DNA from: Hungatella sp.
Lineage (GTDB): Bacteria; Bacillota; Clostridia; Lachnospirales; Lachnospiraceae
NCBI GenBank assembly: GCA_022796015.1
Contig: JAAWHU010000028.1
Span: 1-38,373 of the forward strand
Length of the DNA: 38,373 nt
Reading direction: 5' to 3'
Shown here: one piece after another, positions 1 through 38,373 of the stretch
How positions within the stretch are numbered: position 1 is the first letter of the stretch
Layout of the letters: each line of letters begins with the position of its first letter
Position numbers and translations under genes: made by a program
Notes under the pieces: generated by a model
Database searches by the model: none
The model's input: the letters and a program-made list of their open reading frames with translations, nothing else
Told to the model about the DNA's origin: nothing

Positions 1-11
1 CTTTCGCTTAG

Positions 12-310
12 GTTGCCGCAGCAGCGGTACTAAGCTCGCAAAAGACACGAGCTAAGGACCGGCGCGGCAAATGTCCCTCACCGGGAATACAAGTCCCTCC
101 GAACTACATTCCTGGCAGGCCTGAATGAAGGGCGCCGAAAATGAGCGCCTTCCGCAAAGCATTCTCCGGCCGGGATTCTTTCTTTCGGTGCATTTCTTTC
201 GAGTCGCCGGGATAGCAGTCTTGCCGGGACATAGATATCCGATGAGGGGACATTTGCCTCGCCGGTCCTTGGCTTGTGTCTTTTACAAGCCTAGTGTACT
301 GTCTGGATTA
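12..310 (+). repeat. Long imperfect inverted duplication, candidate structured RNA or palindromic element
   Basis: Positions 40-80 are complementary to 243-284 with one mismatch (65/259), one bulge near 246 and a few G-T pairs. Weaker inverted similarity continues inward (81-135 against about 185-242) and outward (about 12-38 against 286-310). Local hairpins are also visible: 33-38 with 48-53 (AGCTCG/CGAGCT), 271-276 with 286-291 (GGCTTG/CAAGCC), and 129-135 with 145-151. The two arm hairpins differ in sequence yet both keep perfect pairing, and their loops (39-47, 277-285) are complementary to each other. At arm-to-arm differences the pairs are G-U when read as plus-strand RNA. The element may start before the window. 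I do not recognise a known RNA family. A MITE-like palindrome is the main alternative. Confidence 0.6.
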
Positions 311-349
311 TATCTGGTGAAACTCCGAAGAATAAATTTTCATCAGCAA

Positions 350-364
350 GACGGACCCTCCGTC
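350..364 (+). other. Short perfect hairpin before the M14 peptidase promoter
   Basis: GACGGA (350-355), a 3-base loop and TCCGTC (359-364) form a perfect 6-bp stem. There is no T-run directly after it, so it is not a typical terminator. It may be the 3' end of the preceding structured element. The rest of 311-413 shows nothing else recognisable. Confidence 0.35.
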
Positions 365-413
365 GATCTCCTGAACGAAAAAGCGTCCTTAAAAAAATGT
401 AAGAAATATTTCG

Positions 414-442
414 TTGACCCGGGGATAGATTTAAAGTAGAGT
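414..442 (+). promoter_or_regulatory. Promoter of the M14 peptidase gene
   Basis: A -35 box TTGACC (414-419) and a -10 box TAGAGT (437-442) are separated by 17 bp, which fits a sigma-A promoter. Transcription would start near 449. This supports translation from the ATG at 467 rather than the in-frame ATG at 449. Confidence 0.6.
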
Positions 443-466
443 GAGAGCATGTATAGGAGGATAGAC

Positions 467-1666
467 ATGAAAAAATTTCTATGTATCACGTTGAGTGCTG
501 CCCTCATAGGCAGCATGGCCATAACCATGAATCATAACACTCTTTTAACCTGGGCTGACGAGCCTTATGAAACAGGCCCCGGCGTCAACGGTCCTGCCGG
601 CTCGGCGCCTTCCGGGCCAAGAGTAACGGGGCCCGGCATGGGCATGGACACTCCCGGCGGAACCACTCTTCTACCGGTGACCCTGGTGCGCCATGACTTT
701 TTAAACAATGCCATCGACAATCCCATTGTAAAGGTAGCGGACAGGTATTCCCATCAGCAGATGGAAGCAGATATTCATGCTTTAAAGGAGCGGTATCCCG
801 ACAAGGTTCAGGTCAATGTCATAGGACAGTCCCGTGATGGGAAAGCCCTCTACGAGGTCGTAATCGGCAATCCCGACGCTCCCAGTCATGTGCTTTTTCA
901 GGGGGCCATCCACGGAAGAGAATATATGACTCCTCTTCTTATGATGAATCAGATGGAGCTGGCTCTGGCCAACTATGACACGGGACACTATGATAACCTG
1001 GCTCTTTCGGATATGTTTTCCCAGGTAGCCCTCCATTTTGTTCCCATGATTAATCCTGATGGAGTATCCATCTCCCAGTTTGGGCTGTCCGGTATTACCT
1101 CTGATAATTTGAAGCAGGAGATCTTGTCCTGCTATTCAAGAGACGTGGAGGTAGGTAAGACCACTCTCTCCCTGGAAGAGTACCTTCCCTACTGGAAGAG
1201 CAACGGGGCCGGCGTGGATTTAAATCATAATTTCCCGGCCTACTGGGAAGCCATCTCCAATCCTACCACGTCAGGTTCCTACGCCAACTACAAGGGAGTG
1301 TCCCCTCTGTCGGAGCCCGAAAGCCAGGCCCTGGCAAACCTGACCAATCAGCGCACCTGGGCGGCCACCGTAAGCTACCATTCCATGGGTAATATTATTT
1401 ACTGGGACACAGACAATAACCAGTCGTCTGCCTCTTCCCTTGCCCTTGCCGAGAGTATCTCCAAGGTCACCGGCTACCGCCTTGACAACAGCAAAGGCAA
1501 AGGCGGCTACAAGGACTGGATTCAGACCAACGGCCAGCAGGCTCCCAGCATTACCATAGAGGTGGGAAGCGTAGTCTGCCCCATGCCGGTCAGCGAATAT
1601 GAATATGTATGGACCCAAAACAAATCCGTATGGGCCCGGGTTATGACCTTTGTTCTTAATCACTGA
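467..1666 (+). CDS. Secreted M14-family zinc carboxypeptidase/endopeptidase
   Basis: This 399-aa protein has an N-terminal signal sequence (MKKFLCITLS, hydrophobic to about residue 28). A Gly/Pro-rich spacer follows (about 33-68), then an M14 metallopeptidase domain (about 90-395). Zinc ligands fit H149 and E152 in the HGRE motif and H305 in YHSMG; the catalytic glutamate fits E365 in ITIEVG. The substrate-pocket motif reads DLNHNFP, so His254 sits where carboxypeptidase A has the carboxylate-binding Arg145. That is more like gamma-D-glutamyl-diamino-acid endopeptidases, so peptidoglycan stem peptides are a plausible substrate (inference). The start at 467 has AGGAGG at 455-460. It is a single-gene unit with its own promoter and terminator. 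Confidence 0.85.
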   Translation: MKKFLCITLSAALIGSMAITMNHNTLLTWADEPYETGPGVNGPAGSAPSGPRVTGPGMGMDTPGGTTLLPVTLVRHDFLNNAIDNPIVKVADRYSHQQMEADIHALKERYPDKVQVNVIGQSRDGKALYEVVIGNPDAPSHVLFQGAIHGREYMTPLLMMNQMELALANYDTGHYDNLALSDMFSQVALHFVPMINPDGVSISQFGLSGITSDNLKQEILSCYSRDVEVGKTTLSLEEYLPYWKSNGAGVDLNHNFPAYWEAISNPTTSGSYANYKGVSPLSEPESQALANLTNQRTWAATVSYHSMGNIIYWDTDNNQSSASSLALAESISKVTGYRLDNSKGKGGYKDWIQTNGQQAPSITIEVGSVVCPMPVSEYEYVWTQNKSVWARVMTFVLNH

Positions 1667-1768
1667 TCTACCTCCCTTATGGAGGGAGAGACAAGCCAGA
1701 TGTGCTTAAGCTGGTGCGGGATTGAGAGAGTCATATAGTCGGAACCGTACAGCTCCAGCAACCCTTTA

Positions 1769-1806
1769 CAGCCGCACCTTCATTCCAAAGTGCGGCTGTT
1801 TTTCTT
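1769..1806 (+). terminator. Intrinsic terminator of the M14 peptidase gene
   Basis: A perfect 9-bp stem CAGCCGCAC (1769-1777) / GTGCGGCTG (1790-1798) is followed by TTTTTCTT. It overlaps the 3' end of the convergent PAP2 gene. On the minus strand there is no T-run, so it works for the plus strand only. A smaller hairpin lies just after the peptidase stop at about 1671-1690. Confidence 0.8.
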
Positions 1807-2316
1807 ATGGCTTATGACCTGCCCTATCCTCTCCCCTGCCCAGGCATTGACCGTCCCAAGAACCAATCCCCCCAGGATATCCGTGGGAAAATGCACAAAG
1901 AGATAAAGTCTGGAAAAGGCAATGGCTGCTGCCAAAGCAATGGCCGCTATGCCCCAGCTCCTCTTATACCGGAAAATGGACACCGCCCCCTCAAAGGACA
2001 CCAGGGTATGGCCGGATGGAAAGGAGTAGTCCTTAGGGGCAGCCACAAGGAGGGATACATCCGGCCTCACCCAGCAGGGCCGGCTTCGGGCAAACAGATT
2101 TTTTAATATCAGATTGCCTGTCACATACCCCAGCACAATCGATATAAGAACATTCATTCCCAACTGTCTTGTCCTTGCAAAACAGAGAAACAACAGTCCC
2201 AGAGCAATCCACAGTTCCCCATGGTTGGCCAGACTGGTAACAAACACCATAATCTGGTCAAGCCATGGATGATGAAGCATTTGGATGGCAGATAACAATT
2301 CAAATTCCCAGTTCAC
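1780..2316 (-). CDS. PAP2-family membrane phosphatase
   Basis: This 178-aa integral membrane protein carries the three PAP2 phosphatase motifs: KNLFARSRP (motif 1, about 71-79), PSGH (motif 2, about 98-101) and SRLYLFVHFPTD (motif 3, about 134-145). It has about five hydrophobic helices. Members dephosphorylate lipid phosphates such as undecaprenyl diphosphate or phosphatidic acid; the substrate here cannot be read from sequence. It starts with GTG and overlaps the last 17 bp of metH in another frame, with AGGAG about 12 bases upstream. It is therefore probably translated with metH as the last gene of the methionine operon, although no functional link to methionine is obvious. Confidence 0.85.
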   Translation of the reverse strand: MNWEFELLSAIQMLHHPWLDQIMVFVTSLANHGELWIALGLLFLCFARTRQLGMNVLISIVLGYVTGNLILKNLFARSRPCWVRPDVSLLVAAPKDYSFPSGHTLVSFEGAVSIFRYKRSWGIAAIALAAAIAFSRLYLFVHFPTDILGGLVLGTVNAWAGERIGQVISHKKNSRTLE

Positions 2317-4777
2317 GTCTTACCAAAACTCCTTCCGCATAGTTCACCGATGCCATAGCATCCCTGCAGTATTGGTCTGCGCCTATGGTGCGGGCATATT
2401 CCTCTGTCAGCACGGCGCCTCCTACCATAATCTTCACCCATGGAGCCTCCTGTCTCAGCCTGACAATGGTCTCCTCCATGCTGGGAACCGTAGTAGTCAT
2501 CAGGGCGCTTAAACCCACCAGGGGCACCTTATTCTCCACGGCCGCCTCCACAATTATCTCCGGCGCCACATCTTTCCCCAGATCCAGAACCTCATAGCCG
2601 TAATTCTCCAAAAGCACCTTCACAATATTTTTGCCGATATCATGAATATCGCCTTTCACTGTGGCAAGAATGATGGTTCCCTTTTTCTCCTGGCCTTTTC
2701 CTGAATCCGCCATGGAATCCTTGATCACCTGAAACGCAGCCTTGGCCGCCTCGGCACTCATAAGCAGCTGAGGAAGGAACACCGTCCCCTTCTCAAATCC
2801 TTTTCCCACATCATCCAGGGCCGGAATCATCTCATTGTTGATAATATCCAGGGCCTCCCTCTCTGCAAGGAGAGTCTTCACCGCCTCATGGGCGCCCTCC
2901 CGCAGTCCCTTTCTGATACAGTCTCCAAGGCCTAATGGGCTCTGTCCTGAGCCCCCTTTCCACTGCCTGCCCAAAAACGGGCCGCCCGGAGCCGGCTTCA
3001 CATCGGATGCTCCTGTCTCCCCAGGGCCTGCCGCCCCCTGAGATAATGGAGGCTGGCTGCCGTAAAGCTCTATATAATCCCTGCACTGAGGATCTAAATC
3101 CGACAAGGCTCTGAAGCTGTAGAACGCCTGCATCATAGCTTTGGAATTAGGATTGATAATAGCGGCGTTAAGCCCCTCCCTCAGGGCCATAGTGAAAAAT
3201 GCCGCGTTGATGATCTCCCGCTGGGGAAGGCCGAAGGAGATATTGGATACTCCCAAAATAGTCTTGCCCTGGAGTCTGTCCCTCACTGCCCTCAAGGTTT
3301 TTAAGGTGGTAAGAGCTCCCCTGCTGTCCGAGCTTACGGTAAGACAGAGCGCGTCAATGAGGATATCCTTAGGCTTAATGCCGTACTCTTCTGCCTTTTT
3401 ATAGATTTTCTCCGCAATGGCCAACCGCCCCTCTGCCGTGCCGGGAATCCCGTTCTCATCCAGAGCCAGGGCCACCACCACGCCGCCGTACCTTTTTACC
3501 AGGGGAAATACGGCCTCCATGGATTCCTTTTTGCCGTTGACCGAATTGATAAGAGGTTTCCCGTTGTAGATCCGCATGGCCCTCTCCATAGCCTTTGTGT
3601 CGGAAGTGTCGATCTGAAGAGGAAGGTCGATAACGCTCTGCAGCTCCTTGACCACATCCTCCATCATCTGGGTCTCATGGATGCCTGGAAGGCCCACATT
3701 CACATCCAGCACATGGGCGCCGTGATCCTGCTGAGTCACTCCCTCCTGGAGAATATACTCCAGATCGTGGTTCTTAAGAGCCTGTTTAAACTTGGATTTG
3801 CCTGTTGGATTGATTCTCTCACCAATGATTACAGGGTCTCTGTCAATGACCACGGCATGGGTATAAGAAGAGATCACGGTCCTGTTCTTTTCCGTAGGCG
3901 GAATCTGTTGTTTGTCTCGGCACAGATTGACCAGCCTTTTAATATGCTTTGGAGTAGTGCCGCAGCAGCCTCCCAGCACATGGACCCCCATGTCTGCCAT
4001 CTCCTCCATGACCGCCCCGAACTGCTCCTCATCAATATCGTAGACCGTCCTGCCGTCCTGGCTTCTTGGAAGTCCTGCATTGGGATTGACGATCACCGGA
4101 ACCGAGGCAAGCTCTAAAAGCCTTTCGGCAATCCCCTTCATCTGCACCGGCCCCAGCCCGCAGTTGACGCCTAATGCATCCACGCCCAGACCTTCTAACA
4201 TTGCCACGGCAGACTCCACATTGCCGCCGGTGAGAAGCTTCCCTTTCTCGTCAAATATCATGGTGGCAAACACGGGAAGCCTGCTGTTTTCCTTGGCCGC
4301 AAGGACAGCAGCCTTGGCCTCATAGCCGTCGCTCATGGTCTCAACCAGAATCAGATCCGCCCCTGCCTCACATCCTGTCTCCACCACCTCTTTATAGATG
4401 TCACAGGCATGGTCAAAATCCAGATCTCCCAAAGGCTTCAAAAGCTTCCCCGTAGGCCCCAGATCCAGAGCCACCCAGCCATGGCCTTCCTCCTTTACGG
4501 CTTCTCTGGCATTATTTACCGCCGCCTTTATGATCTCTTTTAAGGAAAATGCCCCGCCTGCCGGGTATTTGAGCCTGTTGGCTCCAAAGGTGTTGGTGAT
4601 AACGATATCACACCCCACAGAAAGATACTGCCGGTGAATCTCCTTTATCCTGTCTGGATACAAAAGATTCCATGTCTCCGGCAGTTCTCCGGCCCCAAGT
4701 CCCTGAGCCTGAAGAAGGCTTCCCATACCTCCGTCAAAAAATAATTTCCGCCTCTTGATCTCTTCTAATAGTTTCAT
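2300..4777 (-). CDS. metH: Cobalamin-dependent methionine synthase lacking the activation domain
   Basis: This 825-aa protein transfers a methyl group from methyl-tetrahydrofolate to homocysteine via cobalamin. The homocysteine-binding barrel (about 1-290) has the zinc cysteines C206 (VNCG) and C271/C272 (GGCCG). The pterin-binding barrel spans about 310-570. The B12 cap (about 625-690) and Rossmann domain (about 698-825) include DIHDIG with the cobalt-ligand H712. The C-terminal AdoMet-binding reactivation domain of E. coli MetH (about 1227 aa) is absent and is encoded by the preceding gene, which overlaps it by 4 bp (ATGA). A Gly/Pro/Ser-rich stretch at about 574-618 separates the pterin and B12 modules. 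It lies in an operon with metF. Confidence 0.93.
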   Translation of the reverse strand: MKLLEEIKRRKLFFDGGMGSLLQAQGLGAGELPETWNLLYPDRIKEIHRQYLSVGCDIVITNTFGANRLKYPAGGAFSLKEIIKAAVNNAREAVKEEGHGWVALDLGPTGKLLKPLGDLDFDHACDIYKEVVETGCEAGADLILVETMSDGYEAKAAVLAAKENSRLPVFATMIFDEKGKLLTGGNVESAVAMLEGLGVDALGVNCGLGPVQMKGIAERLLELASVPVIVNPNAGLPRSQDGRTVYDIDEEQFGAVMEEMADMGVHVLGGCCGTTPKHIKRLVNLCRDKQQIPPTEKNRTVISSYTHAVVIDRDPVIIGERINPTGKSKFKQALKNHDLEYILQEGVTQQDHGAHVLDVNVGLPGIHETQMMEDVVKELQSVIDLPLQIDTSDTKAMERAMRIYNGKPLINSVNGKKESMEAVFPLVKRYGGVVVALALDENGIPGTAEGRLAIAEKIYKKAEEYGIKPKDILIDALCLTVSSDSRGALTTLKTLRAVRDRLQGKTILGVSNISFGLPQREIINAAFFTMALREGLNAAIINPNSKAMMQAFYSFRALSDLDPQCRDYIELYGSQPPLSQGAAGPGETGASDVKPAPGGPFLGRQWKGGSGQSPLGLGDCIRKGLREGAHEAVKTLLAEREALDIINNEMIPALDDVGKGFEKGTVFLPQLLMSAEAAKAAFQVIKDSMADSGKGQEKKGTIILATVKGDIHDIGKNIVKVLLENYGYEVLDLGKDVAPEIIVEAAVENKVPLVGLSALMTTTVPSMEETIVRLRQEAPWVKIMVGGAVLTEEYARTIGADQYCRDAMASVNYAEGVLVRRELGI

Positions 4778-5418
4778 ACCGTTTCCCTTCTGTATTCACA
4801 GTCTCTCTTGCCGCAGGCCTCGCAGCCCTTTACAAGGCACTGCCTGTCCTGGCAGCTCACTCCAATGACGGCTGTCACCGACTTTGATGGCGTCATTAAA
4901 AATGTGTCGGTCAGCACAATGCCAAGGCGCTTGCCTGCCTCCAGCCCCTTAAGGAGAGCCGGCTGACATTCCAGAGGAAAATCCCCGTATCCCGGGCTGA
5001 ACCGAGGCCGCAGATAAAGCCCTCTCTCCCTGTACCAGGCCTTCCACTCCCGATTCTTCTCGTCACAGTAATCCTCCAGCATGGCGGCGGCCGCGGCCTG
5101 CATGACCACGGCCTTGCTCATCTGCAGACGGCTGTAACGCCGAATCAGCATGTCGGCCTGAGCCCCCAAGGTGGCGGCAAAGATCAGTACCTGGCAGCAG
5201 CCCTCCAAATTTTTCCATAAGCTTTTGCTCTGCACCGAAAAACAGCCCAGATCCAGCTGATAATCCGGCAGGTGTTTCAGGGGAAATTCTCTAAAACAGC
5301 ATCTTCTCACTGCCGTTTTTTCCAACTCCTGCCAGCATTCCTGTACCAGCCCTATGGTCTGCTCATCTCCCTGCTGCCCCTTGTATCCCAGATACCGCAA
5401 AGTCTCCTTCAGATTCAT
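4774..5418 (-). CDS. Stand-alone MetH activation-domain protein
   Basis: This 214-aa protein resembles the C-terminal AdoMet-binding reactivation domain of methionine synthase. The diagnostic stretch is RFSPGYGDFPLE (about residues 138-149), followed further on by TDTFLMTPSKSVTAVIGV (about 170-187). The C-terminus has a cysteine cluster (C189, C194, C199, C202, C206) of the form CxxxxCxxxxCxxC, an extra feature that might bind metal. Its role would be reductive remethylation of oxidised cobalamin on the neighbouring MetH. The start has AAGGAGG upstream, and the stop overlaps the metH start by 4 bp, so the split enzyme is probably co-translated. Confidence 0.85.
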   Translation of the reverse strand: MNLKETLRYLGYKGQQGDEQTIGLVQECWQELEKTAVRRCCFREFPLKHLPDYQLDLGCFSVQSKSLWKNLEGCCQVLIFAATLGAQADMLIRRYSRLQMSKAVVMQAAAAAMLEDYCDEKNREWKAWYRERGLYLRPRFSPGYGDFPLECQPALLKGLEAGKRLGIVLTDTFLMTPSKSVTAVIGVSCQDRQCLVKGCEACGKRDCEYRRETV

Positions 5419-5481
5419 ATGGAACCTCCTTCATGGGCCTCTCTGCTTTTTTCTCAGCCCGGCTGGGTATGTAGATCATAC

Positions 5482-6354
5482 TTATTTTCCTGTTCCGGGT
5501 ATGATCTCCGACAGACTCTCCTGAATCCGCCATGCAACATCCGGCTTATTCATGGAATATACGTGAATGCCGTTGACCCCATTGGCGATGAGATCAATAA
5601 TCTGTTCCGTGGCATAGGCAATGCCCGCCTGCTTCATGGCGGCCGGATTGTCCCCGAACCGGTCCACAATGGCCTTAAACCTGGAGGGCAGATAGGTGCC
5701 GGACATCTCACAGATCCTTTTGATCTGAGACACATTGGTCACCGGCATAATCCCTGCCACCACAGGCACCGTAATCCCCTTCTCCCTGATGCGGTACAGA
5801 TAATTGTAAAGAATGTTGTTGTCAAAAAACATCTGGGTAGTGACAAAGTCGCATCCAGCCTCCACCTTTTCCTTGAGATAGCCGATATCCGCCGTTTTGT
5901 TGGCTGACTCTACATGACCTTCCGGATAACAGGCGGCGCCGATGCAGAAATCTCCGCTTTTTTTAATCTCACGGATCAGCTCGGAGGCATACCGATAGTC
6001 GTGAGCCACCTTTTGGTCCTTGGGAATATCTCCTCTCAGGGCCAGGACATTTTCAATGCCTCTCTCCTTAAGCTCTGTAAGCACATGATGCACCTGCTGC
6101 CTGGTAGAAGATACGCAGGTCAAATGGGCCAGAGCAGGAACATGGTATTCATTGTTCAGCACAGAGGCAATATCTACCGTATACCGGCTGGTCCCGCCCC
6201 CTGCCCCGTAGGTCACGCTCATAAAATCAGGGGACAGCCCGGCAATCTCCTTTGCCGCCTGCTCCACAGTCTCGTATTTATCCTCTGTCTTGGGAGGGAA
6301 CACCTCAAAAGAAAGGGTTGGTCTTCCCTGCTCCAGTATCTCTCTAATCTTCAT
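5482..6354 (-). CDS. metF: Methylenetetrahydrofolate reductase
   Basis: This 290-aa protein has the usual length and layout of bacterial MetF, a flavin-dependent TIM barrel that reduces 5,10-methylene- to 5-methyl-tetrahydrofolate, the methyl donor for MetH. Visible family motifs are SFEVFPPKTE near the N-terminus (with catalytic Glu18), SVTYGAGG (about 57-64), LTCV (about 88), LALRGDIP (about 114) and FVTTQMFFDN (about 172). It is the first gene of the metF / activation protein / metH / PAP2 operon, 63 bp upstream of the second gene. The ribosome site AAAGGGAG lies 7 bases before the ATG. The operon promoter must lie in or beyond the palindromic element at 6385-6632. Confidence 0.93.
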   Translation of the reverse strand: MKIREILEQGRPTLSFEVFPPKTEDKYETVEQAAKEIAGLSPDFMSVTYGAGGGTSRYTVDIASVLNNEYHVPALAHLTCVSSTRQQVHHVLTELKERGIENVLALRGDIPKDQKVAHDYRYASELIREIKKSGDFCIGAACYPEGHVESANKTADIGYLKEKVEAGCDFVTTQMFFDNNILYNYLYRIREKGITVPVVAGIMPVTNVSQIKRICEMSGTYLPSRFKAIVDRFGDNPAAMKQAGIAYATEQIIDLIANGVNGIHVYSMNKPDVAWRIQESLSEIIPGTGK

Positions 6355-6384
6355 CTTCGGCTCCCTTTGTCAATCTTATTTGTC

Positions 6385-6632
6385 TAAGATTCGGTTGCCA
6401 AAAGCCTGAATCAAAGTGTTTGATGCCAAATTGCCCAAAAGAATTTGTCCGCACTCCATTGCACCAAGCATTTCAATGAGCCTCTTAAGACGAAAATCGT
6501 GTTCAGCAAAGGCTTCCACGATTTTTGAGTCTCATCTTCATGGTGCAAAAGTCGTGCTCCCTAATTTCTTTTGTGCAATTTGCCAGGCAATCCTTATTGG
6601 CAGGGCTTTTGACAACCGAATCCTAATCTTAC
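6385..6632. repeat. Long imperfect palindrome, MITE-like element or giant hairpin
   Basis: The metF-hflC gap is filled by two inverted copies of a unit of about 120 bp. GATTCGGTTG (6388-6397) pairs with CAACCGAATC (6613-6622) and AAAGCC (6401-6406) with GGCTTT (6604-6609). CCAAATTGC (near 6426) pairs with the GCAATTTG region near 6575-6582. AAAATCGTG (6493-6501) pairs with CACGATTTT (6517-6525) around a short central loop. Left and right ends share TAAGATT. Short reading frames run through it on both strands; one on the minus strand has about 50 codons ending at the TAA just left of 6385. None is recognised as a gene. No transposase is nearby. Confidence 0.65.
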
Positions 6633-6664
6633 TTGCCTTCTAGCTGCAGAACAGACGCAGAAAT

Positions 6665-7537
6665 CTACTGCGCCATAAAGATCCTTGCGATTGGGGAATC
6701 TCCCGGCAGAATCAGGGTGTTGTTATTGCCTGTCAGGGAAGCCCTGGCCGCATCTAATGCACGGATAAATCCGTAAAACTCAGCCCGCTCCGGCGTGTTG
6801 TAGGCGGCGGCCAGAATCCTCATATACTCCGCCTCCCCTTCGGCTGTAATGGCGGCTGCCTGAGCCTGGGCATTGGAAATGCTGATGGCGATCTCCCTGT
6901 CCGTGGTATTCTGGATCACCTTGGCCTCCGCCTGGCCTTCCGCCTCGTAGGTGGCTGCAATTTTATCCCTCTCTGAGATCATCCGCTCGTAGACTGCCGC
7001 CTTATTATCTGCCGGCAGATCCAGGCGCTTGGTCTCCACGGCCAGAAGCCTGATCCCATACTGCTCCATGCTGGCGCCGATATTAGCCATAATGGCCGTG
7101 GACAGTTCTCCATCCCTGCCGCTGATCACATCGTTCTGGCTCATGCTGCTGATTACATTTTTAATGGAATTGTAGACTGTGGTGTCGATTCTTCTCTCTG
7201 CATTGAGCACAGAAGAATTGAGAGTCTGGGCGAATTTCAGAGGATCCGTGATCTGCCACAGCACATAGCTGTCTGTAAGCATGGTCTTTTTATCCATGGT
7301 AATCACATCGGATGCCGCCAGATCATACAAAAGAATCTCCTTAGGCAGTGTATCTGCTGTCTGAATAAAAGGGATCTTAAAGCTGAGCCCTGCGCTGTCA
7401 ATCACTCTGCTCACCCGGCCAAATTCACGGATCAGCTTGTATTCATTTTCCCTTGTCACCACCATGGAGCCGCCAAGACCGATGAGGGCCGCCAGCACTA
7501 CGAAAACTGCAACAAATCTTCCGGCTATTTTCTTCAT
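6665..7537 (-). CDS. hflC: HflC-like SPFH membrane protease modulator
   Basis: This 290-aa protein has one N-terminal membrane helix (about 7-27) and then an SPFH/prohibitin domain (about 28-200) with the HflC-type opening NEYKLIREFGRV and GLSFKIPFIQ. An Ala/Glu-rich coiled segment (about 195-245) precedes a C-terminal tail. HflC and HflK form ring assemblies around the FtsH protease in other bacteria and modulate membrane-protein degradation; no ftsH lies in this window. It follows hflK after a 6-bp gap with AAGGAG before the start, so the two are co-transcribed. No clear terminator was seen before the palindromic element downstream. Confidence 0.88.
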   Translation of the reverse strand: MKKIAGRFVAVFVVLAALIGLGGSMVVTRENEYKLIREFGRVSRVIDSAGLSFKIPFIQTADTLPKEILLYDLAASDVITMDKKTMLTDSYVLWQITDPLKFAQTLNSSVLNAERRIDTTVYNSIKNVISSMSQNDVISGRDGELSTAIMANIGASMEQYGIRLLAVETKRLDLPADNKAAVYERMISERDKIAATYEAEGQAEAKVIQNTTDREIAISISNAQAQAAAITAEGEAEYMRILAAAYNTPERAEFYGFIRALDAARASLTGNNNTLILPGDSPIARIFMAQ

Positions 7538-7543
7538 AATATT

Positions 7544-8557
7544 CTACTCCTTCCCGGCTTCGTCTCTGCTCTTCTCGGACTGGCTTACCTCATGGTCCCC
7601 AAGGGATGCCGCCTCCGTCACAAAGCTGTCTAAAGGCAATATGGTGTTGGTCTGGTCCGTTCCGTCAATGACCACCTTAAGTCTCGGCAGAACCTCCTCC
7701 ATAGTCTCATAGAACATGCGCTGCCTGGTGACCTGAGGATTCTTCACATACTCATCATACATAGCATTGAACTTGGCCACCTCCGCGTTGGCTTCATTGA
7801 CTCTTCTGGTCTTTTGAGCCTGGGCCTCCTGCATGATCTTGTCGATCTCCGCCTCCGCCCCGGGAAGCTTCTCGTTCCGGTATTTGTTGGCATTGTTGAT
7901 AGCAGTCTCCTTGCCCTGTTTAGCGGTCTCCACCGCCTTGAAGGCTTCCATCACCTCCACCGTAGGCGGCTCCGAATCCTGAATGGTCACATTAACCACC
8001 TGAAGGCCAATATCATGCTGCTCCAGCTTGCCGATAATCATGTCCCGGATGGTGGACTGAATCTCATTCTTCCCTGTGGTCAGAACCGCATCCACATCAT
8101 AGCTTCCGATCACGCTGCGGATACAGCTTTTACTAATATTCTGGAGAATAAGCACCGGATCCTGGGAGGCATACACTGCCTTCACCGGATCTGCAACCTT
8201 GTATTCAATAAAAAAATCCACGTTGACAAAATTGTAGTCCTTTGTAATCATCAGGGAATCTTCCTCCCTGGTCTCATTGTCCGATACATCATATCCCAGG
8301 GCAAATCCCTGTATGGTGGTGTTCACCTTCTGCACCCTTTGAATCAGGGGAATCTTAAAATGAAGCCCCGGCTCCGTCACCCCCACGGCCACCCCGAAGG
8401 TAGTCAGCACTGCCTGCTCCTGCTCCTCAATATTATAAAAAGAACCCAGGCCTATAACCAAAGCCGCAGCCAGGCCAAACACTCCCCAGACTGTTCTCTT
8501 GGCTGTCTTCACCACCTTTTTTACCTTTTCATCCATATCCGGATTATAATGTTCCAT
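7544..8557 (-). CDS. hflK: HflK-like SPFH membrane protease modulator
   Basis: This 337-aa protein has a cytoplasmic N-terminus, a membrane helix (about 23-43) and an SPFH domain starting IEEQEQAVLTTFGVAVGVTE, with GLHFKIPLIQRV typical of HflK. A charged coiled-coil region (about 210-280) follows, including TAKQGKETAINNANKYRNE. It is first in the hflK-hflC operon. The ribosome site AAAGGAAGG and a promoter at 8620-8648 lie upstream. It is shorter than E. coli HflK (419 aa) because the Gly-rich N-terminal extension is missing, as is usual outside proteobacteria. Confidence 0.88.
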   Translation of the reverse strand: MEHYNPDMDEKVKKVVKTAKRTVWGVFGLAAALVIGLGSFYNIEEQEQAVLTTFGVAVGVTEPGLHFKIPLIQRVQKVNTTIQGFALGYDVSDNETREEDSLMITKDYNFVNVDFFIEYKVADPVKAVYASQDPVLILQNISKSCIRSVIGSYDVDAVLTTGKNEIQSTIRDMIIGKLEQHDIGLQVVNVTIQDSEPPTVEVMEAFKAVETAKQGKETAINNANKYRNEKLPGAEAEIDKIMQEAQAQKTRRVNEANAEVAKFNAMYDEYVKNPQVTRQRMFYETMEEVLPRLKVVIDGTDQTNTILPLDSFVTEAASLGDHEVSQSEKSRDEAGKE

Positions 8558-8619
8558 ATGTCACCTTCCTTTATTGTGATGCCTGCGGTACCTAAGGGTA
8601 TGCTTTTTGTTTTATGGCT

Positions 8620-8648
8620 ACTATACCACAGCTTTTCCGTTTTGTCAC
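8620..8648 (-). promoter_or_regulatory. Promoter of hflK-hflC
   Basis: Read on the minus strand, GTGACA (8648-8643) and TATAGT (8625-8620) are 17 bp apart, a good sigma-A match. It is divergent from the PTS permease promoter about 60 bp away. Confidence 0.6.
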
Positions 8649-8708
8649 AGAATTATTATAAATCCCTGTAAGCCTTCGGTCTTGCTTGTGATTTTTTTAT
8701 CAATACCC

Positions 8709-8736
8709 TTGCATTTTCTGGAATCTATGGTACAAT
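8709..8736 (+). promoter_or_regulatory. Promoter of the PTS IIC-like permease
   Basis: TTGCAT (8709-8714) and TACAAT (8731-8736) are separated by 16 bp. This leaves a 5' leader of over 100 bases before the ATG at 8856. No riboswitch or terminator hairpin was recognised in that leader. Confidence 0.5.
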
Positions 8737-8855
8737 TCAATTCATATTATAAAACTGCTTTGACCCTGGGAAGTCAAATGTGTGTCTTGTCCCCGGCCCT
8801 GACCAAACGGTTTGGGTGTTATTTTGCAGCCTATCCAACACAAAGGAGATTACAC

Positions 8856-9878
8856 ATGAACCAAACAGGAATCAAAGCATTTTTTGCGCGGAAAAATATT
8901 GTCTTAAAACCCAGAACCTACTTTATTGATGCCATGGGCGCCATGGCCTTCGGTCTTTTTGCCTCTCTGCTTATAGGCACCATCTTCGCCACCCTAGGTG
9001 AAAAGACGGGAATCCAGATGTTTCTCGTGATCTCGGAGTATGCTAAGGGCGCTACAGGCGCCGCACTGGGCGTATCCATTGCCTATGCCTTAAAAAGCCC
9101 TCAGCTGGTGCTGCTCTCCGCAGCCACAGTGGGAATCGCCGGCAATGCCCTGGGAGGCCCTGTAGGCGCCTTTGTAGCTACCATTGTGGCTGTAGAACTG
9201 GGCAAGGCAGTCTCCAAGGAAACCCGGGTAGATATCCTGGTAACCCCCGGCGTCACTATTATCTGCGGTATCTTAACGGCCCAATTTGCAGGCCCCGGGG
9301 TCTCGGCATTTATGACTGCCTTCGGCAATCTGGTAAAGACTGCCACGGACATGCAGCCCTTCTTCATGGGAATCCTGGTATCCGCCCTCATTGGAATCGC
9401 CCTGACTCTGCCTATCAGCAGCGCCGCCATCTGCATTATGTTAAGCCTTGACGGCCTGGCAGGAGGTGCGGCCACTGCCGGATGCTGTGCTCAGATGATC
9501 GGGTTTGCCGTCCTAAGCTTTAGGGAGAACGGAGTAGGCGGCCTTCTGGCCCAGGGCCTGGGCACCTCCATGCTGCAGATGGGCAACATTGTAAAAAACC
9601 CCAGAATCTGGATTCCCCCCACTCTGGCCGCTATGGTGACGGGCCCCATAGCCACTATGGTATTTCACATGGAGAATATCCCTTCCGGCTCCGGCATGGG
9701 CACCTGCGGCCTGGTAGGCCCTATCGGCGTCTACACGGCCATGGGAGGCGGAACCCGGATGTGGCTTGGCATACTCTTTGTATGCTTCCTCCTTCCGGCA
9801 ATTCTCACCTGGATCTTCGGAGAGCTCTTAAGGAAGGCTGGCTGGATAAAGGCCGGGGATCTGAAACTGGAATTATAG
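8856..9878 (+). CDS. Stand-alone PTS IIC-like membrane permease (PTS_EIIC_2 type)
   Basis: This 340-aa, very hydrophobic protein has about nine membrane segments and Gly-rich loops, and matches the PTS_EIIC_2 type of permease. Examples are the N-terminal FFARKNIVLKPRTYFIDAMG and the repeated small-residue helices such as GGPVGAFVATIVAVELG. The start at 8856 is chosen because AAGGAG (8843-8848) precedes it; the longer upstream frame has no ribosome site. No IIA or IIB gene is adjacent, so the energy-coupling partner and the substrate are unknown. The substrate may not be a sugar, as this group is poorly characterised. Confidence 0.8.
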   Translation: MNQTGIKAFFARKNIVLKPRTYFIDAMGAMAFGLFASLLIGTIFATLGEKTGIQMFLVISEYAKGATGAALGVSIAYALKSPQLVLLSAATVGIAGNALGGPVGAFVATIVAVELGKAVSKETRVDILVTPGVTIICGILTAQFAGPGVSAFMTAFGNLVKTATDMQPFFMGILVSALIGIALTLPISSAAICIMLSLDGLAGGAATAGCCAQMIGFAVLSFRENGVGGLLAQGLGTSMLQMGNIVKNPRIWIPPTLAAMVTGPIATMVFHMENIPSGSGMGTCGLVGPIGVYTAMGGGTRMWLGILFVCFLLPAILTWIFGELLRKAGWIKAGDLKLEL

Positions 9879-9937
9879 ATCACGGCTTTCGGCAGGACCG
9901 CAATAGATAGGCCCTGTCCGGAAGTCGAAAACAGAAG

Positions 9938-10160
9938 ATGAATGGTTGTATGGATAACAGGAATTTTGTGGTGGCCATGATTCCCCTGATTCCGGGAAGC
10001 ACCCTGTACTATGCCGTGGATCAGGTAGTTCACGGCAACCTGGCTCCTTGCCGGCACATACGGCATCCGCACCATGGAATGCGCTCTGGGCATTGCAGGA
10101 GGCATGAGCGCGGCCTGGACCCTGTGTGACCTTTCCCGGAAACTTCGCCGGGCAGCATAA
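9938..10160 (+). pseudogene. Frameshifted C-terminal remnant of a ThrE-like exporter
   Basis: The first part (from 9938) reads NFVVAMIPLIPGSTLYYAVD, which resembles the C-terminal half of the ThrE/YjjB threonine/serine exporter type (IPLVPG followed by LYY). Near 10045 the similarity moves to the +1 frame, reading GIRTMECALGIAGGMSAAWTL and ending at TAA 10158-10160. The N-terminal helices are absent, and an in-frame stop lies just upstream (9908-9910). So this is a decayed fragment of about 75 codons and not a functional gene. The rest of 9879-10197 holds nothing else I can identify. Confidence 0.55.
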
Positions 10161-10197
10161 GGGTCACTTTGGGAACCAGGCCAATACTGCAGGCTGC

Positions 10198-11439
10198 TTA
10201 GATATCCTCAAGCCTTAAATGTCTTGGAAGCCCATCTACCATCATGGGCGTCAGCTCCGCCTGAATCAGAGGGCGCACATAGTTGACAAATTCCTGGGTC
10301 ACAAAGTCGCCTTCCTCATTGATCCACTCTCTGGGAACCTTTTTCTCGATGTTGGCAATCTTATGTACATCGTAAATGTCTGTCACGCAGATGTAGGGAT
10401 CGTCGGAAACTCTCTTTAAAATAATCATCTTTCCTGTCTCACCCTCAAAGGCTGCCTTCACTGCCGCCCCTCCTACCTGAAATGCCTCTGTAATATCCAC
10501 GCGGCCTACAATATGAGAAGCACATCTTTGAAGGGAGTTAAACTCAATAGCCCTTGTCTTGCAGCCCATCTCCTTGGAGATCCTGCCTGCCAGGTATCTT
10601 GACGTCCCGGTCAGCTGCTTGTGGCCAAAGGCATCTACATAGTCAATATTGTCCGTGAGTTCACAGACATATCTTCCATCCGCTACCTTCACTCCCTCGG
10701 AGATGGCCACCACCACCGACTTTTTCACCTTCTGAAGATCCGTGACCTTTTTCATGAACTGCTCCACGTCAAAGGTGATCTCCGGCAGAAACAGCATGTC
10801 AGGCCCCTCGCAGTCCTCCCCTGTGGCAAGGGCGGCGGCGCCTGTAAGCCAGCCGGCGTTGCGTCCCATGATCTCCAGAAGAGTCACCTGCTCCTGGTCA
10901 TACACAAGGCCGTCCCGGATCACTTCTTTTGTGATGGAAGCAATGTATTTGGCGGCACTTCCGAATCCCGGCGTATGGTCTGTCACGGCCAGATCATTGT
11001 CTATGGTCTTGGGAACACCCATAAATCGGATCTGGCTGCCGTTTAAAAGGGCATAGTCGGACAGCTTCTTAATGGTGTCCATGGAATCATTGCCGCCGAT
11101 ATAAAAGAAATATTCGATCTCCAGCTTATCCAGAATGGCAAAAATCTTATCATAAACTTCTGTCCCATCCTTAATCTCCGGCAGCTTGTAGCGGCAGGAG
11201 CCCAGGAAAGAAGATGGAGTTCGTTTCAGCAGGTCAATATCCAGATCACTTTTTATATGCTCCGAGAGATCCACCACCCGCTCCTGCAAAAGCCCCTGTA
11301 TGCCGTGGAGCATTCCGTATACCCTTTTTGCCCCCCGGTCAACGGCTGTCTTGTAGACTCCGGCGAGACTGGAATTGATCACTGCAGTGGGGCCTCCTGA
11401 CTGTCCCACTATCACATTACCCTTGATTGATGATGTCAT
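10198..11439 (-). CDS. 6-phosphofructokinase, probably PPi-dependent
   Basis: This 413-aa protein belongs to the phosphofructokinase A family, with GQSGGPTAVINSS at the N-terminus and the catalytic PKTIDND motif (143-149). Phosphate-donor residues point to pyrophosphate: the motif that is GGDGS in ATP enzymes reads GGNDS (115-119), and Lys144 replaces the Gly of ATP enzymes. Both are hallmarks of PPi-dependent PFKs, which phosphorylate fructose-6-phosphate reversibly. It is the last gene of the eda-kdgK-kdgK-pfk unit, 40 bp after the second PfkB kinase, with GGAGG before the ATG. Placement with KDG catabolism suggests it helps move triose phosphate toward hexose during growth on uronates (inference). 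Confidence 0.88.
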   Translation of the reverse strand: MTSSIKGNVIVGQSGGPTAVINSSLAGVYKTAVDRGAKRVYGMLHGIQGLLQERVVDLSEHIKSDLDIDLLKRTPSSFLGSCRYKLPEIKDGTEVYDKIFAILDKLEIEYFFYIGGNDSMDTIKKLSDYALLNGSQIRFMGVPKTIDNDLAVTDHTPGFGSAAKYIASITKEVIRDGLVYDQEQVTLLEIMGRNAGWLTGAAALATGEDCEGPDMLFLPEITFDVEQFMKKVTDLQKVKKSVVVAISEGVKVADGRYVCELTDNIDYVDAFGHKQLTGTSRYLAGRISKEMGCKTRAIEFNSLQRCASHIVGRVDITEAFQVGGAAVKAAFEGETGKMIILKRVSDDPYICVTDIYDVHKIANIEKKVPREWINEEGDFVTQEFVNYVRPLIQAELTPMMVDGLPRHLRLEDI

Positions 11440-11479
11440 AACTGATTATCCTCCATAATAAAGACTGCCCTGGGGCCTG

Positions 11480-12508
11480 TCATCTTGCCATCTCGCTCTG
11501 AGGCCCTTTTTGATTGTGGGCCTTTATAATGGTCTCGATCTCCTCCAGATCAGAGGAAGGAAGATCTCCCGGAATGGTGTTCTTCACTGCACTGGTGGCA
11601 TTGCCGTAGCGGACCGCCTTTCCACAGTCAAATTCACTGGTCAGCAATCCGTAGAGAGCCCCCGCAATATAGGCATCCCCGCTGCCGATCCGGTCCACCA
11701 CCTCAATATCCCTGTATGGCTCCTCCTCGAAATACTCATTCCTTCTGGCGTCGTACATAACGGAACCAAAGGTGTGGCGCTTAGGGCTGTGGACGATTCT
11801 CTGGGTAGATGCAACGATGGAGAGAGGATATTCTTCCGTAAAGCTCTTCATCATCTCCTTTGCGCTCCCTGTCTTCTTAAAGGTAAGGCGGGCCGTGTCC
11901 TCGGAGCAGAAGAAAATATCCACAAACGGAAGAATTTTTTCGATGCAGGCTCTGGCCTCCTCCCCGGTCCACAGATTGCCCCGGAAGTTCACGTCAAAAG
12001 CTACCAAGGTCCCTGCCTCCTTAAATCTCTTGATCATCTCCACAACCGTCTCTCTCACCTTCTCGTTCAGCGCCAGCGTAATCCCGCTGGTAAGGAAACA
12101 CCTGGAAGCACTGTATGCCTCTTTCGGAATCTCGTCAATGGACAAGGAATAAAAGGAGCTGTTGCTTCTGTCATAGATCACCTTAGGCTTTCTGGGGTAA
12201 GCGCCGTTCTCGTAATAGTAAATTCCCACCCTTGCAGACGGGGATTTGTCATACAGGAAAAAGTCGTCGCTGACCCCATAGGAACGGATCTTGCTTTTCA
12301 TAAAGCTTCCCACATCGTGGGATGGCAGTTTGGAGATAATTCCGGTATGAAGGCCCAAGAGAGCAGCTCCCACGGCCACGTTCAATTCCGCCCCTCCCAC
12401 CTGTTTTACAAAGGTATCGCCCCTCACCAGGCGGTCGTCTCCGGGAGGGGAAAGGCGCAGAAGGATCTGGCCCAATGTAAGTAAATCAAAGGTTCGTTTA
12501 TTTTCCAT
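11480..12508 (-). CDS. PfkB-family sugar kinase, second KDG kinase-like copy
   Basis: This protein of about 342 aa has the PfkB/ribokinase fold. The substrate-side motif is GGAELNVAVGAALLG near the N-terminus, and the ATP/catalytic motif is DRIGSGDAYIAGAL near residue 285. Strong similarity in layout to the neighbouring KDG kinase (VAFDVNFRGNLW against VSVDLNFRKKLW) suggests 2-keto-3-deoxygluconate or a related keto-sugar acid as substrate. The start is set at 12508 (MENKRTF) because GGGAGA precedes it; the ATG four codons upstream (12520) has no ribosome site. It lies in the eda operon. The paralog may differ in specificity, since the pair shares only moderate identity. Confidence 0.8.
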   Translation of the reverse strand: MENKRTFDLLTLGQILLRLSPPGDDRLVRGDTFVKQVGGAELNVAVGAALLGLHTGIISKLPSHDVGSFMKSKIRSYGVSDDFFLYDKSPSARVGIYYYENGAYPRKPKVIYDRSNSSFYSLSIDEIPKEAYSASRCFLTSGITLALNEKVRETVVEMIKRFKEAGTLVAFDVNFRGNLWTGEEARACIEKILPFVDIFFCSEDTARLTFKKTGSAKEMMKSFTEEYPLSIVASTQRIVHSPKRHTFGSVMYDARRNEYFEEEPYRDIEVVDRIGSGDAYIAGALYGLLTSEFDCGKAVRYGNATSAVKNTIPGDLPSSDLEEIETIIKAHNQKGPQSEMAR

Positions 12509-12538
12509 GTTCTCTCCCATTTTCAGATACGCTCTAGA

Positions 12539-12581
12539 AAAGGACAGTTCTGATCCCCCTTGGAGTATAGAGCTGTCCTTT
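12539..12581 (-). terminator. Possible weak terminator or mRNA hairpin between the two PfkB kinases
   Basis: AAAGGACAG (12539-12547) and CTGTCCTTT (12573-12581) form a 9-bp stem with a long loop. On the minus strand it ends in CCTTTTC. It may partly stop or stabilise transcripts of the upstream kinase gene within the operon. Confidence 0.35.
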
Positions 12582-12611
12582 ACCTGTCGTCTTATCTATA
12601 GATACTCTGTC

Positions 12612-13643
12612 CTATCTCTGTACCCGTCCGGAACCGTCGCCGCCTGCCAGGCCTTCCACATCAGCGCGGTTCACCAGGTTAAAGTCCCCTGGAATGGTGT
12701 GCTTCAGCGCGGAAGCAGCCACTGCAAACTCCAGAGCCGCCTTCATGTCCTTTCCGTCTGCCAGACCGCAGATCAGTCCTGCTGCAAAGGAATCGCCGCC
12801 GCCTACACGGTCAACAATAGGAGTAATGTGGTACTTTCTGGAATGATAGAATTCCCTTGTCTTGCCGTCCATAATGCAGGCAGACCAGCCGTTGTCGGAA
12901 GCGCTGTGGCTCTCACGCAGAGAGCTGATGATGTACTTGAATCCGAACTTGTCGGCCATCTGGTTGAAGATGTCTACATAACCAGCCAGCTCCAGTTCCC
13001 CGGAGGTCACGTCCGTGTTGCCCGGCTTAAAGCCAAGTACCTTCTCTGCATCCTCCTCGTTGCCGATGCACACGTCAACATACTGCATTAAGTTGGTCAT
13101 AACCTTCTGCGCCTTCTCGGAGGACCACAGCTTCTTGCGGAAGTTCAAGTCAACAGACACGGTAACGCCGTGGGCCTTGGCCGCCTTCAAGGCAGCTTCC
13201 GTCAGCTCAATAGCCCTATCGCTGACAGCCGGTGTAATTCCCGTAAAATGGAACCAGTCTGCATCTTTAAAGATCTCGTCAAAATCAAACTCATCAGGAG
13301 CTGCCGTGGAGATGGAGCTGTGAGCCCTGTCATAGACTACATTGGAAGCTCTCATGGCAGAACCTGTCTCCAGAAAATAGATTCCCAGACGCTCGCCGCT
13401 TCTTGCAATGTGCTTTGTCCCCACATTGTACTTTCTCAAAGCCGCCACGGCGCACTCGCCGATGGGATTGGCCGGAACAGCAGTCACGAACTCCGCATCA
13501 TGGCCGTAATTTGCCAGGGAAACCGCCACATTGGCCTCCCCTCCGCCGTAATTAATATCAAACTCATCAGCCTGAATAAACTTCTCATTATTCGGTGTGG
13601 ACAATCTCAACATAATCTCGCCCATTGTCACAATCTTTGCCAT
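12612..13643 (-). CDS. kdgK: 2-keto-3-deoxygluconate kinase (PfkB family)
   Basis: This 343-aa PfkB kinase opens with VTMGEIMLRLSTPNNEKF and YGGGEANVAVSLA, both typical of KDG kinases. The catalytic motif DRVGGGDSFAAGL contains the general-base Asp. It converts KDG to 2-keto-3-deoxy-6-phosphogluconate (KDPG), the substrate of the aldolase encoded just upstream (gap 42 bp). Position between eda and a second PfkB kinase supports the assignment. AAGGAGAAGG precedes the ATG. The C-terminal end GGDGSGRVQR is Gly-rich and lies beyond the usual fold. Confidence 0.87.
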   Translation of the reverse strand: MAKIVTMGEIMLRLSTPNNEKFIQADEFDINYGGGEANVAVSLANYGHDAEFVTAVPANPIGECAVAALRKYNVGTKHIARSGERLGIYFLETGSAMRASNVVYDRAHSSISTAAPDEFDFDEIFKDADWFHFTGITPAVSDRAIELTEAALKAAKAHGVTVSVDLNFRKKLWSSEKAQKVMTNLMQYVDVCIGNEEDAEKVLGFKPGNTDVTSGELELAGYVDIFNQMADKFGFKYIISSLRESHSASDNGWSACIMDGKTREFYHSRKYHITPIVDRVGGGDSFAAGLICGLADGKDMKAALEFAVAASALKHTIPGDFNLVNRADVEGLAGGDGSGRVQR

Positions 13644-13685
13644 TATCTTCCTTCTCCTTTATATTCTTTATAATTTGCTTTTTCC

Positions 13686-14336
13686 TTACTTCCGAGCCGC
13701 AGCCACAGCGTCCACAAACTCCTTAGCCTTAGCCGTAACCGCCGCAAAATCGCCGGTCTTGGCACCCTTAGTCAGGCTGGAACCGGTTCCTACCGCATAG
13801 GCGCCGGCCTTGATCCACTTGTCTACATTGTCCACATCCACACCGCCGGATGGCATGAACTCACCCTGGGGAAGGGGGCCCTTAAAGGAGCTTATGGCAG
13901 CCGGTCCCACAATATTGCCTGGGAAGATCTTGATCACGTCGCATCCTGCTTCCATAGCGGTAATAGCCTCCGTGGGAGTCATAACGCCGGGCAGCATGGG
14001 AACTCTGTAACGGTTGCACAGCTTTATGGTCTCCACGTTCAGTCCCGGGCTGACTACATAATTGGCGCCTGCCAGGATTACCTGTCTTGCTGTCTCTGGA
14101 TCCAGGACCGTACCTGCTCCGATGACTACCTTATTGTTGTCCTTGTACTTCTTCACCATGGCGGCGATGAAGTCAATGGGGTTGCCCTCGTCCATGGTCA
14201 TGGTGATCTCGATGAAATTGATGCCGCCTTCGATAATCGCATCAACCACTTTCTCGCCCTGCTCCAAATTCTTTGCGCGGACTACAGCAACAAGACAATC
14301 CTCTTTCATTCTTGCCAATACCTGTTCTTTTTTCAT
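13686..14336 (-). CDS. eda: KDPG/KHG aldolase
   Basis: This 216-aa class I aldolase of the Entner-Doudoroff pathway splits KDPG into pyruvate and glyceraldehyde-3-phosphate. The Schiff-base lysine fits K136 in DVIKIFPGN and the catalytic glutamate fits E43 in FIEITMTM; the phosphate site is near FMPSGGV (about 162-168). The start at 14336 (MKKEQVL) has AAAGGAGAGAG upstream. A longer in-frame start at 14429 would lie within the promoter and has no ribosome site. It is first in a unit with two PfkB kinases and PFK, behind its own promoter. Confidence 0.92.
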   Translation of the reverse strand: MKKEQVLARMKEDCLVAVVRAKNLEQGEKVVDAIIEGGINFIEITMTMDEGNPIDFIAAMVKKYKDNNKVVIGAGTVLDPETARQVILAGANYVVSPGLNVETIKLCNRYRVPMLPGVMTPTEAITAMEAGCDVIKIFPGNIVGPAAISSFKGPLPQGEFMPSGGVDVDNVDKWIKAGAYAVGTGSSLTKGAKTGDFAAVTAKAKEFVDAVAAARK

Positions 14337-14380
14337 GGTTTCTCTCTCCTTTATAATTCGTATATGCGTTTTATCTTCGC

Positions 14381-14394
14381 AAACACGATTGTTT
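14381..14394 (-). promoter_or_regulatory. Candidate operator for eda, palindrome AAACA-N4-TGTTT
   Basis: A perfect 5-bp-arm palindrome sits about 7 bp downstream of the eda -10 box, near the transcription start. The adjacent IclR-family regulator is the natural candidate to bind it; this is inference from position. An 8-bp palindrome AAACGTTT (14406-14413) overlaps the edge of the -10 box. Confidence 0.4.
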
Positions 14395-14400
14395 AATAAA

Positions 14401-14429
14401 ATTCTAAACGTTTCCCGGCTGTTTGTCAA
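14401..14429 (-). promoter_or_regulatory. Promoter of the eda-kdgK-kdgK-pfk unit
   Basis: On the minus strand TTGACA (14429-14424) and TAGAAT (14406-14401) are 17 bp apart, a near-consensus promoter placed directly after the IclR gene stop. Confidence 0.7.
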
Positions 14430-14439
14430 CCGTATTTCG

Positions 14440-15201
14440 TCATGTTTTTCCTAAAAAACCCAGTAATCCTGATACCTGGGCCGCCTTTTTGCTGACCAGC
14501 CGGCCCAAAGCATGATAATCCTCCCCCGGCTTGTAGAGACTGGATACACTGATGGCTCCCATTACATTGCCATCAGGGCCGAACACTGCCGCCCCGGCAC
14601 ATTCCATGTGCTCCTCCATCTCCCTTGCATCCAAAGCATACCCCTGTTCCTTTACCTTCAAAAGCTCTGCCTCCAGGGCATCCCGGGTCATAATGGTATT
14701 GTCCGTCTTTTTGCGGAACTTAATGCGGTTTATAATCTGTCCTCTGGTATCCTCATCCGTGCTTGCCAGGATGGCTTTCCCCAGAGATGTACAGTAGATG
14801 GGATTCTTGGTCCCCACGGTAGCCGTGGTAATGATAGGGTTCTCGGGCTCAAATTTGCAGATATACACCACTTCATGGTCAGACCGCACGCCAAAGAACA
14901 CGGTCTTTCCCACTTCTCTGGCAAAGGCCTTCAGCTCCGGCTCAACAATACCTAAGAAATCCAGGTTGTTGGTGTAATTAATGCCGATCCTGTAGGCTGT
15001 AAGGCCGATGGTATAGGTCTGCTTCTGCCCTCTCTGCACATTGGCCATACCCATCTCCACTAAGGTGGTGACAATGTCATAGGCACTGGTCTTGGGAAGC
15101 TTCAGCTGCCCGCAGATCTCGTCTAACGTGATTCCCTCAGGATTCTTGGAGATCAGCTTTAAGATCTCCACAGTCCTCTGGGTAGTTCGGTTTAATTTCA
15201 T
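14440..15201 (-). CDS. IclR-family transcriptional regulator (KdgR-like)
   Basis: This 253-aa protein has an N-terminal winged helix-turn-helix (about 1-65, QRTVEILKLISKNPEGITLDEICGQLKLPKTSAYDIV) and a C-terminal IclR effector domain (about 80-250) with LGKAILAS and HMECAGAAVFGPDGNVMGAISVS. IclR members in uronate clusters commonly sense KDG, and its position between uxaA and eda fits that role (inference). It starts one base after the uxaA stop, so the two are co-transcribed and probably translationally coupled. A small hairpin with a T6 tract overlaps its end. Confidence 0.88.
   Translation of the reverse strand: MKLNRTTQRTVEILKLISKNPEGITLDEICGQLKLPKTSAYDIVTTLVEMGMANVQRGQKQTYTIGLTAYRIGINYTNNLDFLGIVEPELKAFAREVGKTVFFGVRSDHEVVYICKFEPENPIITTATVGTKNPIYCTSLGKAILASTDEDTRGQIINRIKFRKKTDNTIMTRDALEAELLKVKEQGYALDAREMEEHMECAGAAVFGPDGNVMGAISVSSLYKPGEDYHALGRLVSKKAAQVSGLLGFLGKT
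14454..14480 (-). terminator. Possible terminator overlapping the end of the IclR gene
   Basis: On the minus strand, CCCAG (14480-14476) and CTGGG (14463-14459) form a short stem followed by TTTTTT. It lies within the last codons of the IclR gene, before the eda promoter. The stem is only 5 bp, so termination may be partial. Confidence 0.4.
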
Positions 15202-15202
15202 C

Positions 15203-16684
15203 TTAGAGCGTCACTCCCTGTTTAAAGATAGCCATGTCGTGGAACCCTGCTTCCTCCGCCTTTACCTTTCTTCCCGATGCCACCTGAAGCACATAGTCAA
15301 ACAGCTCTCCGGCAAGCTCCTCCTTGGACTTATCCTCCACCATCTGTCCGGCATTGAAATCAATCCAGTTGTTCTTCTTCCCTGCCAGGGCGGAATTGCT
15401 GGAGATCTTCACCGTGGGAACAGGAGATGCAAAGGGAGTGCCCCGGCCTGTGGTAAACAGCACGATCTGGGCTCCTGATACTGCCAGTGCCGTGGACGCC
15501 ACCAGGTCATTGCCCGGCGCGCTTAAAAGGTTCAGGCCCTTGGTCTTCACCGGCTCCCCGTAGGACAGAACGCCTCTCACCGGTGCGCTCCCCGACTTCT
15601 GAGTACATCCCAAAGACTTGTCCTCCAGCGTGGAGATGCCTCCCTTTTTGTTGCCCGGAGACGGATTCTCATAGATGGTCTGGTTATGGCTCGTGAAATA
15701 ATTTTTAAAATCATTGATCAGGTCCACGGTCTTATGGAACAGTTCTTCATTCTCGCAGCGGTTCATGAGAATAGTCTCGGCGCCGAACATCTCCGGCACC
15801 TCTGTCAGGATGGTAGTCCCTCCCTTGGAAATAAGAATATCGGAAAATGCACCTACCACCGGGTTGGCCGTGATTCCTGACAGGCCGTCGGAACCGCCAC
15901 ATTTCATGCCGATCACCAGCTCGCCGGCATCAATGGGCTCCCTCTCGAAGCCCTTAGCATAATCCGCCAGCTCCCCAAGGAGAGCCATGGCCGCCTCATG
16001 CTCGTCCTCCACATCCTGGCACTGAAGGAACTTCACCCGGTTCTCGTCGTATTCGCCGATATACTCCTTGAGCACAGGAATATTGCTGTTCTCACAGCCA
16101 AGGCCCAGAACCAGCACCCCTCCTGCATTGGGATGGTGGATCATGTCCGCCAGCACTGTCCTGGTATACTCCTGGTCATCTCCCATCTGGGAACATCCAT
16201 AAGGATGGGGAAATGCCACGACCTCCTCCAGGCTTCCTCCAATCAGCTTTTGTCCATCCTTCTCCAGAGCCTTGGCAATGGAGTTTACACAGCCCACGGT
16301 AGGGATAATCCAGAGCTCGTTGCGCACTCCCGCCCTGCCGTCACTGCGGCGGTATCCCTGGAATACGGCAGGCTCCCCCTTCGCCATATCTCCGCGTACC
16401 GGTTCATATTCATAGGTAAGCAAGTCTCCTAATGCCGTCTTTAGATTGTGTACATGAATCCATCCTCCTTGGGGAATGTCCTCCTTGGCAAAGCCGATGC
16501 GGTATCCGTACTTTACCACTTCCTCCCCTGCGCCAATAGGCTTAAGGGCCACCTTATGACCCTGGGGAATCTCCTCCAAAGCAGTAACTGTCACATCCCC
16601 GATGACAAGGGTTTCCCCTTTTGCAATGGGGCGCAGGGCAACGGCTGCGTTGTCCTCCTGATTGATCTTGATCACATCCTGCAT
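15203..16684 (-). CDS. uxaA: Altronate dehydratase
   Basis: This 493-aa protein has both modules of UxaA: an N-terminal SAF-like domain (about 1-95, KINQEDNAAVALRPIAKGE) and the large GD_AH C-terminal domain (about 100-490). Conserved stretches include YRRSDGRAGVRNELWIIPTVGCVN, HPYGCSQMGDD, LGLGCENSN and KCGGSDGLSGITANP, whose Cys/His residues hold the iron centre. It converts D-altronate to 2-keto-3-deoxygluconate. The ATG at 16684 has GAGGAGAAG upstream; the longer frame from an upstream TTG is rejected. It is first in an operon with the IclR regulator, controlled by the promoter and palindrome just upstream. Confidence 0.93.
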   Translation of the reverse strand: MQDVIKINQEDNAAVALRPIAKGETLVIGDVTVTALEEIPQGHKVALKPIGAGEEVVKYGYRIGFAKEDIPQGGWIHVHNLKTALGDLLTYEYEPVRGDMAKGEPAVFQGYRRSDGRAGVRNELWIIPTVGCVNSIAKALEKDGQKLIGGSLEEVVAFPHPYGCSQMGDDQEYTRTVLADMIHHPNAGGVLVLGLGCENSNIPVLKEYIGEYDENRVKFLQCQDVEDEHEAAMALLGELADYAKGFEREPIDAGELVIGMKCGGSDGLSGITANPVVGAFSDILISKGGTTILTEVPEMFGAETILMNRCENEELFHKTVDLINDFKNYFTSHNQTIYENPSPGNKKGGISTLEDKSLGCTQKSGSAPVRGVLSYGEPVKTKGLNLLSAPGNDLVASTALAVSGAQIVLFTTGRGTPFASPVPTVKISSNSALAGKKNNWIDFNAGQMVEDKSKEELAGELFDYVLQVASGRKVKAEEAGFHDMAIFKQGVTL

Positions 16685-16713
16685 CTTTCTTCTCCTCAAT
16701 TATCATTATGGAT

Positions 16714-16727
16714 TGTAAGCGCTTACA
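16714..16727. promoter_or_regulatory. LacI-type operator TGTAAGCGCTTACA at uxaA
   Basis: A perfect 14-bp palindrome lies 3 bp downstream of the uxaA -10 box, over the expected transcription start. The identical sequence occurs at 32732-32745 before the LacI regulator gene. The central CG and the form fit LacI/GalR-type operators, so repression by that regulator is the likely mechanism. CcpA-like binding is an alternative. Confidence 0.75.
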
Positions 16728-16730
16728 TTT

Positions 16731-16759
16731 ATTTTACAGAATCTTCCAGAAGAAGTCAA
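16731..16759 (-). promoter_or_regulatory. Promoter of uxaA
   Basis: On the minus strand TTGACT (16759-16754) and TAAAAT (16736-16731) are 17 bp apart. The LacI-type operator lies immediately downstream. Confidence 0.7.
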
Positions 16760-16791
16760 CAAAAACTTATGATCTTTAGAAATATTTTACC

Positions 16792-16814
16792 CTGTCATGG
16801 CTTTTTTATGACAG
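16792..16814. repeat. Inverted repeat CTGTCAT-N9-ATGACAG
   Basis: A perfect 7-bp inverted repeat lies between the esterase terminator and the uxaA promoter, about 35-40 bp upstream of the uxaA -35 box. It may be a regulator site for uxaA or part of the terminator region. Confidence 0.4.
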
Positions 16815-16818
16815 AACA

Positions 16819-16844
16819 AAACCCGGACCTGACGGCCCGGGCTT
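16819..16844 (-). terminator. Intrinsic terminator after the esterase/ABC operon
   Basis: On the minus strand CCCGG (16841-16837) and CCGGG (16826-16822) form a stem with a 10-base loop, extended by an A-G/T-T edge and followed by TTTTGTT. It separates the esterase gene from the uxaA promoter in the same direction. Confidence 0.55.
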
Positions 16845-16850
16845 TCTGTC

Positions 16851-18197
16851 CTATTCCTGCCATGCCTCCACTACATAGTGGAGGGTTTGATTTTTGGAGG
16901 TTCTCACAAACCGGTTTACCTCTTTTCTGTCTGCCGTGCACTCCCTTTTTTTATCCCTGTCCTCAATACAGCGGCAAAAATGCCCGTAAAATTCCCAGTC
17001 CCGCGGGACTCCCAGCTCTCCTTCATATAAGGTGTCGCTTTTCTTCTCCAGCACACAGTACTGGTCTCTAAAAAAGTGATATACAATAGGATCCCCTTGA
17101 GGAGTGTCCCGGGGAATCTCTACCAGAATATGGAGAAGGACATCCCTTGACAGTGCGTTGACCACCCTGATCTCTTTTGCGGCTTTCAGATTCCCTTTCT
17201 CATAGGTGACCATTGCCCTTCCGGCGCTGACGGCCCGCACCTCCCCATGGGGCTCCACCTTAAGGATCCCCGGAGGGTCGCTTCGATAGCTTCCTTCCAT
17301 GTCACTCTGCATAATTCCGTTTTCATAGATAATCACCGTGTTGATCATTGTGGCATAGCCGTTTAAGGCTGCCGTATCGCTCCCTAAGATGGTGACTGTC
17401 TCGGGCTCTGTCTTCTTTCCGAATATCCACAGAAGAAGCATTCGGAACCTCTGGGCAAAGTATTGCTCCGTATGTACCGCCTCCGGCTCCGCTAAGTAGT
17501 GAAGGTCTTTGCCCTGCTCATATCCCAGCCCTTTTAAAATGTGGTAGAGTTCCCTGGTATTGTCTACATAATAGGACTCCGCCATGCCGCAGTCCAACCA
17601 GATTTTCTGCCCATAGTGCTCCATGGAATTGTAGAATTCATCACTGAGCCAGTGGACCGCCGGAGAAAGAAGGCCCAGCATGCCGTAGGTTTCATGGCGG
17701 TTCATGCCCATACACAGAGTCACCAGACCACCCATGGAGGAGCCTGCAAGAAGGGTGTGCTCCTTTTCCGGCTTTGTCCGGTAATGGCTGTCAATATAGG
17801 ATTTCACTTCATCCGCCATATACATCTCATAGGAAAAACCCAGGCCCTCCCCTTCAAAGGAATGGCACGGAATATATCCCCTCCGCCCCATCCTCCGAAA
17901 AGGAGGAGGGGTGGTGTGTGACAGCTCTCTTCGCCTGTCCGCCTCATTGCAGTCCACTCCCACCAGAATAATCGGAGGGATGCTGCCTGTCACCATCAAA
18001 TCCCAGGCTGTCAGATCGGCATTCCATCTGCGTTTTCCTTCCTCGGAAAATGACCACTGTCCGTCATGCATATAGACAACAGGATATCTCTCCTGAGAAT
18101 TATCATAGTCCGGCGGAAGACAGACACGGAAGATCCTTTGACTGCCCAAAGCTTTTGAATAAAAATCCGTAATAACATGCACCTGTCCTTTATCCAT
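16851..18197 (-). CDS. Multidomain esterase with Ig-like and starch-binding-like C-terminal domains
   Basis: This 448-aa protein starts with an alpha/beta-hydrolase esterase domain of the enterochelin-esterase/esterase-D type (about 15-260). Its triad fits S154 in GSSMG, D202 in WLDCG and H242 in EAVHTEQ. Residues about 268-342 resemble a BIG2-type Ig domain (SDPPGILKVEPHGEVRAVSAG). Residues about 345-448 resemble a CBM20-like fold (IPRDTPQGDP, then VNRFV near the end). No signal peptide is visible, although such accessory domains are usually extracellular. It lies 25 bp after the ABC binding-protein gene as the last gene of that operon. So it may hydrolyse an ester in the imported compound (inference). 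Confidence 0.75.
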   Translation of the reverse strand: MDKGQVHVITDFYSKALGSQRIFRVCLPPDYDNSQERYPVVYMHDGQWSFSEEGKRRWNADLTAWDLMVTGSIPPIILVGVDCNEADRRRELSHTTPPPFRRMGRRGYIPCHSFEGEGLGFSYEMYMADEVKSYIDSHYRTKPEKEHTLLAGSSMGGLVTLCMGMNRHETYGMLGLLSPAVHWLSDEFYNSMEHYGQKIWLDCGMAESYYVDNTRELYHILKGLGYEQGKDLHYLAEPEAVHTEQYFAQRFRMLLLWIFGKKTEPETVTILGSDTAALNGYATMINTVIIYENGIMQSDMEGSYRSDPPGILKVEPHGEVRAVSAGRAMVTYEKGNLKAAKEIRVVNALSRDVLLHILVEIPRDTPQGDPIVYHFFRDQYCVLEKKSDTLYEGELGVPRDWEFYGHFCRCIEDRDKKRECTADRKEVNRFVRTSKNQTLHYVVEAWQE

Positions 18198-18222
18198 TCG
18201 ATTATCCCTCCGAAGACCTTCC

Positions 18223-19869
18223 TTACTCGAAATATGCCTTGTTCATATATTCATAATTAACCACTTTCCTATTTCCTTTCAGGGAAACATTCTGAACCTC
18301 ATTAAGGCTTGCAAAGCAGAGAGGAATCCACCACATATTCTCGTTGCAAAGACCCTGGGCTTCCTTTAAAAGCTCTACCTTTTTGTCCGGGTCAAAGGTT
18401 ATCTTCAGCTCATCAATAACTGCCTGAAGAGCAGCCGCCTCCGGGTCATTGGCATTCTTGGCCACATTCCGGCCTCCCACCACGCCCTTTGCCGGCTCAA
18501 AGTGGGTTCCGTAGGGAGACACAATGGGATCACCGTTAATATTCACAAGGCGCAGGCTTAAATCCGCCTTAAAGTCTCCCTCCTGCATGGACGAGGCCGT
18601 AGCGTCGTCATAGGTTGTGATATCAAGGGTAATGCCTGCCTTGGCAAGCTGGTTCTGGATTACCTCTGCTGCTCTCGTGTAGACCACAACATTGGCCTGA
18701 ACCATGGAAAGTGTAAGTCCATCCGGATATCCGGCCTCTGCAAGAAGTTCCTTGGCTTTCTCTTCATTAGAAGCTGTAAGAATAGAATTTTCCTTCAGAG
18801 ATTCGTCATAGCCCAGGACGCCCGGAGGAATCAGGCCTGTTGCCCCGGAACCCGTCCCATCATATGCCACTGCCGCAATGTCCTCTGTGTTAATGGCATA
18901 TGCAATCGCCTGGCGGATCCGTTTGTCCTTCATAATCCCGCTTTCCGCCTCATAGTTGCAGGCCAGAAATACTACCACCACCTCGCCGCCGCTGTTCACC
19001 TTTAAGGTATCGCTTCCCTTGGCAAGAAGATCCGCCACATCAGAGTTTAAGGGGTCAAGAGCCACATCGATGGTTCCTGCCTCCAGCTCGATCATCTGAA
19101 CCGACTGTTCGGAAATAAGCCGGATAATCATATTTTTAATAGGAGGAGCTCCGTCCCAGTACTCCTGGTTGGCAGCCAGGGTAATGTTGTCTCCGCTCAC
19201 CCATTTCACAAACTTGTAGGGCCCGCTTCCCACCGGCTCCTGGCCGAACCGGTCCCCCTTTTCGGTAGTTGCACTCTCGGAGAACAGGCTTACCTTCACC
19301 AGAGAATCCAGCAGGGCCCCGAATGGGTAGTTGAGGCCTACATGAACACTGTAATCTCCTGTCTTTGTCACATCATCATAATTAATAAAATCCAAGGTGG
19401 CACCGATGCTGCTGCCTCTGTAGTGTTCAAAGGTAAATACCAGATCGTCTGCATCTGCCTTGTCCCCGTTGTGGAATACAATATCCTGCCTTAAATGAAG
19501 AGTGATTCCCATATTGTCGTCATCCATCTGATAGGACTCCACGGCATAAGGCACAATGTTGGAGCTGACTTTGTCGTAGCGGAACAACTGGTCAAATACC
19601 TGACAGTACACCCGTTTGATGGCTGCGCTGTCCAATCCTGATGGGTCTAATGTGGCCGGCTCCACATTGCTGGCCATGATAATCGTATCCTTTGCCGACA
19701 GAATTTCCTCTCCTTTTGCCTCCTCTGTCTCCTTTTGTCCCTGGCTGTCCTCCTTTACCGCCTGGGTACTTTCTCTGCCCTGCCCCGGGTCTGCCTGTCT
19801 GCCTTTGCAGCCTATACAGGAAAATGCCAGTACTGCTGCCAGGCTTAACGCCAACATCTTCTTTGTCAT
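18223..19869 (-). CDS. ABC transporter substrate-binding lipoprotein (SBP family 5)
   Basis: This 548-aa protein starts with a lipoprotein signal sequence (MTKKMLALSLAAVLAFSCIGC, probable lipidated Cys at about residue 21) and a Gln/Glu-rich linker to about residue 52. The rest matches the SBP_bac_5 (oligopeptide/dipeptide/nickel binding) fold, with ASNVEPATLDPSG, DADDLVFTFEHY and GSGPYKFVKW. It captures the ligand at the cell surface for the OppBCDF-like transporter encoded just upstream. The start at 19869 has GAGGAGGAG and overlaps the stop of the ATPase gene by 4 bp. The ligand cannot be told from sequence; peptides, glycosides or metal chelates are all possible. Confidence 0.9.
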   Translation of the reverse strand: MTKKMLALSLAAVLAFSCIGCKGRQADPGQGRESTQAVKEDSQGQKETEEAKGEEILSAKDTIIMASNVEPATLDPSGLDSAAIKRVYCQVFDQLFRYDKVSSNIVPYAVESYQMDDDNMGITLHLRQDIVFHNGDKADADDLVFTFEHYRGSSIGATLDFINYDDVTKTGDYSVHVGLNYPFGALLDSLVKVSLFSESATTEKGDRFGQEPVGSGPYKFVKWVSGDNITLAANQEYWDGAPPIKNMIIRLISEQSVQMIELEAGTIDVALDPLNSDVADLLAKGSDTLKVNSGGEVVVVFLACNYEAESGIMKDKRIRQAIAYAINTEDIAAVAYDGTGSGATGLIPPGVLGYDESLKENSILTASNEEKAKELLAEAGYPDGLTLSMVQANVVVYTRAAEVIQNQLAKAGITLDITTYDDATASSMQEGDFKADLSLRLVNINGDPIVSPYGTHFEPAKGVVGGRNVAKNANDPEAAALQAVIDELKITFDPDKKVELLKEAQGLCNENMWWIPLCFASLNEVQNVSLKGNRKVVNYEYMNKAYFE

Positions 19870-20843
19870 GGTTTCTCCTCCTCTTTCATGTGATTGATTT
19901 CCTCTACATAATGGCATGCTGCCCTATGTCCGTTTTGTATCTCCCGATACCTGGGATTTTCTTTAAAACATTTTTCTTTTGCATGGACACACCGGGCCGC
20001 AAAGCGGCATCCCGGAGCCCGGTCTATGGGAGACGTGATCTCCCCCTTCAGAAGAATCCTCCCCTTGTTGCCATCCACGTCCGGCACCGGAACTGCCGAC
20101 AAGAGAGCCTTCGTGTAGGGGTGCAGGGGGAATCGGAACAGTTCCTTTGCCTCACAGTGCTCCACCACCTTGCCTAAGTACATCACCATGATCTCATGGG
20201 AAATATAGCGCACCACCGACAGGTCATGGGTGATAAAAAGATAGGTCAGTTCCATGTGGGCCTGAAGGTCCTGCATCAGATTCAGGATCTGGGCCTGGAT
20301 AGACACGTCTAAGGCCGACACCGGCTCGTCGCAGATGATTACCTGAGGGCAGAGCACCAAGGCCCTGGCAATTCCCACTCTCTGACGTCTCCCTCCATCC
20401 AGCTCATGGGGATAAGAATCCCGGAGTCTCCTGGCGATTCCTACTGTGTCCATGATCTCATAGACCCGGCTGGCAATCTTGTCCTTTGACCCGTATTTGA
20501 ATATTACCAGAGGCTCCGCTATGGTCTGAAACACCGTCATCCTGGGATCTAAGGAGGACATGGGATCCTGAAAGATCATCTGCATCTGAGAGCACAGTTC
20601 ATAGCGCCGCTTGGACGAGATTTTGGAGATATTTTCGCCGTTATAAAAGATCTCTCCCCCTGTGTGGTCCAGAAGATGGAGCACCAGACGTCCTACTGTG
20701 GACTTGCCGCATCCGCTCTCCCCCACGATTCCAAGGGTCTGTTTCTTCTTTACAGAAAAGGAGACATCGTCTACTGCATGAAGCCTGCCTCCGGGAGTGT
20801 CAAAATATTTTTTCAGATTCCTCACTTCCAAAACCGGTTCCAT
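19866..20843 (-). CDS. Oligopeptide-type ABC transporter ATPase, OppF-like
   Basis: This 325-aa ATPase has Walker A GESGCGKST (about 41-49), Walker B VIICDEP and an H-loop at FITHD. The signature motif reads LDGGRRQR in place of the common LSGGQQQR, a variant often seen in clostridial Opp/Dpp ATPases. The C-terminal oligo_HPY region has the Cys-rich RFAARCVHAKEKC. It begins one base after the OppD-like stop and ends overlapping the binding-protein start, so translation is coupled. It energises uptake together with the OppD-like partner. Confidence 0.92.
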   Translation of the reverse strand: MEPVLEVRNLKKYFDTPGGRLHAVDDVSFSVKKKQTLGIVGESGCGKSTVGRLVLHLLDHTGGEIFYNGENISKISSKRRYELCSQMQMIFQDPMSSLDPRMTVFQTIAEPLVIFKYGSKDKIASRVYEIMDTVGIARRLRDSYPHELDGGRRQRVGIARALVLCPQVIICDEPVSALDVSIQAQILNLMQDLQAHMELTYLFITHDLSVVRYISHEIMVMYLGKVVEHCEAKELFRFPLHPYTKALLSAVPVPDVDGNKGRILLKGEITSPIDRAPGCRFAARCVHAKEKCFKENPRYREIQNGHRAACHYVEEINHMKEEEKP

Positions 20844-20844
20844 A

Positions 20845-21831
20845 TTATTTGTCTCCCCCTTTCTCCTGCCTGTGACACCGAACCATGTGACCGTCTCCCA
20901 TGTCTGTCAGCTCCGGCTTCCTTGTTCTGCACTTCTCCTGTACATAAGGGCACCGGGGATGAAAGCAGCAGCCTTTTGGAAGGTCTGCCGGGTCAGGCAT
21001 CATTCCCTTAATGGGCTTCAGCCTGGTCTCGTCCCCTGTCAGGCTGGGAAGAGACTCAAACAAACCGATGGTGTAGGGATGCATGGTATTTTTATAAACC
21101 TGTCTCGCCGATCCATATTCCACGATCTCCCCGGCGTAGATCACTGCAAGCTTGTCGCACATCTCCGCCACCACCCCCAGATCATGGGTAATCAGGATCA
21201 TAGATGTGTTCATCTCCTTTTTCAGACGGTTCATCAGCTCCAGAATCTGGGCCTGGATGGTCACGTCCAGGGCCGTAGTGGGCTCGTCGGCAATGAGCAG
21301 CCGGGGAGAACAGGCAAGGGCTATGGCAATGACAATTCTCTGTTTCATCCCTCCTGAAAACTGATGAGGGTATTCCCCAAGCCGCTGGGCCGGGATTCCC
21401 ACCATCTCCAGCATCTGTCCTGCCTTTTCCTCCAGCTCCCGGCGGGAACTGCTGCCGGAGTGAAGCTTTATCACCTCCATAATCTGCATTCCCACCGTGT
21501 CGATGGGATTTAAAGCCGTCATAGGATCCTGGAAGATCATGGAGATCTTATTTCCCCGGTACTTTCTCATCTTCTTCCCCGGAAGTCCCAAAAGATTCTC
21601 ACCCTGGAACTCAACGGTTCCCCGGATTACCTTTCCCGGCGGATCGCTGACAAGACCCATAATTCCTTTGGCAATGGTAGTCTTCCCGGCTCCTGTTTCC
21701 CCCACAAGCCCCAAGGTTTCCCCCTGGATCAGATCAAAGCCCACTCCGTTTACTGCCCGGCAGGTTCCCATGTTCCGGGTGATATAGTGGATATGAAGAT
21801 TTTTGACGGAAAGCAGCGCATTCGTATCCAT
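20845..21831 (-). CDS. Oligopeptide-type ABC transporter ATPase, OppD-like
   Basis: This 328-aa ATPase has Walker A GETGAGKTT (about 40-48), the standard signature FSGGMKQR, Walker B LLIADEP and H-loop LITHD. Its C-terminal oligo_HPY segment has a CxxxCPYxxxxC cluster (CCFHPRCPYVQEKC) that in relatives can bind an iron-sulfur cluster or metal. GAGGAG precedes the ATG, 13 bp after the OppC-like gene. It pairs with the OppF-like ATPase in one heterodimeric transporter. Confidence 0.92.
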   Translation of the reverse strand: MDTNALLSVKNLHIHYITRNMGTCRAVNGVGFDLIQGETLGLVGETGAGKTTIAKGIMGLVSDPPGKVIRGTVEFQGENLLGLPGKKMRKYRGNKISMIFQDPMTALNPIDTVGMQIMEVIKLHSGSSSRRELEEKAGQMLEMVGIPAQRLGEYPHQFSGGMKQRIVIAIALACSPRLLIADEPTTALDVTIQAQILELMNRLKKEMNTSMILITHDLGVVAEMCDKLAVIYAGEIVEYGSARQVYKNTMHPYTIGLFESLPSLTGDETRLKPIKGMMPDPADLPKGCCFHPRCPYVQEKCRTRKPELTDMGDGHMVRCHRQEKGGDK

Positions 21832-21844
21832 TTTTATCTCCTCC

Positions 21845-22702
21845 TCATTGCTTTAACCTGGGATCAAGCACATCCCTCAGTGCATCTCCCAAAACATTCA
21901 GACAAATTACACTCACCACAATGGCAAGACCAGGGTAAGTGACCATCCAGGAACATTTTGTAATGTAGGACCGGCCCATAGACAGCATGGTCCCCCATTC
22001 CGGCGTAGGCGGCTGCACCCCCAGTCCCAGAAAACTTAAACTTGCCACGGAAATAATGGCATTGGCCACGCCCAAGGTGGACTGCACGATTATGATTGCC
22101 ATAACATTGGGAAGAATATGGCGGACAATGAGACGCAGAGGCCTTGCTCCTATGGCCCGGCAGGCCTCAATATATTCGTTCTGCTTGGCAGACAGAACCG
22201 GAGCCCGAACCACCCGGGTAAAGCTGGGAATGGAGGATATGGCTATGGCAAGAATGGTGTTGCGCAGGCCCGCCCCCAGGCTTGTAGCCAGAACAATGGC
22301 CATAAGCAGGGAAGGGATCGCCATGAATACATCCATAATCCTCATAATCACGTTGTCCACCAGACCGCCGTAGTAACCGGCCGCAGCCCCCAGCATAACC
22401 CCGGCCAGGGTTGATACTGCCGTGGACAAAAGAGCTACCAGAAGAGAGATCCTTCCCCCGTAGATGACTCTGGAGAAGATGTCTCTTCCGTAATTGTCCG
22501 TGCCGAACCAATGCTTAAGACCAGGGGGCTGCAGTGCCTGGGCTATATTCTGCTCGTCGATTCCTTCAGGAGCCACAAAATCTGCAAACACAGCGGCAAA
22601 CACAATGACTAACAATAGAATCAGACATACGACTGCCAGACGATTCCTGGCAAACTGATAGGCTGCCTCTCTTAAGCGGCCAAAGGATCGGTTCTCCTCC
22701 AT
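21845..22702 (-). CDS. Oligopeptide-type ABC permease, OppC-like
   Basis: This 285-aa inner-membrane permease has an N-terminal helix (about 20-45), the OppC-type segment HWFGTDNYGRDIFSRVIYGGR (about 85-105) and the BPD permease domain with the cytoplasmic EAA loop EACRAIGARPLRLIVRHILPN. Its start overlaps the OppB-like stop by one base (TAATG). It forms the transmembrane heterodimer with the OppB-like protein. Confidence 0.92.
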   Translation of the reverse strand: MEENRSFGRLREAAYQFARNRLAVVCLILLLVIVFAAVFADFVAPEGIDEQNIAQALQPPGLKHWFGTDNYGRDIFSRVIYGGRISLLVALLSTAVSTLAGVMLGAAAGYYGGLVDNVIMRIMDVFMAIPSLLMAIVLATSLGAGLRNTILAIAISSIPSFTRVVRAPVLSAKQNEYIEACRAIGARPLRLIVRHILPNVMAIIIVQSTLGVANAIISVASLSFLGLGVQPPTPEWGTMLSMGRSYITKCSWMVTYPGLAIVVSVICLNVLGDALRDVLDPRLKQ

Positions 22703-23670
22703 TATGCCTCCACCTCCTTATGTTCCTCTTTTCTCTCCTTTTTCTTTCCCTGTATCTTGATTCTGGGGTCTATGAGAGAGTAGAGAATATCCACTGACAG
22801 ATTAATGATGCTGAATGAAAATGCTACCAGAAGAACCGCTCCCTGAACCACCGGATAGTCCCTGGAATTGATGGAATCAATCATCAGCTTTCCGATTCCC
22901 GGAATGGAAAAAATCTGCTCCGTCACAATAGCGCCTCCTAACATGATTCCAAAAGAGATTCCCACCACGGTAAAAATAGGGAGAAGAGCATTGCGCAGAA
23001 CATGGTGGAGAATCACATAGCTTTCCTTCTGCCCCTTTGCCCTGGCAGTGACCACATAGTCCTGGCGGATGCACTCCAGCATGGAGGAACGGGTAGTCCT
23101 CAAAAGGCCGGCGGCATTAGAAAATCCCACAGTCATGGCCGGAAGAATCCAGTATTTCCATCCGTAGAAACCGGAGGCCGGAAGCAGGCGGAGTTTCACG
23201 GAAAAAAGGATAATCAGCACCATTCCCAGCCAGAAATTAGGCATGGACACGGCCACAAGACCTATGGTAACCGCCAGATTGTCAATAAGAGAATACTGTT
23301 TTACCGCCGACACAATCCCTATGGGAAGCCCCATGACAATCATCATCACCAGGCATGCGCCGGCCATTTTCAGGGTGGTGGGATAGCGCTCCATAATCAG
23401 TTTAGCCACAGGCTGTCCGGACTTAAAAGAATTACCGAAATCTCCTTTGGTCACAATGTTTGTTACATATCTCACATACTGAGTGATAAAGGGATCCTTC
23501 AGCCCCAATTCCTCCCTTTTTGCCTCGATGGCCTCCACCGGAGCGTCATCTCCCAGCATAATTCTCGCCGGATCCCCTGGTGCAAAGTGGAGCAGCGTGA
23601 ACACCAAAAGCGACACACCCATGAGAACAGGAATCATCATTCCTATCCTCTTCAGGATATAGTTGATCAT
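22702..23670 (-). CDS. Oligopeptide-type ABC permease, OppB-like
   Basis: This 322-aa permease opens with MINYILKRIGMMIPVLMGVS, typical of OppB/DppB. It has the HFAPGDPARIML periplasmic motif (about 34-45), six predicted helices and the EAA-type loop ARAKGQKESYVILHHVLRNA. The start at 23670 is preferred because GGAGAG precedes it; an ATG six codons upstream lacks a site. It is the first gene of the oppB-C-D-F-binding protein-esterase operon, divergent from the LysR gene. Confidence 0.9.
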   Translation of the reverse strand: MINYILKRIGMMIPVLMGVSLLVFTLLHFAPGDPARIMLGDDAPVEAIEAKREELGLKDPFITQYVRYVTNIVTKGDFGNSFKSGQPVAKLIMERYPTTLKMAGACLVMMIVMGLPIGIVSAVKQYSLIDNLAVTIGLVAVSMPNFWLGMVLIILFSVKLRLLPASGFYGWKYWILPAMTVGFSNAAGLLRTTRSSMLECIRQDYVVTARAKGQKESYVILHHVLRNALLPIFTVVGISFGIMLGGAIVTEQIFSIPGIGKLMIDSINSRDYPVVQGAVLLVAFSFSIINLSVDILYSLIDPRIKIQGKKKERKEEHKEVEA

Positions 23671-23740
23671 ATCTTCCTCTCCTTTCATTAGTTGTTCTGG
23701 TTAGATCATTGTGAAACTCAAAACTCAGCCCAATCTTCTG

Positions 23741-23777
23741 ACCATATCTTGATACGGTTCACAGCAACCATATCTTG
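23741..23777. promoter_or_regulatory. Direct repeat ACCATATCTTG x2, candidate LysR binding region
   Basis: The 11-bp sequence occurs at 23741-23751 and 23767-23777, with a 26-bp period, in the divergent gap between the ABC operon and the LysR gene. The first copy continues as TATCTTGATA, an imperfect palindrome of the T-N-A kind favoured by LysR proteins. Confidence 0.45.
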
Positions 23778-23807
23778 CAGGAAACGACGGGAGACAGAGA
23801 ATCCTTC

Positions 23808-23836
23808 TTGTCTTCCCTCCCATGTTTTGTTATAAT
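23808..23836 (+). promoter_or_regulatory. Promoter of the LysR-family gene
   Basis: TTGTCT (23808-23813) and TATAAT (23831-23836) are 17 bp apart. The leader to the ATG at 23981 is about 140 bases. No clear promoter for the divergent oppB was singled out. Confidence 0.5.
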
Positions 23837-23980
23837 CATGTTGCAGATATTGGTTTTGCACGCTCATCTGTTATGGTGTGCTTATTATATCCTGTCTGGT
23901 TTTTTATAGTCAAATTACCTGTTTTCATGGCCTTAATAACTGTTTTTCATACAACTTGTACAATGGGAGGGGAAGGGAAC

Positions 23981-24925
23981 ATGGATTTTAAGGATCTGAC
24001 CTATGTGGTTACTCTTGCCAAATATCAAAATTATACCAATGCCGCTAAAAATCTTTATATCACTCAGCCTGCTCTCACTAAAGCCATCAAGAAGCTGGAA
24101 ACCGAGATGGGGGAACCTCTTTTTATAAGGAAAGAAAACTCCACAGTTCCTACAGAATTTGGTTTGAAATATATACAATATGCACAAAGCATTTTGAACT
24201 TGAAATCCTCCATGGATGAGGAGCTTGGCGCCCTCCACGCAAAGAAATACCCCATCTTAAAGATCGGAATTACCCACGTCTCCGGCCGTTTTCTTCTGTC
24301 CCAGACCACCATCGCCTTTCAGAGAAAATACCCCCATGTTCAACTGAGCATCTCGGAAAACATCACTTCCAGTCTCTATGATATGGTGGAAAAGGGAGAA
24401 CTTGATTTTGCCGTATGCATCCGCCCCGGCTCCCCCTTTTATGCTCCCAGGGAGGATTTTGACTATATGGATGTTGTCACCAATGAGATGGTTCTGGCAG
24501 TTCCCCGCAGCCACCCGCTCCTGGCCATGGCCGTCAACAAGCCGGGCTTCCACTACCCCTGGATTCCTTTGGAGTGGGCAAAGGAGGAAAAATTTCTTCT
24601 CCAGCCGGAAGATCAGTTTACCGGGAAAGCCGCAAAGTACATATTTCGGGAGGCCGGCTTTTGGCCAAAATCTGTCAGTATTATTAATAATGTCCATTCC
24701 GCCATTGATTTAGTCTGTGCCGGATGCGGCATTGCCCTGGTGACCAATCTTCACTTAAAGATTCTGGAACAAAAGGTAACCTTGATCCCTCTGTCTTTCG
24801 GCAGGGAACCTATCTGCAGCAAATCTGCCGCCATGTTTAAAAAGGGAAATATTCTGCCTGATTATGCCCTTGACTATATCGAGATGGTGCGGGATGCCCA
24901 CAGGCCCCTTCTCATGGGACATTAA
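23981..24925 (+). CDS. LysR-family transcriptional regulator
   Basis: This 314-aa protein has an N-terminal winged helix-turn-helix (about 1-60, with NYTNAAKNLYITQPALTKAIKKLE) and a LysR substrate-binding domain (about 90-300). The start at 23981 is preceded by GGGAGGGGAAGGG. The open frame continues upstream of 23981 without a ribosome site and is rejected. Divergent placement and the shared repeat region suggest it controls the adjacent ABC transporter-esterase operon, but the inducer is unknown. No terminator was seen directly after its stop. Confidence 0.9.
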   Translation: MDFKDLTYVVTLAKYQNYTNAAKNLYITQPALTKAIKKLETEMGEPLFIRKENSTVPTEFGLKYIQYAQSILNLKSSMDEELGALHAKKYPILKIGITHVSGRFLLSQTTIAFQRKYPHVQLSISENITSSLYDMVEKGELDFAVCIRPGSPFYAPREDFDYMDVVTNEMVLAVPRSHPLLAMAVNKPGFHYPWIPLEWAKEEKFLLQPEDQFTGKAAKYIFREAGFWPKSVSIINNVHSAIDLVCAGCGIALVTNLHLKILEQKVTLIPLSFGREPICSKSAAMFKKGNILPDYALDYIEMVRDAHRPLLMGH

Positions 24926-25009
24926 GAATTGGGATTGAAGAGAACACAAAAGACTGTATTTTGGGAGAAACCTTGGAATTACTATTGATAAAAGGGATAT
25001 ACACAGAAG

Positions 25010-25063
25010 AAAAGGCGGCCCCCTGTCGGACATTAGCGAAAAAGCACACCGACAGGGGGCCGC
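25010..25063 (-). terminator. Strong terminator of the MupG/PTS operon
   Basis: A perfect 15-bp GC-rich stem pairs 25015-25029 (GCGGCCCCCTGTCGG) with 25049-25063 around a 19-base loop. On the minus strand it runs into CTTTTCTTCTG; on the plus strand it is followed by A residues. It sits 30 bp after the MupG stop. Confidence 0.85.
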
Positions 25064-25092
25064 AAAAACAGGAATCCATTTATCTGAATATC

Positions 25093-26196
25093 TTACCTAA
25101 TAAGAAAATCCCAGAAATGATCGGGTTGTTCTTCCATAAATTCCAGAATCAGAAGCTCCTCCTCAGGAATCCTTCCTGCCAGATTCCTCTCTCCATCATT
25201 GGGGATCTCCTTTAGGATCACTTCCACCTCGCCTCGATAGTGAGACAGATTATCATTGACAATGACCACATCGCCCCGGACAAATTTTTCCTGGCTGCAT
25301 TCCCGGTAAGGAATAGACTTGTCTTTGCAGCTTACTCTGGGCATACTGGAGCGGATAAAGTACTCTGATGCATCGCTGCGCCCTGAGTGGTGGAATTCTT
25401 TCAGAACACGGAGCTCCGTCTCGTTCAGCCCCTCCACCGTGCAAAGGGCAATGGTGGTCTTGGTCATATCCACCTGGGACATGGCTTTTAATTCTTCCTC
25501 CGATGCGTAGGCATTGCCGATGAGGATATCGTCGATCATCTCAGTAGCCAGAAGATGCCTTACCTGCAGATCAATGGGAAGACCTCTGTCGGCCTCTAAG
25601 GTACACAGGCCGCTGTACACCGGCCATGGCCCAAAGGTATCTTTATTGTTGCTGGACACAAAGGCAGCTGTGCGCAGCCCCAGTCCTTTCCATTTTCTAT
25701 TGAACTTGTCAAACACGGCCTGGCTGAGCCCGGTGAAGCGTTCCGGATAAAAGTTGTGGCACATGAGAATATTGTTGGGGTCAGCCCCATGGCGGATAAG
25801 ATGATCCACGCTCACATCAAAGCTGGCGTTAAACTCGATCTTAATTCCCTGGGGATTGCGGGTAATAAGCCTGTCTTCCAAGTCTCCGAAGTGACCGTCC
25901 AGACGGATAATATCCAGCCCCATATCGGCAAACACGGACAGGTCCTTAGGAGTGGCCCCCAGATGGTTAAATACGTCCGGATTGGTGTCCGCCGCCACCA
26001 CATATCCCAGCTCATGAGCCTTCCCGATAAAGTCCGAAAACTCCCTGATAATTTCTTCTTTGGGTTTATCCACAGACAGCAGGCAGGTAAAGATGCGGCA
26101 AAATCCATACTTGGCCGCCAGCTTCATATATTCATAATCTCTCTCCGGAGTGGAATGCTCCGGATATACCGATATTCCTAATTTATGCATTGCCAT
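25093..26196 (-). CDS. mupG: MupG-family (DUF871) protein, probable 6-phospho-N-acetylmuramidase
   Basis: This 367-aa protein matches the DUF871/MupG family: an N-terminal TIM barrel (about 1-240; GISVYPEHSTPERDYEYM, CRIFTCLL, DIIRLDGHFGD, LMCHNFYPERFTGLS) and a C-terminal beta-barrel domain (about 255-367; SSMPRVSCKDKSIPY). The characterised S. aureus MupG cleaves MurNAc-6-phosphate-GlcNAc after PTS uptake in peptidoglycan recycling. It follows the PTS IIC gene by 29 bp, so it probably hydrolyses the phosphorylated disaccharide that this PTS brings in. No murQ etherase is in the window, so the exact substrate stays open. Confidence 0.8.
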   Translation of the reverse strand: MAMHKLGISVYPEHSTPERDYEYMKLAAKYGFCRIFTCLLSVDKPKEEIIREFSDFIGKAHELGYVVAADTNPDVFNHLGATPKDLSVFADMGLDIIRLDGHFGDLEDRLITRNPQGIKIEFNASFDVSVDHLIRHGADPNNILMCHNFYPERFTGLSQAVFDKFNRKWKGLGLRTAAFVSSNNKDTFGPWPVYSGLCTLEADRGLPIDLQVRHLLATEMIDDILIGNAYASEEELKAMSQVDMTKTTIALCTVEGLNETELRVLKEFHHSGRSDASEYFIRSSMPRVSCKDKSIPYRECSQEKFVRGDVVIVNDNLSHYRGEVEVILKEIPNDGERNLAGRIPEEELLILEFMEEQPDHFWDFLIR

Positions 26197-26225
26197 ATTC
26201 CCCTCTCTTTTCTTTATGAAACGAT

Positions 26226-27581
26226 TTACAGATCTTCCGCCGATAAATCATCCAGTGACGTTCCCCCTGCTTCCCCGGCCGACTCTTTCTCCTCCGACAG
26301 GTACTGGTTATCCACTGATTTGATAAATGGCATATAAATTAAAGTGCCCACTGCAATCATAATCACCTGGAAGATGGCTCCCATAACTCCTGATGAGAGG
26401 AAGCCTGACACAACCGGAGGTGTGGTCCACGGCATAAAGATACCGTTGCAGATCGGAACCAGGCCGATGCTCATTACAAGATAGGTTACGGCAATATTGA
26501 ACAGCGGCACAAAGATAAAGGGAACCAGAATCGTGGGGTTAAGCACAATAGGAAGACCAAATATTACAGGCTCATTGATGCCGAAGCAGGCAGGCAGGAT
26601 GGACAGCTTGCTCAGTCCCTTAATCCGCTCTGATTTGCAGAATAAAAGAGCTGCGATCAGAAGAGACAAGGTGGAACCGCCCCCGCCGTAGGTGGCAAAC
26701 AGGTCCATAAACTGCTTATTAATTACATGAGGAAGAGCCTGGCCTGCCTGGAGAGCCGCCAGATTCTCTGCCGACAAAGCATAGAGAATGGGAACCACCA
26801 CCGTGTCCGTAATATTGGTTCCGTGAATACCAAAGCCCCAAAGAATATGAGCAAACAGATAAACCGCAAGCATGGCTCCAACGGAATCTCCCACGTTCTG
26901 AAGAGGAAGCTGGAGAAAACGGAACACAAACTCAAAGGCATTGCCCCATGGAGTAAACAAAAATACCACATGGATCACCATAAATACAATCATAACAATG
27001 GCGGCCGGAATCAGAGTGGAGAAAGACTGGCCTACTGTAGGCGGAACTCCGGCAGGCATAGTGATCACCCAGCCTTTGTCCTCAATCTTCTTGTAAATGT
27101 TAAGGGATAGAAATACACTGATAATCCCGATAAACAGTCCTTTTGTTCCGATCCAGTCAAAGGGAACGCTGGACACTTTCACAGCCTCCGCAGCACCGGC
27201 AGGAGTGTACATGGTATACATAGGCATAAGCATGAACCATGCCACCATGGAGATGGCCGCGCCGTGAAGAGGGTTGACCCCAATATTTCTGGAAAAATTG
27301 TAACCGATTCCCATGACGGCAAAAATAGCCATAATAGAAAATGTTGCCGTTGACGCCACACCGAAGATGGCAGACAGAGGCGTTCCTGCCACGGTAATGC
27401 TGCTCATAAGATCCATCCACGCCTGAATGGGGAAGTTGGAAATTAACATAAAGAAGGAGCCGATAATCAAAAGAGGCATGGTTACCAGAAAACCATCTCT
27501 TATGGCGATCAGATATTTATTCTCGCTGACCACTTTCGCTATGGGCATCAATACATTTTCCATTTTTTCCACAAATTTCAT
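26226..27581 (-). CDS. PTS permease IIC, cellobiose/lactose family
   Basis: This 451-aa membrane protein has the CelB-type layout: an N-terminal amphipathic start (MKFVEKMENVLMPIAKVV), about ten membrane segments and the family motifs WGIHGTN-like (GFGIHGTNITD) and FGINEPVIFGLP near residue 340. The start at 27581 has AAAGGA upstream; a GTG seven codons earlier overlaps the IIB stop. With separate IIA and IIB genes just upstream it forms a complete sugar-specific PTS that imports and phosphorylates a beta-disaccharide. The adjacent MupG gene suggests MurNAc-GlcNAc. Confidence 0.9.
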   Translation of the reverse strand: MKFVEKMENVLMPIAKVVSENKYLIAIRDGFLVTMPLLIIGSFFMLISNFPIQAWMDLMSSITVAGTPLSAIFGVASTATFSIMAIFAVMGIGYNFSRNIGVNPLHGAAISMVAWFMLMPMYTMYTPAGAAEAVKVSSVPFDWIGTKGLFIGIISVFLSLNIYKKIEDKGWVITMPAGVPPTVGQSFSTLIPAAIVMIVFMVIHVVFLFTPWGNAFEFVFRFLQLPLQNVGDSVGAMLAVYLFAHILWGFGIHGTNITDTVVVPILYALSAENLAALQAGQALPHVINKQFMDLFATYGGGGSTLSLLIAALLFCKSERIKGLSKLSILPACFGINEPVIFGLPIVLNPTILVPFIFVPLFNIAVTYLVMSIGLVPICNGIFMPWTTPPVVSGFLSSGVMGAIFQVIMIAVGTLIYMPFIKSVDNQYLSEEKESAGEAGGTSLDDLSAEDL

Positions 27582-27598
27582 ACAATAATCCTTTCTTT

Positions 27599-27922
27599 TC
27601 ACGCTTTTTTCTGCTTTATCAGCAGAATAGCGGTTCTCAATACATTGGCTCCGTTCACGGCGCCGTAATCAGCCGGGTCAATGGTGGCAGTCACAGCTCC
27701 CAAAGGTTCGTATTTTTTCTGGATTTCCTCTAAGAGAAAACGGACCTGGGGACCTAAAAGGATACAGTCCGGCCGTTCCTTCTCGTAGATTTCTTCCATA
27801 ATCTCGAAAGGAAACGCCCTGACCTGTACCGGCAGTTTGTGATCATTGGCCGCTTTCTGCATATTGGCAGCCAGCATACTGGTGGACATGCCCGCACTGC
27901 AAAATAAATACACCTTTTTCAT
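27599..27922 (-). CDS. PTS IIB component, lactose/cellobiose family
   Basis: This 107-aa cytoplasmic protein opens with MKKVYLFCSAGMSTSML, where Cys8 is the phosphorylation site in a CxxGxSTS loop. The length is normal for a single-domain IIB. It accepts phosphate from the IIA protein encoded 2 bp upstream and passes it to the sugar bound by IIC. GGGAGAATAAAG precedes the ATG. Confidence 0.93.
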   Translation of the reverse strand: MKKVYLFCSAGMSTSMLAANMQKAANDHKLPVQVRAFPFEIMEEIYEKERPDCILLGPQVRFLLEEIQKKYEPLGAVTATIDPADYGAVNGANVLRTAILLIKQKKA

Positions 27923-27924
27923 CT

Positions 27925-28251
27925 TTATTCTCCCTTTTCTAACCGGTTGATTCGTCTGTAGCTGTTGATCAGTTCCTCTGAAAGAATCTTAAATTGCTCC
28001 GCAGCCAGAAGCTGATCCTCCGTGTGGACCAGCAGAAGGCTGAATGGAATGGCTTCCCCCTCTGATTCCCTCTGAATCATAGAAACATGGATCCTGTGTC
28101 CCTCCTGGAATTGACATCTTCCCTCCTTCATCAGCTCCTCTGCCGCTCCAAAATCTCCGGCAGCCGCCTTGTGAACCGCCTCAATATAGTCTGAGCGAGC
28201 CAGGCCGGCCTGGGTGATGATCCGGACACACTGCATGGTTATGTCTTCCAA
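27925..28251 (-). CDS. PTS IIA component, lactose/cellobiose family
   Basis: This 108-aa helical protein fits the LacF/ChbA trimeric IIA family. H76 in LLVHTEDQL is the expected phosphorylated histidine and D79 the metal-binding aspartate of the trimer core. The second His of the common HAQDH motif is Gln here. The start is TTG at 28251, giving the family-like N-terminus MEDITMQCVRIITQAG with AAGGAAGGTG upstream; an ATG at 28236 is an alternative. It is the first PTS component gene, 43 bp after the RDD gene. A perfect hairpin ATATGCC-tga-GGCATAT (near 28277-28293) lies in the gap. Confidence 0.9.
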   Translation of the reverse strand: MEDITMQCVRIITQAGLARSDYIEAVHKAAAGDFGAAEELMKEGRCQFQEGHRIHVSMIQRESEGEAIPFSLLLVHTEDQLLAAEQFKILSEELINSYRRINRLEKGE

Positions 28252-28294
28252 TACACACCTTCCTTTCCCTTTGTTTTATATGCCTGAGGCATAT

Positions 28295-28918
28295 CTATCC
28301 TTTCCTCTCCGGGCCGTCCCATGCCATGACAACTCTGGTACCTGCCAGATAATCATGGATTCCCCGCCTGAGAGGATGGAATACAATAAGAATTGAGGAC
28401 AATGTCCCCATGATCCACCCGGCGTACTTCCACCAGGCTGGCATCAAAGGCTTCCCTACTGCAAAACCCGCCAGTTCCCCGGCATAACGTCCGGCTGTCA
28501 TAAGGCCGTTCTCCAGAATCAAAAGCCCGAGAACCTGACGAAGAATTAATTGTTTCAAATCCGCCCTTTTTCCATCCAGATCTGTGATCCGTATTCCGAA
28601 AATCCGTTTTCCCACAGTCTGTCCCGGCCACAGCCTCCACGGAACCAAAACATAATAGGTGATAATAAAAACCATGGACAGCACTCCCGCCAGAATCCCG
28701 TAATCGCCTGGAATCTCAGTGATGTGGGCCGTTACCTCCGGCGTCTGTGTAACCATGGAATAGAGAAAGGCCACCGGAAACGCCGCAGATAAGTCCCCCA
28801 AAAACCAGTCTGCAGCGTAAGCTCCGAATCTGCGGACCATAGACGGCTTTTTGAGTTCCTCTTTCTTTTTTAACGGGACACGGACCGGATTTAGCTTTGG
28901 ACTTAACTTTGATGACAT
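28295..28918 (-). CDS. RDD-family membrane protein
   Basis: This 207-aa protein has the RDD-domain pattern: RRFGAYAADWFL (about 29-40) at the first helix, then WPGQTVGKRIFGIRI (about 98-112) and a C-terminal helix ending HDYLAGTRVV. Three to four membrane segments are predicted. The family has no settled function; some members act in ion exchange. It is 9 bp after the PRD regulator gene with AGGAGG before the ATG, so it is co-transcribed with the PTS. Why an RDD protein sits between the regulator and the PTS is unclear. Confidence 0.85.
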   Translation of the reverse strand: MSSKLSPKLNPVRVPLKKKEELKKPSMVRRFGAYAADWFLGDLSAAFPVAFLYSMVTQTPEVTAHITEIPGDYGILAGVLSMVFIITYYVLVPWRLWPGQTVGKRIFGIRITDLDGKRADLKQLILRQVLGLLILENGLMTAGRYAGELAGFAVGKPLMPAWWKYAGWIMGTLSSILIVFHPLRRGIHDYLAGTRVVMAWDGPERKG

Positions 28919-28927
28919 ATCTTCCTC

Positions 28928-30826
28928 CTACTGGAAAAGGTTCCTGAACTCGGTCCAGGTCCGGCTCTTTAAAAGTTCTGCCAGCATTCCGGGTTCCGTA
29001 ATCATGCTGCCCATCCAGTTAAAGAACTCTTCAATCTGTCTGCGGTCCTCCTCCGCCACTGCCGGAAGAAGCACCAGAGACACTTCATACTGCCCCCATA
29101 TGACAGGCCTTTTAAAAAAAGCCACAGACAGTACGGAACGAAAGGCGTACAGATGCAGGGGATGGGGCATGGCAAACTGAAACGCAAAGGATGTGCCTGA
29201 CATCCGCTCCCTCTCCAAAACGGACTGGGTAAAGACAGGAGGCACATAGCCCGCCTCCTCCAGGCGGCTGCAGAGGAATCTTATGGCCTCCTCCGGAGTC
29301 TCCGCCTCCAGATCCGTATAGAAAAACTGAGGATACAAAACCGCAGCCATCCAGGGAAGGAACTGCGCCTTGAATCTCTGGCTGTCCAACCGGTTCAAGG
29401 TCTCAAAAATCTGGTTCTCATCAGACATATTCATAAACAGAGATATATGAAGAGTGGGAATATTCAGGCTATGTTTTAAAGCCGATGTGGTAAGGATTAC
29501 ATCTGGCTTCTCCTGCCTCACCCGCTCCTCCTCAAACATGGGGAAACAGCCGATCACCGCTGCCCTCTGCCCAAAATGCATGGCAATCCGGTCTAAAAAA
29601 TGGGATAACAGCCCATGATTGTAAGGACAGATGACTAAAAGCCGGTACAGTTTCCCATTCTGAATCCGCTCATACGCACACTGGAGATGGAGGGCAATAA
29701 AACCGATCTCCGTCTCACCAATCCGCTGTTTTGTCCTCTCTTCTAAAAAATCCGCCATAAAACAGGCAATCTCAAAGGCCAGCGGATACTTTGACTTGAT
29801 CTCCTGACCAGATAAAGGAAATTGAAATCCCCGGTTCCACTTCTGGTACAAAAGAGCCGACAGATGATGATTCAGCATACGGATCAGTTCTTCATCCTCC
29901 CTGAAATCAATCTGATAGCTTGTATAAATTTGCTCCAGTACCTGCCCCAGCATCTGGCCGACCATACCCTCCGAGTCAGGCAGAAGGCTTTTCTGATCGC
30001 ATAAAAGCAACGCCAGGATATGGGTCTCATGGGAAACTGCTGTCCTTCCATACCTTAAGAGCACACGGCTGAAAAACTGGCCTGCAATCCTGTACTCTGC
30101 CCTTTGGTTCAGTTTCTCCGGTACAGGTCCTCCATATTCACTTAACGCAATAAACTTCATAGCCAGAATCCGCTCCAGGCTGACTCCGATATAGGTCTCC
30201 AGCATGGGAAGAAATGCCTCCCGCACCTTGTAACCATGATCCTTTAAGATCTGCTCCAGTTCATTCCATGCATAGATCAGATCCACCTGGGTAAAACATG
30301 AGGCCAGCTTATTGAGATTTAAAAAATCATCTCCCATCCATTCCAAAAGAATCTTCTGGCATAATCTGCGCTTGGCCAGCTCCGTCCCCTCCAGACTGAT
30401 CTGATTCTTGAAACGTCTCAGGGCAATATCCGGAACAGTCTTCACCATGGCCTTGACTCTGGCAATGTCCTTTTCAATACTGGAATCGCTAAAAAAGAGC
30501 TGTTCTTTTAAGTCGGCAAGGCTCAGCCCCTGCTCCTCCTCAAGGAGTATCTTTAAAATATGGTTGGATCTCTGAACCGGCCTTACAGGAACCGGATTCT
30601 GTCCATCTCCGCCTTGTTCCGGGGAGCCCCGTCCCCTGTCATCCATCCGGTATCCGTGCCGTCTGTTGGACAAAATACGAACCTGCCCCTGTTCCTTTAA
30701 GATCACTGCAATGTCTGAACGAATGGTCCGGTCCGACACTCCCAACAGACCGGCCAGTTCCTTTCCCGTCATCCATCGTTTTCTCTCAGACAATAACCGG
30801 ACCAGATTTTCTTGTCTTTGGTTCAT
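28928..30826 (-). CDS. PRD-containing transcriptional activator with PTS IIB- and IIA-like domains
   Basis: This 632-aa regulator is of the LicR/MtlR/ManR type. An N-terminal HTH_11 domain (about 5-60, WMTGKELAGLLGVSDRTIRSDI) is followed by a second HTH region (about 80-170) and two PRD domains (about 180-390). A IIB-like domain (about 395-490) and a C-terminal IIA-like domain (about 500-630) complete it, with the likely phospho-His in FAMPHPLH. The IIB-like domain opens LLVICPYNHG. Phosphorylation by HPr and the PTS controls such activators. As the first gene of the cluster, it probably activates the RDD-IIA-IIB-IIC-MupG genes and perhaps itself. Confidence 0.88.
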   Translation of the reverse strand: MNQRQENLVRLLSERKRWMTGKELAGLLGVSDRTIRSDIAVILKEQGQVRILSNRRHGYRMDDRGRGSPEQGGDGQNPVPVRPVQRSNHILKILLEEEQGLSLADLKEQLFFSDSSIEKDIARVKAMVKTVPDIALRRFKNQISLEGTELAKRRLCQKILLEWMGDDFLNLNKLASCFTQVDLIYAWNELEQILKDHGYKVREAFLPMLETYIGVSLERILAMKFIALSEYGGPVPEKLNQRAEYRIAGQFFSRVLLRYGRTAVSHETHILALLLCDQKSLLPDSEGMVGQMLGQVLEQIYTSYQIDFREDEELIRMLNHHLSALLYQKWNRGFQFPLSGQEIKSKYPLAFEIACFMADFLEERTKQRIGETEIGFIALHLQCAYERIQNGKLYRLLVICPYNHGLLSHFLDRIAMHFGQRAAVIGCFPMFEEERVRQEKPDVILTTSALKHSLNIPTLHISLFMNMSDENQIFETLNRLDSQRFKAQFLPWMAAVLYPQFFYTDLEAETPEEAIRFLCSRLEEAGYVPPVFTQSVLERERMSGTSFAFQFAMPHPLHLYAFRSVLSVAFFKRPVIWGQYEVSLVLLPAVAEEDRRQIEEFFNWMGSMITEPGMLAELLKSRTWTEFRNLFQ

Positions 30827-30929
30827 CTGTTTTTCCTCATGTGGCTGCCTCTGGTTTTCACGGCAAAAAAGGTATTATTACTCTATTAATCCTATTATAA
30901 ACGATTTCCTCTTATTATAGTTTTATATT

Positions 30930-30952
30930 TTTTTCCTCATAGTTAGGAAAAA
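30930..30952. promoter_or_regulatory. Inverted repeat TTTTTCCT-N7-AGGAAAAA upstream of the PRD regulator
   Basis: A perfect 8-bp-arm palindrome lies about 105 bp before the regulator start, in an AT-rich stretch with TATAAT-like boxes nearby (30914-30919 on the minus strand). It may be the operator of the PRD activator. No convincing -35 box was found. Confidence 0.4.
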
Positions 30953-30969
30953 TTAAGTATTTATGCACA

Positions 30970-31008
30970 AAATAAGGGCGGTCAAAAACCTCTGTTTTTG
31001 ACCGCCCT
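30970..31008 (-). terminator. Strong terminator of the flotillin gene
   Basis: A perfect 15-bp stem, 30975-30989 with 30994-31008, closes a 4-base loop. On the minus strand it is followed by TATTTTGT. It starts 12 bp after the flotillin stop and insulates the PRD regulator gene. Confidence 0.9.
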
Positions 31009-31020
31009 GACTTCTGTCAC

Positions 31021-32559
31021 TTATTGGGCTTCTCCTGGTTCTGCTGTCTCTCCTGGTTCTTTAGAAGGAATTCCTGTGAGATTTACATTTCGTGTAACCT
31101 TTGCATCATAAGTCTGAGCTTTCAAAATCTCTCGAAAATCTACTCCTGTAGCCTCGGACATGGTATCAAACACCTGCTGCATCACTGTGGCTGCACTTCC
31201 TGACACCTGGCTGACGCCGCCTGCTCCTTCTCCTCCGCCATAGATATTCACTTTGTCGATGCTGGAAAGAGGTCTTGCAATCTCCGCTGCCATCTGCGGC
31301 ATAATATTCACCATCATCTCAATGACTGCGGCGTTGTTGTACTTGGCATAAGCTTCCGCTTTCTTCTCCATACCTTCTGCTTCTGCCAGAAGCTTCGCCT
31401 GGATAGCAGCCGCTTCTGCAGAACCTCTGGCCTGGATTCCGGCGGCCTCCTGCTCGGCTGCATATCTGTCGGCCGATGCCCTGGCTTTGGTAGCCTCGGC
31501 CTCCTTCTCCGCTTTAGCCCGCATAGCCTCAGCTTCCATCTCCAGCTCATACTTTTTAGCCTCGGCCTCCCGCTGTCTCTTGGCAAGCTCCGCTGCCGCC
31601 TTCTGTTCTACTGCATAGCGGTCTGCATCAGCCTTTTTATTGATCTCGGCCTCCAGAGCCTGCTGCTTAATGGCAACTTCCTGCTTGCGCAGCTCCGCCT
31701 CCCGCTCCGCCTTGGCAATCTGAGCGTTGACTGTGGCAGTCTGAATGGTCTTCTCCTGCTGCTGGCGCTGAATCTCATAGGCGGCATCGGCCTCGGCCTT
31801 CTTAGTGTCCGACTCTTTCTGAAGCTCCGCCTTGGTGATGGCCAGTTCATTGTTCTTCTGGGCAATCTCCGTCTGGGCCAGAACCCTGGCATCGTTGGAG
31901 GCCTTGTCTGCCTCCGCCTGAGCGATAGCGATATCCCGGTCGGCCTGAGCCTTGGCAATAGCCGCATCCTTCTTGATCTTTGAAGTATTGTCAGCTCCCA
32001 AATCCTTGATGAGGCCGTTCTCGTCGGTTACGTTCTGGATATTGCAGGAAAGGATCTCGATTCCCAGCTTATCCATATCTTTGGAGGCCTTGGACATCAC
32101 CTGGTCGGAGAAGGAATCCCGGTCCGTATTGATCTCTTTCAACGACAACGTACCGATAATCTCACGCATATTGCCCTGAAGCGAATCCTGAAGATCCAAG
32201 GTAATATCCTTAGGCTGTTTATTTAAAAAGTTCTTGGAGGCCAGCTTGATCCCTTCTGCAGTGGGAGAAATGCGCACCTTGGCAACAGCGTCCACATTCA
32301 CATTGATAAAATCATTGGTGGGCACAGACTGCTCGGTCTTGATATCCACAGTCATCTGTCCTAAGTACAGACGGTCCATCCTTTCAAAGAAGGGGATCCT
32401 GATCCCTGCCCGTCCAATGAGAATTTTTCCGTCTTTCTTCAAACCGGAGATAATATAGGCCTGGTCCGGCGGAGCCTTCACATAGCCGCAGGTAATAATG
32501 ATAACAAGGATGATAATAATAAGAACAGGCACAACAAAAGGCATAATAATGTCTATCAT
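31021..32559 (-). CDS. Flotillin-like SPFH membrane protein
   Basis: This 512-aa protein has an N-terminal membrane helix (about 3-25), an SPFH domain (about 30-200, GKILIGRAGIRIPFFERMDRL) and a very long Ala/Glu/Lys-rich coiled coil (about 195-420, with repeated AEAD/AEKEAEA heptads). A Gly/Ser-rich tail follows. This is the layout of bacterial FloT/YuaG, which organises membrane microdomains. The start at 32559 has TAGGAGGA upstream. It is transcribed alone from its own promoter and terminator. No NfeD-like partner gene is beside it, unlike many flotillin loci. Confidence 0.9.
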   Translation of the reverse strand: MIDIIMPFVVPVLIIIILVIIITCGYVKAPPDQAYIISGLKKDGKILIGRAGIRIPFFERMDRLYLGQMTVDIKTEQSVPTNDFINVNVDAVAKVRISPTAEGIKLASKNFLNKQPKDITLDLQDSLQGNMREIIGTLSLKEINTDRDSFSDQVMSKASKDMDKLGIEILSCNIQNVTDENGLIKDLGADNTSKIKKDAAIAKAQADRDIAIAQAEADKASNDARVLAQTEIAQKNNELAITKAELQKESDTKKAEADAAYEIQRQQQEKTIQTATVNAQIAKAEREAELRKQEVAIKQQALEAEINKKADADRYAVEQKAAAELAKRQREAEAKKYELEMEAEAMRAKAEKEAEATKARASADRYAAEQEAAGIQARGSAEAAAIQAKLLAEAEGMEKKAEAYAKYNNAAVIEMMVNIMPQMAAEIARPLSSIDKVNIYGGGEGAGGVSQVSGSAATVMQQVFDTMSEATGVDFREILKAQTYDAKVTRNVNLTGIPSKEPGETAEPGEAQ

Positions 32560-32597
32560 ACTGATCCTCCTAAGGGTAAAATTTTGCAACTACTTAT

Positions 32598-32626
32598 ATT
32601 TTAAGTTTATATTTACGAAAAAGCAA
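32598..32626 (-). promoter_or_regulatory. Promoter of the flotillin gene
   Basis: On the minus strand TTGCTT (32626-32621) and TAAAAT (32603-32598) are 17 bp apart, about 40 bp before the ATG. Confidence 0.5.
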
Positions 32627-32692
32627 CGGCATTAATCTTGCTTTTTTCTTACAATTTTTTCAGAAGCTCCAAAGGAATCATCCAATATCTTC

Positions 32693-32721
32693 TTGCATTT
32701 TTCTGTGGGTGTTGTTATAAT
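32693..32721 (+). promoter_or_regulatory. Promoter of the LacI regulator-uxaC unit
   Basis: TTGCAT (32693-32698) and a consensus TATAAT (32716-32721) are separated by 17 bp. The palindromic operator begins 10 bp after the -10 box. Confidence 0.7.
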
Positions 32722-32731
32722 AGGGCTATAT

Positions 32732-32745
32732 TGTAAGCGCTTACA
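32732..32745. promoter_or_regulatory. LacI-type operator TGTAAGCGCTTACA at the LacI regulator-uxaC unit
   Basis: This palindrome is identical to the one at 16714-16727 and likewise sits at the expected transcription start. It suggests negative autoregulation by the LacI protein encoded 22 bp downstream, and shared control with uxaA. Confidence 0.75.
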
Positions 32746-32766
32746 GAATCATAACGAGGTGATAAA

Positions 32767-33768
32767 TTGAATATTTATGATGTTTCCCAGCACGCCGGCG
32801 TTTCCATCGCTACCGTGTCCCGGGTTCTCAACGGCAACCCCAATGTCAGTGACAAGACCCGCGCCAAGGTCCATGCGGTTATGGATGAACTTGGATACAC
32901 TCCCAATGTTTTTGCCAGAGGTTTAGGGCTCAATACCATGAAGACCATCGGCATCATGTGCTCTGACTCCTCTGACCCCTATCTCGCCAATGCCATTTAT
33001 TTTCTGGAGCAAAAACTGCGCAGCCACGGATATGATTCCATTTTATGCTGCACAGGGCCCTCTCTTGAAAACAAACGGACTTATTTTGACCTTCTCCTCT
33101 CCAAGCGGGTGGACGCCATAATTCTGGCAGGTTCCAAATTTGTGGAGATGAAGGACGAGGATAACTCCTATCTTATTCAGGCCGCCAGAGAGCTTCCCAT
33201 TATGCTGGTCAACGGCTTCCTTCCTGCTCCGGGCATCTACAGCACCCTCTGCAATGACCATGATGCCATGTATGATGCGGCAGCAAGGCTTCTGGATTCC
33301 GGCAGAAGCAATATTCTCTATCTGTACACCAGCTATTCTTACAGCGGAGTAAACAAGCTGGCCGGCTATAAGGACGCACTTGTGTCCCATGGAATCACGG
33401 TGCGAAAGGACTTAATTCAGCAGTGCGTCAAGAATCCGGCCTCTGCCAAGGAGACCATAGAACAGCTTGCAGACTCTGGCCTTGTGTTTGATGCGGTTAT
33501 GACCTCCGACGACTCCCTTGCCGTAGGCGCTGTCAAATATGCCCACTCAAGACATATCGCTATTCCAAAAGAACTGGCTGTAATCGGGTATAATAACTCT
33601 ATCCTTTCCGACTGCACCGATCCTGAGATTTCTTCTGTGGACACCAAGATCAAAGAACTCTGTATCACCACGGTGGACACTCTCATGCAGGTGTTTAACG
33701 GAGACAATGTACCGGAAAAAACAGTCATTGCCGCCGATTTTATACAAAAACAAACAACTAATTTTTAA
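32767..33768 (+). CDS. LacI-family transcriptional regulator of hexuronate genes
   Basis: This 333-aa protein has the LacI helix-turn-helix and hinge (IYDVSQHAGVSIATVSRVLNGN, residues 3-24) and a periplasmic-binding-protein-like effector domain (about 60-333). It starts with TTG at 32767, preceded by GAGGTG; this gives the exact family N-terminus, and no better ATG exists. It lies 19 bp before uxaC in one unit. The matching operators at its own promoter and at uxaA make it the probable repressor of both, with a uronate intermediate as likely inducer (inference). Confidence 0.9.
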   Translation: MNIYDVSQHAGVSIATVSRVLNGNPNVSDKTRAKVHAVMDELGYTPNVFARGLGLNTMKTIGIMCSDSSDPYLANAIYFLEQKLRSHGYDSILCCTGPSLENKRTYFDLLLSKRVDAIILAGSKFVEMKDEDNSYLIQAARELPIMLVNGFLPAPGIYSTLCNDHDAMYDAAARLLDSGRSNILYLYTSYSYSGVNKLAGYKDALVSHGITVRKDLIQQCVKNPASAKETIEQLADSGLVFDAVMTSDDSLAVGAVKYAHSRHIAIPKELAVIGYNNSILSDCTDPEISSVDTKIKELCITTVDTLMQVFNGDNVPEKTVIAADFIQKQTTNF

Positions 33769-33787
33769 TTTAAGGAGGAACATTCCA

Positions 33788-35194
33788 ATGAAACAGTTTA
33801 TGGACAAGGATTTCTTGCTTTCCACTCCTACGGCAAAGGAGCTGTACCATGATTATGCTGCCAAGATGCCTATTCTGGACTACCACTGCCACATCAATCC
33901 CCAGGAGATTGCAGAGGACCGCAAGTTCGACAATATTACCCAGGTATGGCTGGGGGGAGATCATTACAAATGGCGTCAGATGCGCTCCAACGGCGTCGAT
34001 GAAAGGTACATTACAGGGGATGCCCCCGACCGGGAGAAATTCCAAAAGTGGGCAGAGACCATGGAGAAATTAATCGGCAACCCCCTGTATCACTGGAGCC
34101 ACTTGGAACTTCAGAAATATTTTGGCTACACCGGATATTTAAACGGGGAAACTGCCGAGGAGGTGTGGAATCTGTGCAACGAGAAGCTGCATCAGGACTC
34201 CATGAGCGTGCGCAACATCATAAGGCAGTCCCATGTGACACTGATCTGCACCACCGACGACCCTGCGGATACTCTAAAGTGGCATGAGAAGATTGCCGCT
34301 GATCCTGACTTTGACGTTCAGGTTCTACCTGCCTGGAGACCGGACAAGGCCATGAATGTGGAGAAGCCGGACTTTGCCGCATACATGGGGAAGCTCTCTG
34401 AAGTAAGCGGGGTAACGGTAACAGATTTTGCCTCCCTGAAGGAAGCTCTGAAGGTCCGTATGGCCTATTTTGCCGACCACAAATGCCGGGTATCTGATCA
34501 TGCCCTGGAGTATGTGATGTATGTCCCCGCCGACGAGGCCGAGTTGAATGCCATTCTGGCAAAAGGCCTTGCAGGAGAGACTGTAAGCAAAGAAGAAGAA
34601 TTAAAATACAAGACTGCCTTTATGCTGTTCGTGGCAAAAGAATATAACCGTATGGACTGGACCATGCAGATTCACTACGGATGCAAGCGGGACAACAACG
34701 CCTATATGTACCGCCAGTTAGGCCCCGACACCGGCTACGACTGCATCAACAACTACGCTCCCTCGGCACAGATGGCTGATTTTCTCAATGCCTTAAGCGC
34801 AACCGATGAAATTCCCAAGACCATCCTGTACTCCTTAAACCCCAATGACAACGCCTCCATCGGTACGATCCTGGGGTGCTTCCAGAAGACGGGAACTGCC
34901 GGAAGGCTTCAGCAGGGCGCCGCATGGTGGTTCAATGACCACAAGCTGGGCATGACCGAACAGATGACCTCCCTTGCCAACCTGGGATGCTTCGGCAACT
35001 TTATCGGCATGCTTACGGATTCCAGAAGCTTTCTGTCCTACACCAGACACGATTATTTCCGGCGGATCATGTGTGATCTGGTAGGCAGCTGGGTAGAAAA
35101 CGGGGAATATCCTGCAGATCAAAAGGCTTTAAAAACCATTGTAGAGGGTATCTGCTACAATAATGCGGTGAAGTATTTTGGATTTGAACTGTAA
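33788..35194 (+). CDS. uxaC: Glucuronate/galacturonate isomerase
   Basis: This 468-aa protein has the normal UxaC length and amidohydrolase-like TIM barrel. Motifs include YDYHCHI-like LDYHCHINPQEIAED (His metal ligands, about 26-40), DDPADTLKWH (about 157-166), LPAWRPDK, QIHYGCKRDNN and LGCFGNFIGMLTDSRSFLSYTRHDYFRRI. It converts D-glucuronate to fructuronate and D-galacturonate to tagaturonate. The ATG at 33788 has AAGGAGG; the longer frame upstream overlaps the LacI gene and is rejected. It is co-transcribed with the LacI regulator. Confidence 0.95.
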   Translation: MKQFMDKDFLLSTPTAKELYHDYAAKMPILDYHCHINPQEIAEDRKFDNITQVWLGGDHYKWRQMRSNGVDERYITGDAPDREKFQKWAETMEKLIGNPLYHWSHLELQKYFGYTGYLNGETAEEVWNLCNEKLHQDSMSVRNIIRQSHVTLICTTDDPADTLKWHEKIAADPDFDVQVLPAWRPDKAMNVEKPDFAAYMGKLSEVSGVTVTDFASLKEALKVRMAYFADHKCRVSDHALEYVMYVPADEAELNAILAKGLAGETVSKEEELKYKTAFMLFVAKEYNRMDWTMQIHYGCKRDNNAYMYRQLGPDTGYDCINNYAPSAQMADFLNALSATDEIPKTILYSLNPNDNASIGTILGCFQKTGTAGRLQQGAAWWFNDHKLGMTEQMTSLANLGCFGNFIGMLTDSRSFLSYTRHDYFRRIMCDLVGSWVENGEYPADQKALKTIVEGICYNNAVKYFGFEL

Positions 35195-35215
35195 TTTTAA
35201 GAATCTGCACCATAG

Positions 35216-35254
35216 ACACAGTCGGGTTGATACCCGGCTGTGTTCTGCTTTATT
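35216..35254 (+). terminator. Intrinsic terminator after uxaC
   Basis: An 11-bp stem ACACAGTCGGG (35216-35226) / CCCGGCTGTGT (35233-35243), with one G-T pair and a 6-base loop, is followed by TCTGCTTTATT. Confidence 0.7.
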
Positions 35255-35354
35255 GGGTTTATTCTAAAAAGCATAAAACTCTCCCTATCTTAAGGTATGA
35301 ATCCCCTGCCCCCTGCCATATATTTTAGTAACTGCTTCCTCTCAAGGAGTTTTC

Positions 35355-36236
35355 ATGGATTATCTGTCTGAAATCATCAAAGGGGTGCTGATCGGCACTG
35401 CCAATATCCTTCCAGGCATCAGCGGAGGAACCCTGGCCATCTCCATGGGCGTCTACGAGCAGATTCTTCATGCTCTGACTCATCTCCATAGAGAACCAAA
35501 AAAAAGCCTGACCACCCTCTTCCCCTATATTATGGGAATTATAGGGGGAGTCGTGGGGCTTTCCTTTACTATGGAATATCTGTTTAAGGTCTGGCCGGTA
35601 CAAACCAATCTGACTTTTCTGGGGCTGATCTTCGCAGGACTGCCCGGAATCTTTAAACGCATCGCCAAGCCGAGCCCTAATGACCGTTCCCCCCGCAGTC
35701 TTTCTGCCTTATCTGCAGCCTTTTTTCTGGTCCTTGTGATCACCACGGCCCTGTCACTCATAAAAGCCGGACAGGGAAGACCTGATGTGGTTCTCGGCGG
35801 CGGTGCGGCGGCGTCTGTCCTTCTGCTTCTCATCGGAATCATGTCCGCCGGGACCATGATCGTCCCAGGCATCAGCGGCACTATGATTCTGATGATGATC
35901 GGATATTACAAACCGCTCCTGTCAGCCATCAACGGGACCCTGATTGCCCTCCTTACTGCTGATTTCCCTGTATTTTTCCATCAATCCCTTGTTCTTTTGC
36001 CCTTTGCCCTGGGGCTTTTGGCAGGGTTTTATATCTTTGCTCTTCTTATGGAGACGTTGTTTGCAAGGTATGCCCGCATTACCTACTGCGGCACTCTGGG
36101 TCTTATACTGGCTTCCCCCATCGGAATCCTGGCAGACCTTCCTGCCTCTCTCTTCACCTTCGGTTCTCTGGCCGGAGGAATCTTCTGCTTTGCTGCCGCC
36201 CTGCTTTTTGTCCTGTGGATCGGTCAGACGTCATAA
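35355..36236 (+). CDS. DUF368-family membrane protein, probable polyprenyl-phosphate transporter
   Basis: This 293-aa protein has about eight membrane segments and the paired DUF368 motifs NILPGISGGTLAISMGVYE (about 17-35) and IVPGISGTMILMMIGYY (about 172-188), which mark two inverted halves. DUF368 (PopT-type) proteins have been reported to return undecaprenyl phosphate across the membrane for cell-wall synthesis; the call here rests on family motifs. AAGGAG precedes the ATG. It is convergent with the DMT exporter gene, and the two stops overlap by 6 bp (36231-36236). Confidence 0.87.
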   Translation: MDYLSEIIKGVLIGTANILPGISGGTLAISMGVYEQILHALTHLHREPKKSLTTLFPYIMGIIGGVVGLSFTMEYLFKVWPVQTNLTFLGLIFAGLPGIFKRIAKPSPNDRSPRSLSALSAAFFLVLVITTALSLIKAGQGRPDVVLGGGAAASVLLLLIGIMSAGTMIVPGISGTMILMMIGYYKPLLSAINGTLIALLTADFPVFFHQSLVLLPFALGLLAGFYIFALLMETLFARYARITYCGTLGLILASPIGILADLPASLFTFGSLAGGIFCFAAALLFVLWIGQTS

Positions 36237-37160
36237 AGAGGATCCTGCATGTTCTTTGCCGTCGTTTTTCTCTACGGGAATCTGGGCCAGCATAATTGCG
36301 GCAAATACCAGGACACAGCCTCCCAACTCCCTGGCGGCCAGCTTCTGTCCCAAAAGTATCCAGCCGGCAAGGAGAGAAAATGTGGACTCCATACTGAGAA
36401 TCAGGGAAGCCACCACCGGGTCCGTATTCTTCTGTGCCACCACCTGAAGGGTGTATGCCACGCCGCAGGACATTACGCCGGCATAGAGAATGGGAGCCCA
36501 TGCAGCGGCAACCGAGGCGGCCTGGGGATGTTCAAACACTGCGGTCATAACTGCGGAGATCATTCCTGCCGTAAAAAACTGGACACAGGATACCAGGACC
36601 CCATCGGCTCTGGGGGATACATAATCAATGACCAGGATATGAAAGGAAAAGCCAATGGCACACAGAAATACATAAAAATCTCCCTTGCCGATTCTAAGAC
36701 CATCGGTTATGCACAGAAGATACATCCCCATGACTGCCAGAGCTACACTGACCCACACGCTCCAGGAAATCTTCTTCTTCATAAAGATTCCCAAAAACGG
36801 CACAATCACAATGTAGAGGGCCGTGATAAATCCAGCTTTTCCCACTGTGGTGTGAGCTACGCCAAATTGTTGGAGGGAGCTTGACACAAACAATACCGCC
36901 CCGCAGCATATGCCTCCCCACAATTCCATTTTCCCAAATCTTTTATCCCATGCCTTGCCGGACTTTCGTTTCCCGGTGACAATGATTATGGGAATAAGAA
37001 CCACACCGCCAATTAAGAACCTGCATGCGTTAAATGTAAAGGGCCCCACATAGTCCATACCCACACTCTGAGCCACAAATGCCACGCCCCAGATGAGAGC
37101 GGTCAGGGCCAGTAAAAGATTACTGCCCATTGTCTTTTTGTCTCTGCTTCTTTTGTCCAT
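36231..37160 (-). CDS. EamA/DMT-family transporter
   Basis: This 309-aa protein has ten predicted membrane helices in two EamA repeats (about 14-145 and 160-295). Motifs typical of drug/metabolite transporters are LTALIWGVAFVAQ, ACRFLIGG and the closing SLILSMESTFSLLAGWILLGQ. The substrate is unknown; relatives export amino acids or metabolites. GGGAGAG precedes the ATG. Its 3' end overlaps the convergent DUF368 gene, with no room for a separate terminator, so the two transcripts probably overlap. Confidence 0.88.
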   Translation of the reverse strand: MDKRSRDKKTMGSNLLLALTALIWGVAFVAQSVGMDYVGPFTFNACRFLIGGVVLIPIIIVTGKRKSGKAWDKRFGKMELWGGICCGAVLFVSSSLQQFGVAHTTVGKAGFITALYIVIVPFLGIFMKKKISWSVWVSVALAVMGMYLLCITDGLRIGKGDFYVFLCAIGFSFHILVIDYVSPRADGVLVSCVQFFTAGMISAVMTAVFEHPQAASVAAAWAPILYAGVMSCGVAYTLQVVAQKNTDPVVASLILSMESTFSLLAGWILLGQKLAARELGGCVLVFAAIMLAQIPVEKNDGKEHAGSSL

Positions 37161-37220
37161 ATGTCTCTCCCTTTTATCTGTCTCTACTCTCCGACCGCCC
37201 GGGCCGTCAAGGATAGGAAC

Positions 37221-38285
37221 CTATGATTCCACCATAAAGGACCGGAATCCGGAGCTGAACTCCTCTCTTCCATCTTCAAACATCCACAGGGCTTCCACGC
37301 CTTCCATGCTCTCAATCAATGCTTTCCCATCTTCCAGTTCCATATTGAACACCGCCGTTGACAGACAGTCGGCAAGGCCGGAATCTTTGCATAGAATGGT
37401 CACGGAGGTATACTGATTCCACGGCATCAGAAGCTCCGGATGAATAATGTGGTGATATGTCTGTCCGTCTACGGTATAAAATCTCTGATAGGAACCGCTG
37501 GTAACTAAGGACATGTCCTTGAGAGCCACTGTGTGAAGATACCTGGTGTCGCTTTCCAGATCAGGATTCTGGATCCCCACCTTCCAAAGGCTTCCATCTG
37601 CCTTCTCTCCAATGGCGCGGACATTGCCTCCCACACTGATCAGAGCCCGGGTAAGGCCATCCTCCTCCAGCTTCCGGCAAACCATCTCCGTGGCATATCC
37701 TTTGGCGATAGAGCCTACATCCAGACTCATATCCGGATCCGGAAGCCAGACCGTGGACGCCTCCTCATCTATTACCACCTGACTGATATCCATGTGCTCC
37801 GCCGCCGCCTTAAGGTCCTCCATAGGCGGCAGTTCTGCAGATTCGGGATGATAGATGCCGTCAGTCCGGTACTGATGCCAGATAGAAAGAACGCTTCCCA
37901 TGGCCACATTCATATACCCACTGGTCTTCTCATCCATATCCACTGCCTCTTTTAACATTCCGATGATCCTCTCGTCCACCTTCACAGGCTCTTTGCCTGC
38001 ATGATCATTGATGGTCTTTAGATTGGCAATTCCCTCATAGTCATGGTAAATATCATAGAGTTCATGATAATCCTTTAATTCCTCATAAAATTCCTGGACA
38101 TAAGCCTGAAAGGTCTCCTCGTCCTCCGTATATGCCACAATGCTTGTCACTGTATCAAATAGATCAAGGAACTGGGCGTCATATCGGTTCAGCTTTGCTT
38201 CCTTTTCTTTGCATCCTCCCAGGCTGCTTCCCGTGACCAACAGGACTGCTGCCAGAAGGAAGGCTGCCGCTCTCTTTTTCTTCAT
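37221..38285 (-). CDS. apbE: FAD:protein FMN transferase (ApbE lipoprotein)
   Basis: This 354-aa protein starts with a lipoprotein signal (MKKKRAAAFLLAAVLLVTG, lipobox LGGC, Cys25). The ApbE domain follows with LDLFDTVTSIVAY, DVGSIAKGYA (about 189-198), SVGGNVRAIG (about 217-226) and the TSGSYQRFY...HHIIHP motif near 260-280 that binds FAD and Mg. It covalently attaches FMN to threonine residues of surface flavoproteins such as RnfG/D or NqrB/C and extracellular electron-transfer proteins; none of these is in the window. AAAGGAG precedes the ATG. Downstream is the DMT exporter, 60 bp away in the same direction. Confidence 0.92.
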   Translation of the reverse strand: MKKKRAAAFLLAAVLLVTGSSLGGCKEKEAKLNRYDAQFLDLFDTVTSIVAYTEDEETFQAYVQEFYEELKDYHELYDIYHDYEGIANLKTINDHAGKEPVKVDERIIGMLKEAVDMDEKTSGYMNVAMGSVLSIWHQYRTDGIYHPESAELPPMEDLKAAAEHMDISQVVIDEEASTVWLPDPDMSLDVGSIAKGYATEMVCRKLEEDGLTRALISVGGNVRAIGEKADGSLWKVGIQNPDLESDTRYLHTVALKDMSLVTSGSYQRFYTVDGQTYHHIIHPELLMPWNQYTSVTILCKDSGLADCLSTAVFNMELEDGKALIESMEGVEALWMFEDGREEFSSGFRSFMVES

Positions 38286-38315
38286 GAAATTCTCCTTTAT
38301 ATTTCTCGGACCCTC

Positions 38316-38346
38316 GTATCATTTATAATGTCGACAGACATGATAC
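38316..38346. promoter_or_regulatory. Nested palindrome upstream of apbE
   Basis: GTATCAT (38316-38322) and ATGATAC (38340-38346) are perfect inverted arms around ATGTC-N4-GACAT (38328-38341), with TGTCGACA at the core. A TATAAA-like -10 box on the minus strand lies inside it, so a dimeric regulator could block the apbE promoter. Confidence 0.45.
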
Positions 38347-38373
38347 CAGCGACGGTTCGGTGTCACGCGAAGC

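Follow-up and report, generated by a model that had tools for sequence, protein, structure and literature searches.

A dispersed MITE-like palindromic element with a conserved, predicted folded core in Hungatella and related bacteria

The bcr1 repeat of the Bacillus cereus group has been outlined as an intergenic, repeated and MITE-like sequence that is partly transcribed (PMC3446304), and it is entered elsewhere as a stem-loop family of 147-167 nt (PMC2267715). REP sequences and BIMEs are characterised as palindromic and extragenic and as occurring often in inverted pairs (PMC3733652). The element described here has the same three properties as REP/BIME sequences with their RAYT transposases, as these are portrayed in that account: it is palindromic, mostly extragenic and often found in inverted pairs. 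Compensatory changes in hairpins have been ascribed to template switching, a process of DNA replication (Monttinen and Loytynoja 2022; PMC8794818). No paper dealing with the repeat was recognised by its title or the start of its abstract. A set of 3161 candidates could include it (PMC8040213); the main text of that paper mentions neither Lachnospiraceae nor Eisenbergiella.

The window copy and its relatives

The window is a contig of 38,373 nucleotides (C71) from the genome of a Hungatella sp. (G000), and its first base falls inside the element. The contig start truncates this dispersed palindromic element, so that window 1-386 comprises its right part. The reverse complement of bases 1-79 of another contig, C123, is 100% identical to window 1-79, thus the element is split over C71 and C123, and its left end lies on C123, up to base 145. 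The features of the window copy are as follows.

1-386, no strand: right part of a two-unit palindromic element, recognised by the exact overlap of 79 bases with C123 and by copies elsewhere; the terminal inverted repeats are 370-386 and, on the left, C123:129-145
1-112, folded strand minus: unit 1, with the core and one arm, the second arm lying past the window start; match to model R1 at C71:1-72, minus strand, E 6.5e-13, the arm being taken from the sequence
21-63, minus: core hairpin of unit 1, GCCGGTCCTTAG...CTTAGTACCGCTGC, with its distal hairpin at 33-53; conserved across copies
113-209, no strand: spacer separating the head-to-head units; related spacers occur in further two-unit copies
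210-294, plus: unit 2, inverted, with the 5' arm, the 5' half of the core and the distal hairpin 271-291; match to R1 at C71:210-357, plus strand, E 1.1e-8; compare L002, L004 and L021
291-350, plus: incomplete member of a second repeat family with CTAGTGTAYTGTC... ends; its junctions are CTAG (left) and GCAAG (right)
370-386, minus: terminal inverted repeat of the right end, one change away from ATGCTTTTTCGTTCAGG; identified by the shared ends

Judged from its sequence, the window copy is a chimaera of the first element and a second repeat family. The core of unit 2 is interrupted after CTAG (291-294) and the first element resumes past GCAAG (346-350). Window 291-355 alone, with the rest absent, has matches on contig C18 of the same genome and in G005, G007, G016 and G024. 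Fuller palindromes of the second family are found in L020 (about 1501-1665, with CTAG ends) and L036 (about 1400-1570), where they are separate from the first element. This second palindromic family, with CTAGTGTAYTGTC-type ends, is present in several genomes of the genus and appears to be joined to the first element at CTAG. An ORF of 104 amino acids at 125-439 has no Pfam match. The stretch at about 386-420, upstream of an M14 peptidase-like gene (449-1666), gives short matches in five genomes of the same genus (G003, G006, G007, G017 and G023) and is possibly a common promoter or leader.

An earlier note had interpreted the start of the window as a plus-strand RNA that alternates between one long helix and a pair of kissing hairpins. 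The long inverted repeat is real (29-77 with 247-295, 49 nt, 88% complementary), the hairpins at 33-53 (AGCTCG...CGAGCT) and 271-291 (GGCTTGT...ACAAGCC) are present, and 1-310 folds far better than its shuffles, of which 0 in 100 were as good on either strand. The sequence thus contains both of the proposed folds. The two hairpins are, however, one and the same stem occurring once per unit, and the conserved fold is internal to each unit, with unit 1 on the minus and unit 2 on the plus strand. The supposed preference for the plus strand disappears because both strands of 1-310 fold well (z -9.4 for plus and -10.9 for minus against shuffles). A strong core match is found at 12 places in the genome, the window included, with one core at 8 of them and two inverted cores at 4, so the alternation of two hairpins and one helix is not conserved. 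In the window itself unit 2 is broken by the second repeat. An RNA switch of this kind is therefore extremely improbable, and the helix of about 40 bp is, as far as the letters tell, unit 1 paired with its own inverted copy and no designed switch. One of the eight single-core places, C124, looks like a two-unit copy minus one core.

The element is dispersed. With window 1-420 as query it was found at 15 places in the same genome, partial copies counted: C71 together with C123, C21, C79, C124, C130 (two), C135, C134, C162, C56, C133, C126, C147, C22 and C39. It is present in 8 of 26 genomes of the genus and, in a survey of the family with model R2, in 118 of 299 genomes and 117 of 298 genera; judging by named records the carrier family is Lachnospiraceae. 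A survey of the phylum with R2 gave 4 of 299 genomes, all four from the window's family, under stricter filters that could miss weak relatives beyond it. In surveys of more than 40 genomes, which used these filters and scored ten candidates per genome, copy numbers are lower bounds. When 150 candidates were scored in each of two genomes, Eisenbergiella tayi DSM 26961 gave 135 matches, which may include reverse-strand echoes since these were checked for part of the rows, and the complete genome CE91-St56 gave 31.

A motif scan of species genomes found at least 114 stretches. Among the 80 listed, the titles are mostly Lachnospiraceae, Eisenbergiella, Blautia, Butyrivibrio, Mediterraneibacter, Hungatella and unclassified Clostridiales or Clostridiaceae, with one bin labelled Muribaculaceae and one Lactobacillus rogosae. 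Eisenbergiella and Hungatella both belong to Lachnospiraceae in the taxonomy. Viral contigs held 0 stretches with the exact core pattern, and a blastn search of phage and plasmid records with one copy from the window's genome as query rendered no match.

The earlier note had recognised no known RNA family, and this agrees with the search that was run: the window has no Rfam match at the gathering threshold, and 1-500 has none up to E 10. Rfam 15 gave nothing for the element on 11 related loci either, the sole match being a separate ZTP riboswitch. This ZMP/ZTP riboswitch lies at L045 1970-2049, directly downstream of a two-unit copy. HEARO, twister and HDV are examples of RNA families described in Rfam. 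The CGAAUGGGA motif resembles the HDV ribozyme; the topology differs, and the likeness was dropped. If the present view is right, a structured element occurs in about 40% of the sampled genera of the family, with no Rfam 15 family where tested.

The folded core and the pairing of the arms

Each unit, oriented GCCGGTCCTTRG...YTTAGTACCGCTGC, has a size of 150-300 nt and consists of a long stem P1, a short helix P2, the stems P3 and P4, and a small hairpin P5 with a GNRA loop. The base of P4 is invariant and its distal part variable. The core is predicted to be a three-way junction that caps a long copy-specific stem, and the fold of a single sequence by itself has the same junction. Internal loops are conserved and some core bases are invariant; the core is near-invariant across many genera while the arms vary. 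Extra hairpins of tens of nucleotides, seen by eye, have grown within P3 or P4 in L040, L044 and L053, where the core motif is retained.

The earlier note had pointed to differences that are compensated within the hairpins, and covariation is indeed very strong in the conserved core. An alignment of 22 same-genus copies (A1) has 96.4% of cells paired, and 28 of its 49 pairs have undergone changes in both bases. Of 28 units in all, the alignment excludes two that are cut by a contig end and four others, namely L019, L039, L053 and a single unit of L052. Covariation scores 0.501, compared with 0.141 after shuffling (sd 0.011) and 0.055-0.103 in slid controls, and the weakest helix, P2, has 84.5% of cells paired. 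Two further alignments, A2 and A3, were fitted to model R1; A3 was built from 63 selected loci and took in no match with an E value above 1e-9. The covariation therefore rests on A1 and on an alignment-free test in which arms were re-paired between copies. Each distinct P3 strand was represented once in this test, which gave 71 of 135 copies. The arms of one copy matched each other better than re-paired arms did in P3 (6.23 v 3.51 of 8), P4 (4.17 v 1.76 of 5) and P1 (18.1 v 11.3 of 20).

A GNRA loop closes P5 in 129 of 139 copies; six have another loop and four no such hairpin, while 7 of 146 copies were too close to an end to be scored. The loop types are GAAA (44), GAGA (41), GGAA (19), GCAA (16), GGGA (6), GCGA (2) and GTAA (1). 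In the GNNA loops that were counted the third base is always a purine.

Compensatory changes are also abundant in the long stems. Sixteen E. tayi copies, compared over 110 stem columns, have 286 cells in which changes on both sides have produced another Watson-Crick pair, and at 72 of the 110 pairs two or more Watson-Crick types occur. The mismatches in these stems are G-T in 27 cells, A-C in 34 and others in 43, and over 139 copies the counts are 154 G-U, 191 A-C and 533 others. The earlier note had described G-U pairs at two differences between the arms; over the copies the arm mismatches have no excess of G-U. The wobble counts in P3 (17 G-U v 15 A-C) and at positions 1-5 of the distal stem (6 v 2) do not support RNA selection there. 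A G-U excess in the distal hairpin (36 v 1; 111 v 2) was considered as proof of RNA and rejected, 105 of the 111 being at loop positions 6-7.

An RNA strand under selection should be enriched in G-U. Because this bias is absent, template switching in DNA, rather than RNA selection, probably maintains the pairing of the arms; selection for perfect pairs is the alternative. The flanks of 18 copies were also compared as inverted repeats: four rows match at 4-5 of 5 bases, compared with 1.4 after shuffling (p 0.03), one of them (L332) being also a direct repeat and another the doubtful L248. Such flanks, too, agree with template switching. The element might serve as a natural case for separating covariation caused by RNA selection from that caused by template switching, since core and arms can be compared within one molecule.

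Ends, insertion sites and neighbours

The ends of the element are shared between copies. If up to 3 changes are allowed, the terminal repeat ATGCTTTTTCGTTCAGG is matched 34 times in the window's genome, against 10 for a control. ACTCAAACTTCGC, the inverted repeat of a 297-bp subfamily in E. tayi, has 28 matches there against 2 for its control. The reference copy of this subfamily, L262:18471-18767 (297 bp), is aligned over its full length by 16 other copies, with both ends within 6 bases. The five bases flanking each side are exact direct repeats in 5 of 18 rows and agree in at least 4 of 5 bases in 9 of 18. Shuffled flank pairs reach the latter level in 1.3 rows on average, and 0 of 5000 shuffles reach nine. 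Seventeen of the 18 rows come from E. tayi and one, L324, from a different genome; the nine include neither L324 nor L248, whose membership is doubtful. The 5-bp target duplication is seen in one E. tayi subfamily, the one tested, and in the window's genus it is mostly invisible by eye. Element lengths range from 297 bp to about 525 bp, with no coding capacity found. The shared terminal inverted repeats, the fixed-length duplication in the E. tayi subfamily and the short non-coding sequence are those of a MITE.

Comparison of orthologous sites gave both absent and apparently decayed copies. At site C of E. tayi (C1 near 674 kb) the insertion is absent in CE91-St56, G638, G635 and G645. Short stretches separate the two flanking genes in these four empty orthologues and are too diverged to display one clean copy of the duplicated five bases. 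When three E. tayi sites were compared with CE91-St56, C was empty, A was ambiguous with an apparent relic of an arm, and B was ambiguous with a palindrome lacking the core (L330). Decay in place thus seems to occur as well. In the window's genome, the copy near 55.6 kb on C130 is missing at the orthologous site of G007, where there is a different stretch of about 60 bp.

A partner that could encode its own transposase was searched for by means of the ends. The unpaired ones among the 28 E. tayi end matches were read around and gave no pair flanking a longer gene, and none was found with the ends of the window's genus in the four stretches read.

By the test set in the earlier note, a sequence with target-site duplications at many scattered copies, but lacking covariation, would be a transposable palindrome. 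Scattered copies and duplications were found, but covariation is strong. A plain transposable palindrome, with the core as a functionless hitch-hiking remnant, agrees with the multiple copies, the common ends and the lack of any ORF with a known domain. It is nevertheless very unlikely, for the core would not be expected to stay near-invariant over many genera when the arms do not. Since the core is nearly constant over more than 100 genera and neither the ends nor the arms are, the core must be under selection.

One candidate for such selection is a function for the host. The core of a MITE-like repeat might be a folded RNA within host transcripts, acting in mRNA stability, attenuation or protein binding, as has been proposed for REP and bcr. 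The GNRA loops, the conserved internal loops and the invariant core bases fit this reading, and so does the location, mostly between ORFs: 103 of 110 copies are not inside an ORF of at least 90 amino acids and seven are. The neighbours point the other way. Orientation relative to them is opposite/opposite for 33 copies, same/same for 20, divergent for 19 and convergent for 9, with a neighbour missing for 29, so that no fixed orientation was found among the 110 copies with crude ORF calls. Comparison of ORFs of at least 90 amino acids, four per side, at the loci from the species-genome motif scan gave no recurrent neighbour family past common-looking ones such as ABC transporters and regulators (names by eye). 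The stems also lack the wobble bias. A host RNA is in our opinion possible, if rather doubtful. A recurrent neighbour gene was also considered as a helper of the element and rejected, only common-looking families being recurrent. At L131 7048 and L218 3701 a copy lies between secA-like and release factor 2-like genes (names by eye), which is perhaps an older shared insertion.

Alternatively, the structure might be read as DNA. A folded single-stranded hairpin could be the substrate of a structure-reading recombinase or an HUH enzyme, comparable to attC sites or the ends of IS200/IS605. The structure is held while the arm sequence varies, mismatches are without strand bias, and the DNA fold of one copy has nearly the same shape. 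Loops of the type d(cGNNAg) are stable in DNA too, but the invariable purine at the third position of the counted loops is a mark against this explanation. So is the 5-bp duplication, which is not known as a mark of such enzymes. The Y1 domain PF01797 is found in three of the six element-bearing genomes of the genus that were searched (G007, G008 and G015) and absent from the other three (G000, G002 and G003). A Y1/RAYT transposase as mover was rejected on this distribution, with 0 matches in the window's genome, which is 88.6% complete. A DNA hairpin that serves as such a substrate is on the whole unlikely.

The explanation we favour, with about an even chance of being right, is a damaged MITE-like element that is mobilised in trans and whose folded core is needed for propagation. 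A transposase from other elements would cut at the terminal inverted repeats, template switching in DNA replication would maintain the complementarity of the arms, and the folded core, be it RNA or single-stranded DNA, would provide a signal for propagation. The element is multi-copy and has no host partner, and the simplest reading is therefore that the core serves its own propagation. It would do so either as RNA, with which the GNRA loops and the invariant internal loops agree, or as a hairpin of single-stranded DNA, with which the lack of wobble bias agrees. A transposase that reads the ends would, however, predict that the ends are more conserved than the core, and the opposite is observed, which counts against this explanation. 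More tentatively, the copies might represent a mobile class throughout Lachnospiraceae in which the folded junction, as RNA or single-stranded DNA, determines mobility instead of the terminal repeats, and in which template switching rewrites the arms; we regard this wider proposal as possible, not as probable.

Comparison with known systems

The hairpins of Monttinen and Loytynoja 2022 are, as presented there, similar in that a process of DNA replication explains compensatory changes. In that presentation it is a mutational process in known RNA genes, whereas here it is proposed for a mobile repeat.

The element is no REP. REPs are 20-40 bp long and carry GTAG or CGTC tags, whereas the units of this element are 150-300 nt long, with terminal inverted repeats and 5-bp duplications. 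Moreover, the Y1 transposase does not track the element as would be expected of a RAYT.

The likeness to bcr1, as far as that family is described in its sources, is one of style: both are intergenic, repeated and MITE-like, in a comparison of descriptions and not of sequences. Unlike bcr1 in those descriptions, the element belongs to a different host group, has much longer copy-specific arms and extends over more than 100 genera. With MITEs in general it shares shortness, lack of coding capacity, inverted ends and target duplication. What distinguishes it from them is the deep conservation of its core, a predicted three-way junction that carries a GNRA loop; an autonomous partner, moreover, was not seen in the stretches read. 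The deep conservation of a folded tip beneath changing arms sets the element apart from both MITEs and bcr1.
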